A stretch of DNA of 64,000 nucleotides from Peribacillus asahii (lineage in GTDB: Bacteria; Bacillota; Bacilli; Bacillales; DSM-1321). Of this stretch, positions 1 to 64,000 are shown one piece after another; the first letter of the stretch is position 1; each line of letters begins with the position of its first letter. Location of the stretch: positions 1,722,001 to 1,786,000 of the forward strand of contig NZ_CP026095.1 in NCBI RefSeq assembly GCF_004006295.1. Direction: 5' to 3'. The notes under the pieces were generated by a model. That model did not search any database and was not told the DNA's origin. It was given only the letters and a program-made list of their open reading frames with translations. The position numbers and the translations under genes were made by a program.

Positions 1-488
1 TATGGATTGCTCGTATGTATCAGCCTGAAAAGCCGAATCATGTCATTATTTCCAATGGATTTGCCTCAATGGGGATTGCTGTTCCCGGCGCCATTGCTGC
101 AAAATTAGCACAGCCGGATAAACCCGTCATTGCGATTACCGGTGATGGCGGCTTTCTAATGAATGGTGTTGAACTTGCCACAGCGAAACGTTTAGGTGTT
201 GCGATTGTCATTATTATTTTTCATGACTCTAAATTTGGTCTAATCGAGTGGAAACAACTGAATAAATTTAATCGATCCAATGCTATTCAATTTGAAGATC
301 CGAATTTTATTGAGTTCGCTGAAAGTTTCGGTGCGAAAGGAATTAAGGTGAAGCATTCGGATGACTTGCTTCCTGCATTAGAAGAGGCCATTCAGAGCCA
401 AGATATTGTTCTAATCGATGTGGATGTCGATTATTCCCAAAATGTTAAATTATCCAAAACACTTGGCGATTATATTTGTAAATTATAA
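1..488 (+). CDS. Acetolactate synthase-like ThDP enzyme, C-terminal fragment (5' end outside window)
   Basis: The reading frame is open from base 3, so the gene enters from the left edge; the first internal Met at 15 is not the true start. The visible part is the C-terminal ThDP-binding domain of the acetolactate synthase/pyruvate oxidase family. It carries an ISNGFASMGIAVPGAI block and the GDGGFLMN diphosphate-binding motif, followed about 26 residues later by the HDSKFG segment that replaces the usual NN. It is roughly half identical, by eye, to the complete paralogue on the minus strand at 5818-7446. The aldehyde dehydrogenase gene starts 20 bases downstream on the same strand, so the two are probably co-transcribed. 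The substrate is not readable from sequence; catabolic acetolactate formation or another 2-oxoacid carboligation is possible. Confidence 0.85.
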   Translation, partial: WIARMYQPEKPNHVIISNGFASMGIAVPGAIAAKLAQPDKPVIAITGDGGFLMNGVELATAKRLGVAIVIIIFHDSKFGLIEWKQLNKFNRSNAIQFEDPNFIEFAESFGAKGIKVKHSDDLLPALEEAIQSQDIVLIDVDVDYSQNVKLSKTLGDYICKL

Positions 489-507
489 GAATGAGGTGTG
501 ATGAAAG

Positions 508-1941
508 ATGAGGCAAAAATGGCAATTATGGATTGGTGGAAAATGGCGCGAGGCGAAAACTTATGAGCCTTTATATAATCCACATACGAATGAACAATTA
601 ACTGAAATTGGACAGGCTGAACCTGCGGATGCCGTAGAAGCGATTGTTGAAGCGCATACAGCTTTTCAGAAATTCCGGGAGTATCCGGCACATCGCCGTG
701 CTAAGATTTTAGCAAGAGCGGCCACGATTATGGAAGAACGTAGTGAAGAATATGCTAAAATCATTTCTTTAGAATCGGCCAAAACGATTCGCAATGCCCG
801 TGAGGAAATTAATCGCACCGTTCAAACGTATCGTTTCGCAGCAGAAGCGGCTAAAAGTAATTATGGAACACAAATTCCAATGGATGCTGCAGAAGGCGGG
901 GAAAAACGTTTTGGTTTTACAACTCGGACCCCAATCGGTGTGGTGACAGCGATTACTCCGTTTAATTTTCCATTCAATCTCGTAGCGCACAAAGTGGGGC
1001 CAGCTATTGCGGCCGGAAATTCAATTGTGTTAAAACCAGCTGAGCAAACACCGATTAGTTCACTCGTCCTTGCTGAGATTTTTAAAGAGGCGGGGCTTCC
1101 AGAAGGGGTATTGAATGTTATTCCTGGGAAAGGCGATGTTTTGAGTGAAGCATTAACGACTCATCCGCATGTGAAAAAAGTGACGTTTACAGGCAGTGTA
1201 GAGGTGGGGCATCTGATTCAGCAGCAAGCAGGTTTTCGTAAATTGACACTTGAACTCGGCTCCAATTCCCCTTTTATTATTGATGAAGGGGTAAACATTG
1301 ATAAAGTCATTGAACGGAGTGTATTAGGTTCTTTTTCCAATAATGGCCAATTGTGTATTTCCATTCAACGAATTTATGTTCATCAATCGCTTTATCAACA
1401 ATTTTTAGAACGGTTTGTTAGCCGGACGAAGCAACTTGTTGTCGGTTCACCGCTTGATGAGGATACGAATATTACGGCGGTCATTTCGAAAAGATCATTG
1501 GACCGTCTGCAAAGTTGGCTGCATGAGGCCGTACAAGAAGGGGCTACAATTGAATGCGGCGGGAATGTAGAAGGAAATGTATTATATCCAACCGTATTAA
1601 CGAATGTAAACCGAGACTCCAAAGTGTTTCGTTTTGAAGTATTTGGCCCTATTGTTTGTGTTTTTCCGTTTGCTACGTTAGATGAGGCGATTAAGGATGC
1701 GAATGATTCTCGCTACGGATTAAACTCGGGGGTGATGACGCCAAGTATTGAACGAGCATTTTATGCAGCGGAACGGCTTGAAACGGGTGGAGTTGTCGTC
1801 AATGATATTCCAACATATCGAATTGATAATATGCCTTATGGCGGCTGGAAGGATAGCGGCGTTGGTAGAGAAGGGGTTAAATATGCAATGGAGGAAATGA
1901 TGGAGCAAAAATTTATCAGCTTTAAAATTGGTGATGAATGA
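508..1941 (+). CDS. NAD(P)-dependent aldehyde dehydrogenase (lactaldehyde/phosphonoacetaldehyde DH-like group)
   Basis: A 477-residue protein of normal length for the ALDH superfamily. Visible landmarks are ITPFNFPFN (oxyanion Asn), VLKPAEQTP (cofactor), FTGSVEVG, LELGSNSP (general-base Glu), the catalytic Cys in NNGQLCISIQRI and FEVFGPIV near the C terminus. The GQ-CIS-QRI form around the nucleophile is typical of the F21 lactaldehyde/phosphonoacetaldehyde-type ALDHs rather than the betaine or succinate-semialdehyde groups. It follows an acetolactate synthase-like gene by 20 bases, with a GAGGTG-type ribosome binding site before ATG 508. Co-transcription suggests that the aldehyde is a product or precursor of the ThDP enzyme; that link is inference. 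A hairpin follows at 1985. Confidence 0.85.
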   Translation: MRQKWQLWIGGKWREAKTYEPLYNPHTNEQLTEIGQAEPADAVEAIVEAHTAFQKFREYPAHRRAKILARAATIMEERSEEYAKIISLESAKTIRNAREEINRTVQTYRFAAEAAKSNYGTQIPMDAAEGGEKRFGFTTRTPIGVVTAITPFNFPFNLVAHKVGPAIAAGNSIVLKPAEQTPISSLVLAEIFKEAGLPEGVLNVIPGKGDVLSEALTTHPHVKKVTFTGSVEVGHLIQQQAGFRKLTLELGSNSPFIIDEGVNIDKVIERSVLGSFSNNGQLCISIQRIYVHQSLYQQFLERFVSRTKQLVVGSPLDEDTNITAVISKRSLDRLQSWLHEAVQEGATIECGGNVEGNVLYPTVLTNVNRDSKVFRFEVFGPIVCVFPFATLDEAIKDANDSRYGLNSGVMTPSIERAFYAAERLETGGVVVNDIPTYRIDNMPYGGWKDSGVGREGVKYAMEEMMEQKFISFKIGDE

Positions 1942-1984
1942 ATGTAGTAGCTCGTAATGTGTACTTGAAAAGGCACTTAAAATG

Positions 1985-2033
1985 GCCTCGAATAGTGGGT
2001 TCTTTGAAAAAGACCCATTAATCGAGGCTTCTC
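1985..2033 (+). terminator. Hairpin terminator after the ALDH gene
   Basis: GCCTCGA (1985-1991) pairs with TCGAGGC (2022-2028), and an inner stem around GGGT/ACCC extends it. The T-run is weak (TTCTCT). It lies between convergent genes and may work in both directions. Confidence 0.6.
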
Positions 2034-2046
2034 TATAGGAAATGTT

Positions 2047-2232
2047 TCATGAGCGTTGAATGACAGAAGAAGAAAAGCTTTTAATTAATTGCTGTAAGTT
2101 TCTGTGTCCTTCTCGTAGTTTAATCGTTTCTTCGAGAATTTTGTGAAAGCTTTCTAAATCTTTATCCGATGCATTTAATACGGCTTTTGGAATTGTTTCG
2201 GCAATTTGTTGTATAGTCAAATCCGGGCTCAT
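2047..2232 (-). CDS. Small hypothetical protein
   Basis: A 61-residue, mostly helical, charged protein starting MSPDLTIQQIAETIPKAV. The frame opens 12 codons earlier at 2268. The start at 2232 is preferred because AAGGTGGT lies seven bases before it, whereas the upstream ATG has only a poor AAGGA. No family recognised, and there is no signal peptide or membrane segment. It is transcribed toward the ALDH terminator. Confidence 0.5.
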   Translation of the reverse strand: MSPDLTIQQIAETIPKAVLNASDKDLESFHKILEETIKLREGHRNLQQLIKSFSSSVIQRS

Positions 2233-2362
2233 AAACAACGACCACCTTCCCACTGATTTGTTGGACATTGTTTTGTCCTTTTTAATACTTTATAGAAAGA
2301 ACCTGTATTTTCCTGCAAAATGTCCCCCTAAATTAATCTACATGTATCGGCAAATTTTTTAA

Positions 2363-2524
2363 ATCAAGTCCTTTTCTTCAGGTTTTGTTAAATTCGATGC
2401 ACTTTTATCAGTAATAGGTTGTATTGCTGCTATCTTTGTTTATTATCGATTTGGAAAGTTAAAGTTGACCAAGAAAGGCGTTGAAAAGGAAAAACGGGAG
2501 ATCGTTTACATGCGTAAAAAATGA
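2363..2524 (+). pseudogene. 3' remnant of a small membrane protein gene
   Basis: This frame encodes one membrane segment (LLSVIGCIAAIFVYY) and a basic tail ending IVYMRKK, then stops just before a strong plus-strand terminator at 2541. After the upstream stop codon (2360-2362) there is no ATG, GTG or TTG before the membrane segment, so no start can be assigned. It reads as the surviving 3' end of a lost gene. Family unknown. Confidence 0.35.
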
Positions 2525-2540
2525 TTACTATTTTGAAAGA

Positions 2541-2577
2541 GAATGTACCAGAATAGACTTGGTACATTCTTTTTTTT
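2541..2577 (+). terminator. Rho-independent terminator
   Basis: GAATGTACCA (2541-2550) pairs perfectly with TGGTACATTC (2560-2569), followed by eight T. It points in the plus direction and has no intact plus-strand gene before it, which supports the gene remnant at 2363-2524. Confidence 0.85.
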
Positions 2578-2586
2578 CGTTCTCTC

Positions 2587-3468
2587 TTATGAAGACGAAC
2601 ATGAGCTGCAAGACGAACAGCTCGATGTATCTGATCCGCTGTCGTTATGGTTATGGCTAGAAGCGGAATCGCTGGAACTCCCAGAGTCTGTAGAGTCGCT
2701 GCCAAAAATGTCTTTAAATTCATGCTTCGCATCTTCATCAGCCTCGACATAAGCAAAGTAAGCTGGACTCGCGTTGTCGGTCTGTTCATATTGTTTCTTC
2801 CAGTGAAGATTTCCCTCTTTTTGAGCGTCTTTTAATCTTGCTGCGAAAAATTCAAAGGTTTGTTCCGCTTCTTGGCTCGTGTTCGTGCGCATATAGGTTT
2901 GCTTTAAACTTGTTAGTTCACGAGATGTAAATTCATTCAAGAAAGAAATGCCTTTATCTTCTTTAAAAAATTTCCGCCAAATTTTAAGCGAAATCATGTC
3001 TACGGTAAATAGCTGTACATAATAAAAATCAAATAAAGTGCGTTCTGTCGGTTTCCATGTTGGCTGTTTGTGCGGGATATGCTCGATTTTGTATCCGATA
3101 AACGTTTGGCAGAACTGATTGTATTTGTTTGGATCCTCTAACATGAGATGCCAAAGCTCATCGACTTTATCATGAAACATCTCTACTTGTTTAAAAATAG
3201 CGGCTAATACGAAATACCTCTTTAACTCTCGCCAAAGCTCATTTACTTGTCGTTGCGAATAGCGCGGAAATTTCAAGCGAAACGCCGTATTGACCTCTTC
3301 CATATATTCTGGATTTAAAGCGACATGTAAGTGTTTAATCAAATTTACATGGACTGTTTCTAATTCATGAATCGCTAATGTATCTTCAAAGTTTTGGCGG
3401 AATTCTTCTTGATAGCGTTCTCGTTTATTCTGTTTCCATCGCTTTTTGATTGCAGAGAACCAACTCAT
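2587..3468 (-). CDS. GRDP/DUF1399-like protein with Ser/Cys-rich tail
   Basis: A 293-residue soluble protein. Residues 84-133 carry a pattern known from glycine-rich-domain (GRDP, DUF1399) proteins: VDELWHLML (102-110), YNQFC (116-120) and IEHIPH (128-133), that is D-x-x-WH...Y..FC...H.P. The N terminus is basic and helical. The last 37 residues are low-complexity Ser/Asp/His and end in repeated SCSS units, with three regularly spaced Cys. Such tails recur on this family and its relatives. The start at 3468 is followed by MSWFSAIKKRW and preceded by AGGGGGAGGA. Function unknown. The family call is from motif memory. Confidence 0.6.
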   Translation of the reverse strand: MSWFSAIKKRWKQNKRERYQEEFRQNFEDTLAIHELETVHVNLIKHLHVALNPEYMEEVNTAFRLKFPRYSQRQVNELWRELKRYFVLAAIFKQVEMFHDKVDELWHLMLEDPNKYNQFCQTFIGYKIEHIPHKQPTWKPTERTLFDFYYVQLFTVDMISLKIWRKFFKEDKGISFLNEFTSRELTSLKQTYMRTNTSQEAEQTFEFFAARLKDAQKEGNLHWKKQYEQTDNASPAYFAYVEADEDAKHEFKDIFGSDSTDSGSSSDSASSHNHNDSGSDTSSCSSCSSCSSS

Positions 3469-3621
3469 TGTCCTCCCCCTTTTATTGGAGCTTTTAGTGA
3501 ATTATACCATTGATTGCAGAGGGCTGAACAATTATCATAATCGTTTGTTCGCGACCAATTATGGTATTGATGAACGAGGAGGCCGGCCAATTGCCCACTC
3601 ACTGGATGAGCTTCCTATCAT

Positions 3622-4200
3622 TCAATCTGGAATAGTAACCTGGATTTTCCTGTCCCATCGTTTAAAGAGAAATACACTGAGTTCAATCCAGATCCAACTA
3701 TACAACAATGAAAAAAGGGCGAGTGGAAGAAAGAATAATAGGCTTATAGAGGGCTGAATCGATGGCCCTAACACTGGAAACTGAAAGACGAATAATAGAA
3801 GAAGAATTCCGCTAAGCAAGAAGATTGCACTTGCTATTATGATACTAAGACGCTTTTTCCATAAGTGGAAGGCAAAACTGATACCAATGCCTAGAAACCC
3901 AGTGGTAAAAGCAAAGATGATTATTTCACTCGGTTGAATGAGAAATAGTAGAAATATAGTTAACAAATAGCCAAGAAAACCGTATCGAGCGGATAAAATC
4001 GTACTAAGAATCATGGGTGCTGTTGCAAAGGGACTAATAAATAAACCAACTACAGGAATAAATCCACCGGCTGATTGGAGAATGGCTGACAATGTACATA
4101 ATAATGCAGTGGTTGTGATTTTCTTTGACCTAGAGGCTGTTCTATGAAACGTATCGGAAATGTTTTGCGCATGCTTCGTAATCGGTTGAAGTAAAAACAT
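3622..4200 (-). CDS. Multi-pass membrane protein, ECF S-component/DUF2232-like
   Basis: A 192-residue protein with about five or six membrane segments. The first segment region (ALLCTLSAILQSAGGFIP) followed by SPFATAPMILSTILSARYG resembles the topology of ECF-transporter substrate subunits and of the YybS/DUF2232 family. The ligand cannot be read. The start at 4200 (MFLLQPITK) is chosen because GGGAGGATT sits five bases before it; the frame opens at 4230 but that ATG has no ribosome binding site. The gene ends just downstream of the IS605-type element's right end, with no partner genes nearby. Confidence 0.5.
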   Translation of the reverse strand: MFLLQPITKHAQNISDTFHRTASRSKKITTTALLCTLSAILQSAGGFIPVVGLFISPFATAPMILSTILSARYGFLGYLLTIFLLFLIQPSEIIIFAFTTGFLGIGISFAFHLWKKRLSIIIASAIFLLSGILLLLFVFQFPVLGPSIQPSISLLFFLPLALFSLLYSWIWIELSVFLFKRWDRKIQVTIPD

Positions 4201-4258
4201 GTAATCCTCCCTCAATCGTTCGTTACGCATACTATATTCGGCTTATCCTTTCGTCAGT

Positions 4259-5751
4259 TTGAACTACCCCCACCTACTCCACTACGTTTCGTTGAGGAGG
4301 GGGATTCCTACGTACAAGATTCTATCGAACCTTAATGGAGTAGGCGATCCCTGTCGCACCGACAGTTAGCAGTACAAACGACTAACCTAGCAAGTCTCCT
4401 GCAAAAAAAGAATCTAGTTAGACAGCTAACGCTAATTCTTTTATATTTTTAGATGCGTTCACATCCGCGTTGTCTGTGTGACCGCATTTTTGACACACAA
4501 ATTCAGCTTGCGATGGACGATTGGCTTTTTCTGTATGGCCGCAAGCATGACAACGCTGTGAGGTACGGGTAGGATGGACAGCGATGACGGTTTTCCCATA
4601 CCATTCCGCTTTATATTCGAGCATGGTACGGAATTGTGACCAAGATGCTTCACTGATCGCTTTTGCCAGATTGTGATTCTTCCTCATATTCGCTACCTTT
4701 AAATCTTCTATTCCGATCACATCGTGGTTTTTGATGATTTCGGTAGATATTTTTTGAAGGTAGTCTGTTCGTGCATTCACGATTTTTTCGTGAATACGCG
4801 CCACTTTTTTTCGTTGTTTTTGATAATTTTTTGCTTCATTTAGTGGTTTCTTTTGTTGAAGCGCTCTTTCTTGTCTTCTCGATAAGATCCGTTGTGCTTT
4901 CACCAATTTTCCCTCTAGAGAACGGAAAAACTTTGGGTTTGAATAGATGGTTCCATCTGACAGAATCGCAAAATCTTTTAGGCCGACATCGATGCCAACA
5001 GCCGAATTTGTTTTTGGTAATTCTGTTCCTTCTACTTCGGTCGTTAGAGAAACAAAATATTTCCCCGATGGATTCCGTCTAATCGTCGCACTCAAAATAC
5101 GACCGTGTACTTCACGACTTTTGGCAAAACGAACAAGACCTAGCTTTGGCAACTTGATATGGTCATCTATAACAGCGATATTTCCATTCGTATGCTTCGT
5201 AACGTAAGACTGGACAGGATTCTTTTTGGATTTAAAACGTGGTAGCTTATTCTGTTTTTTGTAATATCGACTATAAGCATCCGCTAAATTTTCAACCGAT
5301 TTTTGCAAAGCGATACTATCCACTTCTTTCAAAAAGGAATACTGTTTCTTTAATTCTGGAAGTTCTTTGATTGTTTCATATTTATTCAAATAGTCCCCTT
5401 TCCAATTATTTGAGGAAAGTTGACCATTCTGCTTCATTTCTTCTGTGATAGACCAGTAAGCGTCTTTTTCTTTCTGTTTACCAAGAAAGAGATTAAAGAC
5501 AAATCTTGAACAACCGATTGTCTTATGGATGAGTTCCATTTGTTTCTGATTAGGGTATAAGCGGAACTTAAAGGCTTTGTGGATGAACATGGTTGGGCAC
5601 CCCCTTCACTTTTTACCTTATTATACCATATATAAACCCGAGAATAAAAACATAAGTTCCCCTTTTGTGAAATAGTCACTAATCAGAAGGCGATTCATCC
5701 CCTCCCTACTCATTGGGCTATCACCCTTCACATTCCTTGAGGAAGGGGTAT
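4259..5751 (-). mobile_element. IS200/IS605-family (IS1341-type) element 1, tnpB only
   Basis: A single tnpB gene flanked by palindromic ends and no TnpA. Left end, on the side of the TnpB start: hairpin 5699-5748 (CCCCTTCCT paired with AGGGAGGGG), preceded on the minus strand by GAATA. Right end: hairpin 4267-4303 with CCCCC/GGGGG arms, followed on the minus strand by TAGTTCAA. The first approximately 30 bases of the left end are nearly the same as the left end of element 2 at 28391. It lies just beyond the terminator of the ThDP enzyme gene. Exact boundaries are estimates. An omega RNA would be expected to cover the tnpB 3' end and 4418-4260. Confidence 0.75.
4418..5590 (-). CDS. tnpB: TnpB, RNA-guided transposon nuclease
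   Basis: A 390-residue, complete TnpB. The RuvC-like catalytic residues are all present: Asp201 in GIDVGLKDF, Glu295 in GIEDLKV and Asp376 in NADVNAS. The zinc ribbon is intact with C347-x2-C350 and C366-x2-C369, set in the usual PTRTSQRCHACGH block. The N terminus (FKFRLYPNQKQ) is the family's standard opening. AAGGGGGTG precedes ATG 5590. Members of this family cut DNA next to a short target-adjacent motif using an RNA made from the transposon's 3' end, which keeps the element in place after excision. It probably depends on a TnpA supplied in trans. Confidence 0.95.
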   Translation of the reverse strand: MFIHKAFKFRLYPNQKQMELIHKTIGCSRFVFNLFLGKQKEKDAYWSITEEMKQNGQLSSNNWKGDYLNKYETIKELPELKKQYSFLKEVDSIALQKSVENLADAYSRYYKKQNKLPRFKSKKNPVQSYVTKHTNGNIAVIDDHIKLPKLGLVRFAKSREVHGRILSATIRRNPSGKYFVSLTTEVEGTELPKTNSAVGIDVGLKDFAILSDGTIYSNPKFFRSLEGKLVKAQRILSRRQERALQQKKPLNEAKNYQKQRKKVARIHEKIVNARTDYLQKISTEIIKNHDVIGIEDLKVANMRKNHNLAKAISEASWSQFRTMLEYKAEWYGKTVIAVHPTRTSQRCHACGHTEKANRPSQAEFVCQKCGHTDNADVNASKNIKELALAV

Positions 5752-5771
5752 TCTCGCCTATTTTTTTGATG

Positions 5772-5800
5772 AAAAAATGCCCGTTGATCAAAACGGGCAA
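5772..5800 (-). terminator. Terminator of the ThDP enzyme gene
   Basis: On the minus strand GCCCGTT-ttgatc-AACGGGC is followed by ATTTTTT, 18 bases after the stop codon at 5818. The mobile element begins just beyond it. Confidence 0.85.
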
Positions 5801-5817
5801 ACGAATCATGAGTACAT

Positions 5818-7446
5818 TTAGTGAGAGTTTTTCAACCGTTCACTCAGCCGAAAATTTTCTTCATAATCGACCGGACATTCAATAAGAACCGGTCCTTTTT
5901 CTAAAAGTGCTTGTTGCAAAATTCCCGATAATTCAGTCGCTTGTGTTACTTTATACCCTTTCGCACCATATGATTTTGCCAGGGCAACAAAATCAGGGTT
6001 ATCGAATTCGATATTGGAGGAATGGCTTAACTTGTTTTCTTGCTCCCACTCAATCATTCCATATCTGCCATCACGCCAAATCATAATAACAATCGGTAAT
6101 TTTAATTGGACTGCTGTTGCAAATTCTGCTGCAGACATGACAAATGCTCCGTCTCCACATACAGCGATGACTTTTTTGTCTGGACAGGCAAGTTTTGCAC
6201 CGATTGCTCCAGGCAATGCAATTCCCATTGATGCAAGCCCGTTTGAAATGATACATGTATTGGGCTTTAATGCCTCATATTGTCGACCGATCCATAGCTT
6301 ATGAGCTCCGACATCTGATAGTACAATATCATCGCTTGATAGAACTGCCTGAATTTCTTGAATGATACGTTGAGGGCTCAGCGGACATGCGTCACTTGTT
6401 GTGTTAATCAGTTTATCATTCGTTATTGTTTCTTTTATATTACGATAAAATGGATCCATCTCATTTCTTTGGTGAATTTGAACCGTTAAACTCTGAAGAT
6501 TTGCGGATAAATCACCAACAAGAGAGGCTTTTACGGGATAAAAGCTGTCTGTCTCAGCTCCATTTACATCAATATGAATAATCGGTGCCAGTAATTTATT
6601 CCACTTTTGTGGTCCGTATTCGATAGGGTCGTACCCGATGGTAATGACTAAATCAGCACGGGAAAAAGCTTGATTAACAAAATCCCCTTCAGGCAACCCA
6701 ATTGTTTGTAAATGAAGAGGGTGATTTTCAGGAACAACGCCCTTTGCCATAAACGTTTCCGTAAAGGGGGATTGAAGCTTTTCGATAAACGTTATAATTT
6801 CGGTAGGAACATCTTCGCCTATCGCATTATTTCCTATTAGAACAAGCGGGAATTTTGCTTCATTAATGGCCATGGCGACATCAGATAAGGATTGGTTAGA
6901 CGCGATGACTTTTTGGCTATCCAGTTCGTTTTGTAAAGGTTGCCCTTGTACGAGAGTGGAGGCAATATTATTTGGGAGTTCTATATGAATGGCTCCAGGT
7001 AAATTACTTGTCGCTAATGTAAATGCCTTAGCGACAACTTCGGGAATAACGGAACCATCGTGAATAGATGTATTCCATTTCGAAATCGGACGGTATAACT
7101 CGATAAGATTTAAATATTGGTGAGAACTTTTATGTTGCATCGTGAGGTCGGTCTGTGCTGTAATGGCGACTAACGGCATTCTATCCAAGGTAGCACAGGC
7201 AACACCTGTCACCATATTGGTAGCTCCAGGTCCAAGCGTTGACAGGCAAACGCCTGGTTTTCCTGTCAATTTGCCCATCATCCCAGCGATTAACGCTGCC
7301 CCTGTTTCATGTCTGCAAACGATAAACTTGATGGATGACTGATTTAGTGCATCTACTAAATCAATATTTTCTTCTCCAGGCACTCCAAATATGTATTCCA
7401 CATTTTGTTTCTCTAAACATTTTACAAAAAGCTCAGCTGCTTTCAA
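5818..7446 (-). CDS. Acetolactate synthase-like thiamine-diphosphate enzyme
   Basis: A 542-residue, full-length member of the ThDP-dependent acetolactate synthase/pyruvate oxidase family. The N-terminal PYR domain has VPGEEN (residues 22-27) and the cofactor-activating Glu in CRHETGAALIAG. A central domain follows, then the C-terminal PP domain with GDGAFVMS and, 26 residues on, WRDGRYG. It lacks a recognisable adjacent small regulatory subunit, so a catabolic or specialised carboligase is more likely than the feedback-regulated IlvB. It is a diverged paralogue of the enzyme at the left edge. A terminator at 5772 ends the transcript and the gene appears to be monocistronic. Confidence 0.8.
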   Translation of the reverse strand: MKAAELFVKCLEKQNVEYIFGVPGEENIDLVDALNQSSIKFIVCRHETGAALIAGMMGKLTGKPGVCLSTLGPGATNMVTGVACATLDRMPLVAITAQTDLTMQHKSSHQYLNLIELYRPISKWNTSIHDGSVIPEVVAKAFTLATSNLPGAIHIELPNNIASTLVQGQPLQNELDSQKVIASNQSLSDVAMAINEAKFPLVLIGNNAIGEDVPTEIITFIEKLQSPFTETFMAKGVVPENHPLHLQTIGLPEGDFVNQAFSRADLVITIGYDPIEYGPQKWNKLLAPIIHIDVNGAETDSFYPVKASLVGDLSANLQSLTVQIHQRNEMDPFYRNIKETITNDKLINTTSDACPLSPQRIIQEIQAVLSSDDIVLSDVGAHKLWIGRQYEALKPNTCIISNGLASMGIALPGAIGAKLACPDKKVIAVCGDGAFVMSAAEFATAVQLKLPIVIMIWRDGRYGMIEWEQENKLSHSSNIEFDNPDFVALAKSYGAKGYKVTQATELSGILQQALLEKGPVLIECPVDYEENFRLSERLKNSH

Positions 7447-7687
7447 AAAAACACCCCTTTCTACTTTAAATAATATTCACTTGTTAAAGTTCCACAAATA
7501 TTCTGCTTTTATTTCAGGTTCTGTTAAAAATCGTATACATCAACAATATTCATTAACATAGCTTTATTTAAAGCTGCATACTGCTTATTTTCCGGGTAGC
7601 TATTCCTTAAAATTAAGCAAGTATTTACGAATACGTATATAATAGAAATAAGAGAAAAAGCCGGACATCTTGAGGGAAGGAGTGGCT

Positions 7688-9307
7688 ATGGTGAATTATA
7701 TAAACATTGAACCTGTATTATTTACATTGACAGAGGAGTGGTTAAAAGTATTTTTCGCTTCGGTGAAAGAAAGACCTTCCTATCTAATTAACGATTCAAC
7801 TTATGGATTTCAACGAGTGGGCATTCGTGTATTGGGTACACCTCTGGATCAAGATGAGTATTATAATGCCTTATTCGAGATGAATCAAGAGAGTTCTCCC
7901 GTTCATGTGTTGAGCGAGGAGTTGGATAAGACGATTGATAATCAGATGATGAAATCGATTCAAGATATATTGGACGTGCATCAGCAAGAACCAAAAGGCC
8001 TTTCTATCAATCGGTTAATTGCTTTTATGTATGGAAAGCAATTAATCCCAAAGCATCATGATCCATCGCTTAATCGGCATATTCAATTATCTGTTATAAA
8101 AGTGATAGAGCATTTTCAGCAGCACCATTCTGCGGGCTTATTAACGCAAGAGTTTAGGCGCTTTCTTATTGACGTGGTGAAATGGTTAAAAAACCATTGG
8201 GCGAAGTGGGCTGAAACTGTCACGATAGGTGAGGATTTTCCGAAAGTCGTTTGGTATGGTGACATGAATGGCAGTCAAAAATATTTCCTAATGTTATTGA
8301 TGGAGTTTGGCTGTGATGTGTTACTTTTTCATCCTGAAGGAAAGGATCTATTTGCGGAAATCGATCCAAATAATACACTCTCTATTCCTTATCAATATCG
8401 TCATACAGCAAAGTTAGAGCCCTTCCCGACACATCAAAGAGAACGCCAAACAACCGTTGCCTATCGAGCTAATAAACAACTAGAAATTATGATGCATGAC
8501 CATGGCTCGGGCATTTATAAGCCATGGCAATTTAGAGATTATATCCCGTCCTCCATTACTTTACGTATGACATATGATGATGTGTTTATTTATGCGAGGG
8601 AAAAGGCGATGATTCGTCCAGAATTTAAGCTAGAAAATAATCGGGTACATATTCCTGTGATTTTTGCCAAAATTCAAGGGGTCTCGAAAGATCGGAAACA
8701 ATATTGGGAACGTATGAGGGAGCTTATCGATGATTCATTAGCTTTGTGCATTCGCGAGTTTCCTTTTTCTCAAGCGACAAAAGCGAATTATCATTTTCAT
8801 TATCAAAAGTCTTTAGAACAAGGGACGCTTTCTCCAGAAAAGATGGTCAACAGCAATTGGTGGCGCTATAAACATTTGCCGAATGGACTTCAAAACGCAA
8901 TTGCTCATACGATTAAAGCGTACTGCGAACATCCTAAATTAAATAAAATAGCAGGAGAATCCGATTATGATCTTCAGTTATTTCTATTTAAACAGGCTAA
9001 TATGATGCCGGAAGTAGTTCTCCAATTGCTGCAACAGTTTGATTATGCTCAAGAAATTCCCCGTCTGGTTCTTTATAATATGGAGAAGAATGGAGAGCCT
9101 TCTAGGGAAGATGCTGCCCTTCTTTTGTTTTTAAATGAATTTGGCTGTGATGTAATTTGGTATAATCCAGCCGGACATAACGATATTGAACAGTTTATTA
9201 ATCCATCATTTTATGATGTTCATTGGTTAGAAGAAGTGGAATTTCAACAGGAGTTTCAAGAAAAAGAAGAATCGATTATTAAGAAGATTATTAAAAAAAT
9301 ATTTTAA
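7688..9307 (+). CDS. yceG: YceG-like protein of the tellurite/toxic-anion resistance cluster
   Basis: A 539-residue protein whose length and position directly before a TelA-family gene match Bacillus YceG. It contains two similar segments that each hold a LLMEFGCDVLLFHPEG or LFLNEFGCDVIWYNPAG block (about residues 205-225 and 480-505), as in the family. The start at 7688 follows GGGAAGGAG with six bases spacing; the frame itself opens at 7670. The biochemical role is not established. In Bacillus the neighbouring ter-type genes respond to envelope and general stress regulators; here the preceding yceC-F genes are absent. Confidence 0.75.
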   Translation: MVNYINIEPVLFTLTEEWLKVFFASVKERPSYLINDSTYGFQRVGIRVLGTPLDQDEYYNALFEMNQESSPVHVLSEELDKTIDNQMMKSIQDILDVHQQEPKGLSINRLIAFMYGKQLIPKHHDPSLNRHIQLSVIKVIEHFQQHHSAGLLTQEFRRFLIDVVKWLKNHWAKWAETVTIGEDFPKVVWYGDMNGSQKYFLMLLMEFGCDVLLFHPEGKDLFAEIDPNNTLSIPYQYRHTAKLEPFPTHQRERQTTVAYRANKQLEIMMHDHGSGIYKPWQFRDYIPSSITLRMTYDDVFIYAREKAMIRPEFKLENNRVHIPVIFAKIQGVSKDRKQYWERMRELIDDSLALCIREFPFSQATKANYHFHYQKSLEQGTLSPEKMVNSNWWRYKHLPNGLQNAIAHTIKAYCEHPKLNKIAGESDYDLQLFLFKQANMMPEVVLQLLQQFDYAQEIPRLVLYNMEKNGEPSREDAALLLFLNEFGCDVIWYNPAGHNDIEQFINPSFYDVHWLEEVEFQQEFQEKEESIIKKIIKKIF

Positions 9308-9325
9308 GTATAGGAGTGGGATACC

Positions 9326-10405
9326 ATGACAGCTGATTTACAACTTCAAAAACAAGAGTTAAATCCAAATACAGCGCAGCAATTACGTGCTCAATTACGC
9401 CAAGAACCACAAGTGTTGCAGTTAGTTCAATCGCTCGATATTAAAGATCAGCATCAATTATTAACGCTTGGAAAAGAACCAGCTGATAGTTTATCTCGTT
9501 TTGCAGATCGAATCTTACATTCGATGACGGTAACAAATATTGAGAAATCGAGCGACTTACTTAACCAATTAGAAAAATTAATGAAGCGCTTTGATCGAAA
9601 TGAAATTATGAAAGAGCCTGGGTTTCTTGATAAATTATTCAAGCGTGCGAAAAAGACAATTGAAGATGTGTTTAAAAAATATCAAACGTTAGGCGGTGAA
9701 CTAGATAAAATTAATGCCCAATTTGCGATTATGGAAGACGAACTAAAGCGTGCAAACAATGATTTAGAAGGACTGTATGAAGAAGATATTCAATACTACT
9801 TTGAATTAGAGAAATATGTCGTAGCAGCTGAAATGAAGCTGGAAGAGGTAAGAGATACACTGATTCCGCAGTATGAGGAACGTGTGAATACAGGAGATCA
9901 ATTAGCGCGCATTGAATTAGAAGGATTACGAACAGTTCAAGAATTATTAGAACGGAAGATTGATGATTTAGAGAAAGCAAGAATGGTTGCTGTTGTTGCT
10001 GCGCCACAAATTAAGACAATGCAGCGTGGGAATAATGATTTAATGGCGAAAATCAATAGTAACTTTGTAACGGTGATTCCGATTTTTAAAATGGGGATTA
10101 TTAATACGGTGTATGCGAAGCGTCAAAAATTACATTCTGATTCATTAAATGCTTTTGAAGAAAGAGCGAATCAAATGTTAACGGAAGTAACTTCAGATAT
10201 CATGAATCAAAGTGTTGAAATTGCTCAGCGAACAGGCAGCTCCAGCATAAAAATGGAAACGATTGAGACGATGTGGACGACAATCGAAAAAGGAATTGTA
10301 GAGTATAAGAGAGTAAAAGAAGAGCAGTCGCTGCAGCGAGTGGAAGATAAGAAACGATTAGAAGCTCTTCAAGAAGAGGCGAAAAGGGTGCTATCGCAAG
10401 GGTAA
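9326..10405 (+). CDS. yceH: TelA/YceH toxic anion resistance protein
   Basis: A 359-residue soluble protein of the TelA (KlaA, YaaN) family, matching YceH in length and in following yceG. It is mostly helical with long coiled-coil stretches, and contains LERKIDDLEKARMVAVVAAPQ and the conserved IKTMQRGN block (about residues 230-240). AGGAGTGGG precedes ATG 9326, 18 bases after yceG, so the two are co-transcribed. The family is associated with tellurite and bacteriocin resistance, but its mechanism is unknown. Confidence 0.85.
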   Translation: MTADLQLQKQELNPNTAQQLRAQLRQEPQVLQLVQSLDIKDQHQLLTLGKEPADSLSRFADRILHSMTVTNIEKSSDLLNQLEKLMKRFDRNEIMKEPGFLDKLFKRAKKTIEDVFKKYQTLGGELDKINAQFAIMEDELKRANNDLEGLYEEDIQYYFELEKYVVAAEMKLEEVRDTLIPQYEERVNTGDQLARIELEGLRTVQELLERKIDDLEKARMVAVVAAPQIKTMQRGNNDLMAKINSNFVTVIPIFKMGIINTVYAKRQKLHSDSLNAFEERANQMLTEVTSDIMNQSVEIAQRTGSSSIKMETIETMWTTIEKGIVEYKRVKEEQSLQRVEDKKRLEALQEEAKRVLSQG

Positions 10406-10412
10406 AAAACGC

Positions 10413-10441
10413 TTGCATTACTTGCAGTTTCGCTATACTAT
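10413..10441 (+). promoter_or_regulatory. Candidate sigma-A promoter of the queuosine operon
   Basis: TTGCAT (10413-10418) and TACTAT (10436-10441) are spaced by 17 bases, about 36 bases before the riboswitch aptamer. TATACT at 10434 with 15-base spacing is an alternative reading. Confidence 0.5.
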
Positions 10442-10476
10442 AAGTGAGGAATTAAAATAATCTGCTAATGTGCAGA

Positions 10477-10508
10477 AGAGGTTCTAGCTACCCTCTTTAA
10501 AAAACTAA
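10477..10508 (+). ncRNA. PreQ1-I riboswitch aptamer
   Basis: The sequence AGAGGTTCTAGCTA-CCCTCT followed by the A-rich AAAAAACTAA is the class I preQ1 aptamer: a short stem, the conserved ligand loop and the A-rich tail that forms the H-type pseudoknot. It is followed immediately by a terminator hairpin and then by queC. The expected control is that bound preQ1 favours termination and shuts off preQ1 synthesis and uptake. Confidence 0.93.
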
Positions 10509-10513
10509 GAAGA

Positions 10514-10544
10514 AACAGTACTCTGTCTTAGGGTGCTGTTTTTT
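10514..10544 (+). terminator. Riboswitch-controlled terminator
   Basis: AACAGTACTCT pairs with AGGGTGCTGTT (with G-U pairs) around a GTCTT loop and runs into TTTTT. It sits directly after the preQ1 aptamer and 24 bases before queC, in the position of an expression platform. Confidence 0.85.
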
Positions 10545-10567
10545 CGTTATAAAGGAGTTTTTTAGGA

Positions 10568-11227
10568 ATGAAAAAGGAAAAAGCAGTGGTTGTATTTAGT
10601 GGTGGTCAGGATAGTACGACATGTTTGTTCTGGGCATTAGAAAGATTTGCTGAAGTTGAGGCGGTCACATTTGATTATAATCAGCGTCATCGACTGGAAA
10701 TTGAGTGTGCACAAAATATTGCAAATGAGCTTGGTATCAAGCATCATATTTTAGATATGTCTTTGTTAAATCAACTCGCTCCAAATGCGTTGACTCGTGA
10801 TGATATTGAGGTAAAGGATGGTGAAGATGGTGAATTACCTTCGACGTTCGTGCCAGGACGTAATTTACTATTTCTTTCGTTTGCCGGTGTGATTGCGAGC
10901 CAAATCGGTGCGAAACATATTGTCACTGGTGTATGTGAAACAGATTTCAGCGGCTATCCAGATTGTCGCGATGTGTTTATTAAATCGTTAAATGTGACAT
11001 TGAATTTATCAATGGACAATTCGTTTGTCATTGATACACCGTTAATGTGGTTGAATAAAGAAGAAACTTGGGAGCTTGCCGATCAGTTAGGCGCATTTGA
11101 ATTTGTTCGTGAAAAAACATTAACGTGTTATAACGGAATCATTGCGGATGGATGTGGGGAATGCCCGGCTTGTAAGCTTAGACAAAAAGGCCTTGTAGAC
11201 TATTTAAGTAAACGGAAGGAGTCTTAA
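10568..11227 (+). CDS. queC: 7-cyano-7-deazaguanine (preQ0) synthase QueC
   Basis: A 219-residue ATP-dependent enzyme that converts carboxy-deazaguanine to preQ0 in queuosine synthesis. The PP-loop ATP site is [10 protein letters not shown] (about residues 10-19). The C-terminal zinc site shows four cysteines in [16 protein letters not shown]. Length agrees with the Bacillus enzyme. AAAGGAG precedes ATG 10568. It is the first gene after the preQ1 riboswitch and lies in one operon with queD, queE and the transporter. Confidence 0.95.
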
Positions 11228-11231
11228 AGGC

Positions 11232-11705
11232 ATGTATGGATTTCGAATTGTTGATAAGCTCCAGAAACTAGATCAAGATATACAAAGAAATCAATTAAAC
11301 TATCATAAGAAGCGCGTTCTTGTAAGTAAAGAATTCACATTTGATGCCGCTCACCATCTTCATTGTTATGAAGGAAAATGTAAAAACTTGCATGGTCATA
11401 CGTATCGAGTTGTCTTTGGCTTAAGCGGATTTACTGATGCCCGCGGTTTGATGATGGATTTCGGTGATATTAAACAGATATGGAAAGATAAAATTGAAAT
11501 TTATTTAGATCACCGCTATTTAAATGAAACGCTGCCATTGATGAATACAACGGCAGAGAATATGGTCGTTTGGATATATGAAAAAATGGCGGATGCCCTG
11601 CGTGAAGAGCCTCAATATAAAGGAGCTCGGGTAGAATTTGTTCGACTATTTGAAACGCCAACGAGCTATGCGGAAGCAAGACGGGAGTGGATGGAAGATG
11701 AGTAA
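11232..11705 (+). CDS. queD: 6-carboxytetrahydropterin synthase QueD
   Basis: A 157-residue enzyme that turns dihydroneopterin triphosphate into 6-carboxytetrahydropterin. Zinc-binding histidines appear in FDAAHHLH and NLHGHTY, with the catalytic Cys in GKCKNLHGH; a Glu near the end (FVRLFETPTS) completes the active site. The start lies four bases after queC. The last 8 bases overlap queE (ATGAGTAA), which suggests translational coupling. Confidence 0.95.
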   Translation: MYGFRIVDKLQKLDQDIQRNQLNYHKKRVLVSKEFTFDAAHHLHCYEGKCKNLHGHTYRVVFGLSGFTDARGLMMDFGDIKQIWKDKIEIYLDHRYLNETLPLMNTTAENMVVWIYEKMADALREEPQYKGARVEFVRLFETPTSYAEARREWMEDE

Positions 11706-12420
11706 AATTCCCGTTATGGAGATTTTTGGACCTACCATACAAGGGGAAGGTTCTATGATTGGACAAAAAACGATGTTTGTACGTACAGCTGGCTGTGATT
11801 ATTCTTGTTCCTGGTGTGATTCAGCTTTTACATGGGATGGAAGTGGGAAAGAATACATTACTCAGATGACCGCGGAAGAAATCTGGGATGAACTGAAAAG
11901 AATCGGTGGAGATGGTTTTTCCTTTGTTACGATTTCGGGCGGCAATCCAGCTTTACTGAAAAATCTAGGCAGTTTAGTTGCGCTCTTAAAAGAACAGGGG
12001 ATAAAAATGGGCGTGGAAACACAGGGAAGCAGATGGCAGGATTGGTTTTATGAAATCAATGAGCTGACGATTTCTCCTAAGCCGCCTAGCTCGGGAATGA
12101 AAACAGATTTCGGGATACTTGATGAAATCTTCACTAAGTTGCAAAACAATCAACACCATGTTTCGCTTAAGGTTGTGATTTTTAATGATGAAGATTATGA
12201 GTATGGAAAAGCGATGCATCATCGCTACCCGGACATTCCGTTCTTTTTTCAGGTTGGAAATGATGATAGTACGACGACGGACGATTCTAGATTGATTAGT
12301 AGACTTCTACAAAAATATGATTGGTTAATTGATAAAGTTGTGCAAGATCAGACTGTTACAAATGTGAAGGTGCTCCCGCAGTTGCATACGTATATTTGGG
12401 GCAATAAACGAGGAGTATAA
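11698..12420 (+). CDS. queE: 7-carboxy-7-deazaguanine synthase QueE
   Basis: A 240-residue radical-SAM enzyme. The iron-sulfur cluster motif is C-x3-C-x2-C in CDYSCSWCDS, preceded by PTIQGEGSMIGQ, and the SAM-contact block TISGGNPAL follows. The frame opens at 11638 inside queD, but ATG 11698 gives MSKIPVMEIFGPTIQGEG, which matches the family's start and length. It supplies carboxy-deazaguanine to QueC. Confidence 0.95.
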   Translation: MSKIPVMEIFGPTIQGEGSMIGQKTMFVRTAGCDYSCSWCDSAFTWDGSGKEYITQMTAEEIWDELKRIGGDGFSFVTISGGNPALLKNLGSLVALLKEQGIKMGVETQGSRWQDWFYEINELTISPKPPSSGMKTDFGILDEIFTKLQNNQHHVSLKVVIFNDEDYEYGKAMHHRYPDIPFFFQVGNDDSTTTDDSRLISRLLQKYDWLIDKVVQDQTVTNVKVLPQLHTYIWGNKRGV

Positions 12421-12424
12421 AGAT

Positions 12425-12964
12425 ATGAGAATATTATTCTATTTACTATCGATTGTGACTGCGAACGTGGTAACGGCGGCTTTTGCACCGCTCCAATTTG
12501 GTGTATTTATCGTACCGATGGGAACCTTGTTAATTGGAGCAACATTTATCTTTCGGGATCTTGTTCAAAATAAATATGGTCGAGCGAAGACATATGGATT
12601 CATTGTGACAGCGCTCATTTTATCAGCAGCTGTATCGTTTACATTAGGGGATACATTATTAATTGTTGCAGCCTCCGCACTTTCATTTATCGTTGCGGAA
12701 TCTGCGGATACAGAAATTTACTCGCGTTTGAAGTTACCGATGAGCTGGCGCGTATTCTATAGCGGAATTGTTGGCGGGTTTCTCGATTCGGTAATTTTCG
12801 TTGTGATTGGTTTAAGCCCATTTGGTGCAAACATTTTACCTTGGGAAGCTGTACCTGCTGCTATTGTAGGGCAAATTATTGTCAAAACAATTGTTCAAAT
12901 GATTGGTGCGTTCATCTTGAATCAGGTATATGTTCGTTTAGAGAAGAAAACTGTCGTTAATTAA
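12425..12964 (+). CDS. VUT-family queuosine-precursor transporter
   Basis: A 179-residue protein with five or six hydrophobic segments and the family signatures FGVFIVPMGTLLIGATFIFRD and YSRLKLPMSWRV. It belongs to the VUT/YhhQ family, which imports queuine-pathway bases such as preQ0/preQ1. The start lies four bases after queE, in the preQ1-controlled operon, so transport of preQ1 or a related base is the best inference. A strong terminator follows. Confidence 0.85.
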   Translation: MRILFYLLSIVTANVVTAAFAPLQFGVFIVPMGTLLIGATFIFRDLVQNKYGRAKTYGFIVTALILSAAVSFTLGDTLLIVAASALSFIVAESADTEIYSRLKLPMSWRVFYSGIVGGFLDSVIFVVIGLSPFGANILPWEAVPAAIVGQIIVKTIVQMIGAFILNQVYVRLEKKTVVN

Positions 12965-12974
12965 TATAGTGAAG

Positions 12975-13003
12975 AGGCTCAGTCTTATGACTGAGCCTTT
13001 TCT
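12975..13003 (+). terminator. Terminator of the que operon
   Basis: GGCTCAGTC pairs with GACTGAGCC around a TTAT loop, followed by TTTTCT. Confidence 0.9.
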
Positions 13004-13083
13004 CATTCACCCTAATCGCCTGTCCGTTCTTTATGAAGAAAATCACTAGTACAGTGGAGAATCAGGAAATTTCTTAATGGTTT

Positions 13084-13115
13084 TGTATAAATTACCCTTA
13101 ATGAAGAACTATAGA
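13084..13115 (+). promoter_or_regulatory. Possible forespore (sigma-G) promoter of the ger operon
   Basis: TGTATA at 13084 and ACTATAG around 13108 are about 18 bases apart, 45 bases before the first ger start. This resembles a degenerate sigma-G pattern, and germinant receptors are normally forespore-expressed. The match is imperfect. Confidence 0.3.
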
Positions 13116-13159
13116 AAAAGAGAGCTTATAGTCACCTGCAAAAAAATGGGGGAAGCAAC

Positions 13160-14743
13160 TTGATTCGAAATATAAATAAACTTTTAAGGAAACCCAAGCC
13201 CAAAAAGAATAATTTACAAAACGAACAGGAACAGCAGAATTCTAAGCCAGAAGATTTCCTTTCTGATAATTTCGATAAAAATATCGAAACTTTTCGTTTA
13301 GTTTATGATCGTTGTTCAGATGTTGTTTTCCGTACGTTTTTACTTTTTGGAAAAACGAGAGCGACCATTATTTATATAGAGGGTATTACGAACGTCGAAG
13401 GGATGGAGGAGTTCGTTCTATCGCCGCTCATTAAGGAAACAGCAAGCGAAACTCAGCCCTTAAATGAACTTTTTGAAAATAAATTGCCTATTTCTAAAGT
13501 AAAAAGAATGCATACAGTTGCCGAGTGTATCGAATCCATTTCATCTGGAAATCCTATCCTTCTCTATGAAGGGGAAAGTGCTGGTTTTTCTTTAGGATTA
13601 GCCAAATGGGAAAAGCGCGGGATTGAAGAACCTGTGGCAGAGGTAGGAATCAGGGGGCCGCGAGAGGGATTCAATGAATCTTTAGAGGTAAGTACATCTC
13701 AATTACGCCGCATTATTAAAAGTCCTGCTCTTAAAATACAATCGATGAAAATCGGAAGTTATACACAGACGACTGTTGCCATTGCCTATATTGATGGACT
13801 TGTAGATCAAACACTGATTGAAGAAATAACGAATCGATTGAAGCGAATTGAGATAGACGGTATTTTAGAAAGCGAGTACATCGAGGAAATGATTGAGGAC
13901 AACCCGTACTCCCCTTTTCCTCAAATACTATCAACAGAACGACCCGATACAGCTTGTTCTAGTTTATTAGAGGGACGAGCCGTCATTTTAGTAGAAGGAA
14001 CACCATTTAGTTTAATTGCTCCAATTTCCTTCTTTTCTTTGCTTCAATCACATGAGGATTATTATCAACGCTTTATGGTTAGCACACTTATCCGTTGGTT
14101 ACGTTATAGTTTTCTTAGTATCTCACTCTTGCTGCCTTCCTTTTATGTCGCTATTTTGACGTTTCATCAGGAGGCGATACCAACAGCACTGCTGTTGAGT
14201 GTGTCAGCGTCCCGGGAAGCGGTCCCATTTCCTGCTGTAGTAGAGGCGCTACTTATGGAAATTATGTTCGAAGCGCTGAGGGAGGCAGGGGTTCGATTGC
14301 CAAAGCAGATTGGCTCTGCTGTTAGTATTGTTGGAGCGCTAGTAATTGGTCAAGCTGCCGTTCAAGCAGGATTGGTTTCCGCGCCAATGGTCATTGTGGT
14401 GGCGATTACGGGAATCTCTTCTTTTATGATCCCTCGTTATATTGCTGGAATTGCTCTCCGGATGTTGCGTTTTCCTATCATGCTGCTTGCCGGTACCTTA
14501 GGACTGCTCGGCATTATGATGGGAATCATCGCCATAGTCATTCATTTGTGCGGCTTGCGCTCCGTCGGTGTCCCTTACTTACAGCCACTGGCACCGCTAA
14601 AAGGACGTGAGCTAAAGGATGTGCTGTGGAGATCGCCTGTGTGGAAGATGGATACACGGCCACGTCTTACAGGGGAGTTTAACCAATATCGCCAGTCTCC
14701 AAATCAGGCGCCGAATTCGAAAAAGGGGGGTGACACGCAGTGA
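13160..14743 (+). CDS. GerA-type germinant receptor, A subunit
   Basis: A 527-residue protein of the GerAA/GerKA family. The N-terminal half is soluble (FLSDNFDKNIETFRLVY then VRIRG-like VAEVGIRGPREGF), and the C-terminal half has about five membrane segments with LLPSFYVAILTFHQEAIPT and FPAVVEALLMEIMFEALREAG, the family's most conserved stretch. The start is TTG 13160 with GGGGGAAG upstream. It acts in the spore inner membrane as part of an ion-channel-like receptor with B and C subunits. Its stop overlaps the C-subunit start by four bases. Confidence 0.93.
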   Translation: MIRNINKLLRKPKPKKNNLQNEQEQQNSKPEDFLSDNFDKNIETFRLVYDRCSDVVFRTFLLFGKTRATIIYIEGITNVEGMEEFVLSPLIKETASETQPLNELFENKLPISKVKRMHTVAECIESISSGNPILLYEGESAGFSLGLAKWEKRGIEEPVAEVGIRGPREGFNESLEVSTSQLRRIIKSPALKIQSMKIGSYTQTTVAIAYIDGLVDQTLIEEITNRLKRIEIDGILESEYIEEMIEDNPYSPFPQILSTERPDTACSSLLEGRAVILVEGTPFSLIAPISFFSLLQSHEDYYQRFMVSTLIRWLRYSFLSISLLLPSFYVAILTFHQEAIPTALLLSVSASREAVPFPAVVEALLMEIMFEALREAGVRLPKQIGSAVSIVGALVIGQAAVQAGLVSAPMVIVVAITGISSFMIPRYIAGIALRMLRFPIMLLAGTLGLLGIMMGIIAIVIHLCGLRSVGVPYLQPLAPLKGRELKDVLWRSPVWKMDTRPRLTGEFNQYRQSPNQAPNSKKGGDTQ

Positions 14744-15927
14744 AAAACATTCTCCGTATACTATGTATTTTCGGGTCTATTCTTCTTTTAAGCGGCTGTT
14801 GGGATCGGGTGGAAATCAATGATTTGGCTATTGTCACAGCAGCAGCTATCGATATAAAGGATGACGATCAAATTGAATTATCCCTCCAAGTGTTTATCCC
14901 TAAATCATTAGGGAGCGGGGGCGGTCAAACAGGAATTGCTGGCGGCGGAGGATCTGTGACATTGGTGAGATCCCAAATAGGATCCAATATTTCAGATGCG
15001 CTTTCCAAGCTACAAAGCAAGATTCCGCGCAAAGTTTTTTGGGGACAATGTAAAGTATTTATATTCGGCGAAAAGTTAGCAAAGCAAGGAATACAAGAGC
15101 AGATGGATTTCTTACTTCGCCATCCGCAGCCAAGAGAGAGAGCTTATTTGTATGTTAGCAAAGGGAACCCGAAGGATGCCCTTGAATCACTTCCTCCTCT
15201 AGAACGCTATTCGGGGGAAGTGATTCGGGAACTATCTGATTTACATATTGGGATGCAGGTTACCATGCAGGATGTACAGGAAGGGTTAATAGGTGTAGCT
15301 CAGGCTGGCGCACTTCCATTTATTAAAATTTTACCACCAGGTAAAGGGGAAAAGAAATTACAGGGAATTCCGTACATTGTCGGAACTGCGGTGTTTAAAA
15401 AAGATAAAATGGTTGGAACGATGTCAGAAAAGGCAACAAGAGGAGTCTTGTGGTTAAGAAATGAAATGGAAGCCTACACAGTTACCGTAAAACCTGAAGG
15501 CGTTAAAGGGGAAGTATCTTTAAATCCAGTGTCGGCACGTATCAAGCTGATTCCACAAATACGAAATGATAAATGGAAAATGCTCGTGAAAATTAATACA
15601 GAGGGGGCTGTTATCCAAAATGGAACGAATTTGGCTTTTACAAGTCCAAAATCACTACGGACTGTAGAAAAAGCGTATCAAGAAGATATCCAAAAGCGTA
15701 TCGAGCTAGCTATCCAGCAAGCGCAGCATAAGGTGAAAGCGGACATTGTAAAATTTGGTGAAGAATTCTATCGGAAATATCCTGAAGAATGGAAAAAAAA
15801 TGAAAATCGCTGGGGCGAGGTGTTCCCGGAGGTGGAAGTGGAAGTCAACGTTGAGGCCCATATTCGCAGACAGGGCTATATAAATAAACCGGGAGGATTG
15901 CCTGAGAAAGAGGTGAAGGAGCAGTGA
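14740..15927 (+). CDS. GerC-type germinant receptor lipoprotein, C subunit
   Basis: A 395-residue Ger(x)C lipoprotein. The signal peptide ends in a lipobox at LLLSGCWDRVEIND (Cys near residue 22), the hallmark of the family. A Gly-rich insertion (SGGGQTGIAGGGGS) follows near residue 60, and the C-terminal domain runs to residue 395. It is expected to be lipid-anchored on the outer face of the spore inner membrane. It overlaps the A gene upstream and the small D gene downstream by four bases each, so translation is tightly coupled. Confidence 0.93.
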   Translation: MKNILRILCIFGSILLLSGCWDRVEINDLAIVTAAAIDIKDDDQIELSLQVFIPKSLGSGGGQTGIAGGGGSVTLVRSQIGSNISDALSKLQSKIPRKVFWGQCKVFIFGEKLAKQGIQEQMDFLLRHPQPRERAYLYVSKGNPKDALESLPPLERYSGEVIRELSDLHIGMQVTMQDVQEGLIGVAQAGALPFIKILPPGKGEKKLQGIPYIVGTAVFKKDKMVGTMSEKATRGVLWLRNEMEAYTVTVKPEGVKGEVSLNPVSARIKLIPQIRNDKWKMLVKINTEGAVIQNGTNLAFTSPKSLRTVEKAYQEDIQKRIELAIQQAQHKVKADIVKFGEEFYRKYPEEWKKNENRWGEVFPEVEVEVNVEAHIRRQGYINKPGGLPEKEVKEQ

Positions 15928-16145
15928 GGTGGGGAGCTTTTTTTAGTGTTGTGGTAATCGTGGCTTTGGTCATTTTGTATGAATGGCCGAAAATGAAACA
16001 AAACCCGAAAAAGGATAAGGTGGCTTTTTTTACTTTACTCCTCATCGGCTTAGTGTTGTCCATGTTCGATCTCCCGCATATGGGGGGGCCCACTGCATGG
16101 GTTCAAACTCTTTTCAGGCCGTTTGGACGGTTTATGGAAAAATAA
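15924..16145 (+). CDS. Small two-span membrane protein, germinant receptor D subunit
   Basis: A 73-residue protein with two hydrophobic segments (FFSVVVIVALVILYEW and VAFFTLLLIGLVLSMF) separated by a basic loop, matching the size and topology of the D subunits (GerKD, GerVD) found in some receptor operons. It starts inside the C-subunit gene with a four-base overlap. D subunits modulate receptor activity in Bacillus; the effect here cannot be predicted. Confidence 0.75.
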   Translation: MRWGAFFSVVVIVALVILYEWPKMKQNPKKDKVAFFTLLLIGLVLSMFDLPHMGGPTAWVQTLFRPFGRFMEK

Positions 16146-16200
16146 ATGACTCAGGGGCGCGATTTTGTTTTTCCATATTACCATAGAAAGGAGAGAGATG

Positions 16201-17295
16201 ATGGAGAAAGGTCGAATTTCATCCATTCAGATGGCAATCATGCTGTATCCTGCGATTGTGGCTACCGCTATTCTTGGGGTTCCAAGTATTACAGCGAAAT
16301 ATGCCAAAACGGATTTATGGCTATCGCCCATTTTGGCATCCTTCATCGGATATGTGACGGTGTATATCGCTTATAAACTGCACAAACATTATCCGAAAGA
16401 AACAGTTATTCAATTTAGTGAACACATCATGGGTCGGTTCGCTGGAAAAATTCTCGGTTTTCTATTCTTGTTTTTTTACATCCAGGTCGCGGGACTCATC
16501 GTTAGACAGTACGCGGAATTTGTGGTCGACTCTTTTCTGGTCAATACCCCAATTAGTGTGATTATGGCATCGATGGTATTCCTCTGTGCCTTAACCGTAC
16601 ACGGAGGTTTAGAAGTATTAGGGAGAGCTGCCGAATTGTTTTTCCCTATTTTTATATTGGCCATCCTCTTCTTTCTCATCTTTTTGGGCCCTGATTTTGA
16701 ATGGAAGAATATATTCCCGATATTGGGGGATGGGATGATGCCTCCAATTAAGGGTGCGATGGTGCCTGGTGGATGGTTCACAGAAATTTTTCTTATATCT
16801 TTTCTCCTGCCTTTTTTAGTGGATCAGAAAAAAGGGATGAAATACGGAATGATGACTGTTTTTGTCGTGACGATGACGTTAGTTTTGATCAATCTTATCG
16901 TTCTTTTTGTGCTAGGGCCAGCGACATCCTTTAAGGTTTATCCACTGATGAGTGTAGCTCGATACATCAGTCTCGCCGACTTTTTTGAACATTTGGAGTC
17001 CTTCATCATGGCTGTTTGGATCGTAGGGGCGTTTATCAAATTGTCTGTGTTTTATTATGCGGCTGCTTTAGGTACCGCGCAGTGGCTGAATCTTTCAGAT
17101 TATCGACCTGTTGTATGGCCGGTAGGGATTCTGATACTAGAATTCAGCTTTTGGTCACTTCCTAATACAATGGGATTGGAACGTTATCTGGTTGGGACCT
17201 TTCCGGTATTTGCCCTATTGATACAAACGATTATCCCTTTGTTTTTGTTGATGATTGCAGTTATAAGGAAAAGAAAACGCCAAGCTAGCGAATAG
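16201..17295 (+). CDS. GerAB-type germinant receptor B subunit, copy 1
   Basis: A 364-residue, ten-span membrane protein of the GerAB family (amino acid/polyamine transporter fold). It has YPAIVATAILGVPSITAKYA in the first segment and the conserved PGGWFTE and LGTAQWLN blocks. The B subunit binds the germinant. AAAGGAG precedes two adjacent ATG codons; 16201 is preferred because both tandem paralogues start MEKG at the same position. This is the first of three consecutive B genes after single A, C and D genes. Confidence 0.9.
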   Translation: MEKGRISSIQMAIMLYPAIVATAILGVPSITAKYAKTDLWLSPILASFIGYVTVYIAYKLHKHYPKETVIQFSEHIMGRFAGKILGFLFLFFYIQVAGLIVRQYAEFVVDSFLVNTPISVIMASMVFLCALTVHGGLEVLGRAAELFFPIFILAILFFLIFLGPDFEWKNIFPILGDGMMPPIKGAMVPGGWFTEIFLISFLLPFLVDQKKGMKYGMMTVFVVTMTLVLINLIVLFVLGPATSFKVYPLMSVARYISLADFFEHLESFIMAVWIVGAFIKLSVFYYAAALGTAQWLNLSDYRPVVWPVGILILEFSFWSLPNTMGLERYLVGTFPVFALLIQTIIPLFLLMIAVIRKRKRQASE

Positions 17296-17398
17296 ATAGG
17301 ATATGTAGATAAACGATTCTTTCTAATTCTAGAGGATCTGAATCAATTGGAAATTCTTCTGGAAAGAACTCTAATTACTAATATACAAGGAGAAAAAT

Positions 17399-18493
17399 AT
17401 GGAGAAAGGCAAAATCTCATCCCTGCAAATGGCCATCATGATGTATCCTGCGGTTGTGGCTACTGCTATTCTTTCGGTTCCAAGTATTACAGCGAAATAT
17501 GCCAAAACAGATTTATGGCTGTCCCCCATTTTGGCGTCCCTCATCGGGTATATGACAGTGTATATCGCTTATAAACTGCACCAATTGTATCCGAAACAAA
17601 CAGTTATTCAATTCAGTGAACAGATTATAGGTCGGTTTGCGGGTAAAATTATCGGTTTCTTATTCTTGTTTTTTTATATCCAGATTACGGGACATATGCT
17701 TAGACAGTACGCAGAATTTATTGTCGACTCTTTTCTAGTCAATACCCCTATTAGCTTGATTATGGCATTGATGGCATTACTCTGTTCTTTTATTGTACGA
17801 GGAGGTTTAGAAGTATTAGGGAGAGCTGCCCAATTGTTTTTCCCCATTTTTACACTTCCACTCCTCCTCTTAATTATTTTAGTGTTCTCTGATTTTGAAT
17901 TTAAGAACATATTCCCGATATTGAGAGAGGGGATGATGCCTCCAATCAAGGGTGCGATTGTGCCTGGTGGATGGTTCACAGAATTTTTTCTGATTACTTT
18001 TCTCCTGCCTTTTTTAGCGGATCAGAAAAAAGGAATGAAATACGGAATGATGACTGTTTTTGTCGTGATGATGACATTAGTTGTGGTGAATCTTATCGTT
18101 CTTTTTATACTAGGGCCAGCGACACCCACTAAGTTTTATCCACTGATGAGTGTAGCCCGATATATCAGTCTCGCCGGATTTTTTGAACATTTAGAGTCCG
18201 CAGTCATGGCCATTTGGGTAGTAGGGGCGTTTATCAAAATTTCTGTGTTTTATTATGGGATTGCTTTAGGCACTGCACAGTGGCTGAATCTTTCGGACTA
18301 CCGGCCCATCGTATGGCCGTTTGGGATTCTACTCGTTATATTCAGCTTTTGGTCATTGCCTAGCACAGTGGAATTACACAAGTATAGTTTCGGGACCTTT
18401 CCCCTTTTGGGACTATTAATCCAAATGATTATTCCGCTGTTTTTGTTGGGGATTGCAGTTATAAGGAAAAGAAAGCACCAAGGTAGCGAATAG
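17399..18493 (+). CDS. GerAB-type germinant receptor B subunit, copy 2
   Basis: A 364-residue paralogue of the preceding gene with the same ten-span layout, starting MEKGKISSLQMAIMMYPAV after an AAGGAG site. Differences from copy 1 cluster in membrane segments and loops such as CSFIVRGGLE and LPLLLLIILVFSDFEF, which could alter ligand choice. The spacer before it is nearly the same as the spacer before copy 3, which shows tandem duplication including the ribosome binding site. Confidence 0.9.
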   Translation: MEKGKISSLQMAIMMYPAVVATAILSVPSITAKYAKTDLWLSPILASLIGYMTVYIAYKLHQLYPKQTVIQFSEQIIGRFAGKIIGFLFLFFYIQITGHMLRQYAEFIVDSFLVNTPISLIMALMALLCSFIVRGGLEVLGRAAQLFFPIFTLPLLLLIILVFSDFEFKNIFPILREGMMPPIKGAIVPGGWFTEFFLITFLLPFLADQKKGMKYGMMTVFVVMMTLVVVNLIVLFILGPATPTKFYPLMSVARYISLAGFFEHLESAVMAIWVVGAFIKISVFYYGIALGTAQWLNLSDYRPIVWPFGILLVIFSFWSLPSTVELHKYSFGTFPLLGLLIQMIIPLFLLGIAVIRKRKHQGSE

Positions 18494-18597
18494 GCATGAT
18501 ATTTGGATAAACGATTCTTTCTAATTTTAGAGAATTTGAATCAATTGGAAATTCTTCTAGAAAGAACTCTAATTACTAATATACAAGGAGAAAAAAT

Positions 18598-19701
18598 ATG
18601 GAGAAAGGCAAAATCTCATCTCTACAGATGGCCATCATGATGTATCCTGCGATTGTGGCTACGGCTATTCTTGGGGTTCCGAGCATTACGGCGAAATATG
18701 CCAAAGCTGATTTATGGCTGTCACCGATTTTAGCGTCTTTCATCGGGTTTGTGACGGTGTATATCACTTATAAACTACATAAACTATATCCGGAACAAAC
18801 GGTTATCCAATTCAGTGAACACATCATTGGTCGGTTTGCGGGAAAAGTTCTCGGTTTTTTATTCCTATTTTTCTACATTCAGATTACTGGGGAACTTATT
18901 AGAAGCTACGCAGGATTTATTGTCAACTCTTTTCTAGTTAATACCCCAATTAGTGTGATTATGGCATCGATGGCATTCCTCTGTGCCTTAACGGTACATG
19001 GAGGTTTAGAAACAATGGGGAGAGTTGCCCAAATATTTTTTCCTGTTTTTATCGTTCCATTCCTTACTTCAATCATCTTATTGAGCCCTGATATGGAATT
19101 TAAGAATATATTTCCAATATTAGGGGATGGGATGATGCCCTCAATGAAGGGGGCAATTGTGCCGGGTGGGTGGTTCACAGAATTTTTTCTCATTATTTTT
19201 TTCCTGCCTTTTTTAAAAGATAAGCAAAAAGGAATGAAATATGGAATGATAAGTGTATTTGCTGTGATGATGACGTTAGTTGCGGTGAATCTTATTGTTC
19301 TTTTTGTACTCGGACCAGCGACATCCTCTAAGGAATATCCCCTTATGAGCGTAGCTCGATATGTCAGTATCGCTGAATTCTTTGAACATTTGGAATCTGC
19401 TGTAATGGCTGTTTGGATAGTAGGAGCGTTTGTCAAAATTTCTGTATTTTATTATGCGACTGCTTTAGGTACCGCACAATGGCTGAATCTTTCAGACTAC
19501 CGGCCCATTGTATGGCCGTTAGGGATTCTGATGCTAGAATTCGGCTTTTGGTCATTTCCTAACACAATGGAAATTGGACGTTTTGATGTCGAGACTTTCC
19601 CCTTATATGGACTACTAATCCAAACGATTACTCCACTGTTTCTGTTGATGATTGCTATTGCAAGGAAAAGAAAACGCTTAGGAAGCAAAAAGAATGATTG
19701 A
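18598..19701 (+). CDS. GerAB-type germinant receptor B subunit, copy 3
   Basis: A 367-residue third B subunit, starting MEKGKISSLQMAIMMYPAI with AAGGAG seven or eight bases upstream. It keeps PGGWFTEFF and TALGTAQWLNLS. The C terminus carries three extra residues (KND). The three B proteins probably compete for, or diversify, one A/C/D receptor core; that is inference. Confidence 0.9.
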   Translation: MEKGKISSLQMAIMMYPAIVATAILGVPSITAKYAKADLWLSPILASFIGFVTVYITYKLHKLYPEQTVIQFSEHIIGRFAGKVLGFLFLFFYIQITGELIRSYAGFIVNSFLVNTPISVIMASMAFLCALTVHGGLETMGRVAQIFFPVFIVPFLTSIILLSPDMEFKNIFPILGDGMMPSMKGAIVPGGWFTEFFLIIFFLPFLKDKQKGMKYGMISVFAVMMTLVAVNLIVLFVLGPATSSKEYPLMSVARYVSIAEFFEHLESAVMAVWIVGAFVKISVFYYATALGTAQWLNLSDYRPIVWPLGILMLEFGFWSFPNTMEIGRFDVETFPLYGLLIQTITPLFLLMIAIARKRKRLGSKKND

Positions 19702-19705
19702 AAAA

Positions 19706-20452
19706 CTAGAATAGTGTCTTCTTAATATTCCAAATCAGTGAATCTACACCTTTAGAGAAATGAGAAATTGGTTTTGTTTTAGTAAGGTCTACATTGAAAG
19801 GAGAAAAAAGCGTATTCATACATATGTCTGACTCTGCATGTTGTAAAGGCCAAGGACGATGATGTATTTCCCCGCAATAGATGTTTCCTCTGTTATTGGC
19901 ACTAAAAAAGCAATATCGTTCTGTGAGCCAATGATCTAACGTTCCTTCTTTAGGAAAATAAACTTCCGATAAGGGAGCATATTTTCCTTTGAATGTTATC
20001 GGAGGATTTGTTTTTCCTTTACGAATACTTTGGCAATTAAAAGTTTGTCCTTCTTGTTGAATCGAAATTTCAGCAGGATGATAAGGTAAACGTAACCATC
20101 TCTTTGCGATTGTATAGGAAAGCCAATCATTGACGTCAAGAGACATGAAATACACACCGAGTTTACCATTACATTGAACATATGTCCTTACATTAACTTC
20201 TGGAAATTTTGGAGAAAGTGATATGGAGGACATTCCTCGAGGATATATGCCCTCCATAACGAATGAAACAATTCCCAACCAAGCGTGTCGATCAAAGGTG
20301 TCAATTTGTAAGGAAGGAGGAATATATGGTCGCAGTGTTTCAGATGGAATAGGCCAATGAACAAATAATAGATTGCTCCAAGTTTGTCGCATAATCCACT
20401 TTTTCGAAGGGAATGGCCAAGGGCGGTGAATGCTATCGTTCATTAAGTCCAT
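19706..20452 (-). CDS. YqjF/DUF2071 family protein
   Basis: A 248-residue soluble protein with the DUF2071 layout: WSNLLFVHWPIPSETLRPYIP near the start, then WLGIVSFVMEGIYPRG, VNVRTYVQ and YFMSLDVND. The family has an acetoacetate-decarboxylase-like fold, and its role is unknown. AAAGGAG precedes ATG 20452. It is convergent with the ger operon, with only four bases between the stop codons and no clear terminator. Confidence 0.85.
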   Translation of the reverse strand: MDLMNDSIHRPWPFPSKKWIMRQTWSNLLFVHWPIPSETLRPYIPPSLQIDTFDRHAWLGIVSFVMEGIYPRGMSSISLSPKFPEVNVRTYVQCNGKLGVYFMSLDVNDWLSYTIAKRWLRLPYHPAEISIQQEGQTFNCQSIRKGKTNPPITFKGKYAPLSEVYFPKEGTLDHWLTERYCFFSANNRGNIYCGEIHHRPWPLQHAESDICMNTLFSPFNVDLTKTKPISHFSKGVDSLIWNIKKTLF

Positions 20453-20616
20453 GAAAGTGATCTCCTTTGGTTTTCTATCTATTCAGTCTAGGGTAGGGAA
20501 GTACATAAGTTGTATCTTTAATGTTTTTTATATTTTATAACATATTTTCCTTTTTTATGTAAAAGGTAAAGGTAGAGAACTAGGTAATTTCATTATGAGG
20601 TAGTGGAGAAGTGACT

Positions 20617-22029
20617 ATGCCTAATATTTTATACTATGTAACTTTTATGATGATAACCATACTGTTCATTCTTTTCTTACTCATACTTATTGGCTGGCGT
20701 TGGTTTCTGAAACGAATGGTGAAGCAAATGGGGAAAATTATTTTTACTGATAGTTACCAAGAAAATATTATAGAAATGATACCAGGGTTCAGGCATATGG
20801 GCATTCAAAATGTGCTTGAAAATAGTTTGCGTGCCGAAACAGGTGATGTTCTTCATCGTCCGCTTGGTTCTTCAAAAAAGTGGCCTCATCTCGATCCGAT
20901 TACATTTATCCCTGCACAGACGTCACCGTTCCCGATTGATGGTGAAGAAGAAGTGGATGTTCAAGTAACTATTGGACCAAAAGCGAAAAAACCAATGAAA
21001 ATAAAGATTCCGCTTATGATCAGTGGAATGGCTTATGGAATTGCGCTTAGTGAAGAAGTAAGATTCGCTCTGGCCCAAGCAGCTAAAAATACAGGAACAG
21101 CGATTAATTCTGGGGAGGGCGCCGTCTTACCTGAAGAATTAGACCAGGCTGGAAAGTATATTTTGCAGTTTTCCAAAACAGAGTGGTCAAAAGAAGAAGA
21201 CCTTATTAAGCGAGCTGACATGATTGAAATTAAGTTTGGCCAAGGCGCATTAATGGGGATGGGCGGGAAAATTTCTCCAAAAAATTTAACAGGTCGTGCT
21301 CGCGAAATGATGGGGCTTAAAGAAAATGAGGAGGCTGTGATTTTTGAACATTTTTTTGAAAATCAAACATTAAAAGATATTAAGGAACTTTTGGAGGAAC
21401 TTCGGAATATAACAGGCGGTGTTCCAATTGGTGTGAAAATGGGAGCTGGCGGAAAGATTGAAGAAGACATGGATCGTTTAATCGACCTCGGTGTTGATTT
21501 TATTACGATTGATGGCGGACAAGCAGCGACACATGGTGCACCTCCCATTTTAGCCGATGACTTTGGAATCCCAACCTTGCATGCAGTAGTCCGGGCGGCT
21601 AATCATTTAGAAAAGAGGAATATGAAAGGACAAATTAGTTTAATTGTTTCAGGTGGACTTTTTACACCTGGACACTTTTTGAAAGTACTTGCACTTGGTG
21701 CTGATGCTGTTTATTTAGGATCTGTTATGTTGTTTACTGTCTCACACAATCAAATATTAAATGCACTTCCATTTGAACCGCCTACACAAGTTGTTTGGAA
21801 TCAAGGGAAATTTAAGGATAAGTTTAAAGTCGAAGACGGAGTACAAGCAGCAGAGAAATTCTTAACAGCCAGTACAGAAGAAATGAAAATGGCATTAAGA
21901 GCAATGGGGAAACGTTCTTTACAAGAGTTGTCGAAAAAAGATTTAGTGTCTTATGACGAATTGACCGCACGAATGATTGGCATTCCGTTTACATTTAAAT
22001 CTTGGGAAGACAAACAAGAAGAGAAATAA
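20617..22029 (+). CDS. FMN-binding glutamate-synthase-domain protein, copy 1 (YerD-like)
   Basis: A 470-residue protein: one N-terminal membrane segment (about residues 8-28) followed by a glutamate synthase alpha-subunit type FMN-binding barrel, with LMISGMAYGIALSEEVR, GTAINSGEGAVLPEE, IEIKFGQGA, GGVPIGVKMGAGGKIEEDMD and SGGLFTPG. This is the stand-alone, archaeal-type GltB domain found in B. subtilis YerD. The amidotransferase domain is absent, so the electron donor and substrate are unknown. ATG 20617 is used because GTGGAG lies at ideal distance; GTG 20611 is too close. Confidence 0.85.
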   Translation: MPNILYYVTFMMITILFILFLLILIGWRWFLKRMVKQMGKIIFTDSYQENIIEMIPGFRHMGIQNVLENSLRAETGDVLHRPLGSSKKWPHLDPITFIPAQTSPFPIDGEEEVDVQVTIGPKAKKPMKIKIPLMISGMAYGIALSEEVRFALAQAAKNTGTAINSGEGAVLPEELDQAGKYILQFSKTEWSKEEDLIKRADMIEIKFGQGALMGMGGKISPKNLTGRAREMMGLKENEEAVIFEHFFENQTLKDIKELLEELRNITGGVPIGVKMGAGGKIEEDMDRLIDLGVDFITIDGGQAATHGAPPILADDFGIPTLHAVVRAANHLEKRNMKGQISLIVSGGLFTPGHFLKVLALGADAVYLGSVMLFTVSHNQILNALPFEPPTQVVWNQGKFKDKFKVEDGVQAAEKFLTASTEEMKMALRAMGKRSLQELSKKDLVSYDELTARMIGIPFTFKSWEDKQEEK

Positions 22030-22098
22030 GTGTCAACCAGTTGGATTAGGGGAGCGGGCAGTAAAGCAATTTTATGTGATAGTGGAGAAGTGAATAGG

Positions 22099-23499
22099 AT
22101 GAACATTTTATACTATTTAAGTTTTGCAATGATTGCAACTTTATTTGCTCTTTCTGTATTCATACTTGTTGGCTGGCGTTGGTTAATGAAACGAATAGTT
22201 AAGCAAATGGGAAAAATTATTTTTACTGATAGTTACCAAGAAAATATTATCGAAATGATACCAGGATTCAGGCATATGGGCATTCAAAATGTGCTTGAAA
22301 ATAGCTTGCGTGCAGAAAAAGGCGACGTCCTTTATCGCCCACTTGGCGGCTCTTCAAAAAAATGGCCGCATTTTGACCAAATTACATTTATCCCTGCACA
22401 AACGACACCGTTTCCTATTGATGGTGAAGAAGAAGTAGATGTTACCGTTACCATTGGACCAAAAGCGAAAAAACCAATGAAAATAAAAATTCCGCTGATG
22501 ATCAGCGGGATGGCCTACGGGATCGCACTTAGTGAACAAGTGAGGCTTTCTTTGGCGGAAGCAGCTAAAAATGTAGGTACTGCAATTAACTCTGGTGAAG
22601 GCGGAATTTTACCCGAAGAATTAAACACGGCAGGAAAGTATATATTACAGTTTTCCAAAACAGAATGGTCAAAGGAAGAAGACGTTTTGAAGCGTGCTGA
22701 CATGATTGAAATTAAGTTGGGGCAAGGTGCTATATTCGGGATGGGAAAAAAAATCCCCCCAAAAGACTTAACCGGTCGTGCCCGTGAAGTAATGGGGCTT
22801 AAAGAAAATGAAAATGCAGTGATTTTTGAACATTTTTTTGAAGATCAAACATTAGGGGATCTTAAAGAACTTGTCGAAGAACTTCGGGTTCTAACAGGTG
22901 GAGTTCCAATTGGGGTCAAAATTGGGGCGAGTGGGAAAATTGAAGAAGATATTGATCATTTAATTGAAATGGGTGTTGATTATATTGCGATTGATGGAGG
23001 ACAAGCAGCCATGCACGAAGCACCACCCATTTTATATGATGACTTTGGGATTCCGACCTTACATGCAGTAGTTCGGGCGGCTAATCATTTAGAAAAGAGG
23101 AATATGAAAGGACAAATTAGTTTAATTGTTTCAGGTGGACTTTTGGTGCCCGGGCACTTTTTAAAAGTACTTGCACTCGGTGCTGATGCTGTATATTTAG
23201 GCTCTGCTATGTTGTTTACTGTCGCACATAATCAAATATTGAATGCCGTTCCATTTGAACCACCTACACAAGTTGTTTGGAATGAGGGAAAGTTTAAGGA
23301 ACAATTTAAGATCAAAGATGGAGTTCAAGCAGCAGAGAAATTTTTAACAGCAAGTACAGAAGAAATGAAAATGGCTTTAAGAGCGATGGGGAAACGCTCC
23401 TTAAAAGAGTTATCAAAAAAAGATTTAGTGTCTTATGATGATTTGACTGCACAAATGATTGGTATTCCATTTTCATTTAAACCTTGGGAGGAGAACTAA
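22099..23499 (+). CDS. FMN-binding glutamate-synthase-domain protein, copy 2 (YerD-like)
   Basis: A 466-residue tandem paralogue with the same membrane anchor and FMN barrel, over 80% identical by eye to copy 1. The frame opens at 22030, but ATG 22099 repeats the AGTGGAGAAGTGA ribosome binding context of copy 1 and gives MNILYYLSF, aligned with its partner. The glycine-rich loop differs (IFGMGKKIPP versus LMGMGGKISP). Tandem copies suggest a recent duplication of a single-gene unit. Confidence 0.85.
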   Translation: MNILYYLSFAMIATLFALSVFILVGWRWLMKRIVKQMGKIIFTDSYQENIIEMIPGFRHMGIQNVLENSLRAEKGDVLYRPLGGSSKKWPHFDQITFIPAQTTPFPIDGEEEVDVTVTIGPKAKKPMKIKIPLMISGMAYGIALSEQVRLSLAEAAKNVGTAINSGEGGILPEELNTAGKYILQFSKTEWSKEEDVLKRADMIEIKLGQGAIFGMGKKIPPKDLTGRAREVMGLKENENAVIFEHFFEDQTLGDLKELVEELRVLTGGVPIGVKIGASGKIEEDIDHLIEMGVDYIAIDGGQAAMHEAPPILYDDFGIPTLHAVVRAANHLEKRNMKGQISLIVSGGLLVPGHFLKVLALGADAVYLGSAMLFTVAHNQILNAVPFEPPTQVVWNEGKFKEQFKIKDGVQAAEKFLTASTEEMKMALRAMGKRSLKELSKKDLVSYDDLTAQMIGIPFSFKPWEEN

Positions 23500-23591
23500 T
23501 ACATCCGTACATGGTATAAATAAGTATCTGCTTCTTGATTTGTATAATGAGACCTATGAAAAAGTGAGGAATGAGAGAATAAATGGTTTCA

Positions 23592-23660
<69 letters not shown>

Positions 23661-23694
23661 GAGGCTAAATTTGCTCATATGATGGAGGGGGAAA

Positions 23695-24341
23695 TATGGC
23701 CTTTGTAAAGGCTACTTCGGGCAGAGGCGGAAGGAGAAGGAGTCCAAGGCATGATGCTTGTAGGGAATGTAGGCATCAATCGATTACGAGCTAATTGTTC
23801 AGATTTTAAAGGGCTTCGTACCATTCCCCAAATGATTTATTCCACACTTAACGGGCAGTAAGACCTCCACCTCAAGCTTATGAGAAAACAAAGAAGATAG
23901 GTGGGGGACAACTGCCCGTAAAGGTCCGATTGGTGAGATATAGTGAAACTTACCTTTGCGGTTTTCAAAGGTAAGCTTTCACCAATCAGGTTCGTACGGT
24001 CACTTGATTGAAGCGAAGCGAAAATCTTAGTGACCGTAGAACGTGACTAACCATCAGTGGGGATGAAGGAAAACCCCCACTGATGGAAGTTTCACTTTAT
24101 CAACCCCATGCTTTTGAAGCTACTCAGAAAGGATATTTTATCAAAGAGCGAGAGAAAGTGAAAAACGTTTAGCACGTCGGGCAATAAACGGCCAGAGAGT
24201 CTGGCCTGCTAAGTATAGTTTATGGTAAAACCTCCAGGGGATTGTCCTTCTACATGGTACAATCAACCTCTTGTAGGTCGTTATAAGCGTCATTGTTTTT
24301 ATCAGCCTGAAACATGTGAAAATATTTATAATACCTTTTAA
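23695..24341 (+). pseudogene. cwlJ: cwlJ, spore cortex hydrolase, disrupted
   Basis: CwlJ can be traced in pieces. MAFVKATS starts at 23695 after GGAGGGGG. Then, after an apparent deletion of about ten codons, AEAEGEGVQG begins at 23721 in another frame and runs through NVGINRLRANCSDFKGLRT to QMIY at 23840. The protein resumes at 24101 with QPHAFEA. A missing T near 24139 shifts frame into RARESEKRLARRAING...WPAKYSLW, and a further short deletion after 24219 shifts to KPPGDCPSTWYNQP and the normal end CENIYNTF at 24341. A 260-bp element occupies 23841-24100. CwlJ degrades cortex during Ca-DPA-triggered germination; this copy cannot be functional. Confidence 0.93.
23841..24100 (+). mobile_element. 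260-bp structured mini-element inserted in cwlJ
   Basis: Removing these bases joins ATGATTTAT to CAACCCCAT and restores the CwlJ sequence QMIYQPHAF, so the boundaries are precise. TTTAT precedes the left end and also forms the right end, as in IS200/IS605-type insertions (a 5-bp duplication reads the same). The interior holds five strong stems: 23851-23859/23911-23919 with an inner stem; GATTGGTGA 23928/23979 with inner CTTACCTTTG/CAAAGGTAAG; TACGGTCACT 23995/24029; and CCATCAGTGGGG 24051/24075. There is no ORF. The left 50 bases are repeated near 31255. Confidence 0.85.
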
Positions 24342-24454
24342 TAGAAAAATAATATATGAGATTCAATGATTAACAGGGTTATAACATATACAACTGATGC
24401 CTGCGATTTATGTCGTATATCGGGGTATTTTTAATTTGTAAGGGAGGGATTAAG

Positions 24455-25384
24455 ATGCAATTGGATCCAGCACTTCAACAAATTCTAGAAAGTTATCCTA
24501 AATTGCCTGAAACATTAACACCAGATTTAATTGTCAAAATCCGTGAAGCTAGACTTCAAACGATTCTAGATATAGAGGAGCGTCCGTTCGTTCATGCAGT
24601 GGAGAATCGTCTGATTCCTGGTCCGAATGGTGATATACCCATTCGAATATACACACCAAAAAGTGTGGAAGAGCGTCTTCCTACTATCGTGTTTTTCCAT
24701 GGTGGCGGCTGGACGCTAGGGAATCTTGAAAGCCATGATGTAGCTTGTAGACAACTTGCAAATGCTTCGAGGTGTAAAGTCATTGCTGTCGATTATCGAT
24801 TAGCACCGGAGAATCGTTTTCCAAAAGGTCTAAAAGATTGTAGTGCAGCGGTACAATGGGTGTTTAATCATGCAGGGGAATTACAGGTAGATGTGAATCG
24901 GATTGCTGTTGGGGGAGATAGTGCAGGAGGAAACTTAAGTGCAGCGGTTACCTTATTGTTTAAAAACTGCGGAGGACCATCGATTTGGCGGCAAATATTA
25001 ATATACCCTGCAACAGATGCTTTACGCTCTATTGAACACTCTCCTTATGAGTCAATTCGAGAACATGCACACGCTCCTATATTGACTAGCAGCGTGACAA
25101 AAAGTTTTTGGGATCACTATATTGAAACGGAAGAGGATGCAAGTAATATATATGCTTCTCCTATACGAGCACAAGATTTAAGTGGTTTACCAAAAACTTT
25201 TGTGATTACAGCGCAATACGATCCTATCCGAGATGAAGGGGAGGCTTATGCTACTCGACTCCAGGAAAGTGGAGTTCCCGTACAGCTTACCCGATACAGT
25301 GGACTTGTTCATGGTTTTCTAACATTGCCGATTCCGATTAATGAACAAGTTTTTCAGTCCATTGCAAAATTTCTGAATGAATGA
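24455..25384 (+). CDS. Alpha/beta hydrolase, HSL-type esterase
   Basis: A 309-residue hormone-sensitive-lipase family carboxylesterase. The oxyanion-hole motif is HGGGW, the nucleophile lies in GDSAGGNL, the acid is probably Asp in QYDPIRDEGEAY, and the His is in GLVHGF. AAGGGAGGG before ATG 24455 decides the start; the frame opens at 24410. It stands alone between the cwlJ pseudogene and a terminator. Physiological substrate unknown. Confidence 0.9.
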   Translation: MQLDPALQQILESYPKLPETLTPDLIVKIREARLQTILDIEERPFVHAVENRLIPGPNGDIPIRIYTPKSVEERLPTIVFFHGGGWTLGNLESHDVACRQLANASRCKVIAVDYRLAPENRFPKGLKDCSAAVQWVFNHAGELQVDVNRIAVGGDSAGGNLSAAVTLLFKNCGGPSIWRQILIYPATDALRSIEHSPYESIREHAHAPILTSSVTKSFWDHYIETEEDASNIYASPIRAQDLSGLPKTFVITAQYDPIRDEGEAYATRLQESGVPVQLTRYSGLVHGFLTLPIPINEQVFQSIAKFLNE

Positions 25385-25410
25385 GAATCTGTTTTATGAA
25401 AGTAAAACTA

Positions 25411-25448
25411 AGCCTCTGGCTAAACAGCAATCCAGAGGCGTGGTTTTC
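25411..25448 (+). terminator. Terminator between esterase and ABC operon
   Basis: GCCTCTGG pairs with CCAGAGGC around a 12-base loop, followed by GTGGTTTT. It lies between convergent genes. Confidence 0.75.
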
Positions 25449-25468
25449 TAGTCTTACTTATGAGAAAT

Positions 25469-26470
25469 TTATTTTTCAGGCAAGTATTTTGTTGTAAAGA
25501 TTTCATTCGCTTCGAATGGCTTTTCCAATAAGTCTAAATCATGCAGCTGTTGAATAAGTGTAGCCCATCTTTCTTCTGTCATATAGCCGACACCGTGTTC
25601 AGACGCATCTTTGCCGTACACAAATTCTTCTTGAGATTCGGTTTCAAAGGCTAAAGCATCTAAGGCGATGTCTGGATTATCATTCTGAATGACTTTATTA
25701 ATAGACTCAGAAGACGTTTTATAAGAATTCCATCCTTTTACAAATGAAGTAACAAAGTTTTGAACCGTTTCTTCATTCTTCTCTAAATATTCTTTTGTTA
25801 CAAATAATACAACATTATAAGGATCGTAACCCGCGTCAGCAATTAGCTTTGTTTCTGTTTCGATTCCTTCTTTTTCTAAAAAGAAAGGCTCGGATGTGGC
25901 AAATGCTTGGGTAACAGAATCTTTTTCATTTACAAAGTTCGTATGCTGCCCGTTGTACGCTAACTCTTCTACTTTACTTAAATCGTATTTAGATTTTAAA
26001 AAGTCCCAATATGTAATTCCAGGTTGAACATATACTTTTCTTCCATTCAAGTCTGTGAAGTCTTTAATTCCATGCCCTTTATGGAACATAAATACTTGTG
26101 GACTTCCCTGCATTGCAGCTGCTACAGCGACTAAATCAATTCCTTGATTTTTAGCAATAACTAATTGATCCGCGTGTGCAAGACCAAATTCCGCGCTGCC
26201 TGATGCAATCATTTGAACAGAAGATACTTGAGGACCACCTGGCTCAATGGTTACATTCAATCCATTTTCTTTAAAAATCCCGTCTTCCTGTGCGGCATAT
26301 ACACCGCCATGCTGTGCCTTTGGAAACCAGTTTAATACTAATTTAACATGTTCAACAGCTTTATCATCCGTTTTGTTCTCTTCCTCACTAGTACTAGCTT
26401 CCTCACCGCTGCAGGCAGTCAGGAAAACTAGAAAGATAATTCCTAAAAATAGTAGATTGAATTTTTTCAC
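25469..26470 (-). CDS. NMT1/THI5-like ABC transporter substrate-binding lipoprotein (ThiY-like)
   Basis: A 333-residue lipoprotein with signal peptide and lipobox LTAC (Cys near residue 20). The mature part opens with KLVLNWFPKAQHGGVYAAQ and has GSAEFGLAHADQLV and FHKGHGIKDFTDLNG, as in pyrimidine-precursor binding proteins (ThiY, HMP or formylaminopyrimidine). GTG 26470 follows GGAGGAAG. It is the last gene of a three-gene importer operon on the minus strand. No TPP riboswitch was found upstream, so the pyrimidine ligand is a family-based guess. Confidence 0.8.
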   Translation of the reverse strand: MKKFNLLFLGIIFLVFLTACSGEEASTSEEENKTDDKAVEHVKLVLNWFPKAQHGGVYAAQEDGIFKENGLNVTIEPGGPQVSSVQMIASGSAEFGLAHADQLVIAKNQGIDLVAVAAAMQGSPQVFMFHKGHGIKDFTDLNGRKVYVQPGITYWDFLKSKYDLSKVEELAYNGQHTNFVNEKDSVTQAFATSEPFFLEKEGIETETKLIADAGYDPYNVVLFVTKEYLEKNEETVQNFVTSFVKGWNSYKTSSESINKVIQNDNPDIALDALAFETESQEEFVYGKDASEHGVGYMTEERWATLIQQLHDLDLLEKPFEANEIFTTKYLPEK

Positions 26471-26506
26471 CTTTTCTTCCTCCTTTAATTCGTAATGAAT
26501 TTCGCT

Positions 26507-27367
26507 TTATTTTTCAACCTTCATCGCTGACTCATGCCAAGATCGCAACATTAAGTGAGCTATTAGGCTAACGAGAAGGTAAAAACCAATCCCTAATAAT
26601 GCCGCGGCTATTCCGCAGGCAAACAAATATGGAGTTTTTAATTGGATGGCGGCTACTGTAATGGCATAGCCTAAACCACCTTTACCTCCACCGATTCCTG
26701 CTACATATTCTCCAACAATAGCTCCGACAATCGATAACGTACAAGATACTTTTAATCCTGCCATAATATAAGGCATTGCAAATGGAATGCGGAGTTTCCA
26801 CATTTTCTTCCATTTTGATGCATTATATAGTGTAAAGAGTTCTCTCATATTTTTATCGACTGAATTCAGCCCCATTAATGTATTCGAAATAACTGGGAAA
26901 AAACCAATTAAAAACGAAATGATTACAATGGCATTGAAGCCGGCGCCAAACCAAATAACAATAATCGGTGCAACGGCAACAACAGGAATGGTTTGCAAAA
27001 TAATGGCGTATGGATAGATGCTAATTTCTAACACTTTCGAGCTTGCTAATAAAATAGAAACGAAAATACCGATAGTCGCACTGAGTAAAAATCCAATAAT
27101 CGATTCAATAACTGTAATTTGAATGGCTGGCCATAATAAGTGCCAATCCGTTAGTGCAGCGTGTAAGACATCTGTAGGTTTCGGAAGAATAAATGGTTTG
27201 ATCCCCAATAAAGAAGGGATCAATTGCCATAAAGAGAGGAAGGCAATTAAAGCAATGATTGGACCGAGATAAACACCTTTAACTTTAGTCCAAATTTTCC
27301 CTGTATTACTTTGAGGGAAATGCGAAACCATTTTTGGCTTTTTCGTTGCTACTGATTGTGTGGACAT
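26507..27367 (-). CDS. ABC transporter permease (SsuC/ThiX type)
   Basis: A 286-residue membrane protein with six spans and the BPD-type permease cytoplasmic loop (KWKKMWKLRIPFAMPYIMAGLKV) that contacts the ATPase. It starts at ATG 27367, one base from the ATPase stop. It partners the substrate-binding lipoprotein downstream and the ATPase upstream. Family members carry nitrate, sulfonate or thiamine precursors. Confidence 0.88.
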   Translation of the reverse strand: MSTQSVATKKPKMVSHFPQSNTGKIWTKVKGVYLGPIIALIAFLSLWQLIPSLLGIKPFILPKPTDVLHAALTDWHLLWPAIQITVIESIIGFLLSATIGIFVSILLASSKVLEISIYPYAIILQTIPVVAVAPIIVIWFGAGFNAIVIISFLIGFFPVISNTLMGLNSVDKNMRELFTLYNASKWKKMWKLRIPFAMPYIMAGLKVSCTLSIVGAIVGEYVAGIGGGKGGLGYAITVAAIQLKTPYLFACGIAAALLGIGFYLLVSLIAHLMLRSWHESAMKVEK

Positions 27368-27368
27368 C

Positions 27369-28160
27369 TTATCCTAACTCCCTTCTTACTGAGCTATTTT
27401 CGAGACTGTGGGCAGCTATATCTACATAGTTTGTGAATGTTTTGTCTGTTCTTACTTGGAGTGTTCTTGGAAAGGGGAGATTGACGTTAATAATGGATGA
27501 TAATTTCCCGGGACGAGAAGACATGACTGCGATTCGTGAGGATAAAAATACAGCTTCATACACGTTGTGGGTAACAAATAGAATAGTAGTTTTTTCTTTT
27601 TTCCATATATTAAGGAGATCAATCTGCAATGTTTGACGTGTGATTTCATCGAGAGCGGCAAAAGGTTCATCCATTAATAACATTTTTGGTTTTGCTGCTA
27701 AAGCACGGGCGATTGAAACTCTCATTTTCATCCCGCCTGATAGTTCTCTAGGATAGGCATCTAAGTAATCTTTTAAACCGACCATCTCTAATACCTCTAT
27801 TGCGTACTCCTTATGGCTTTTCTTAGTAGATCCTCTTAATTCAAGCGGCAATAATACATTATCAAGCACAGTTCGCCAAGGAAGTAAATTTGCATCTTGA
27901 AAAACGAAGGCGATATCGTTTGTTTTTTGAATAATCTCCTTAGGTATTTTACCGAAAACTTGGACATGGCCGCTAGTGGCTCCACTCAACCCAGCTACCA
28001 TCCTTAGCGCAGTGGACTTGCCGCAACCCGATGGACCTAAAAAACTAATAAACTCGCCTTCTGTAATCGTTAAGTCAAATTGACTTAATGCAATGGTGCC
28101 CGTATTGTACACTTTACTAACACCTTGGAATGAAACGACTTCGTTTGGATTTGTGCTCAA
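27369..28160 (-). CDS. ABC transporter ATPase (SsuB/ThiZ type)
   Basis: A 263-residue nucleotide-binding subunit with Walker A GPSGCGKST, signature LSGGMKMR and Walker B MLLMDEPFAALDE. TTG 28160 is chosen as start because AGGAGGGG lies six bases before it; the GTG at 28184 that opens the frame is upstream of that site. It powers the importer encoded by the two following genes. Confidence 0.9.
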   Translation of the reverse strand: MSTNPNEVVSFQGVSKVYNTGTIALSQFDLTITEGEFISFLGPSGCGKSTALRMVAGLSGATSGHVQVFGKIPKEIIQKTNDIAFVFQDANLLPWRTVLDNVLLPLELRGSTKKSHKEYAIEVLEMVGLKDYLDAYPRELSGGMKMRVSIARALAAKPKMLLMDEPFAALDEITRQTLQIDLLNIWKKEKTTILFVTHNVYEAVFLSSRIAVMSSRPGKLSSIINVNLPFPRTLQVRTDKTFTNYVDIAAHSLENSSVRRELG

Positions 28161-28211
28161 TATTTTCCCCTCCTGAAAAATCACATTATTTGTTTATGTT
28201 TATAAATGTTA

Positions 28212-28240
28212 TATTATATTACATTGTATGTGATATAATA
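28212..28240. promoter_or_regulatory. 29-bp near-perfect palindrome upstream of the ABC operon
   Basis: TATTATATTACATT (28212-28225) and TATGTGATATAATA (28227-28240) are inverted copies with 13 of 14 pairs matching. It lies about 55 bases before the ATPase start in an AT-rich promoter zone, a position suitable for a dimeric repressor operator. Confidence 0.5.
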
Positions 28241-28458
28241 CTTATTTTATTGTGTTGTAGTTCATTTGTCATTAGCAAAAACAAACAAATCGAAGTGAAT
28301 ATTTTAGTTACTATCACTAATTGCATGTTATAAAATATTACATTTCGGGTTTTTGGAAAGTGAAAAATCTATCATTTTCACTGAAAGAGTACCCCTTCCT
28401 CAAGGAGTGTGAAGGGCGGTGAATTTCAGTTTGCAAAGTAAAAGGTGGATAGGAACTT

Positions 28459-28695
28459 TTACGAAGCAGATGTTAATCCTTTTTGAATTAATTCGTACAC
28501 AGCTCCCACAAAGGAAGAAATAAGACTCTTTTGTTGATAGGCTTTGATTTGTTTAATTAGGTCAACTGGAAATTCGGTTAATTTAAGTTTGTTTTCCAAA
28601 TAATAGAACGTTCGTAATGGTGTATACTGTAAATATATCATTTGTAAACATATACTAAATATATATAGGAAGGAGGGGATAACAATGGAACACAC
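28459..28695 (-). CDS. Small ribbon-helix-helix protein encoded divergently from tnpB
   Basis: The frame ends in a compact RHH-like unit: KLKLTEFPVDLIKQIKAYQ then SFVGAVYELIQKGL, with the basic strand, two helices and spacing expected of Arc/MetJ-type DNA-binding proteins. The start is unclear: the ORF opens at 28695, but an internal ATG (about 28641) or TTG is likely, and none has a good ribosome binding site. It overlaps the tnpB promoter region on the opposite strand, so a role in repressing tnpB is conceivable but unproven. Confidence 0.45.
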   Translation of the reverse strand: MCSIVIPSFLYIFSICLQMIYLQYTPLRTFYYLENKLKLTEFPVDLIKQIKAYQQKSLISSFVGAVYELIQKGLTSAS

Positions 28696-30142
28696 GCCAT
28701 ATAAAACGTATCAAATATGGATTAAAAAAGGACATCGTTTATTTTCGTATTTTCAAATGATGTGTGAACATGCAAAAAACTTATATAATACGAGTAATTT
28801 TTACTATCGGCAAGTATATACCGCTCTTACCAGCAATAAACCTCTTCATCCTTTACAAGAAGAAGTGTTACAGGTTATTCATACACATATAGGTCGAATG
28901 AATGATATTCAACTTCAAGCTTACCAAAAGCGAGTAGCGAAAGAACAAATGAAACCAGTGGACGAACGAAAAGAAGTGAAAGCGAATTTGTTTACGAAAC
29001 CGACAAACGAACATCCGTATATCAACTATGCATTTTTAGATTGTTTATTTAAGGTTAGTAAACAATCCGATTATCTTTCATTACCGATTCAAAGTAGTCA
29101 ACACGTCATGAAGACTATGTTTCAAAACTGGAAATCGTTTTTTGCTTCTTTATCCGATTATCGAAAAAATCCTCATAAATATAAAGGGAAACCACGTATT
29201 CCTAATTACAGTTCCTCTAAAGTGAAAGAAGTATTTTTCACTAATCAAGATTGTGTGATAAAGAATGACCGTTATTTAAAATTTCCTAAAACAAAAGAAC
29301 AACTCAATATTGGAAAAATGGCTAGAATAAAAGGGAAACTTAAACAAGTTCGTGTCCTTCCCAAGTACGGTCAGTTTGTGGTAGAAGTTGTATGGGAGTG
29401 TTCTTTGCCTGAACCAACAGAAAAAGAGCCAACTCATTTCATGGGAATTGATCTAGGAATTGATAATCTAGCGACTGTAGTGGCTAATACAGGAATGAAG
29501 CCAGTTTTAATTAAAGGAAAACGTATCAAATCCATGAATCAGTATTACAACAAGCAAAAAGCCTATTATACGAGTATCCTTTGTCACGGAAAGTCATCCA
29601 ATCAAGGGCAACATACGTCAAAAAAATTAGAACGATTGCATTTGAACCGTCACAAGCAAATCAAAGATTTATTCCACAAAGCGAGTCGTCATATTGTGAA
29701 TCTTGCCTTACAAGAACAGGTAGACATAATTGTGATTGGACAGAACAAACAGTGGAAACAAGAATCGAATATAGGAAAACGAAATAATCAACAGTTTTGT
29801 TTTATTCCACATCGTTTATTGATTCAAATGATTGAATATAAAGCGATAGAGCATGGGATTCAAGTAGTTATTACGGAAGAATCCTATACATCTAAGGCTA
29901 GTTTTTTAGACCTTGATTTTCTGCCCACTTATGAGAAAGAAAAGACCTACTCATTCAGTGGAAAACGAATCAAACGTGGGCTATATAAGAGTGCAAAAGG
30001 AATTTTGATGAATGCTGATGTAAATGGGGCTTATAACATGATTCGAAAAGTAGTTCCAAATGCGTTTGCAAATGGAATAGAGGGGTTGAACGGTAGCCAA
30101 TCCGTTAATGTGTCAACTCCCCTTGTGTTAAGCGTTCAGTAA
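28685..30142 (+). CDS. tnpB: TnpB-family nuclease with altered RuvC-II motif
   Basis: A 485-residue TnpB relative. RuvC-I is intact (Asp256 in GIDLGIDNLA) and so is RuvC-III (Asp445 in NADVNGAY). At the usual RuvC-II Glu position the sequence reads VIGQNKQW with no Glu. About 45 residues on, where standard TnpB has PTRTSQRC, this protein has EESYTSKAS (Glu398, Glu399), and the zinc-ribbon Cys pairs are missing. GGAAGGAGGGG precedes ATG 28685. This fits the TnpB group described as having a rearranged catalytic site (recalled, not checked). It is about half identical to the copy at 48748. Confidence 0.88.
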   Translation: MEHTPYKTYQIWIKKGHRLFSYFQMMCEHAKNLYNTSNFYYRQVYTALTSNKPLHPLQEEVLQVIHTHIGRMNDIQLQAYQKRVAKEQMKPVDERKEVKANLFTKPTNEHPYINYAFLDCLFKVSKQSDYLSLPIQSSQHVMKTMFQNWKSFFASLSDYRKNPHKYKGKPRIPNYSSSKVKEVFFTNQDCVIKNDRYLKFPKTKEQLNIGKMARIKGKLKQVRVLPKYGQFVVEVVWECSLPEPTEKEPTHFMGIDLGIDNLATVVANTGMKPVLIKGKRIKSMNQYYNKQKAYYTSILCHGKSSNQGQHTSKKLERLHLNRHKQIKDLFHKASRHIVNLALQEQVDIIVIGQNKQWKQESNIGKRNNQQFCFIPHRLLIQMIEYKAIEHGIQVVITEESYTSKASFLDLDFLPTYEKEKTYSFSGKRIKRGLYKSAKGILMNADVNGAYNMIRKVVPNAFANGIEGLNGSQSVNVSTPLVLSVQ

Positions 30143-30295
30143 GTAGGTTCGACACACAAGAAACCCCCACTTCAAGGAAGCTCGGTAGAGTGAGTAAGTG
30201 GGGGAGTATTCATAAGGTGAATGCTCTCAAATGTTCTTTACAACTTAATTTTGAAGGAGTAATATTACTTTCATGTAAAACCATATTTCTTTATT

Positions 30296-30440
30296 CGCTG
30301 AATCCTTTATGGAACGGGGGAACCAATTTTGTGGCGGTGTTTTCGTCGCTTGGGGTGAATCCTTTATGAAGAAGGTAGGGCTACTCTCATGGTCCGAATC
30401 CGACAGCTAACTCCGGAAGCGTGAAGAGAGAGGAAGTGAT
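30296..30440 (+). ncRNA. c-di-AMP riboswitch (ydaO/yuaA motif)
   Basis: The conserved blocks occur in order: CGCTGAATCCTT, GGAACGGGGGAACC, GGGGTGAATCC, GTAGGGCTACTCTC, GTCCGAATCCGACAGCTAA and CCGGAAGCG. This is the ydaO/yuaA architecture that senses cyclic di-AMP and turns genes off at high ligand. It is followed by a terminator and ktrA, a classical target. Confidence 0.93.
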
Positions 30441-30464
30441 ACTGGTGATCGAAAAAAATGATTC

Positions 30465-30494
30465 GGCCACGGGGTAATCCTCTGTGGTCTTTTT
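30465..30494 (+). terminator. Riboswitch-associated terminator before ktrA
   Basis: GGCCAC-gggg pairs with cctc-TGTGGTC, followed by TTTTT, between the c-di-AMP aptamer and ktrA; it is the likely expression platform. Confidence 0.8.
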
Positions 30495-30539
30495 GGTGCG
30501 TTCTATATAAAGAGATTGTAATAGAAGGGGAAAAATGAG

Positions 30540-31196
30540 ATGAAAAAACAGTTTGTCGTGTTTGGGTTAGGTAGATTTGGAGGGAGCTTAGTTAAGGAAT
30601 TCCATTCAATTGGAGTGGAAGTGATGGCGATTGATAAAGATGAAAGTAAAATAGATGAATATGCAGCCTTTGCTACTTATGCTGTCGTAGCTAATGGCAT
30701 AGACGAGATGAGTTTAAAATCTTTAGGTGTGAGAAATTTTGATGTCGCTTTCGTCTCTTTAGGTGATGATATTGAAGCTAGTATTTTAACGTGCTTACTT
30801 TTGAAGGAAATGGGGGTTCCTCAAGTTTGGGCAAAAGCTCAAAATATGTATCATCATAAAGTGTTAGAAAAGGTTGGAGTCGATCGAGTGATTCATCCTG
30901 AAAGAGATATGGCGCAGCGAATTGCTCATCATATCGCATCCGAAAAAATTATTGATTATATTCAATTATCGGAGGAGTATAGTATTGTCGAAATCGTGGC
31001 GTCGCATAAAATTGATAAAAAGTCATTGATGGATTTAGATATTCGCGCAAAATACCGCTGCAATATTATCGGGATTCAACGTGGAAAAGACATTAATGTG
31101 GCTCCGCTTGCTGAAGAACAAATTTGCCAAGGAGACACATTAATTGTGATTGGACATAACAAAGATATTGCAAAATTAGAGGCGCAAGGCGTGTAA
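30540..31196 (+). CDS. ktrA: Potassium uptake regulatory subunit KtrA
   Basis: A 218-residue RCK protein. The N-terminal Rossmann domain begins VFGLGRFGGSL and has the acidic residue at the end of the second strand (AIDKDESK), typical of NAD/ATP-binding KtrA. The RCK_C domain, which binds c-di-AMP in this family, follows from about residue 140. GAAGGGGAA lies before ATG 30541. Control by a c-di-AMP riboswitch points to KtrA rather than KtrC. The usual partner ktrB does not follow; mini-element DNA begins 58 bases after the stop. Confidence 0.9.
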   Translation: MKKQFVVFGLGRFGGSLVKEFHSIGVEVMAIDKDESKIDEYAAFATYAVVANGIDEMSLKSLGVRNFDVAFVSLGDDIEASILTCLLLKEMGVPQVWAKAQNMYHHKVLEKVGVDRVIHPERDMAQRIAHHIASEKIIDYIQLSEEYSIVEIVASHKIDKKSLMDLDIRAKYRCNIIGIQRGKDINVAPLAEEQICQGDTLIVIGHNKDIAKLEAQGV

Positions 31197-31254
31197 CAAG
31201 CACTATACATTTGAAATGAATGCTTACTGAAACGCTTGTATTAAACCGTTTTAT

Positions 31255-31560
31255 CCCACACCTAATGGGAAGTAAGCTCCCCACCTCAAGCTTGCGAGAA
31301 GAAAAAAGAGAGATGAGGGAATTCCCTCATTAATAGCTGCGGTTCTTAGCTCCTCGAGGTCATAAGCGGTCATGCTCTATGGCAAACTGCGTCATGCTGC
31401 CTTTCATCTGCTTGTCGGGGCTGAACAGTCGTCTTTCAGCTTTTGGCATAGTAGACCTGTCTATAGGAATAATTGCTGACTTCTCTATTGTTGAAAAATG
31501 AATCATTGTAGGAGTTAGGGGATTTGGTAAAGTAGGTCCGCTTACCCTCGTCTATTTGCT
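31255..31560 (+). mobile_element. Second mini-element, related to the one in cwlJ (right end uncertain)
   Basis: Preceded by TTTTAT, the sequence CCCACACCTAATGGGAAGTA aligns with TCCACACTTAACGGGCAGTA of the cwlJ insert, and the likeness continues through CACCTCAAGCTT and GAGAA. An outer stem joins AATGGGAA (31264) to TTCCCTCATT (31322-31331). Beyond about 31335 the sequence no longer matches the cwlJ element, though it has RNA-like short stems (GCTGAACAGTCGTCTTTCAGC). The right end at 31560 is a guess. Confidence 0.6.
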
Positions 31561-31623
31561 GATAACAACAAAAAAGTGAGTATCAAATATCCTAGTAAAG
31601 ATATATAGACCGTATGAAAAAAT

Positions 31624-31675
31624 ATACAAATAGAAACAAGCAGTGAATGTTTTCGCTGCTTGTTTCTATTTGTAT
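31624..31675. repeat. 20-bp perfect inverted repeat
   Basis: Positions 31624-31643 (ATACAAATAGAAACAAGCAG) are the exact reverse complement of 31656-31675, with a 12-base spacer. There is no T-run beyond the terminal TAT, so this is a weak terminator at best; it could be a residual transposon end. Confidence 0.85.
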
Positions 31676-32047
31676 GGGAATGTTCGGAAGATTAATATAT
31701 GAAAATCAGTGTATGGAAGATATAGGGTGAGCTAAATCAAAAGTTCTATTATTTTTATAATAATTAATAAAAATAAGAAAATGGTACGTTATAGCGCTTA
31801 TGTAAGTATATTCAAAAACTAGTAAAAATGAATTATTTTCCTTTATTTATATAATAAACCAGAAAAAAATATTTGCTATCTATTCCTTGTATATCAAGGC
31901 CTTGAATCATTAAGCCTAGCTCAATAGGTTTATTTTTCCTTTTTATTAGGGATAAATATCCTGTTTTGGAAGGGGGGATTTAGGTAGATTTAATATGAGA
32001 GAAGAAATGATACATATTATAGTCTAGTTTAGGAAGGGGTTCTTTTT

Positions 32048-33100
32048 TTGAAAAAATGGGTATTATTCTCCGTTGTATCAGTATTTATTTTCCTTTTATC
32101 TGCATGTTCAGATTCGGGTGAAAAGGCTTCAACTGAAAAGAGTAAAGGGTTGGAGGCTTCTATTGAAAGCGCTAGTTATATTGTTTCAGAGAGTGATGAT
32201 GGGGTTTCTGAAAATGAGAACTTAGCTATAATGGCTATTCATTTAAAAGTTAAAAATTTATCAGATTCTCCAATGCGATTATCAGGGTATGATGGGATTA
32301 AGTTATATGATGGTGAGCAGCAAATCAATATTAATCCAGAACTTTATAATCGCGATATAGGCTTGGATATTGATACAGGCGGGAGTATTGGTGCAGGAAA
32401 GTCAAAAACTGTATTAGCGATATTTGAAGTAACAAAGGATAAAGAGTATGAAATTGGCTTAAATCCACTATTTGATAATCCGGAAGAGGAGTCAGAAGAG
32501 TTAGTATTAAAGCTTGATACGAAGAAGTATGCCGCTAGCTATGAAACGCTGCAAGATCCAGCGAAAGCATTGAAGGCTTACGTGGATCAAATCTATTACA
32601 ATAAGGAAAATCCAGATTATGAGCAACTTGTATCGGCTGATAAACCAGTATTGCAAGAATCAGCACAAGAAGCATTTGAAACGGAAATAAACAAGGTGTT
32701 TGATAAGAAATTAGATGACACAGACATTGAAAAGCTATATGCAACATACCGTGATATCTTAGCGGAAAAGGCTGAAGTGAATGCTACTATTATTGCAAAT
32801 GCTAATGATAAGGCAATCGTTGAAGTAGAGGTTTCTACACCGTCATTAAAAACATTATATGAAGATGTTTATGAGTATGAGCGTGAATTTAGAGAGAATA
32901 CAGGAAGTTATGATTCACAAGAAATTGATAAATATGTACTTTCAAAATTGCCTAAAATTTTAAATGCTCTTGAGGTAAACGAACTTAGCGACCCAGTGGA
33001 AGTGTCCTTAACGAAAAAGGATGGAAAATGGACGATTGAAGCAGTTGATAAGTATGGTGAAAGTTTAGACACTGTATTTGTAAAAGGATCAAGTTATTAA
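32048..33100 (+). CDS. Lipoprotein, DUF5105-like
   Basis: A 350-residue lipoprotein: signal peptide MKKWVLFSVVSVFIFLLSAC with lipobox Cys20. The first half is beta-rich and resembles the DUF4352/DUF5105 pattern (MAIHLKVKNLSDSPMRLSG...IKLYDGEQQI). The second half is helical (YVDQIYYNKENPDYEQL onward) and ends in a strand-rich segment. TTG 32048 follows AGGAAGGGG. It is seven bases from the next gene, a TcaA-like membrane protein, so both probably act at the cell envelope. Exact function unknown. Confidence 0.7.
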   Translation: MKKWVLFSVVSVFIFLLSACSDSGEKASTEKSKGLEASIESASYIVSESDDGVSENENLAIMAIHLKVKNLSDSPMRLSGYDGIKLYDGEQQININPELYNRDIGLDIDTGGSIGAGKSKTVLAIFEVTKDKEYEIGLNPLFDNPEEESEELVLKLDTKKYAASYETLQDPAKALKAYVDQIYYNKENPDYEQLVSADKPVLQESAQEAFETEINKVFDKKLDDTDIEKLYATYRDILAEKAEVNATIIANANDKAIVEVEVSTPSLKTLYEDVYEYEREFRENTGSYDSQEIDKYVLSKLPKILNALEVNELSDPVEVSLTKKDGKWTIEAVDKYGESLDTVFVKGSSY

Positions 33101-33115
33101 GGAGCCGTGAATAAT

Positions 33116-34246
33116 GTGAAGAAAATATGGTTACTTGCTATACCAGCGGTGGTTGTGCTCACCATTATTACGGTTGTGTTGATCCAGCAGAATAATCGAC
33201 CTAAACAAGTTGTCGAAGCGTTTGAGCAGGCGGTTGATCAAAAGAAGCCGGAACAGCTGAAGGATATACTCTTAGTAGATAATAAGAAGGCAGAAATAGA
33301 TGAGTCATCGCTTAAAGCATTCGTTACTTATCTAAATGCTAATTATAATAGTTATCAAGTAATTAAGGATAGCTTAGAGGAGCAATTGGAGAAGCAAGAG
33401 TACAGCATGACAAATCAGCAGATTAGTTTAGTGGAAGACGGAAAACGCTTCGGAGTATTTACTGACTACAAACTGAAGGTAAAAACGGGATATATAAAGG
33501 TAACTGGACTAAGTGAAGAAGATCAAGTTACTCTTTCCGTCGATAAAACGAAAAACTCTCTTATGAAGAGTGAAGAAGAATTGTACGGTCCACTTCTTCC
33601 AGGTACGTATGATGTACGATTAACTGTAAAAAATACACTTGGCACTTTTTTAGAGAAAAGAAAAGTAGAAGTGTGGGGCGGCAGCAAGCAGGTCAGCCTG
33701 CTTGTAGACGATAGTGATTTGGCTCAAAAGGATAAAGGCGTTCAACAAAATGTGTTAGCCGCACTAGATGTATTTAATAATGACTTAATCGTTTTTCAGA
33801 CAAACAACTATGAAACGAAACATTTTACAAATGTCACAGATGAAGTAAGAGAGGTTACGGCATTTGCCAAATATGATTTTGAATTTTATAAAGAGTATGT
33901 TGATGAAATTCAGATGCAATATTTAGGAGCGGTTGTGAACCTTGATGATTTAGATATTAATCGTTTTAATGATGAGTGGCTTGCAGAAGTTACAGCACTT
34001 GTTTCCTACAAAAATAAAATGAAAGTTCGAGACATGAAAGGTTTTGAAGATATTTCTTATAAAACTATTCGAACATATAAGATGAAGTATGATGAAAAGA
34101 GTAAAAAATGGTTAATAGCTGACTTGGAGGAAGTAAAAGCGGATGGCTCAGAAAGTGACGATTGGGAAAATAAAACTGAGCTGAAAAATGAAGACTCGCC
34201 AGTCATGAAGTGGACTCGTAAGAAGGATGAAAGTAATATGTTTTAA
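33116..34246 (+). CDS. TcaA/YvbJ-like membrane-anchored protein
   Basis: A protein of about 376 residues with one N-terminal membrane segment (IWLLAIPAVVVLTIITVVLI) and a long extracytoplasmic part. The layout follows TcaA/YvbJ: a first domain (PKQVVEAFEQAVDQKKPEQL), an Ig-like segment with LLPGTYDVRLTVKN, and a C-terminal NTF2-like domain. The N-terminal zinc ribbon of typical TcaA is absent. GTG 33116 is preferred over GTG 33107 because AAGGAG is only two bases from the latter. The C terminus is very charged. Confidence 0.65.
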   Translation: MKKIWLLAIPAVVVLTIITVVLIQQNNRPKQVVEAFEQAVDQKKPEQLKDILLVDNKKAEIDESSLKAFVTYLNANYNSYQVIKDSLEEQLEKQEYSMTNQQISLVEDGKRFGVFTDYKLKVKTGYIKVTGLSEEDQVTLSVDKTKNSLMKSEEELYGPLLPGTYDVRLTVKNTLGTFLEKRKVEVWGGSKQVSLLVDDSDLAQKDKGVQQNVLAALDVFNNDLIVFQTNNYETKHFTNVTDEVREVTAFAKYDFEFYKEYVDEIQMQYLGAVVNLDDLDINRFNDEWLAEVTALVSYKNKMKVRDMKGFEDISYKTIRTYKMKYDEKSKKWLIADLEEVKADGSESDDWENKTELKNEDSPVMKWTRKKDESNMF

Positions 34247-34315
34247 GAATAATTAACCATTTCTTGCATTTTAATAAAGATGAGGAAATGGATGAAACAG
34301 AATAAAGGGTAAATG

Positions 34316-34348
34316 AAAAACGCTGCTTGATTGAGAGACAGCGTTTTT
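34316..34348 (+). terminator. Terminator after the TcaA-like gene
   Basis: AAAAACGCTG pairs with CAGCGTTTTT around a 13-base loop. Confidence 0.85.
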
Positions 34349-34479
34349 CTGTGTGCGCTCGGCCATACGGTAATCGCCTCCTCCTAGTCGAGCTGGATTC
34401 GGGAGTGGTGGATTGACGGCACCATTTCATGTATTAATCCATACAATAAATTACCATAATTAGAAAGGGAATACCCGCT

Positions 34480-34887
34480 ATGGACGTACAAAGTAACTCT
34501 CATATTTCACCCCCGCCATTAAGCAGTCTATCTCTTTTTCCTCGTAAATCAAATCTTCCAGAGCCACAATTAGTAGCAGATGAAATAGGTGGTGTTATTG
34601 TACAAAATTGCGATGGGAAATATGTAGAGTATTGGAGAGCTATTGGAATGGCTTCTCTGCCATCAGGATCATTAACTGTAAAAAATAATTGTGGCTGTAT
34701 TATGAAGGTAAGAGCGGATACAGATGGTGATGGAAAGGCGGATACGACATTATTTACATTGACTGAAATAAATCAAACGAAATCTGTTACTTTGAAGACT
34801 ATTTCAAACCTGGAAATTTCTTGTCGAGGAGGATCGGGCCAAAAGGCCAATGGTCATTATAGTATGAAGGTTCGTTATGTGACTTAA
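34480..34887 (+). CDS. Possible spore-surface protein, DUF3992/Ena-like
   Basis: A 135-residue protein with no signal peptide and a Pro/Ser-rich N terminus. A strand-rich core follows: GSLTVKNNCGCIMKVRADTD, then TKSVTLKTISNLEISC and a final HYSMKVRYVT. The order of strands and the Cys positions suggest a single jelly-roll domain like that of DUF3992 endospore-appendage (Ena) subunits. This is a weak fold-level impression. It is convergent with a second candidate at 35018. Confidence 0.4.
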   Translation: MDVQSNSHISPPPLSSLSLFPRKSNLPEPQLVADEIGGVIVQNCDGKYVEYWRAIGMASLPSGSLTVKNNCGCIMKVRADTDGDGKADTTLFTLTEINQTKSVTLKTISNLEISCRGGSGQKANGHYSMKVRYVT

Positions 34888-34961
34888 TATTGTTTATGTA
34901 GAGGCTCTGTTATAGGAGGCTGCTCAGTTTTATGAACAATATGATTTAACAAAGGCTATGT

Positions 34962-34994
34962 AAAAATGATGCTAACGTAGAGCATCATTTTTTT
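34962..34994. terminator. Terminator between the convergent candidate spore genes
   Basis: AAATGATGCT pairs with AGCATCATTT, flanked by A-rich and T-rich arms, so it can act in both directions. Confidence 0.85.
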
Positions 34995-35017
34995 GTTTCA
35001 ACATAGATAGAACTACG

Positions 35018-35362
35018 TTAAAACTTATAGTTTAAGGAGAAAGAAATCTTGATTTTGGCAGTGCCTGTTCCTGATGCAACGATACTAATAGAACGCAAAT
35101 CATTTACCGTAATAGACCGACATTCACCTGGTGCGACCACAAATCCACGAATTGCAGCTCCATTCACATGAAGAGCAGCTTTTGGTGAAACACCGGTCGT
35201 TCCAGTATTTTCAACTACAATGGTTCCGTTTATAACAAAAGGAGTATCATCTTGCCAAATAGTTGTAGCTGCCCCATTAGTATCTCCTAATTCAATCGTA
35301 CAAGACACTGAATCACTGATAACGTTTAATGGGTTATTGCTAAACCCCCCCAAATTAGCCAA
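35018..35362 (-). CDS. Possible endospore-appendage (Ena/DUF3992-like) subunit
   Basis: A 114-residue strand-rich protein beginning MANLGGFSNNPLNVISDSVSC. The core reads INGTIVVENTGTTGVSPKAA, then VVAPGECRSITVNDLRSI and ends KIKISFSLNYKF. The VNDL-SI block and SFSLNYKF ending match what I recall of S-Ena type endospore appendage proteins. It has two Cys, one near residue 21 that could take part in subunit cross-linking. TTG 35362 is preceded by GAGGAGGTGAG. Confidence 0.55.
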   Translation of the reverse strand: MANLGGFSNNPLNVISDSVSCTIELGDTNGAATTIWQDDTPFVINGTIVVENTGTTGVSPKAALHVNGAAIRGFVVAPGECRSITVNDLRSISIVASGTGTAKIKISFSLNYKF

Positions 35363-35466
35363 GAACTCACCTCCTCAATAGATAGGTTCTTACTATTTTA
35401 TGTTTAATCGACTAACTTTGTTTAACTATTCAAACGTTGGAGTGAAAAGTGATGAATATTTTTTTA

Positions 35467-36018
35467 CTAAACACGTTTCCTTTTCGCTGCCCAATAAATG
35501 ACCAATATAATGAATGAAACAATAAACAAAATCCCTTTCCCTTGTTTCTCCCACATCAATACTTCGTTAACGGAGTATGCTTCTAGAAGCATAGCAGGGA
35601 TTTTTCCAATAGCGCTTGCCCATGTAAAATGAAGTAAGCTGATTTTGCTTAAGGCTGCACCGAGGTTAATCAATCCGGACGGGATAAAAGGTACTAGTCG
35701 AAAGGCTAGAACGAATATAAACGCCTCTTTTCCTGTTGAAGCTGTAAGTTTATTTAAATATTTTGATTGGGCAGGTAGGGACTGTTCCACGTGTCGAATC
35801 CCTTTTCTATATAAGAGAAAGCTGACTGCAGCGCCTGCACATTCTCCGATATAAGAAATAAACATGCCCGCTTCAAATCCAAAAAAAGTGATATTAAGAG
35901 CGGTCAAAAAAACGCTAGGTATGACACCGAATATACTTATTACAATATTAATGAAAATACTAATAATAATTGAAAAGGGTCCTGCTTGAGAAAACCAATT
36001 TAAAATGAATTCTTTCAT
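35467..36018 (-). CDS. TVP38/TMEM64 family membrane protein
   Basis: A 183-residue protein with about five hydrophobic segments. The VTT/SNARE-associated domain is recognisable from GVIPSVFLTALNITFFGFEAG, the Gly-rich segment near residue 60 (GECAGAAVSFLLYRKG) and FRLVPFIPSGLINLGAALS. AAGGATT precedes ATG 36018. These proteins are distant relatives of DedA lipid scramblases; the function here is not determined. Confidence 0.85.
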   Translation of the reverse strand: MKEFILNWFSQAGPFSIIISIFINIVISIFGVIPSVFLTALNITFFGFEAGMFISYIGECAGAAVSFLLYRKGIRHVEQSLPAQSKYLNKLTASTGKEAFIFVLAFRLVPFIPSGLINLGAALSKISLLHFTWASAIGKIPAMLLEAYSVNEVLMWEKQGKGILFIVSFIILVIYWAAKRKRV

Positions 36019-36156
36019 GTTTTAATCCTTCTTACATTATAATTACCTCCAGTATAACCGATAATGAATAGAAACTAGATATTAAACATTTCTCCTTTTA
36101 TTCTTATAAAAAAATCGATATCATTATAGCTATATGAATGGAATAGGGGTAAAGCG

Positions 36157-36765
36157 ATGAAAGAACGGTACTATGATGAATTGCTGAACATTAAAACGGG
36201 AGGAGAACAGAAGGTTTTCAATAATTCCTTGCATTATCATCGCTATGAGCCAACGCCCTATAGCGCGCTCGAACAATTATTTAAGCAATATGAATTAACG
36301 AGTAGTGACCGAGTCGTAGATTTTGGCTGCGGAAAAGGAAGATTAATTTTTTATATCAATTATTTATTTAATGCTTCTGTTATCGGAATTGAGATGAATA
36401 AAACCTTTTATCAGGAAGCTATAGATAATCAAGATAGTTATGTGAAGAAAATGAAAAAGAGCGGTCACCGTATTCAATTCCACTGTTGTTTAGCGGAGAA
36501 GTATAAGATTGATTCATTAGACAACCGATTTTATTTTTTTAATCCATTTTCCGTACAAATTTTCATGAAAATTATTCAGAATATATTGCGTTCAGTGGAA
36601 CAATTTCCGAGAGATATTGAGTTAGTTTTATATTATGGCTCCAAGGATTATATCTTTTTTCTAGAAAATCAAACTGCCTTTCAATTTAAAAAAGAAATCT
36701 TGCTGCAAGGTTTATCTGAGCGTAATCCTTATGAGAGATTTTTGATTTACCGCTTAGCCTATTAA
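36157..36765 (+). CDS. Class I SAM-dependent methyltransferase
   Basis: A 202-residue protein with the Rossmann motif I VVDFGCGKGRLIFY (about residues 53-66) and the acidic residue of motif II in VIGIEMNK. Motif IV appears as FYFFNPFS. The substrate cannot be inferred. The preceding YSALEQLFKQYEL and following EYSE-like segment resemble small-molecule or protein methyltransferases. AGGGGTAAAG precedes ATG 36157. Confidence 0.75.
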   Translation: MKERYYDELLNIKTGGEQKVFNNSLHYHRYEPTPYSALEQLFKQYELTSSDRVVDFGCGKGRLIFYINYLFNASVIGIEMNKTFYQEAIDNQDSYVKKMKKSGHRIQFHCCLAEKYKIDSLDNRFYFFNPFSVQIFMKIIQNILRSVEQFPRDIELVLYYGSKDYIFFLENQTAFQFKKEILLQGLSERNPYERFLIYRLAY

Positions 36766-36808
36766 TTGGTAATACTAAGCTTAAACGCAAAAACAAAGGA
36801 GAGTTACA

Positions 36809-37210
36809 ATGAATAATTTATTGAGTCATTTGGCGCAAAAAGCACAAACGAAAATTAATCAGGCTGTTGAGTATGTAAAAGACAAAGTGACAACGATTAT
36901 GGCAACGAATGTCGTAACTGTTCAGCAAATAGCGGATTATATTGCTAATCATGTTGAGACAGCACAAGAGACAAAGGAGTTATTAGGACTGAAGTTTTCG
37001 TTTTACCGCTTAGAAAAAGAGGGCGTTCACTATTATGTAGAAATGAAGGGCTCTCATATTTTACAATTGGATATACATATAGCAGGTAACCCTAGTGTCT
37101 CTTATCGATCTTATCGCGATTCTTCTATCCTACAGTCTCCATTGGAATTACCTGAAGCGTTTTATTTAAAAAATCATATTCGTCATTTACTGGAGCATGA
37201 AAAGATTTAA
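36809..37210 (+). CDS. Hypothetical protein
   Basis: A 133-residue soluble protein. The first 45 residues are helical and charged (AQKAQTKINQAVEYVKDKV), and the rest alternates short strands (VHYYVEMKGSHILQLDIHI). No family recognised. AAAGGAG precedes ATG 36809. It starts 43 bases after the methyltransferase and may share its transcript. Confidence 0.6.
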   Translation: MNNLLSHLAQKAQTKINQAVEYVKDKVTTIMATNVVTVQQIADYIANHVETAQETKELLGLKFSFYRLEKEGVHYYVEMKGSHILQLDIHIAGNPSVSYRSYRDSSILQSPLELPEAFYLKNHIRHLLEHEKI

Positions 37211-37470
37211 GGGCAATCTTTATCGGATTTAGCCAGAAGAACCTGATTGAATATGAAATAATGAGGATTGGACGAATGTTTTTTGGTGAAAAAAGCAATA
37301 TAATAGGATGTAATATAGAACTCTATAGTAGTGAACGATGCATATTCATTTCGAATCTACTCAAATACAGTTAATAGAGCTTAAGAAAGAGTAGATTTAG
37401 CCTAAAGAGAATACCTGAACATCATGTAGACACTCAGTTTGAAGAATTTACTGTTAAGGGGGCCCTTCTT

Positions 37471-37980
37471 ATGAAAGCAAAATACTGCAAAGAATCACGA
37501 GTAATTAGAATGAGTCGAATTTTTCCAAATGATGTAAATAATCATAACACCTTGTTTGGCGGTCGAATGATGAGTGATATAGACCAAGTAGCTTCTATTT
37601 CTGCCGCGCGTCATAGCCGAACGGAATGTGTGACGGCCTCAACAGATTCTGTCGACTTCTTGCATCCAGTTCGACCGACCGATTCAGTGAGTTTTGAATC
37701 GTATGTTTCATGGACAGGCGTATCTTCGATGGAGATTTTCGTGAAGGTTATTGCGGAGGATTTAAAAAGCGGAGAGTGCAAAATAGCGGCAACAGCTCTA
37801 TTAACATTCGTTGCCCTTGATAAGAATCAACGTCCTACCGCTGTTCCAAAAGTGATTCCCGAAACAGAGGAAGAAAAGAAATTGCATGAAACAGGCGAAG
37901 AACGAGCAAAAATGCGACGTGAAAGAAAACAAAAAAGTAAAGAGTTAGCGGCATATTTAACAACAAAAACAATTATGTAG
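37471..37980 (+). CDS. Acyl-CoA thioesterase, hotdog family (YkhA-like), copy 1
   Basis: A 169-residue protein of the YciA/YkhA/BACH hotdog thioesterase family. FPNDVNNHNTLFGGRMMSDID (residues 17-37) contains the catalytic N-H-x-T-L-F-G-G-x4-D pattern, and a basic tail follows. It hydrolyses acyl-CoAs. It is about 93% identical to the gene at 55399, but the flanks differ. TTAAGGGGG precedes ATG 37471. Confidence 0.9.
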   Translation: MKAKYCKESRVIRMSRIFPNDVNNHNTLFGGRMMSDIDQVASISAARHSRTECVTASTDSVDFLHPVRPTDSVSFESYVSWTGVSSMEIFVKVIAEDLKSGECKIAATALLTFVALDKNQRPTAVPKVIPETEEEKKLHETGEERAKMRRERKQKSKELAAYLTTKTIM

Positions 37981-38002
37981 TTATTGAACATGATAATAGT
38001 AG

Positions 38003-38055
38003 AAATACAAAAAGCAGCGAGCGGTGATAGACACTGTTCGCTGCTTTTTGTATTT
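38003..38055. terminator. Long terminator hairpin
   Basis: AATACAAAAAGCAGCGA pairs with TCGCTGCTTTTTGTATT, extended by a G-U rich inner stem; it ends transcription of the thioesterase gene before the ars operon. Confidence 0.85.
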
Positions 38056-38094
38056 GGCACTTAAGCAATGTTATAACTAGTAGTATGATGCAAA

Positions 38095-38155
38095 CAATAA
38101 AGTTATACTTGTTGTTGAATATATAAGTACATTGTTATATATTAATATTTGAATG
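38095..38155 (+). promoter_or_regulatory. Probable ars promoter/operator region
   Basis: An AT-rich stretch with the interrupted inverted repeat ATATATAA...TTATATAT (about 38120-38142) directly before arsR, where ArsR repressors bind. No precise -35/-10 pair is assigned. Confidence 0.35.
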
Positions 38156-38173
38156 GGAGGAGGAGATGTTTGC

Positions 38174-38518
38174 ATGCAAGAATTAACAGTTGAAATCGAA
38201 AAAGCTGCAACGATTTTAAAGCTATTAGGTGATAAAACAAGACTAGCTATGATGAAAATGTTAGAGACACATGATTATTGTGTTTGTGAATTTGTTCAAA
38301 TTTTTAAAATGAGTCAGCCTGCTATTAGTCAACATGTTCGAAAGTTGAAAGATGCTGGATTGGTACAAGAAACAAGAAGAGGACAATGGATTATTTATTC
38401 ACTCAATAAAGATAACGACTATTATCCTTTAGTTGACAGTTTGCTTCAACATCTTCCAAGTCAAGATTTTAAACTACAAGAACTAGAAGAACAGGGATTA
38501 CGCATCTCTTGTGACTAA
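38174..38518 (+). CDS. arsR: Arsenical resistance repressor ArsR
   Basis: A 114-residue winged-helix repressor. The arsenite site CVC lies in DYCVCEF at the start of the recognition region, followed by the helix-turn-helix ([19 protein letters not shown]) and wing ([11 protein letters not shown]). ATG 38174 is used: GGGAGGAGGAG lies just upstream, and the earlier ATG at 38153 overlaps that site. First gene of arsRBCDA. Binding of As(III) to the two Cys should release the repressor. Confidence 0.95.
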
Positions 38519-38532
38519 TGGAGGTTTGTACA

Positions 38533-39828
38533 TTGATAACTGCAATATTAGCATCTGGCATTTTTTTAGTGACACTCATCTTCGTCATATGGCAGCCTAA
38601 AGGTTTGAACATCGGCTGGTCTGCCTGCGGTGGAGCAATCTTAGCTCTCTTAGTAGGAGTAGTTGGATTAAATGATGTTGTAGAGGTAATAGGAATTACA
38701 TGGAATGCCACATTATCGTTTGTAGCGATTATCCTCATTTCATTAATATTGGATGAGATTGGGTTATTTGAATGGGCTGCATTACATATGGCAAGGGCGG
38801 CTAAAGGCAATGGAATCAAAATGTTCATTTATGTGAGCATTTTAGGGGCAATTGTCGCTGCACTATTTGCTAATGATGGGGCTGCCTTAATATTGACACC
38901 AATCGTATTAGCAATGGTTCGTAATTTGAATTTCAAAGAAAAGATGATCTTTCCCTTTATTATGGCGAGTGGGTTTATTGCGGATACCACTTCATTACCA
39001 TTCGTCGTGAGTAACTTGGTTAACATTGTATCTGCCGATTTCTTTGACATTGGATTCGTAGAATATGCTTCGAGAATGATTATTCCGAATCTTTTTTCAT
39101 TGATTGCAACCATCACGGTATTATTGATTTATTTTAGAAAAAGCATTCCACAAACGTATGATTTATCTAAATTAAAGAACCCAGTAGATGCGATTAAGGA
39201 CCAAAAAATGTTTCGTCTTTCATGGTATGTTCTTGGGATCTTACTGGTTGGTTACTTTGCTAGTGAATTCATTAAAATTCCTGTTTCGATTGTTGCAGGA
39301 ATAATAGCCATTTTCTTTCTATTGATGGCAAGAAGAAGTAACGTCGTTAATACGAAAGCCGTTGTTAAAGGAGCACCGTGGAGTGTCGTATTTTTCTCAA
39401 TTGGCATGTACGTTGTCGTATATGGGTTAGGGAATGCATGGCTCACTCATTCGTTAGCGAGTGTCATCCAAGCAACGGCTGAACAAGGTTTATTTGTTGC
39501 CACCATAGGAATGGGCTTTATTGCAGCTTTCTTATCATCCTTGATGAATAATATGCCGACCGTAATGATTGATGCATTAGCTATTGCCGAAACCAATACT
39601 TCTGGCACGATTCGAGAAGCTCTTATTTATGCCAATGTCATTGGGTCTGACTTAGGTCCGAAAATTACACCAATTGGATCATTGGCAACCTTAGTGTGGC
39701 TCCATGTTTTATCTCAAAAAGGGGTTAAAATCTCATGGGGAACCTATTTTAAAACAGGTATTGTGTTAACAATCCCAATTCTATTTATTACGTTATTAGG
39801 TCTATACGTATCATTATTAATGAACTAA
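38533..39828 (+). CDS. arsB: Arsenite efflux pump ArsB
   Basis: A 431-residue protein with about eleven or twelve membrane spans of the ArsB/NhaD ion transporter superfamily. The start region [21 protein letters not shown] matches staphylococcal ArsB. TTG 38533 follows GGAGG at eight bases and gives that start; an ATG overlapping the arsR stop at 38518 is upstream of the site. With ArsA it forms an ATP-driven arsenite/antimonite exporter. Conserved [14 protein letters not shown] is visible. Confidence 0.93.
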
Positions 39829-39843
39829 AAGGAGAAATACGTC

Positions 39844-40263
39844 ATGTCTAAAAAATCAATTTACTTCTTATGTACAGGAAATTCTTGCAGAAGCCAAATG
39901 GCAGAAGGATGGGCAAAAAAATATTTAGGTGAAGAGTGGGAAGTTCGCAGCGCAGGTATTGAGGCACATGGATTGAATCCAAATGCAGTAAAAGCAATGA
40001 ATGAAGCGGGTATGGATATTTCCAATCAAACTTCTGACATTATTGATCCTGAAATTTTAAATAGTGCGGATTTAGTCGTTACATTATGCGGAGACGCAGC
40101 TGATAAATGTCCAATGACACCACCACATGTTAAACGTGAACACTGGGGATTTGATGATCCAGCAAAAGCGGAAGGAACAGACGAAGAAAAATGGGCGTTC
40201 TTCCAGCGTGTTCGTGATGAAATTGGTGACAGAATTAAACGTTTTAGCGAAACAGGAGAATAA
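39844..40263 (+). CDS. arsC: Arsenate reductase ArsC, thioredoxin-coupled
   Basis: A 139-residue enzyme of the low-molecular-weight phosphatase type. The nucleophile loop is [14 protein letters not shown], and the relay cysteines appear in [14 protein letters not shown]. This is the class that uses thioredoxin rather than glutaredoxin. AAGGAG precedes ATG 39844, 15 bases after arsB. It supplies arsenite to the ArsA/B pump. Confidence 0.96.
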
Positions 40264-40268
40264 TACAA

Positions 40269-40302
40269 TCAAATAACCAAGAGTTTATTCTCTTGGTTAT
40301 TT
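40269..40302 (+). terminator. Hairpin between arsC and arsD
   Basis: AATAACCAAGAG pairs with CTCTTGGTTATT around a short loop, followed by TCTT. It may attenuate read-through from arsRBC into arsDA. Confidence 0.55.
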
Positions 40303-40313
40303 CTTAAAGATAA

Positions 40314-40333
40314 AAATAAGCAAATGCTTATTT
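40314..40333. promoter_or_regulatory. Possible second ArsR-type operator before arsD
   Basis: AAATAAGCA and TGCTTATTT form a palindrome around AA, in the 90-base gap between arsC and arsD. SmtB/ArsR repressors bind such AT-rich palindromes; ArsD itself is another candidate ligand. Confidence 0.35.
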
Positions 40334-40356
40334 AATAATATATTGGAGGTTGTAGC

Positions 40357-40719
40357 ATGAATAAAGTTGAGATTTTTGATCCTGCAATGTGTTGTTCCAC
40401 TGGAGTATGCGGTCCTAGTGTGGATTCAGAGTTAACGAGAGTAGCATCTGCTGTTTATTCATTAGAGAAAAAAGGCTTTAATATTACACGATACCAATTA
40501 ACAAATGACCCTGATAAATTTGCAAAAAACAAGGAAATACATCGTATTCTTATGGAAAAAGGTCCCGATGCCTTACCCGTTGTTTTAGTTAATGACCAAG
40601 TTGTCAAAGTAGGAAGTTACCCAGCCAATGAAGAATTTGCAGAATGGTTTGAAGTAAAAGCTGAAGAGTTAAATGAAAAACCAAAATCTGGACTTTCTAT
40701 TAATTTAAATCAACTATAA
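40357..40719 (+). CDS. arsD: Arsenic metallochaperone/regulator ArsD
   Basis: A 120-residue thioredoxin-fold protein with the metalloid site C-C-x4-C near the N terminus (MCCSTGVCGPSVD, Cys12, 13 and 18), as in ArsD chaperones that pass arsenite to ArsA. Further vicinal Cys pairs of some ArsD are absent. TGGAGG precedes ATG 40357. It is placed directly before arsA. Confidence 0.94.
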   Translation: MNKVEIFDPAMCCSTGVCGPSVDSELTRVASAVYSLEKKGFNITRYQLTNDPDKFAKNKEIHRILMEKGPDALPVVLVNDQVVKVGSYPANEEFAEWFEVKAEELNEKPKSGLSINLNQL

Positions 40720-40742
40720 ATATTTGGAAAGAAGGAAGAGGC

Positions 40743-42512
40743 ATGTATCCATCATTCAGTCCAAATCACGTTCAGACGCAATTTTTATTTTTAACAGGAA
40801 AAGGTGGCGTAGGAAAAACATCAACAGCTTGTGCAACAGCAGTCGCATTAGCCGACAGTGGAAAAAAAGTGCTGTTAATTAGTACAGATCCTGCCTCCAA
40901 TCTACAAGATGTATTTGGCATCGAGTTAACTAGCACACCGAGAGCAGTTCCGACGGTTGCCAATTTATATGTGAGTAATATAGATCCTGAAGCATCAGCA
41001 AAAGCCTATCGGGAGAGTGTTATTGGTCCATATCGAGATATATTTCCAGAAGCAGTAGTCGCTACAATGGAAGAGCAGTTATCAGGTGCGTGTACAGTCG
41101 AGATTGCTGCATTTGATGAATTTACAGGTTTTCTTACAAATAGGGAAATCGGAAATCTTTACGACCATATTATCTTTGATACTGCCCCAACAGGGCATAC
41201 ATTACGACTTTTACAGCTTCCAACGGCTTGGAATGGATTTTTAGAGGAAAGTACGCACGGTGCATCATGTTTAGGTCCTTTATCTGGGTTAGTGGATAAA
41301 AAAAAGCTTTATTCAAGCGCGGTAGCTGCTCTTGCTGATTTAACTAAAACGACTTTAATACTCGTAACACGACCAGATGTTTCAGCCATTTTGGAAGCAG
41401 ACCGTGCTTCAAAGGAGCTTAAAGAGATTGGAATCAAAAATCAAATGCTCATTATAAATGGTCTTCTTCAACATCACAATGAAGAGGATGAAGTATCATC
41501 GGCTTTTTATCATAGACAACGCGATGCATTAAAGCAAATGCCAGAAAATCTAAAAGAGACTACCATATACTCGTTACCGTATGTTTCTTATTCTTTAACA
41601 GGTGTGGAAAATCTCCGAAATCTGTTTAAGCTATACGATGCAGTTCCGATACCTGATTTAACCCTGGAAAATCAATCAATGAATCTTCCAGGATTAAAAG
41701 AGGTTATTGATGATTTTTTAGATAACAGAACCAAGCTGATTTTCACAATGGGGAAAGGTGGCGTAGGAAAAACAACCGTTGCATCTGCTATTGCAGTGGG
41801 TCTAGTTGAAAAAGGGCATCGAGTCCATTTAACAACAACCGATCCTGCTGCTCACCTAGACTATCAATTCCAAAGTAATCATCTAAATCAAAATTTAACA
41901 ATTAGCAGCATTAATCCAAAAGTAGAAGTCGAAAAATATAAAGCTGAAGTCCTAGCTAAATCAAGTGAAAATTTAGATGAAGCTGGTCTTGCTTACTTAA
42001 AAGAGGATTTAGAATCACCATGTACAGAAGAAATTGCTGTTTTTCAAGCATTTGCTGAAGTAGTGGCTAAATCTGAAAATGAAATTGTCGTCATTGATAC
42101 AGCACCGACAGGACATACATTACTATTATTAGATGCATCCGAGTCTTATAGTAAGGAAATTGAAAGGTCAACAGGTGAAGTATCAGAAAGTGCAAAAAAA
42201 TTACTGCCTCAAATTCGAAATCCAAAAGAAACAGCAGTAGTTATTGTTACACTTGCGGAAGCAACACCTGTTTTAGAGGCATCTAGATTACAGGACGATC
42301 TAAGACGGGCTAGTATTAATCCGCAGTGGTGGGTCATTAACCAAAGTTTATCTGCCACTAATACGAACGATCCTATTTTAAAAGGTAAAGCGATAGCAGA
42401 AAAGGAATGGATTCAAGAAGTAAAGGATAATAAGGCAGAGAAATGTGCACTTATTCCTTGGCTACATGAAGAAAAAGTTGGCTATGACAAGCTAAAAGAT
42501 TATATTAAGTAG
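40743..42512 (+). CDS. arsA: Arsenite-stimulated ATPase ArsA
   Basis: A 589-residue protein with two homologous ATPase halves: deviant P-loops GKGGVGKTSTAC and GKGGVGKTTVAS, and DTAPTGHTL switch/metal-linked motifs in both halves. The metalloid-binding cysteines lie in SGACTVE and SPCTEE. It energises ArsB and receives arsenite from ArsD. AAGAAGGAAGAGG precedes ATG 40743. Confidence 0.96.
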   Translation: MYPSFSPNHVQTQFLFLTGKGGVGKTSTACATAVALADSGKKVLLISTDPASNLQDVFGIELTSTPRAVPTVANLYVSNIDPEASAKAYRESVIGPYRDIFPEAVVATMEEQLSGACTVEIAAFDEFTGFLTNREIGNLYDHIIFDTAPTGHTLRLLQLPTAWNGFLEESTHGASCLGPLSGLVDKKKLYSSAVAALADLTKTTLILVTRPDVSAILEADRASKELKEIGIKNQMLIINGLLQHHNEEDEVSSAFYHRQRDALKQMPENLKETTIYSLPYVSYSLTGVENLRNLFKLYDAVPIPDLTLENQSMNLPGLKEVIDDFLDNRTKLIFTMGKGGVGKTTVASAIAVGLVEKGHRVHLTTTDPAAHLDYQFQSNHLNQNLTISSINPKVEVEKYKAEVLAKSSENLDEAGLAYLKEDLESPCTEEIAVFQAFAEVVAKSENEIVVIDTAPTGHTLLLLDASESYSKEIERSTGEVSESAKKLLPQIRNPKETAVVIVTLAEATPVLEASRLQDDLRRASINPQWWVINQSLSATNTNDPILKGKAIAEKEWIQEVKDNKAEKCALIPWLHEEKVGYDKLKDYIK

Positions 42513-42552
42513 GGAATAACAATTTGATAGTTCATTTAAGGAGGAGACATAA

Positions 42553-42828
42553 ATGAAAATTACAGATGGAGCTAAACACTTGTTAGAAAATTTTTTAAAT
42601 GAAAAGGGCGCAGAAGGAATTCGGCTAACTTCTGTTGCTGGCTGTTGCGGGCCGCAATTTGCGATTTCTTTAGATGCACCAATAGAAACAGATACAATTG
42701 AAATAATCAACGGAATTAAAGTAGCGTTCGATTCACAAATTGCAGGAACGGATGAATTAACATTAGATAAAGAAGAAAATGAAGAGGGGGCAGGATTAGT
42801 TTTATTAGGTGCTAGTAGCTGTTGTTAA
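42553..42828 (+). CDS. Cys-rich HesB/IscA-like protein in the ars operon
   Basis: A 91-residue protein with the A-type iron-sulfur carrier layout: helix ITDGAKHLLENFLNEKG, strand GIRLTSVAGCCGPQF, then IEIINGIKVAFDS, and a C terminus ending GASSCC. The usual CGC terminal motif is replaced by CC, and an extra CCGP motif sits where the first Cys is expected. AAGGAGGAG precedes ATG 42553, 40 bases after arsA. Related small HesB-like proteins are known, but I do not know this one's role. The paired Cys could bind arsenite or a cluster. Confidence 0.75.
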   Translation: MKITDGAKHLLENFLNEKGAEGIRLTSVAGCCGPQFAISLDAPIETDTIEIINGIKVAFDSQIAGTDELTLDKEENEEGAGLVLLGASSCC

Positions 42829-42840
42829 AGGCAAGAAACA

Positions 42841-42886
42841 AAAAAGGAGTAGTTAGTTCACTTAGAGAGCTAACTACTCCTTTTTT
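42841..42886. terminator. Strong terminator of the ars operon
   Basis: GGAGTAGTTAGTT pairs with AGCTAACTACTCC (one mismatch), with A-run and T-run flanks, so it serves both this operon and the convergent cdaR. Confidence 0.93.
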
Positions 42887-42939
42887 ATCGTTTAGGAAAT
42901 TATAAAGTTCTTGAATTGTAGATAAGTATTTTAATTGAC

Positions 42940-44034
42940 TTATTCCTTAGGCAGCATCTGTAAAATCCAAATCGCAAGCTGTAATGTCATAGCATCGTGT
43001 ATATTTTGTGGATCGTATCCAGTTTTTTCTTTTACCTTTTTAATTCTATAGATAAGAGAATTACGGTGAATGTACATTTCCTTTGCGCATTCTCCTATAT
43101 TTAGGTTGCAAGCAAAAAAATGTTCTAACGTATCAATTAGTTTGTCTGGTAAGTTGCTTAAAATTCTTTTAGAAAATTGCTGTTTAGCTCGTTCATCTAG
43201 TTGATCTAAAAGGGCTTTCGTTTCAATTTCATTATAAGTAATAAAAGTTTGTTCGAGATTACCGAATTTTAAAGCGCTTAAAGCTTCTTCAAAAGAGTGA
43301 CGAATATGAGCTTGGACAAATACGGTAGAGCCTGTTCCCACCCGCAGTGATATACCTTTCGACTTTAAGAGGTTTATAACGTTTAGCATTTTTTGTTTTA
43401 ACCGCTCCTCAGGTAGATGGGAGGTAAGAACAAATAACCGATTTACATTTAAAAAACCGATAAGCGTTTGTTGTTTATTGAAAGAATCTCTAAATATTTG
43501 AAGCAGCTCATTCTTTTTTAAATGGTGGGATCCTAATTCTATTACACCTACTTGATAGGGTGCTTCTAATGTTACTCCAATTAGATTTAGTCTTTGTTTA
43601 ATTGATTCATATTGTGATAAATCTGTAAGCAAGTCTTCAAATACTAATTCAATTAATCGTTGTTTCCATTCAATCTGTTCGGTGAGGAAGGATTGTTGAA
43701 TCATCATTTCGGTAATCATTTTGACTAACTCTCCAAACTCCATAATCTCTTCTGGGTTTCCGGTAATTCCGATGACACCGATAATGTCGTTTTGGAATTG
43801 AATAGGGAGATTAATGCCTGGAAGGGCTCCATCCCATTGCTGTAAATCATCTTTCAAAATAATGAGAGGTTTACCCGTTCGAAGAACTTCTTTAGCTCCA
43901 AAATGAGCTTGATTAATTCGCTTTACATTTCCAGAGGCAATAATGGTTCCTTGTTCATCCATTATATTGATATTTCTATTTAATCGTATCATTGTTTGAG
44001 CAACAATTTCTTTTGCTATTTCTTGTGTTAACAT
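42940..44034 (-). CDS. cdaR: CdaR-family transcriptional regulator (sugar diacid/glycerate)
   Basis: A 364-residue regulator with an N-terminal sugar-diacid-recognition domain (MLTQEIAKEIVAQTMIRLNRN), a central GGDEF-like segment (VGTGSTVFVQAHIRHSFEEAL) and a C-terminal PucR-type helix-turn-helix (NIGECAKEMYIHRNSLIYRI). ATG 44034 matches the family's start and has AAGGATG upstream; the frame opens 48 codons earlier. It is divergent from glycerate kinase and the GntP permease and most likely activates them in response to glycerate or a sugar diacid. Confidence 0.88.
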   Translation of the reverse strand: MLTQEIAKEIVAQTMIRLNRNINIMDEQGTIIASGNVKRINQAHFGAKEVLRTGKPLIILKDDLQQWDGALPGINLPIQFQNDIIGVIGITGNPEEIMEFGELVKMITEMMIQQSFLTEQIEWKQRLIELVFEDLLTDLSQYESIKQRLNLIGVTLEAPYQVGVIELGSHHLKKNELLQIFRDSFNKQQTLIGFLNVNRLFVLTSHLPEERLKQKMLNVINLLKSKGISLRVGTGSTVFVQAHIRHSFEEALSALKFGNLEQTFITYNEIETKALLDQLDERAKQQFSKRILSNLPDKLIDTLEHFFACNLNIGECAKEMYIHRNSLIYRIKKVKEKTGYDPQNIHDAMTLQLAIWILQMLPKE

Positions 44035-44268
44035 GTAGGTCATCCTTGTTTGTTTATAATTTTTGTTTATTATAGACAAAAAACTGCGAAAAGTCATACT
44101 ATTTTTTGTTTGTGCAGTACGATGAATAAAATAATTATGAATATTATAATAATAGACAAGAGAGTTGTTGTATAACAATGTGCTTGCTTTTTATACAGTC
44201 TTATATAAGGTTCATAAAATATTGTTTAATCTATTGAAGATTAAGAATTTAGTAAGGTGGTACATAAT

Positions 44269-45408
44269 ATGAAAATTGTTATTGCGCCCGACTCATTCAA
44301 AGGGAGTTTGACGGCAGTAGAAGCCGCACAGGCAATTGAAAGAGGGGTAAAAAAGGTATCACAGAGCATAAAAACCATTTTAGTGCCTGTTGCTGATGGC
44401 GGAGAGGGGACAATGGATAGTTTAGTAGCTGCTACTAATGGACGAACGATTGAAGTGTCTGTGAAAGGACCTCTGCTTGATTCCGTTCAGGCAGCCTATG
44501 GAGTTCTAGGAGATGGACAAACTTGTGTTATTGAAATGGCTAGTGCTTCCGGTTTATGTCTCATCGATGCTACTAAGCGGAATCCATTGTTGACTACAAC
44601 ATTTGGTACAGGACAATTAATCAAAAAAGCATTAGATGACGGCTGCCGGAAATTTATCTTAGCGATTGGTGGAAGCGCTACCAATGATGGCGGTGTCGGC
44701 ATGTTGCAAGCGTTAGGTATGCAGTTGTTGGATTCAGACGGGGAGTCCGTTGGCTACGGTGGCGGTGAGCTTTCTCGCATTGTTCAAATCGATGATCAAG
44801 ATTTTGACTCTCGGATTGCTGGTTGTGAATTTTTAATTGCATCAGATGTGCAAAATCCATTGCTTGGCAGGGAGGGGGCCTCGTATGTATTTGGGCCGCA
44901 AAAAGGTGCTACTCCTCAAATGGTAGAAATACTAGACCAGAATTTATCACATTGGGCAGATTTAGTAGAAAAGAAAACAGGCATTCGCTTACATGATAAA
45001 CCAGGTGCTGGTGCAGCGGGTGGAATCGGTGGAGCTTTCCAAGCTTTTTTTCCTTCCAAAACAAAAAGGGGAATCGACATCGTTATTGAATATACGGGTT
45101 TGGCCGACAAATTAACGAATGCGGATTGTGCCTTTACTGGGGAAGGACAAATAGATTTTCAAACAGCTTCTGGAAAGACGCCGATGGGTGTTGCAGAGGA
45201 AGCAAAGAAGAAGGGAATTCCTGTATTTGTTCTTGCTGGTTCGATTGGTAAAGACATTGACGTATTATACGAACATGGCATTACTAGCGTTCATAGTATT
45301 GTAAACGCTCCTATGACGCTGCAGGAGGCGATTACAAGAGGAGCGGTATTGCTAGAAGATACCGCAGAGCAAGTGATGCGTACGTACTTAGCATTATTGA
45401 AGAAATAG
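44269..45408 (+). CDS. Glycerate kinase (GarK/GlxK type)
   Basis: A 379-residue enzyme of the glycerate kinase type 1 family: KIVIAPDSFKGSLTA at the start, VPVADGGEGTMD, and GGSATNDGGVGMLQALG in the middle. It phosphorylates glycerate to 2- or 3-phosphoglycerate. AAGGTGGT before ATG 44269 fixes the start. It is followed after 13 bases by the permease and preceded divergently by cdaR, the standard glycerate/glucarate arrangement. Confidence 0.93.
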   Translation: MKIVIAPDSFKGSLTAVEAAQAIERGVKKVSQSIKTILVPVADGGEGTMDSLVAATNGRTIEVSVKGPLLDSVQAAYGVLGDGQTCVIEMASASGLCLIDATKRNPLLTTTFGTGQLIKKALDDGCRKFILAIGGSATNDGGVGMLQALGMQLLDSDGESVGYGGGELSRIVQIDDQDFDSRIAGCEFLIASDVQNPLLGREGASYVFGPQKGATPQMVEILDQNLSHWADLVEKKTGIRLHDKPGAGAAGGIGGAFQAFFPSKTKRGIDIVIEYTGLADKLTNADCAFTGEGQIDFQTASGKTPMGVAEEAKKKGIPVFVLAGSIGKDIDVLYEHGITSVHSIVNAPMTLQEAITRGAVLLEDTAEQVMRTYLALLKK

Positions 45409-45421
45409 GGGGGAGAAAGGT

Positions 45422-46762
45422 ATGTTATTTGTTGTCTTACTTATTGGTGTTTTATTAATTGTTGTGGCTACTACAAAGTTTAAAGTGCATCCGTTTTTAT
45501 CATTATTATTAGGTACATTATTTGTTGGATTTGCTTCTGGCATGCCTCTCGCTAAAATCGTAGAAAATATAAATAGTGGTTTTGGTGGCTTAATGGGTGG
45601 TATTGGTCTTGTTATCGTCTTCGGAACAATTATCGGGACCATATTGGAAAAGGCTGGAGCGGCTCTACGTATGGCTGAAGTGGTTTTACGTATTGTTGGG
45701 CCGAAAAGACCGCAGTTTGCGATGAGTTTAATCGGTTATATTGTTTCGATTCCTGTATTTTGTGATTCTGGTTTTGTTATTTTGAACAGCTTACGAAAAG
45801 CATTGGCTAAGCGGGCGAAAGTGGCTCTTGCTTCGATGTCTGTGGCGTTGGCAACTGGATTATATGCAACACATACCCTTGTGCCGCCAACGCCAGGTCC
45901 AATTGCAGCGGCTGGAAATATTGGAGCAGATGGTTTCTTAGGTACAATTATTTTAATTGGATTAATTACAGCTATTCCTGCGGTTGTTGTCGGTTATTTA
46001 TGGGCAACAAAAGTGGCAAGTAAAATCGAGGTTGAAGATGATGGTGAGGAACTAGATTATGAGGAAATCGTTCGTTCATTTGGAAAAATGCCATCTACGT
46101 TTCAAGCGTTTTTACCAATTGTGTTACCAATCGTATTAATCGGAGCAGGATCCATTGTATCTGTTGCTGGAATAGAAGGAAATGCAGCAGCGTTTCTTAA
46201 TTTCTTAGGCCAGCCTGTTATTGCTTTACTTGCTGGTGTAGTTGCGGCACTTACATTATTGCCAAAATATGATGAAGAAACATTAACAAACTGGATTGGT
46301 GAAGCATTGTTAGATGCAGCCCCAATTTTATTAATTACAGGAGCTGGCGGTGCTTTTGGTACAGTCATCAAGAACACAGGGATTGCTGAAATGATTCAAG
46401 GCTGGAATCTTGGGGATATGTTTAGTGGTGCTTTATTCTTACTTGTTCCTTTCCTTATTGCCGCTGCTTTAAAGACAGCACAAGGTTCATCAACTGCAGC
46501 TCTTGTTATTACATCTTCACTTATTGCCCCAATGTTACCAACGCTTGGCATAGAAGGAGCTGTACCTTTAGCGTTAGTCGTTATGGCTGTTGGGGCAGGT
46601 GCGATGACAGTGAGCCATGTGAATGATAGTTTCTTCTGGGTAGTTACTCAATTTAGTGGAATGAAAGTGACCGATGCTTATAAAGCACAGACGATGGCTA
46701 CGTTAATGCAAGGCCTTGTGACAATTGTGGTGAGTATGATTTTGTGGGTGATTTTAGTTTAA
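45422..46762 (+). CDS. GntP-family permease (glycerate/gluconate)
   Basis: A 446-residue protein with about twelve membrane spans of the GntP family, with GGLMGGIGLVIVFGTIIG, YATHTLVPPTPGPIAAAGN and AQGSSTAALVITSS. It is co-transcribed with glycerate kinase. Glycerate is the most likely substrate from context, and gluconate or another sugar acid is the alternative. GGGGGGAGAAAGG precedes ATG 45422. Confidence 0.9.
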   Translation: MLFVVLLIGVLLIVVATTKFKVHPFLSLLLGTLFVGFASGMPLAKIVENINSGFGGLMGGIGLVIVFGTIIGTILEKAGAALRMAEVVLRIVGPKRPQFAMSLIGYIVSIPVFCDSGFVILNSLRKALAKRAKVALASMSVALATGLYATHTLVPPTPGPIAAAGNIGADGFLGTIILIGLITAIPAVVVGYLWATKVASKIEVEDDGEELDYEEIVRSFGKMPSTFQAFLPIVLPIVLIGAGSIVSVAGIEGNAAAFLNFLGQPVIALLAGVVAALTLLPKYDEETLTNWIGEALLDAAPILLITGAGGAFGTVIKNTGIAEMIQGWNLGDMFSGALFLLVPFLIAAALKTAQGSSTAALVITSSLIAPMLPTLGIEGAVPLALVVMAVGAGAMTVSHVNDSFFWVVTQFSGMKVTDAYKAQTMATLMQGLVTIVVSMILWVILV

Positions 46763-46777
46763 GTGAATGATAGTAAA

Positions 46778-46812
46778 AGACAGAGAGTGTTAGTCGCTCT
46801 CTGTCTTTTTTG
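46778..46812 (+). terminator. Terminator of the glycerate operon
   Basis: AGACAGAGAG pairs perfectly with CTCTCTGTCT, followed by TTTTTTG. Confidence 0.93.
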
Positions 46813-47056
46813 TATGGTTTATAAGAGGGAATAATATGTACGTTTTTCCTCTTTGCAGTGATTGATATATTCCAACGGGTTTGGTAAAGCGAAGATACGT
46901 AATCAGTAAATTTAAGTGTTTAAACTTTTTGTTTCTCTAGACATGCTCGCATTCATAGTTCATTTGTATACCAACAATGTAGATTGTATACTTATTTATA
47001 CATTATCCACATAAATACAATTAAGATAAAAATTTATATATATGGGAGTGGTTGTG

Positions 47057-47638
47057 TTGAAAAAAGGGTTGTTAGGTACAATAATTGCTATTCTCGCAGT
47101 TATAGTCGTTTTTGTCATCTTGTTGATGAGTAGCTATAATGGCTTTGTCAATAAGGAGGAGGATGTGAATCAGTCCTATGCACAAATTGAAAATCAGCTG
47201 CAACGAAGACTTGATTTAATACCAAACCTTGTGAATACAGTAAAGGGATATGCTTCACATGAAAAAGAAGTGATTGCATCAGTCTCAGATGCACGGGCCA
47301 AATTAGCTGGGGCAAAAACTCCTGCAGAACAAGCAACAGCTAATGAACAATTATCAGGTGCGTTAAGTCGCTTGCTTGTAGTTGTTGAGAACTATCCTAA
47401 CTTAAAAGCCGATCAGCAGTTTACTCAATTAATGGATGAACTTGCAGGCACGGAAAATCGAATTGCCGTAGCTCGCAAAGATTACAATGAACAAGTTGCA
47501 GTCTATAACAAAAAGGTAAAAAGAATGCCAGGAGCAATTGTAGCAAGAATAGCTGGATTTGATGAAAAAGAATATTTTAAAGCGGATCCTAATGCAACTA
47601 AAGCTCCTAATGTTGACTTTGGAGGCAATGGTCAATGA
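47057..47638 (+). CDS. LemA family protein
   Basis: A protein of about 193 residues with one N-terminal membrane segment (TIIAILAVIVVFVILLMSS) and the LemA helical domain: YNGFVNKEEDVNQSYAQIENQLQRR, LIPNLVNTVKGYA, and ENRIAVARKDYNEQV. TTG 47057 (MKKG) is preferred because GGGAGTGG lies at a workable distance; the ATG at 47042 overlaps that site. It overlaps the next TPM gene by four bases. LemA/TPM pairs are common, with an unclear envelope role. Confidence 0.9.
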   Translation: MKKGLLGTIIAILAVIVVFVILLMSSYNGFVNKEEDVNQSYAQIENQLQRRLDLIPNLVNTVKGYASHEKEVIASVSDARAKLAGAKTPAEQATANEQLSGALSRLLVVVENYPNLKADQQFTQLMDELAGTENRIAVARKDYNEQVAVYNKKVKRMPGAIVARIAGFDEKEYFKADPNATKAPNVDFGGNGQ

Positions 47639-48390
47639 TTAGAAAGCGGGTTCCGCATTTTCTTTTGGTGTTACTCGCTTCTTTTGTTTTAGCAGGTCAA
47701 GTATTTGCAAAGGATACTGATATTCCAAATTCAGTTGGTGACATTTACGTACAAGATTTTGCCGATATTTTAACAGAAAATGAAGAAAATCAACTAAAAA
47801 GTATAGGGCGCAGTCTTGAAAATCAAACAACGGCACAAGTGTCTGTTCTTACTGTTGAAACAACTGAAGGCACACCGATTGCAGAATATGCGAATGAAGC
47901 TTTCAGGCAATATGGAATTGGTAGTGAAGTGGAAGACAATGGCGTTTTACTCGTTCTTGCTATGGATGATCACAAAGTTCAAATTGAAGTGGGATATGGG
48001 TTAGAAGGTCGACTTCCAGATGGAAAGATAGGAAGGATTTTGGACGAACATGCGATTCCCTATTTGAATGATAATGAGCCAAACAAAGCTGTGATTGAAA
48101 CGTACGAAGTATTGGCACAAGAAGTGGCGACTGAATATGGCGTAGAAGGTGGTCAACAAACTACAGAGAAGCAAGCAACTGAAGAAGAAGGGATAGGAAT
48201 ACCCACGTGGTTAATCATTCTTTTTATTGTAGCTTCTGTGTTTATTGATTTTAAGTTTTTTGGAGGAACGCTTACTTCAATCATCCTGTCCATTTTGTCC
48301 CGTGGAGGTGGCAGAGGTGGTGGAGACGGTGGTTCACGCGGAGGTGGCGGCGGTTCCTCTGGCGGCGGTGGAGCAGGTAGAGGATGGTAA
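47635..48390 (+). CDS. TPM-domain (YgcG-like) membrane protein
   Basis: A 251-residue protein: signal peptide ending near AGQVFAKD, a TPM domain with YVQDFADILTENEENQL, DNGVLLVLAMDDHKVQIEVGYG and LEGRLPDGKIG, one membrane segment (IPTWLIILFIVASVFIDF), and a Gly/Arg/Ser-rich cytoplasmic tail, typical of YgcG proteins. It overlaps lemA by four bases. Confidence 0.9.
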   Translation: MIRKRVPHFLLVLLASFVLAGQVFAKDTDIPNSVGDIYVQDFADILTENEENQLKSIGRSLENQTTAQVSVLTVETTEGTPIAEYANEAFRQYGIGSEVEDNGVLLVLAMDDHKVQIEVGYGLEGRLPDGKIGRILDEHAIPYLNDNEPNKAVIETYEVLAQEVATEYGVEGGQQTTEKQATEEEGIGIPTWLIILFIVASVFIDFKFFGGTLTSIILSILSRGGGRGGGDGGSRGGGGGSSGGGGAGRGW

Positions 48391-48537
48391 GGTCTATTTG
48401 TAAAGCAGCTACGAAAATCAGGAGTTTGTTTCCGGAATATCCATATTATTATAGGGAATGCTCACACGAAGATTTCGCGACATCTCGACAAGAATAGGTT
48501 TTCGTGCGTTGTTTTTATTGTGATTGTCTATGTGGAA

Positions 48538-48577
48538 AAACGAGGCTACCTAAAGTTTTGGGCAGCCTCGTTTTTTT
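48538..48577 (+). terminator. Terminator upstream of element 3
   Basis: AACGAGGCT pairs with AGCCTCGTT, followed by a T-run. Lies about 150 bases after the TPM gene. Confidence 0.85.
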
Positions 48578-48587
48578 ATTCAACGAG

Positions 48588-50366
48588 CCAAAAGTACCAC
48601 CACCTCAAGGAGTGGTAGCGAGTAGGTGGTAGTACTTTTGGCAAAAAAGAATAAAAACAGATTTTTTCATTTGTATGATGGGTTTGGTTTATATTCCCTT
48701 AATATGGTAAAATAAAAGGGGGATTACTCATTTTTGGAGGTGAAAATATGGAGCATCGAACACAGCAAATTCTAATTAAAAATGGTCATCGTATGTTTGG
48801 TTATTGTCAAATGATGTGTCAGAATTCAAAGAATATGCAAAATACGACCAATTTTTATATTCGTCAAGTGTATACGTCTTTAACGCAGGACAAAAAGTTG
48901 CAACCATTGCAAGAAGAAGTGTTGGGGAATATTAATCAATATTTCGAGGCTATGAATAATAACCAACTTTTAGCCTATGAAAAAAATGTAGTGAAAGAAA
49001 TGGCAAAGGAAAAGCAAAAAGAAGTTAAATGCAATTTATTTGAAAAACCATGCAAAGAACATCCGCATGTAGATTACAATTTTCTTGATTCGCTATTTAA
49101 ACTCATGAATCAACATGATTATCGATCATTACCCGTGCAATCCAGTCAATCTGCGATGAAACAAGTATTTGATAATTGGAAATCATTTTTTGAATCAAAT
49201 AAAGATTATAAAGTACATCCTGAAAAGTACAAAGGTAAGCCAAGAATTCCTGGTTATTGTCGTGCCAAGGAGAAAGAAGTAAAAATCACCAATCAAGATT
49301 GTGTGATTAAGGAAGGGAAATATTTAAAATTCCCTAAAACAAAGGAACGATTAAATATTGGAAAATTAGGTTGCTTAGATGGAAAACTTCAAGAAGTTCG
49401 AATTATTCCTCGTTATGGTCATTACGTTATTGAACTTGTGATGAAAACCAAAAATGAAGTAGAAATCACAAAAAAGACCGAAAAGTTGATGTCGATTGAT
49501 ATGGGGATTGATAACTTAGCGGCGATTACAACCAATACAGGAATGGAACCCCTTATTATCAAAGGCACACCTGTTAAATCGATTAATCAATACTACAATA
49601 AAGAAAAAGCTCACTATTTAGGGATTCTTCGTCAAGGAATGAATCCAAAAGAAGGGCAATTTACAAGTAAACGTTTAGAAAAACTTCATGAAAAACGTTT
49701 TTTAATGATTAAAGATTACTTCCACAAAGCAAGTTATCATATTGAAGTATTAGCTTTACAGGAAAAAGTAGATGTCATTGTGATCGGTCAAAACAAAGAT
49801 TGGAAAAAAGAGATGAATATGGGAAAACGAAACAATCAATCTTTTGCTCATATTCCACACAGTATGTTTATTGAGATGATCAAATACAAAGCAGAACAGC
49901 ATGGTATTAAAGTATTGGTTGTGGAAGAGTCCTACACCTCGAAAGCAAGTTTTGTAGATGGTGACTTTATTCCTACCTATGAAAAAGGTTCAAATGGAAA
50001 ACACCACTTTAACGGAAAACGTATTAAACGAGGTTTGTACAAAACAAAACATGGATTTTTAGTCAATGCAGACGTAAACGGCAGTGCCAATATATTAAAG
50101 AAAACGTATCTGAAATTAAATGAAACAGATGATTTCAATATCGAAGCCGTTCGTGTTTGGAATCCAAAAAGCATTATTGCTTAAAAATAAGAAATCCCAA
50201 CGGCAAGACCAATGGGAAAGAGGGGCTGGGTGTGAATAGACCGCCGATGTGACAGCCCCACTGCTCGTTAATCGTTCAGGTTTACTTAGAATCTTTAATT
50301 AAATACATCGATACGGCAGAAACCCCCATCTTCAAAGCCGACAGGCTTAAGTGGGGGAGCATTCAT
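48588..50366 (+). mobile_element. IS200/IS605-family element 3, tnpB variant
   Basis: Left end: a 54-base palindrome at 48588-48641 (CCAAAAGTACCACCACCT against AGGTGGTAGTACTTTTGG, one mismatch). Right end: CCCCCA (50323) pairs with GTGGGGG (50351-50357), followed by AGCATTCAT, nearly the same as the right end of element 2. It contains only tnpB. The TTCAT at the right end overlaps the stop codon of the opuA permease gene (50363-50365). Termini are approximate. Confidence 0.75.
48748..50184 (+). CDS. tnpB: TnpB-family nuclease with altered RuvC-II motif, second copy
   Basis: A 478-residue relative of the protein at 28685. RuvC-I is SIDMGIDNLA and RuvC-III is NADVNGSANI. The usual RuvC-II Glu is replaced in VIGQNKDW, whereas VVEESYTSKASF is kept, as in the other copy. 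No zinc-ribbon Cys pairs remain. TTTGGAGGTG precedes ATG 48748. The frame is intact, so both copies may be active. No TnpA is encoded in the element. Confidence 0.88.
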   Translation: MEHRTQQILIKNGHRMFGYCQMMCQNSKNMQNTTNFYIRQVYTSLTQDKKLQPLQEEVLGNINQYFEAMNNNQLLAYEKNVVKEMAKEKQKEVKCNLFEKPCKEHPHVDYNFLDSLFKLMNQHDYRSLPVQSSQSAMKQVFDNWKSFFESNKDYKVHPEKYKGKPRIPGYCRAKEKEVKITNQDCVIKEGKYLKFPKTKERLNIGKLGCLDGKLQEVRIIPRYGHYVIELVMKTKNEVEITKKTEKLMSIDMGIDNLAAITTNTGMEPLIIKGTPVKSINQYYNKEKAHYLGILRQGMNPKEGQFTSKRLEKLHEKRFLMIKDYFHKASYHIEVLALQEKVDVIVIGQNKDWKKEMNMGKRNNQSFAHIPHSMFIEMIKYKAEQHGIKVLVVEESYTSKASFVDGDFIPTYEKGSNGKHHFNGKRIKRGLYKTKHGFLVNADVNGSANILKKTYLKLNETDDFNIEAVRVWNPKSIIA

Positions 50367-52090
50367 TTCAAGTCTTCAATTGAATCAATATCCATATACT
50401 CAGGTACTACTAGTCCATTCTTCGTTCCCGTAAGATTTGGTCCAAGATCAATGAAATCATTTTTATAGGTATTATAATAATCAAGATGTGTACTTGGCAG
50501 CCATGCACCTACCATTGCATCAGCACTGCCATTGGCAATACCTGCAAACATTGGGCCAACCTCAACTTGACTCAGAGTCACGTTGTAGCCGTGCTGCTCA
50601 AGAACTTTACCAATAACATTGGTACTAGCTATTTCAGTATCCCAGGCAACATACACAAGATTGATACTTTCACCATTTCCTGCTTGAGCTCCTTTTGTCC
50701 ATTTAGCTGTTTTGTCCGGATTTGCTTGAATCCATTTTTCAGCAGCTTTAGCTGGATCCACTCCGTTAGCAATGTCAACCATTACATCTTCCATATCACT
50801 TGGTTTCCAGAAGAATTGATCAAGGATAGTGTAAGCACCAGGAGCATCTTCTTCAAGTCCTTTTCGGACGATTGTATTAATATCTTCAGCTCCACCAAAG
50901 GTATTATTCGGGTCATCGAGATATTTTAAATCAAACGAAGAGAACATCCAATGGGGTGACCATCCTGTTACAACAATTGGTTCTTTATTTTCATAGGCTT
51001 TCTTCAATTCAGCAACCATCGCTGCCGATGAACCTTCAACAAGTGTCCAATTAGTTAACTCGTAATCTTTTAAGGCTTTATTAGCCTGCTTCATGAGTCC
51101 TGCTCCAGGTTCAATCCCAATAACTTCATAATCGGTTTGGGCTCCAATCCCAGTAGCATTCTCTTTTACTGTATTTTCTTTTGCAAACACTAAAACTAGT
51201 GCAGAAACTACTATAAGCGCAGCTGCAATCGAAAGGATAATTTTCCGGCTAATAAGATGCTCGTACGCTGGCTTGCGTATATTTTGCGTAATACGGTCGA
51301 GGATGATTGCGATAATTACAATCGACAATCCAGCTTCAAAGCCTTGTCCCACGTTAATTTGACTGACAGCTCGGTAAACATCTGCTCCAAGTCCTGGTGC
51401 GCCAACTAATGAAGCCGTAACAACCATAGAAAGAGCAAGCATGATACTTTGGTTTATCCCTGCCAAAATCGTTGGAGTGGCCAATGGCAATTGGACTTTG
51501 AATAATTTTTGGCTAGCCGTTGAACCGAATGCGTCTGACGCTTCAATGAGTTCTTTAGGCACTTCTTGAATTCCAAGATTAGTCATACGAATTGTTGGCG
51601 CAATCGCGAAAATAAACGAAGCAACAATCCCAGGCACGACACCAATTCCGAAAAATAAAATGGAGGGAATTAAATAAACAAATGCGGGCATTGTTTGCAT
51701 AAAATCTAAAATAGGGGTAACGATTTTTTGTACGGTTTTGCTTTGAGCACACCAAATCCCAATTGGAATCCCGATTAGTATCGTAAAAAATCCGGATACT
51801 AAAACAATAGCAAGCGTTTGAATAGTTGATTCCCAATAACCAAGATTATCAATCAATAGTAAACTAAGCAATGTAAAGATGCCTAATGGCCATCTGCTAG
51901 TATAGGTAACTAACAGGGCTAAAACAATGATTAGTAGAATGGGAGGTCCTACACTCAATACTTCAACAATAAAATTTAATAGCCCATCGATTACATTTGT
52001 AAAAAATGAAAATAATCCAGCAAATGCAACGGTAATCCAGTCAACGAAAGAATCTACCCAATTTCCTAATGGAATTTTTGATATATTCAT
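50363..52090 (-). CDS. Glycine betaine ABC transporter permease fused to substrate-binding domain
   Basis: A 575-residue fusion. Residues 1 to about 300 form the ProW/OpuAB-type permease with about seven spans and the loop FGSTASQKLFKVQLPLATPTI. Residues about 320-575 form an OpuAC-type binding domain with the Trp residues of the betaine cage (GWSPHWMF, WDTEIA, GAWLPSTHLDYY). Such OpuABC fusions are known in lactic acid bacteria and some Bacilli. The stop codon lies in the right end of mobile element 3, but the ending DSIEDLK appears natural. It overlaps the ATPase operon partner closely (four bases apart). Confidence 0.9.
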   Translation of the reverse strand: MNISKIPLGNWVDSFVDWITVAFAGLFSFFTNVIDGLLNFIVEVLSVGPPILLIIVLALLVTYTSRWPLGIFTLLSLLLIDNLGYWESTIQTLAIVLVSGFFTILIGIPIGIWCAQSKTVQKIVTPILDFMQTMPAFVYLIPSILFFGIGVVPGIVASFIFAIAPTIRMTNLGIQEVPKELIEASDAFGSTASQKLFKVQLPLATPTILAGINQSIMLALSMVVTASLVGAPGLGADVYRAVSQINVGQGFEAGLSIVIIAIILDRITQNIRKPAYEHLISRKIILSIAAALIVVSALVLVFAKENTVKENATGIGAQTDYEVIGIEPGAGLMKQANKALKDYELTNWTLVEGSSAAMVAELKKAYENKEPIVVTGWSPHWMFSSFDLKYLDDPNNTFGGAEDINTIVRKGLEEDAPGAYTILDQFFWKPSDMEDVMVDIANGVDPAKAAEKWIQANPDKTAKWTKGAQAGNGESINLVYVAWDTEIASTNVIGKVLEQHGYNVTLSQVEVGPMFAGIANGSADAMVGAWLPSTHLDYYNTYKNDFIDLGPNLTGTKNGLVVPEYMDIDSIEDLK

Positions 52091-52094
52091 TTAA

Positions 52095-53300
52095 TCACTC
52101 ACTCTCCAAATCGTTTAAAGAATCTTTATTCCCTGCTAAAGCACCAATTACGGCTCCGCGAATAACAATTCCTTTGATTCTTTTCTCTTCATCTATAACC
52201 GATATTGGCAGATTTGAGGTTGCGATAGCATCCATAAGATCGACAAGCAGCGCGTCCTCTGCGACAGTTGGGATATCGGTTGTCATCACTTCAGAAATAG
52301 ATTGGTTTTGATCAATGGCCAGACGTGCTTGTTCAGCTGTCAGTGCCCCTAATAGCTTTTGCTTACGGTCCACCACAAATATACTGGAATATCCTTGTTT
52401 CCGCATAATTTCGAGCGCAACCCTCGGACCACGGTCTGCACCGATTTTCTCTGGTCGTTTCATTACGTGTGATGCCGTTAATATTTTAGATAAATCGACA
52501 TCTTCAACGAATTTCTCAACAAACTCGTTTGCGGGCTTCATCATAATTTGTTCCGGTGTTCCAAGTTGAATAATACTGCCATCCTTCATCAAAGCAATTC
52601 GATCACCGATGCGCAGTGCCTCATCTAAATCATGGGTGATGAAAATAATTGTTTTCTTGAAATTTTCCTGAATTTCTAGTAATTCATCCTGCATATCTTT
52701 ACGAATCAGTGGATCAAGTGCACTAAACGCTTCGTCCATTAACAGGATATCCGTGTCGCTAGCAAGTGCACGGGCGAGTCCTACCCTTTGCTGCATACCA
52801 CCGCTCAATTGGGATGGAAATTGATTCTCATAACCTTTTAGTCCAACGACAGCTAATGCGCTCATTGCCTTTTCACGCCGTTCTTCAACAAAGGTCTTTT
52901 GGATTTCAAGTCCAAATTCGGTATTTTCTAAAATTGTTTTATGGGGAAAAAGAGCAAAGTTTTGAAACACCATGCTTATTTTCTTTTGTCTTACTTCCCT
53001 TAGGCGAGCGGGACCCATTTTTACAATATCTTCATTGTCAATTAAAATTTCACCAACCGTAGGGGCGATCAGTCTGTTAAACATCCGAATTAACGTTGAT
53101 TTCCCGCTCCCAGACAACCCCATAATTACAAAGATTTCTCCAGGGTAGATGTTGAAGTCCACTTTATTGACACCAACTGTTTGTCCTGTTTCTTTCAAAA
53201 TTTCTTTCTTAGAACGACCTTGTTCTAAAAGCTCCAGTGCCGCTTTTGGAGACTTACCAAAAATTTTTGATACGTTTCTTACTTCTACAAATGGATTCAT
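52095..53300 (-). CDS. opuAA: Glycine betaine/proline ABC transporter ATPase with CBS domains
   Basis: A 401-residue OpuAA/ProV-type ATPase: N-terminal EVRNVSKIFGKSP, Walker A GLSGSGKST, signature LSGGMQQR, Walker B ILLMDEAFSALDP, and two CBS domains from about residue 280 (VMKRPEKIGADRGPRVALEIM and ISEVMTTDIPTVAEDALLVDL). CBS domains in OpuA sense ionic strength or c-di-AMP, which fits the potassium/c-di-AMP theme at ktrA. GAGGTG precedes ATG 53300. Confidence 0.92.
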   Translation of the reverse strand: MNPFVEVRNVSKIFGKSPKAALELLEQGRSKKEILKETGQTVGVNKVDFNIYPGEIFVIMGLSGSGKSTLIRMFNRLIAPTVGEILIDNEDIVKMGPARLREVRQKKISMVFQNFALFPHKTILENTEFGLEIQKTFVEERREKAMSALAVVGLKGYENQFPSQLSGGMQQRVGLARALASDTDILLMDEAFSALDPLIRKDMQDELLEIQENFKKTIIFITHDLDEALRIGDRIALMKDGSIIQLGTPEQIMMKPANEFVEKFVEDVDLSKILTASHVMKRPEKIGADRGPRVALEIMRKQGYSSIFVVDRKQKLLGALTAEQARLAIDQNQSISEVMTTDIPTVAEDALLVDLMDAIATSNLPISVIDEEKRIKGIVIRGAVIGALAGNKDSLNDLESE

Positions 53301-54210
53301 TTAAACACCTCGTTCTTAAATTTTCTTCTGAAAAACTGATATAGTAGAGCAAACATTTTTCAGGAATATAAGCCTCCTCAAAAATGATAAAGCGGATATT
53401 GTTCAATCATTCACTTACTTGCTCTTTAGATTCTTATCCCACCTACTTTAATTCTAAATGTCATAAAAAATTGGGAATTAAAAGTGAGATGTTTGCTCGT
53501 TTGACTTTGATTCTTTTATGAAGAGGATGTAGCCAAAAAGGGGAAAAACAACATCAAATATAGAGTTTTTTAAAGGGCTAAATCGTGTGTTTACTTTTTA
53601 ACTATATCGTTTTCTAGTATTCATATCAAATGACGTACACGCAGAATGAATAAGATTTTAGTAGAGTTTTGACTATAACTATCGCTTTTTTAATCTGCTG
53701 AAAATGTTGATATAGCAGGGGGTTGACAGTTTTTTTAGGTTGGGATGATTGAATAGAATTATCGTGGATTAATTTTTGTGAAAATGAGTCTTTTATCCTA
53801 TTGAAATTATTCAAAAAAAACATTTTAAAAAAATCAATTTAAAAAAGAGAAATCACCGTGGTGGAATTCAAATTAGAAGATGAAAATTACTTGAATTAGA
53901 GCGTTAAATTTATCCTTTTCTGGATAGTCTATTAACAATCATTTATCAAAGGTAAGAGGTGCTTCTTTTGGAGGTGAGACTTCAACTTAGAGTATGGACG
54001 AAAGTGTCAGTAGAATTCCTTAAATAATTTTAATTGAGAGTTCAGTAAGTGTATGGGATTTAACGTCTGGCATACCCTATAACTTTCCGTACTTTCCAAT
54101 CATCCAATAACTGTATTTCAGATTTTCACAGTTTCGATTGTTATCTTTGTTTTTTTATACTATGATGATACGTAATATCATATACAGATTGTTCCAAAGG
54201 AGAAAGATTA
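53301..54210. other. 910-base region without a recognisable gene
   Basis: AT-rich DNA between the divergent opuA and lysR genes. A 65-codon minus-strand frame at 53626-53823 has no ribosome binding site or family resemblance. A possible opuA promoter on the minus strand contains TTGAACA about 105 bases before the start. Nothing else is supported. Confidence 0.6.
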
Positions 54211-55086
54211 GTGGATTATAGGGATTGGGTTATGTTACAAGTGTTAAATGAATATAAAAATATCACAAAAACGGCGGAGAAATTGTTTATTTCCCAGCCA
54301 GCTTTATCAAATCGTCTCAAACAAATAGAAAAAGAGTTTGGTACTAAGATCGTTGTTAGGGGAAGAAATGGGATTCAATTCACACCTGAAGGTGAGTATT
54401 TGGCTAAAAATGCGGATAAAGTAATATCTTTGCATAAAAATATCAAAGAAAACATTATGAATATGAACCAAAATGTAACGGGTACTTTAAGAATAGCTAG
54501 TTCTAATGTTTTTACAAGATACAAACTGCCTGCTGTTCTGAAACGTTTTCAAGAAATATTTCCTAATATTGAATTTCAGATTACTACAGGATTGAGCAAG
54601 GATATCTTTCAATTAATTTATAATCATGAGGTACATATCGGCTTTGTCCGAGGGGATTATAATTGGAGTGATGAAAAGGATTTATTATTTCAAGAAACAT
54701 TATGTGTAGCCTCCAAAGAAGCGTTTACACTTAAAGATCTACCAATCCTGCCAAGAGTGGATTATACGACAGATATTCTTTTGAAAATCGCGATTGATAA
54801 TTGGTGGAGAAATACATTTCATAAGCCGCCTTTAATAAAAATGGAAGTAGATCAAGTGGATATAGCGAAGGATATGGTGATAAGCGGGTTAGGCTATGCC
54901 GTGTTACCTTCCATGATTTTAAATGGAATAGATAATCTTCATAAGGCAAATATAACGGATGAGAATGGATTGCCTATTATAAGAGAAACATGGATGTATT
55001 ATAGCGCGGAATCTTTAGAATTAAATACGGTTAAAGCATTTGTAGAATTTGTAAGAGAGTTTGATTTTGGAGAAAATAATGTTTAA
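54211..55086 (+). CDS. LysR-family transcriptional regulator
   Basis: A 291-residue LTTR. The N-terminal winged helix reads ITKTAEKLFISQPALSNRLKQIE and the effector domain starts near residue 90 (TGTLRIASSNVFTRYKLP). GTG 54211 follows AAAGGAGAAAG. No divergent target gene adjoins it; the nearest neighbours are opuA 900 bases upstream and a thioesterase downstream. Target unknown. Confidence 0.9.
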   Translation: MDYRDWVMLQVLNEYKNITKTAEKLFISQPALSNRLKQIEKEFGTKIVVRGRNGIQFTPEGEYLAKNADKVISLHKNIKENIMNMNQNVTGTLRIASSNVFTRYKLPAVLKRFQEIFPNIEFQITTGLSKDIFQLIYNHEVHIGFVRGDYNWSDEKDLLFQETLCVASKEAFTLKDLPILPRVDYTTDILLKIAIDNWWRNTFHKPPLIKMEVDQVDIAKDMVISGLGYAVLPSMILNGIDNLHKANITDENGLPIIRETWMYYSAESLELNTVKAFVEFVREFDFGENNV

Positions 55087-55122
55087 AACGCAGTATCGCG
55101 ATATATCGCGATACTGCGTTTT
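55085..55122. terminator. Perfect 38-bp palindrome after lysR
   Basis: AAAACGCAGTATCGCGATA is followed directly by its exact reverse complement, with no spacer. The T-rich end makes it a plausible terminator for the regulator gene, whose stop lies just before it. Confidence 0.8.
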
Positions 55123-55398
55123 ATGTAGAGTTAAAATGGATTTGAAAAAATAAAGAACGGTGCTTTTCTACTCTTATCACTGAAGATATAAGGGATATTC
55201 AAATTATTTATATCTAGCGATTCATTTTATGTATTGTTCTTTTGATGAACTTACTCTTAAAATCAATTCCATAGGTAAGCTTAATAAATTATATTTTTTA
55301 GTATTTTCTTAGTAGAAAAGGGTTCCGCTAAGAAGTGAAATAGTAAAACGTGATGTAAATATTTTAGTACCAGAACTTATTTTTAGGGAGATGTCCTC

Positions 55399-55917
55399 AT
55401 GTCAGCGAAATATTGTAAGGAATCAAGAGTAATTAGAACAAGTCGTATCTTTCCGAATGATGTAAATAATCATAACACCTTGTTTGGTGGTCGAATGATG
55501 AGTGATATAGATCAAGTAGCCTCTATTTCTGCCGCGCGTCATAGCCGAACGGAATGTGTCACAGCTTCAACCGATTCTGTCGACTTCTTACACCCTGTTC
55601 GACCAACTGATTCAGTAAGCTTTGAGTCGTATGTGTCATGGACAGGTGTATCTTCGATGGAAATTTTCGTGAAAGTTATTGCGGAAGATTTAAAAAGCGG
55701 GGAGTGTAGAATAGCGGCAACGGCACTATTAACATTCGTTGCCCTTGATAAGTTTCACCGTCCTACCGCTGTTCCGAAAGTAATTCCTGAAACAGAAGAA
55801 GAAAGGAAATTACATGAAACAGGCGAAGCACGCGCAAGAATGCGACGTGAAAGAAAGCAACAAAGTAAAGAATTAGCTGCTTATTTAACAACAAAAACAG
55901 TTATTGCCGTGTGTTAA
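55399..55917 (+). CDS. Acyl-CoA thioesterase, hotdog family (YkhA-like), copy 2
   Basis: A 172-residue enzyme nearly the same as the one at 37471, with the same FPNDVNNHNTLFGGRMMSD active-site block. Substitutions are few and conservative (RMSR/RTSR, KNQR/KFHR); the tail ends KTVIAVC instead of KTIM. Upstream and downstream sequences are unrelated to copy 1. AGGGAGATG precedes ATG 55399. Confidence 0.9.
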   Translation: MSAKYCKESRVIRTSRIFPNDVNNHNTLFGGRMMSDIDQVASISAARHSRTECVTASTDSVDFLHPVRPTDSVSFESYVSWTGVSSMEIFVKVIAEDLKSGECRIAATALLTFVALDKFHRPTAVPKVIPETEEERKLHETGEARARMRRERKQQSKELAAYLTTKTVIAVC

Positions 55918-55956
55918 ATATTACGTTATAGGTATTAACATACATAACTGTGTCTG

Positions 55957-55986
55957 AGAGGTCGACTTCATGGTCGGCCTCTTTTT
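55957..55986 (+). terminator. Terminator of thioesterase copy 2
   Basis: AGAGGTCGAC pairs with GTCGGCCTCT (G-U included) around TTCATG, followed by TTTTT. Confidence 0.88.
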
Positions 55987-56118
55987 ATTATGGGTAAAGA
56001 ATCACTAAAGTAACAAAATAAGAAAAACCCTTGATATTATAAGGGTTTTCTAAAAAATAGAGTAGAGGAGTTCGGTTTCTTGATTTCTGGATGGAAAGAA
56101 CTTTGACATTTTCACCTG

Positions 56119-57426
56119 TTAATCTATTAGTTTTTCAAAGTCTAGCTTATAAACTTTTTTAGGACGGCCTCTAAGTTTTTCTTGTTTTCTGTATGAAATA
56201 TGGGCAGCTCCTTTTTCCTCTAGGGTATTTAAAATTCAGTTGGCTTGACGTAACGTCAACCCTAAATGATAAGCTAAATCTTCTGCCGTCAGTTCATTTG
56301 TTTGTAATTTAGAAATCACAGCCATTATTTTTTGGATACGAAGGCTAGAAATACCTAACGTTTCACTTAGTTGTTCTAATTGAGGGTCAACTGTATTGGT
56401 AAAGTGAAGACAAGTCTCTTCTCCTAGTGGACCAATTACTTCTTCGTTGGCAGTAATGACATAAGAACATGGAAAGTTGTTTGATTCAGCTTGCTTGTTT
56501 GCCGTTTGGGCCGATGTTTTAGCCGCATAGAGTGTAGTTCCAATTCCCCATCCTATATGTACATGAAAGGGGAGCGTTTGATTCAAATACCGAAGGAGGG
56601 AACACTCCGTAAATTCATTCGTTAAATTCTTGAGCTCAGCATACGACGTAATCACTTCAAAATTTGCATGCTTCTTCTGAATAACAGATAATGGTTTCTC
56701 TTTTTCATTGAATTCCAAAAGTGCTTTATGAAGCAGGATTTGTTTAAAATCCAAATCAGATATGTTGTCCTGGTTTTCAATCGTAATGATCCCGATTGTC
56801 CATTGATTTTCTAATAAATTAGAAATTTGCAATTCATTAATGATTTGCTGGATTTGCTCTAAAATGGATGCCTTAGAAGGAAATATAAAAATGTTTGGAA
56901 TGCCAGCTTGATTCAGAAGCTCCACAATATTGCTCACACGAGTAATTGATAAATCAATCTTTCCCTGTTGCCATAATGATAGATGCTGTTGGAATGTTTT
57001 TTCATAAATGGATTCCGAATATTCTATCTCATTTGAAAAGGGGAATTCGTCTTTCTTTAATACTTCTTTAAGCCCCATATAATTGTTCTCTTTAGAAATG
57101 GAATCAATATATACTCGAGAAAAATTTAAATGTTTATTGGCATTGCTGATAGCAAATAAGCGTTTATAAAAATCCCCTTCTGGAATATGTAGGTAGTACG
57201 TTGGGGTTTGAAAGACCGTACCTTCTTGCTGCCAAATTTTATAGCCTAACTCCCCACTAAAAAGAATGCCATCATAAAACAGGTGATGACTATTATAAAG
57301 CTCTTTAATCTCACTCAGTTGACGATAAGGGATAAAGCTTAATTCACATTGATCTTGGATAAGTGGTTCAATTTGTTTGATCTCCTCGATAGAATGAGGA
57401 GCAGTGATGACACCGATTTTAATCAT
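56119..57426 (-). pseudogene. Transcriptional regulator with in-frame TGA in its winged-helix domain
   Basis: The frame runs 396 codons from ATG 57426 to TGA at 56238-56236, then continues open for 38 more codons to TAA at 56119. The C-terminal winged helix spans the stop: LTAEDLAYHLGLTLRQAN, stop, ILNTLEEKGAAHISYRKQ, then RGRPKKVYKLDF. A CGA-to-TGA change is the simplest explanation. The rest holds a ligand-like N-terminal domain and a degenerate GGDEF-like segment (VHIGWGIGTTLYAAKTSAQT). It is divergent from the MFS/M20 pair, which it probably controlled. Regulator family not named. Confidence 0.75.
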
Positions 57427-57720
57427 AATATTTCGTCCTTCCCCGATCGTAAGTTTGCCATTTTATTATACTAACTATCACCGTATATTACCAATTGAAT
57501 TCATCTTTAATATTCGTTTCTAATGATTTCCGGTCCGAATTTTCTTGCAATTTTAAAAAATAGTTGCTAAAATTCATTTTAAGAAATGTCCTAAATAAGT
57601 CTAAAAATAAAACTTCTGTTATAGATTATTGCTGCGAAAACAACAATGTCATAAACAAGGTCCAAATAAAAAGGCTCATTTAGTAGATATTTATAAATAA
57701 AGAATGAAAGGGGAACTTGT

Positions 57721-58938
57721 ATGCAAGAAAACGTATACAACAATAAAACAAAAACGACTGTTTTAACGCTGCTTTTTTTAACATGGGTCGTTAATTATCT
57801 AGACAAAAACTCTATGAGCGTAGCAGTCATTACCATTTCCAAAGAATTCAGCCTAACTCCTACTCAAGGTGGGATGGTTATTAGTAGCTTCTTCCTTGCT
57901 TACGCAATTATGCAATTAATTGGTGGATGGCTGACTGATAAATACGGAGCGAAAAAAGTTATTCTTATTTCATTGTTTGTTTGGTCCGTCTTTACGATTT
58001 TTACTGGATTTGCTTGGTCATTTATTTCATTGATTATTATTCGCTTTTTATTTGGACTTGGAGAAGGAAGTTTTCCGTCGGCTAGTTCTGTAGCCTTGGC
58101 AGAAAATTTTCCTAAAGAACAGCGTGGGCGAGCAAAGGGATTGTTATCAGCCTCTACTCAAATTGGTTCAATCATCTCCGTCTTGCTAGCTGCTGTACTA
58201 ATTGAAAGTGTAGGCTGGAATACGATGTTCTTCATTTTTGGGGCGCTCGGATTTGTTTTTCTTCTTTTACTTTGGAAGTACTTGCCGGAAAGAGCGCAGC
58301 AAAAGGGAACTACTCAAACACAAAAAGTGTCTTATAGAAATGTTCTGAAAAATCCAACGGCTTGGCTGCTGATGTTGATTTATTTTGGGATGAGCATGGT
58401 AAATTGGGGACTAAACTCATGGTTACCTTCTTATTGGGTAAACGTTCGTGGGCTCGAGTTGGTCAAAACAGGGTTTATTTCTATGCTTCCAGTAGCATGT
58501 TCTCTCCTCGGAATCATACTCAGCTCATGGGCATTAGATAAACTGGCTGCAGGAAAAGAAAAGTTTATCATTATTACAGGTGCAGTTATTGGAATTATCG
58601 CACTGTACTTCACAATGAATGCATCAACAGTAACATTGGCGCTTACATTCCTTTGTTTTGCCTATTTTGGAGTAGGACTTCTTTCTGTTGTTCTTGCTAT
58701 TCCGTTGAAATATTTCCCGCAAAATTCAATGGGTTCGACAGTTGGTATTATGTATTTTGGAGGGCAAATGGCTGGTACAATTGCACCAACTTTAATGGGA
58801 TATACAATTACATTATTTAATGGTTCCTATAACGGGGCTTTCACATTATTAATAGGATCCCTTTTCATCCCAATTATAGCGAGTCTTTTCTTGAAATTAA
58901 ATTCAACGAAACAAGAAATAGGAAGTGAAGTAGCGTGA
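57721..58938 (+). CDS. MFS transporter, anion:cation symporter type
   Basis: A 405-residue, twelve-span permease with ACS-family marks: WVVNYLDKNSMSVAV in the first span, GGWLTDKYGAKKVIL between spans 2 and 3, and FLFGLGEGSFPSASSVAL in span 4. GAAAGGGGAAC precedes ATG 57721. The stop overlaps the start of the M20 hydrolase by four bases, so the imported compound is probably an N-acyl or aminobenzoyl-glutamate-like amide. Confidence 0.88.
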   Translation: MQENVYNNKTKTTVLTLLFLTWVVNYLDKNSMSVAVITISKEFSLTPTQGGMVISSFFLAYAIMQLIGGWLTDKYGAKKVILISLFVWSVFTIFTGFAWSFISLIIIRFLFGLGEGSFPSASSVALAENFPKEQRGRAKGLLSASTQIGSIISVLLAAVLIESVGWNTMFFIFGALGFVFLLLLWKYLPERAQQKGTTQTQKVSYRNVLKNPTAWLLMLIYFGMSMVNWGLNSWLPSYWVNVRGLELVKTGFISMLPVACSLLGIILSSWALDKLAAGKEKFIIITGAVIGIIALYFTMNASTVTLALTFLCFAYFGVGLLSVVLAIPLKYFPQNSMGSTVGIMYFGGQMAGTIAPTLMGYTITLFNGSYNGAFTLLIGSLFIPIIASLFLKLNSTKQEIGSEVA

Positions 58939-60365
58939 GTGACATTCAAAAAATTATAGAGCTTATTGAACAAAAAAAAGATAAATGGGTCAGCGTTAGC
59001 AATCAAATTTGGGAATTTGCAGAAACGCGTTTTGAAGAGTTTCGCTCCGCTGAGCTCATCTGTCAAACCCTTGAATCGGAAGGGTTTTCGGTCGAAAAAG
59101 ATATTGCAGGAATCCCTACCGCTTTTGTTGGCAGCTTTGGAACTGGGAATCCGGTTGTGGCCATTCTTGGTGAATATGATGCGCTTTCCGGGCTAAGCCA
59201 AAAAGGAGGTATTTCCGTTGCAGAGCCAGTTGAATTGGGTGGGAACGGACATGGCTGTGGTCATAACCTGTTAGGTACAGGTTCGCTTGCTGCTGCGGTC
59301 GCTCTTAAAGATATGATGGAGCAGGAAGGACTGCAAGGAACAATCAAGTATTACGGTTGCCCAGCAGAAGAAGGCGGTTCAGGTAAAGCGTATATGGCAC
59401 GAGCCGGTTGTTTTAATGAGGTTGACTTTGCTTTATGCTGGCATCCGTGGACAACAAATACAATCTTGCCAGGGAATTCACTAGCCAACTACCAAGTTTA
59501 TTACAAATTTAAAGGGAAAAGTGCACATGCAGCTGTTCAGCCACATTTGGGCAGAAGCGCGCTTGATGCTGTGGAGCTAATGAACGTGGGCGTCAACTAC
59601 TTACGTGAACATATCATTTCCGAAGCAAGAGTTCATTACGCCATTACGAACACAGGAGGGTTTTCGCCAAATGTCGTTCAAGCAGAAGGGGAAGTGCTTT
59701 ATTTAATTCGTGCTCCTAAAACGCCTGAAGTTCAGGGAATTTATGAAAGAATTTGCGATATCGCAAGAGGGGCCGCACTTATGACAGGTACGGAAGTTGA
59801 AATTGTTTTTGATAAAGCTTGTTCTAATTTGGTTCCTAATGTAACGCTGAATGCTACAATGGCTGAAGTGTTTAGTGAGATTGGTACTCCGACTTATAAT
59901 GAAGAAGAAATTCATTTTGCAGAACAGTTGCATGCCACATTAGCTGTAGAAGATAAGGTTAATGAAATCAACAAATTACCGAAAGCAGTAGCGAGCGATC
60001 TAAAGGACAAAGTAATTTGCGATATTATTTATCCGTACGCTGATGATATAGCTGATGCACCCCTCGGAGGCTCGACAGATGTTGGGGATGTCAGTTGGAT
60101 CGTACCGACTGCCCAGGTAGGTACTGCATGCTGGGTATTGGGGACACCTGCACACACCTGGCAAGTTGTGACCATCGGTTCTACATCCATTGGTCATAAA
60201 GGAATGCTTCAAGCAGGAAAAGTTTTAGCGGGGACCGCATTGGAAGTAATAAAAAATCCAAAACTATTAGAAAAAGCTAAACAGGAACTAAAAGAACGAT
60301 TAAACGGTGAGGTTTATAAATGTCCAATCCCTGAAGAAGTTATGCCCGCGAGTAAAAGAAAATGA
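58935..60365 (+). CDS. M20 family amidohydrolase, AbgB-like
   Basis: A 476-residue metallopeptidase-like amidohydrolase. Metal ligands appear in GHGCGHNLLGTGSLAAA and CPAEEGGSGKAYMARAG, and the dimerisation domain has KGKSAHAAVQPHLGRSALDAVE. The layout matches AbgB, the catalytic subunit for p-aminobenzoyl-glutamate cleavage, and related amidases. GTG 58935 lies inside the upstream MFS gene. The pair forms an import-and-hydrolyse unit. Confidence 0.88.
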   Translation: MSDIQKIIELIEQKKDKWVSVSNQIWEFAETRFEEFRSAELICQTLESEGFSVEKDIAGIPTAFVGSFGTGNPVVAILGEYDALSGLSQKGGISVAEPVELGGNGHGCGHNLLGTGSLAAAVALKDMMEQEGLQGTIKYYGCPAEEGGSGKAYMARAGCFNEVDFALCWHPWTTNTILPGNSLANYQVYYKFKGKSAHAAVQPHLGRSALDAVELMNVGVNYLREHIISEARVHYAITNTGGFSPNVVQAEGEVLYLIRAPKTPEVQGIYERICDIARGAALMTGTEVEIVFDKACSNLVPNVTLNATMAEVFSEIGTPTYNEEEIHFAEQLHATLAVEDKVNEINKLPKAVASDLKDKVICDIIYPYADDIADAPLGGSTDVGDVSWIVPTAQVGTACWVLGTPAHTWQVVTIGSTSIGHKGMLQAGKVLAGTALEVIKNPKLLEKAKQELKERLNGEVYKCPIPEEVMPASKRK

Positions 60366-60528
60366 TGATTGTGTTTTCAATTTGAAATAGGTACAATGTA
60401 CATCCATTAGTTGATTTAATTGAATAATAGATATGAAAAATAATTTAATTACAGATTAGCAGATGGAATTAGCAGCGAAGTTCAGAGCTGATTTTGGAGA
60501 TAGTCTATAAGAATACTCTTTGCATGCA

Positions 60529-60557
60529 AGCCCTTTTCTTAGGAAAAGGGTGTTTTT
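60529..60557 (+). terminator. Terminator of the MFS/M20 operon
   Basis: CCCTTTTC pairs with GAAAAGGG around TTAG, followed by TGTTTTT. The 325-base gap between 60365 and 60691 otherwise holds only AT-rich sequence. Confidence 0.88.
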
Positions 60558-60690
60558 ATAATCTATTTCCTAAAAGTTTCAATTTAGCATGACCCTTAAT
60601 AAATGATATGATAGGGAGAAACGGAGAATAAAGATGTAGTTTCCTTATTCAGTAAATTTTTCTTTGGAATTAGGTATGAAAGGATCTGTT

Positions 60691-61638
60691 ATGAGTAAAA
60701 TTCATCATTCTATCAGAAGTATAATAGATAGTAATATTCCTTTTGAGATTGGAAGATTTAAACAACATTCTCCCATTGATATCTACCTTAAATATTATGG
60801 ACTAGAAATTGGTACCATTGATTATAGATATGGTTTTGTGAATTGTTGTGAAGAGAAAATCTTTATTCAATCATTTAAACCTACAAACCCTCGTGCGATT
60901 GTTTTAGTTCTTCATGGTTATTTGGATCATACAGGTTCGATGAGTAATTTAATTAATTTTTTAATAAAAAATAATTACCATGTGATTAGTTATGATTTGC
61001 AAGGACACGGGCTATCTAGTGGAAAAAGGGCATTTATTGAAAGTTTTGATCAGTATGCGGATGTCTTTACGGAAGTCTGTGAAACTTACATCAAACCATA
61101 TACTACACTTCCAAAGTACTTAATTGCTCATAGTACAGGTGCAGCAATTTCAGTTGAATATTTGCTGAGATCTTCTTCAATTTTTCATCATGTCATTTTG
61201 TTAGCTCCACTTATTCGTTCCTATGCATGGAATCTATCAAAAATTGGTTTAAGTATTATGTCCCCATTTGTTAAGGAGTTACAAAGAGTATTTAAAGTAA
61301 ACTCATCCAATTCAGAATATTTAAGGTTTGTTAAAAGTGATCCATTACAGCATAATAAAATTTCAGTAAAGTGGATAAAGGCCTTGTCTGCATGGAATGA
61401 AAAAATAATAAATTATCCAAAATTAGAAGATAGTCTTTTGGTCATTCAAGGTGATCGAGATAAAACGGTAGATTGGAAATATAATCTTAATTTTATAAGA
61501 CATAAGTTCCCGAAAAGTCAAATTCGTATCATTAAACATGGTAATCATCAATTAATAAATGAAAACAATAGGTTAGTAGTTAGTGTATTGGATTGCATTT
61601 CAAAACAATTTCTACAGATAGATCATGCTCAGTCTTAG
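60691..61638 (+). CDS. Alpha/beta hydrolase, lysophospholipase/monoacylglycerol lipase-like
   Basis: A 315-residue hydrolase of the PldB/MGLL group: oxyanion region LHGYLDHTG, YDLQGHGLSSGKR, nucleophile in AHSTGAA, acid in GDRDKTVDW and His in HGNHQL. The nucleophile elbow is HSTGA rather than GHSMGG. AAAGGA before ATG 60691 sets the start. Codon use is more AT-rich than in its neighbours. Substrate unknown. Confidence 0.83.
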   Translation: MSKIHHSIRSIIDSNIPFEIGRFKQHSPIDIYLKYYGLEIGTIDYRYGFVNCCEEKIFIQSFKPTNPRAIVLVLHGYLDHTGSMSNLINFLIKNNYHVISYDLQGHGLSSGKRAFIESFDQYADVFTEVCETYIKPYTTLPKYLIAHSTGAAISVEYLLRSSSIFHHVILLAPLIRSYAWNLSKIGLSIMSPFVKELQRVFKVNSSNSEYLRFVKSDPLQHNKISVKWIKALSAWNEKIINYPKLEDSLLVIQGDRDKTVDWKYNLNFIRHKFPKSQIRIIKHGNHQLINENNRLVVSVLDCISKQFLQIDHAQS

Positions 61639-61646
61639 GACTGAGC
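61627..61646. repeat. Hairpin spanning the hydrolase stop codon
   Basis: GCTCAGTC pairs with GACTGAGC around TTAG. There is no T-run; a true terminator follows at 61698. Confidence 0.6.
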
Positions 61647-61697
61647 TATTGTGTTGATATACTGTTTTAGGAAGTATTGTTCTTGCAATCTTGTGTA

Positions 61698-61734
61698 AAA
61701 AACCTCGATAATTTTTAGAATTATCGAGGTTTTG
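61698..61734. terminator. Bidirectional terminator
   Basis: AACCTCGATAATT pairs with AATTATCGAGGTT, with A-run and T-run flanks, between the convergent hydrolase and kinase genes. Confidence 0.92.
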
Positions 61735-61744
61735 GTGATGTCTA

Positions 61745-63637
61745 TTAATTTTTTCTAGCAAACTGGATGTCGTGTAATGCTTGTTGCAAATCTGATCTTG
61801 TTTTGAGTTCATTGTCAATTTCAATACCGAGTTCAATCATGGTGTCAGCAATTTCTGGGCTGATTCCTGTTAAGATGGTAGAACATCCTAATAATTTAAT
61901 ACCTTTGACAATTTTAAATAAATGGTTAACAACGGCTGTATCGACAAATGGAACACCTGAGATATCAATAATTAATTGTTCCGCTTTTAGCTCTTTCACA
62001 CGAACGAGTGTTTTTTCACGGATTTTTCGTGCTCGGAATGTATCGACATTCCCCACAATTGGGAGTATGCATACTTTATCAGCGATTGGAATAATCGGAA
62101 CGGATAATTCATCAACCGTTTCACGATGGCTTTTTAGTAATTCTTCTTTATAGCTGACGAAATATGCTGTATAAGAATCGATATATAAATCAATAATATC
62201 GTTTACACGACGCTCTAAAGCAAAAAATTGGTCCATATCAAGCGTCTTTTCAGATTCATTATAGAAAGCTCGGATAGAGTTCCAAATGATGCCGCGAGAT
62301 GATTGGAAAAGCTCCCAAGCTAAGTGCATTGGAAATTCAGTTTTAGCACTGCGGACGCCTCTTTCCTTAGCAACATCCATAATTTGTTCGGTTTTTAATT
62401 CACTAATATTTTGAGCCACAAGCAGCATAATTGGATTACCGAATTTTTTGTAATTTTCCGTCTCTCCATTTTCATTTAAAAGAGATATTAAATAGCTTTT
62501 AGTTGCTTGTAAGTATTGCATCCATTCACTTGTGTAAAAATGGATATTGTTACTTAGAAATTCTGCTAAACTATGTTTCGTGTCAATGGTTTGTACCATA
62601 GAATCTCCCCCTGTAAATGGAACTGAATGTTTAAGTGTTTTTTTGAATGATAGAAAGAAAGTGGTTCCTTGTCCTTCCTCGCTTGTTACCCGTATTTTGG
62701 CATGATTATTTTGAATCGCATTAAAAACTTGTGCAAGCCCCATTCCTTTTCCATCTTGTTTCATTGTAAAGAACGGAGTACCGAGTAAACGCAATTTATC
62801 TTTTGGAATACCAACACCAGAATCTGAGATGCTAAGATGAATATTTTCATAGTCCTCAGTTTGTTCAATAACGAGCGTTCCGCCTTTAGGCATCGCTTCA
62901 ATCGCATTTTTAATTAAATTGAACAAAGCTTTTTTGAGTTGATCTTTTTGACCAATAATTCTGATATTTTCATTATCAAATTGTTTAATGACATGGATTG
63001 AATATAGCTGGTTTTGAAATAAAAGCAAAATGGATTCTATTTCAGTGCATATATTAAAATCTATTAATTCCTCTTGCGTAAATTCAGGCTTAGAGACGCT
63101 CATTAAATCATTTAAAATATGAATTGCTCGTTCTAACTCACTTAAAGCAATTTGCGAATATTCACTTTGATCAGTTTGACTAATTAATTGAAGAAATCCT
63201 TTTACGGCTGTTAAAGGATTGCGAACTTCGTGGGCAATTCCTGCTGCCATTTCTCCAATTGACGATAGTAAATGATTATTCAAATTTGTATGATCATGAT
63301 GCTGCTGCAGGTAATGAAGGTTAAATATGTAAAGATAAATATTCTGTCCCTTTTGATCTTCCGGCGTTTTATGGAATAAAAAAAAGTAAGGCTGTGAATC
63401 GATTGTTGCCATAAATTCATTATGTTTACCCATGAAACATTCATGAAGCTTTGCTTTCACTTCTTTGTTTTTAATTTGATGAAACAAATAGTTTGTGTCA
63501 CTTTCATCTGATAATAACAGCCTTTTTGCTTTATCATTAACACTTTGAATTGTACCATCAGGGTGAAGTTCAATTAGACCATATGAAATTTCATGAGCGG
63601 CGAGTGATGTGGTCAAAGTATCTAACCGTCCTTTCAT
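61745..63637 (-). CDS. PAS histidine kinase fused to RsbR-type STAS protein
   Basis: A 630-residue fusion. Residues 15-115 form a PAS-like domain, and 125-200 the HisKA dimerisation domain with phospho-acceptor His136 in GIAHEVRNPL. About 240-340 form the HATPase domain with NLIKNAIEAM, SDSGVGIP and GKGMGLAQ. From Met347 the chain is an RsbR homologue: helical N-terminal domain, then STAS with DISGVPFVDTAVV and SPEIADTMIELGI, where both stressosome phospho-Thr positions are kept. Met347 (62599) has its own AGGGGGAGA ribosome site, so a separate 284-residue RsbR may also be made. It overlaps the RsbT-like gene by 47 bases and no strong site precedes 63637. Confidence 0.85.
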   Translation of the reverse strand: MKGRLDTLTTSLAAHEISYGLIELHPDGTIQSVNDKAKRLLLSDESDTNYLFHQIKNKEVKAKLHECFMGKHNEFMATIDSQPYFFLFHKTPEDQKGQNIYLYIFNLHYLQQHHDHTNLNNHLLSSIGEMAAGIAHEVRNPLTAVKGFLQLISQTDQSEYSQIALSELERAIHILNDLMSVSKPEFTQEELIDFNICTEIESILLLFQNQLYSIHVIKQFDNENIRIIGQKDQLKKALFNLIKNAIEAMPKGGTLVIEQTEDYENIHLSISDSGVGIPKDKLRLLGTPFFTMKQDGKGMGLAQVFNAIQNNHAKIRVTSEEGQGTTFFLSFKKTLKHSVPFTGGDSMVQTIDTKHSLAEFLSNNIHFYTSEWMQYLQATKSYLISLLNENGETENYKKFGNPIMLLVAQNISELKTEQIMDVAKERGVRSAKTEFPMHLAWELFQSSRGIIWNSIRAFYNESEKTLDMDQFFALERRVNDIIDLYIDSYTAYFVSYKEELLKSHRETVDELSVPIIPIADKVCILPIVGNVDTFRARKIREKTLVRVKELKAEQLIIDISGVPFVDTAVVNHLFKIVKGIKLLGCSTILTGISPEIADTMIELGIEIDNELKTRSDLQQALHDIQFARKN

Positions 63638-64000
63638 TTAGCCATTTTACGGCCCTAACTTTTGTACCTATATTGACCGTGCTAGTAATATCAAATTCAT
63701 CCATTAAGCGTTTCACTCCTGATAAACCTAAGCCTAATCCTTTTTTGGAAGGAACTACATTATTTAAAGCATCATCAATATTCGCTATTCCGGGACCTCG
63801 ATCAATAGCAATAATTTCAATTTCATAAGGAGGCATCGGATTAATAAAGATTTCTCCTTTATCAGCATAAAAAACAATATTGCGAGCTAATTCCATAATA
63901 GATACAACTAATTTGGTTTGATCGCTTTTATTTAGTCCGCAATTCTCTGCAACTTTTTTCCCGATTGTACTAGCCATGTACACATCATCTTCTCGATCAA
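63591..64000 (-). CDS. RsbT-like serine kinase (5' end outside window)
   Basis: A HATPase of the RsbT/RsbW type. DQTKLVVSIMELARNIVFYA contains the N-box, followed by AIDRGPGIA, KKGLGLGLSGVKRLMDEF and the final strand with GTKVRAVKW. Alignment with RsbT shows that about 12-20 N-terminal residues lie beyond the window, and the frame stays open to base 64000, so Met at 63983 is not the start. In stressosome systems RsbT phosphorylates RsbR/RsbS and activates RsbU. Here it precedes a kinase-RsbR fusion. Confidence 0.88.
   Translation of the reverse strand, partial: DREDDVYMASTIGKKVAENCGLNKSDQTKLVVSIMELARNIVFYADKGEIFINPMPPYEIEIIAIDRGPGIANIDDALNNVVPSKKGLGLGLSGVKRLMDEFDITSTVNIGTKVRAVKWLNERTVRYFDHITRRS

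Follow-up and report, generated by a model that had tools for sequence, protein, structure and literature searches.

A modular hairpin repeat inserted in a broken cwlJ gene of Peribacillus asahii and its occurrence across the Bacillales

A broken cwlJ gene of Peribacillus asahii is interrupted by a 260-nt insert, one copy of an element made of a fixed scaffold of two end stems with plugged-in hairpin cassettes. The copy lies in a window of 64,000 nt (the whole stretch of DNA analysed here), and we consider it probable that the insert is a non-autonomous, modular and structured mobile repeat of the Bacillales, whose ends are recombined in trans by an enzyme that works like the Y1 transposases of IS200/IS605.

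The interrupted cwlJ gene and its insert

When translated in separate pieces, the cwlJ gene of the window (23695-24341, + strand) yields five CwlJ fragments in three frames (Table 1), as had been read by the initial annotation. Its longer fragments share 54-85% identity with intact CwlJ genes of relatives, and the fragment RAEAEGEG..QMIY is 59-85% identical to their intact cwlJ (tblastn). Sixteen cwlJ loci were compared, 12 of which were recognised by motif search, the other four being two relatives with another CwlJ type and two paralogues from the P. asahii genome itself. In all 12 recognised relatives the gene is intact, the insert is absent at the same point and the protein is continuous there (motif search); two of them read exactly QMIYQPHAF, the stretch that removal of the insert had been said to restore. 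The DNA of the relatives at the insertion point is ATTTATCA in 9 of 12. The insert position corresponds to a TTTAT within the Ile-Tyr codons of cwlJ, and because 10 of the 12 relatives carry TTTATCA where the window has TTTAT, the insert and then CA, the insertion was precise and its target was the TTTAT of the coding sequence. The TTTAT described earlier to the left of the insert and the one at its right end are both present. A 260-nt copy has entered a cwlJ paralogue that also has frameshifts, which may have arisen before or after it.

The fold of the insert is beyond chance both as RNA (-113.2 kcal/mol, z -10.9) and as DNA (-64.1 kcal/mol, z -10.3), 0 of 200 shuffles being as stable in either case, which agrees with the initial picture of an insert with long stems and no ORF. 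No inverted repeat of at least 10 nt joins the two ends of the window copy; its right end pairs with an inner stretch (23937-23951/24087-24101). By-eye comparison with copies of 157-158 nt (L060, L080, L067, L073) revealed that the 157-nt form has only TCAAC where the insert has its middle cassette. In Rfam, the insert had no match at gathering score, and sub-threshold matches were at chance level only.

Table 1. Coordinates of the broken cwlJ gene, the insert and a second copy of the repeat in the window
Feature	Position	Strand	Description
cwlJ 5' part	23696..23840	+	MAFVKATS in one frame, RAEAEGEG..RTIPQMIY in the next
Left TTTAT	23836..23840	+	Target as in intact cwlJ of relatives; TTTATCA in 10 of 12
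Inserted modular hairpin element	23841..24100	+	260 nt, without ORF of at least 50 aa
Stem A of insert	23851..23919	+	Outer arms 23851-23859/23911-23919, inner arms 23864-23872/23899-23907; from fold and covariation
Middle cassette, two hairpins	23935..24047	+	Between GATTGGT and TAACC; from by-eye comparison
Stem C of insert	24051..24086	+	CCATCAGTGGGG / CCCCACTGATGG; from fold and covariation
Right TTTAT	24096..24100	+	Closes the element (its final five bases); own-genome copies with it: 17 of 17 (query contained TTTAT)
cwlJ 3' part	24101..24341	+	Three successive frames: QPHAFEATQKGYF, YQRARES..AKYSLW, KPPGDC..IYNTF-stop
Second window copy, decayed	31250..31450 (approximate end)	+	Left end, stem A and stem-A-foot cassette; no recognisable right end

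Loss of this cwlJ had been expected to weaken the cortex lysis triggered by Ca-DPA. The P. asahii genome holds two near-identical intact CwlJ-type genes (146 and 166 aa, counted from the first start codon), whose names derive from similarity to the fragments (51-80%) because NCBIfam gives only a sub-cut-off SleB match. It also holds GerQ and a SleB that scores above its NCBIfam cut-off and has a YpeB-like gene, named by eye, beside it. The search for a second intact cwlJ or sleB was therefore positive, and since all these genes remain, the forecast for germination is weakened: judging from the gene content, a Ca-DPA defect is possible, but it is likely buffered. No cwlJ adjoining gerQ was found in the P. 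asahii genome, and a cwlJ lies beside a gerQ-like gene in genomes G009 and G010. At G000:C1:4654640 (L406), compared with L312 and L313, gerQ is without a cwlJ neighbour, and the gap has two AAAAGCGGAAACGGCTCGACCAG repeat copies.

A family of modular repeats in the Bacillales

The insert is one of many copies in the P. asahii genome, and not the unique sequence that would have spoken against the initial annotation. A genome-wide pattern scan (up to 3 mismatches) revealed 74 right ends and 53 left ends, part of them decayed or unpaired, and the reversed-pattern controls for right and left ends gave 0 each. Seventeen further own-genome copies, aligned with their flanks, have the same ends, and 14 of them have TTTAT immediately to the left, the remaining three comprising one with ATTAT, one with TTCAT and one without; this count is unbiased, the query having no left TTTAT, in contrast to the 17 of 17 for the right-end TTTAT, which is biased by a query that contained it. 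Relative to the replichores the right ends are oriented 37:37, without the bias to the lagging-strand template that was sought as a trait of IS200/IS605 derivatives, if the contig start is taken as the origin. The chromosome has no right ends at 1.90-2.77 Mb, and 14 of the 74 lie at 1.36-1.50 Mb. The second window copy is 80% identical to another copy (L030) over 31257-31434 (blastn, E 1.7e-41).

Recurring element sizes are about 55, 110, 157, 220, 265, 335 and 385 nt. The initial label of a 260-bp mini-element was correct in that the 260-nt copy is real, but it is too narrow, 260 nt being one of several recurring sizes. The lengths of 35 own-genome copies fall at 54-64, 108-110, 147-158, 227-269, 336-345 and 374-389 nt. 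These clusters recur among 175 distinct copies, collected up to 420 nt by end patterns that include TTTAT, with extra clusters near 105-135 and 200-230 nt; 39 copies of this set are shorter than 70 nt, 17 measure 100-139 nt, 43 measure 140-169 nt and 76 are longer. TTTAT occurs on the left in 152 and on the right in 167 of the 175, frequencies that are biased because the end patterns contained TTTAT.

The common core of 157 nt consists of TTTAT, the left end, stem A, GATTGGTTCAACTAACC, stem C, AAGTTTCAC and TTTAT, and its stretches in the alignment of core copies (A1) include GATTGGTTCAACTAAC, the foot of stem C and GAAGTTTCAC-TTTAT. In the longer forms, three sites of this scaffold are occupied by hairpin cassettes (by eye). 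The first is the foot of stem A, which in the P. asahii genome receives a ~115-nt cassette that may itself contain an extra piece of ~40-50 nt. The second lies between GATTGGT and TAACC, as in the window copy, and is filled by other cassettes in other species, including five tandem repeats of one cassette in a copy of 486 nt (L214). The third is the loop of stem C. An apparent group II intron remnant was seen by eye inside a copy of 951 nt (L264), a copy of 492 nt (L208) has no ORF of 100 aa, and inspection by eye of the long or unpaired copies that were opened revealed no transposase-like or recombinase-like ORF. Among the shortest copies, 17 of 39 show a plain ACCCCC(C)AC junction, where the left end is joined to the right end at the repeat ACCCCCAC, and the other 22 are without a plain slippage junction. 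In 8 of the 17 copies of 100-139 nt, the GTGGGGGA-like arm of stem A is joined to the loop of stem C (by eye); other junctions occur in the remaining copies of these two classes. The 55-nt form has lost the right-end stem.

The two end stems are supported by covariation. Alignment A1 comprises 40 of the 43 copies of 140-172 nt (L101, L193 and L205 were left out), with one to four bases removed from the left of eight of them. RNAalifold on these 40 core copies predicted 34 pairs, 14 of which have changes on both sides. In the three main helices, pairing holds in 97.4% of cells and double changes occur at 13 of the 27 pairs, a count that profits from a favourable bias in that the helices come from the consensus of the alignment itself. 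By comparison, shuffling gave a mean of 3.6 double changes, and 0 of 500 shuffles reached 13, a test inflated by kinship among the copies; sliding the partner by 1-3 columns gave 3-5. Covarying columns are located at 17-25/85-93 and 33-39/72-78 in stem A and at 118-128/151-161 in stem C, with readable double changes such as the replacement of C-G by G-C that L224 and L280 show in stem C. The ends and the core are better conserved among aligned copies than the loop of stem A. The structure is kept by selection or is required for spread.

A search with a core copy gave matches in 93 of 299 genomes from the window's order, representing 51 of 116 genera (E ≤0.001). Because the DNA searches scored few candidates per genome (up to 18 in one search and 2 in the order-wide search), the copy numbers that they provide are lower bounds. 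Among 80 listed of at least 120 stretches, the right end was found in Peribacillus, Cytobacillus, Niallia, Neobacillus, Metabacillus and Priestia, and the matches listed also included Gottfriedia, Ectobacillus, Terrilactibacillus, Heyndrickxia and Rummeliibacillus. Outside this group, the matches listed comprised a Modestobacter contig and a Clostridia MAG, both of which may be contamination. Virus and phage records carry the repeat rarely: three pattern scans of virus records returned 1, 18 and 10 stretches, with one true copy in each (by eye), those of the first two scans being on the same contig, and phage records gave two weak partial matches only. Plasmid records yielded six matches at E up to 10, none of them from the B. 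cereus group; a 16S pattern likewise picked out no member of that group among 397 genomes. The smaller contig of the P. asahii assembly has DNA 73-75% identical to plasmids of P. asahii and Priestia. On the Klebsiella grimontii plasmid CP079755.1 (221561-221623), a 66-nt piece of the core was matched with 86% identity, corresponding to a 42% partial match. The repeat may account for many of the unnamed intergenic hairpins of Bacillales genomes.

By description, the nearest described kind is bcr1 of the Bacillus cereus group. In the available text of three reports (PMC6542083, PMC2267715, PMC3446304), bcr1 (group A BCR) is an ORF-free, MITE-like repeat, structured and interspersed, that measures 147-167 bp, contains a TTTAT motif, reaches up to 130 copies per genome and is described as restricted to the B. 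cereus group. The repeat, as far as these descriptions extend, resembles bcr1 in its TTTAT ends, absence of an ORF, high copy number and conserved fold, and differs from it in the number of genera of the order that have its core (51 of 116) and in the several sizes produced by plugged-in cassettes. Bcr1 is also listed, in the accessible portion of PMC3733652, among MITEs with terminal inverted repeats, in contrast to the window copy, which has none of at least 10 nt. Two stem-loop families given in the available part of PMC2267715, Bhal-1 of B. halodurans (74 bp, 36 copies) and Bant-1 of B. anthracis (72 bp), are known to us by description and could be relatives of the repeat. No account of this hairpin family outside the B. 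cereus group was found in the literature covered, a weak negative since subscription papers lay mostly outside that search.

A modular design is also found in the streptococcal BOX elements (boxA, boxB repeats, boxC), which, in the text available from PMC3049150, are composite and non-autonomous, with fixed end modules and variable internal modules. Judged by the same description, BOX is tied to ISSpn2-like terminal inverted repeats, whereas the repeat has a fixed TTTAT.

A putative mode of movement and its alternatives

Elements of the IS200/IS605 family insert 3' of a T-rich pentanucleotide, without target duplication and without terminal inverted repeats, and TTTAT is among the targets of group A IStrons, according to the accessible text of PMC4227781. 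Within the limits of this source, the repeat resembles IS200/IS605 elements, their derivatives and group A IStrons in its one-sided TTTAT target, its lack of terminal inverted repeats and its subterminal palindromes (PMC4227781). It is inserted 3' of a fixed short target, with no variable target duplication, a layout that taken alone also fits a fixed 5-bp duplication. Subterminal stems without terminal inverted repeats are present, with the exception of the 55-nt form, from which the right stem is missing; if such forms move alone, the stem model is wrong. The foot of the left stem reads TAAC in 36 and TAAG in 4 of the 40 aligned copies, and the right-stem foot reads CTAACC in 38 of 40; at both end stems, the last one or two bases of TAA(C) lie inside the stem. 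In IS200/IS605 elements, the guide sequences sit at the 5' foot of the end stems, as TAA(C) does here.

Tandem arrays provide a further view of the junctions. Four copies in L360 are joined by three junctions, each with one shared TTTAT; L361 has three copies, with TTTAT at one junction and CTTAT at the other; L362 and L363 each comprise two copies and a single shared-TTTAT junction; and L364 has three shared-TTTAT junctions. Tandems sharing TTTAT also occur in L219 and L295, and in L248 a left end follows a right end. A single TTTAT shared between neighbours is what would be expected if the right end of one copy serves as the target of the next.

We infer an IS200/IS605-like working from the anatomy of the repeat, because of the nearly fixed one-sided target, the single TTTAT in the intact gene, the tandems with a shared TTTAT and the TAA(C) feet. 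The end stems, as single-stranded DNA, would present both ends to a recombinase acting in trans, which would cut at the right-end TTTAT and at a TTTAT in the target, like the Y1 transposases of IS200/IS605, with the TAA(C) at the 5' foot of both end stems as the equivalent of a guide sequence. After insertion, slippage between short repeats made by the stems (ACCCCCAC; GTGGGGGA) would trim some copies to the 55- and 110-nt forms.

No copy was seen to contain tnpA or tnpB, unlike IS200/IS605, and none of the 65 Y1 loci examined (58 + 7, of 111 matches, some loci being cut by contig ends) is bounded by the ends of the repeat. Three of the 58 (L382, L389, L391) hold a stray copy or an end of it. 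Two genomes (G079, G068) have no PF01797 match despite 134 and 70 first-look candidates, which are unverified copies, two having been scored in each. The initial assignment to an IS200/IS605-type derivative can thus be retained for the one-sided TTTAT, the absence of an inverted repeat joining the ends, the subterminal stems and the TTTAT-sharing tandems, but the derivation itself gains no support from the 65 Y1 loci, the two genomes without a Y1 match or the even orientation of the right ends.

A fixed target duplication of 5 bp is an equally good reading of the TTTAT at both ends. An ordinary DDE-transposon MITE, in which TTTAT would be the near-fixed target-site duplication of a choosy transposase, would have exactly this layout, with TTTAT on both sides of the insert and once in the intact gene, and bcr1 is grouped with MITEs in the available text of PMC3733652 and PMC3446304. 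Such an origin is nevertheless unlikely, considering that the flank is nearly fixed, that tandem copies have a single TTTAT in common and that the window copy has no end-joining inverted repeat of at least 10 nt, MITEs being defined in the accessible part of PMC3733652 by terminal inverted repeats of 15-30 bp. Site-specific recombination at TTTAT by a tyrosine recombinase (Xer- or integron-like) would have tandem arrays and cassette swaps as its products, which suits the arrays with a shared TTTAT and the modular cassettes. Against it, most examined copies occur singly and scattered, the long or unpaired copies inspected by eye show no recombinase-like ORF, and a core of 5 bases is very short for site-specific recombinases, which makes this route quite improbable.

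The strong covariation could also be that of a functional RNA or terminator-like element, duplicated and retained mainly for the structure of transcripts, and BCR copies were present in transcripts of two B. cereus strains (84/165 and 62/155; PMC3446304, available text). Yet the absence of an Rfam match at gathering score (chance level below it), the highly variable size and cassettes, the numerous decayed copies, the occurrence of one copy within a coding gene and the better preservation of ends and core than of the stem A loop render this view very doubtful. As for faults of assembly or sequencing in the broken frames or the insert, the frameshifts are known from the assembly alone, but the insert fits the family cleanly and sits at a clean TTTAT, the assembly consists of 2 contigs, with completeness at 100 and contamination at 2.41, and the cwlJ fragments match intact relatives, so that an artefact is scarcely credible.

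The recombination of the ends in trans, IS200/IS605 fashion, is the reading retained here. A broader and more tentative proposal, which we hold as possible but doubtful, is that of one family of mobile elements, protein-free and of single-strand type, that would be older than many genera of the Bacillales, with constant motifs (TTTAT as target, TTTAT at the right end and TAAC as guide), a scaffold trading cassettes at three sites and an enzyme supplied in trans; bcr1 would be its branch in the B. cereus group. In the literature available to us in part, the movement of bcr1-type and other hairpin repeats is only proposed. With its many copies, a pair of occupied and intact genes, tandem junctions and a series of lengths, the family offers a test system for its target, its ends and its smallest mobile form.

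Candidate partners and neighbouring elements

Several candidate partners were considered and rejected. For an autonomous partner in the P. asahii genome, 13 loci whose left end has no right end close by were opened, and no transposase was seen by eye. A left/right pair spanning 1197 nt (G000 3539154-3540350), considered as a long element, proved to be two separate copies around unrelated genes. Neither the IS605-type tnpA/tnpB locus of the P. asahii genome nor its RAYT-like gene carries the ends of the repeat, and the IS605 copies of genome G192 have other ends, one of them (L399) with a stray GTTTCACTTTAT beside it and no left end.

REPs, which are small and palindromic, are presumed to owe their mobility to Y1 tyrosine transposases (PMC3733652, text available in part). 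The presence of a RAYT-like gene (recognised by length and setting) in the P. asahii genome recalls the REP/RAYT pairing, but this gene is flanked by GTCACTGTGAC palindromes and not by the repeat, and the GTAG/CGTC tags of REPs are not the ends of the repeat. The RAYT-like gene and GTCACTGTGAC palindromes at G000:C1:4469266 (L040) constitute a separate REP-like system.

The P. asahii genome has 18 TnpB-type (PF07282) matches, one being the window gene at 28685-30142, versus only two Y1 matches, so that it mostly contains TnpB without TnpA. At these 18 TnpB loci, the sole strong match to the repeat comes from the second window copy, which lies 1.1 kb downstream from the tnpB gene in the window. 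A hairpin found by eye immediately 3' of the stop codon of this tnpB may be part of a guide RNA.

Upstream of the start of the broken cwlJ, a perfect run of 69 nt (23592-23660) comprises 23 TAT triplets and is possibly a phase-variable promoter tract. It is preceded by two tandem paralogous genes (20611-23499), the second of which gave sub-cut-off matches to the glutamate synthase large subunit. Elsewhere in the window, Rfam matches at gathering score identified two riboswitches, c-di-AMP at 30286-30437 and PreQ1 at 10472-10514.
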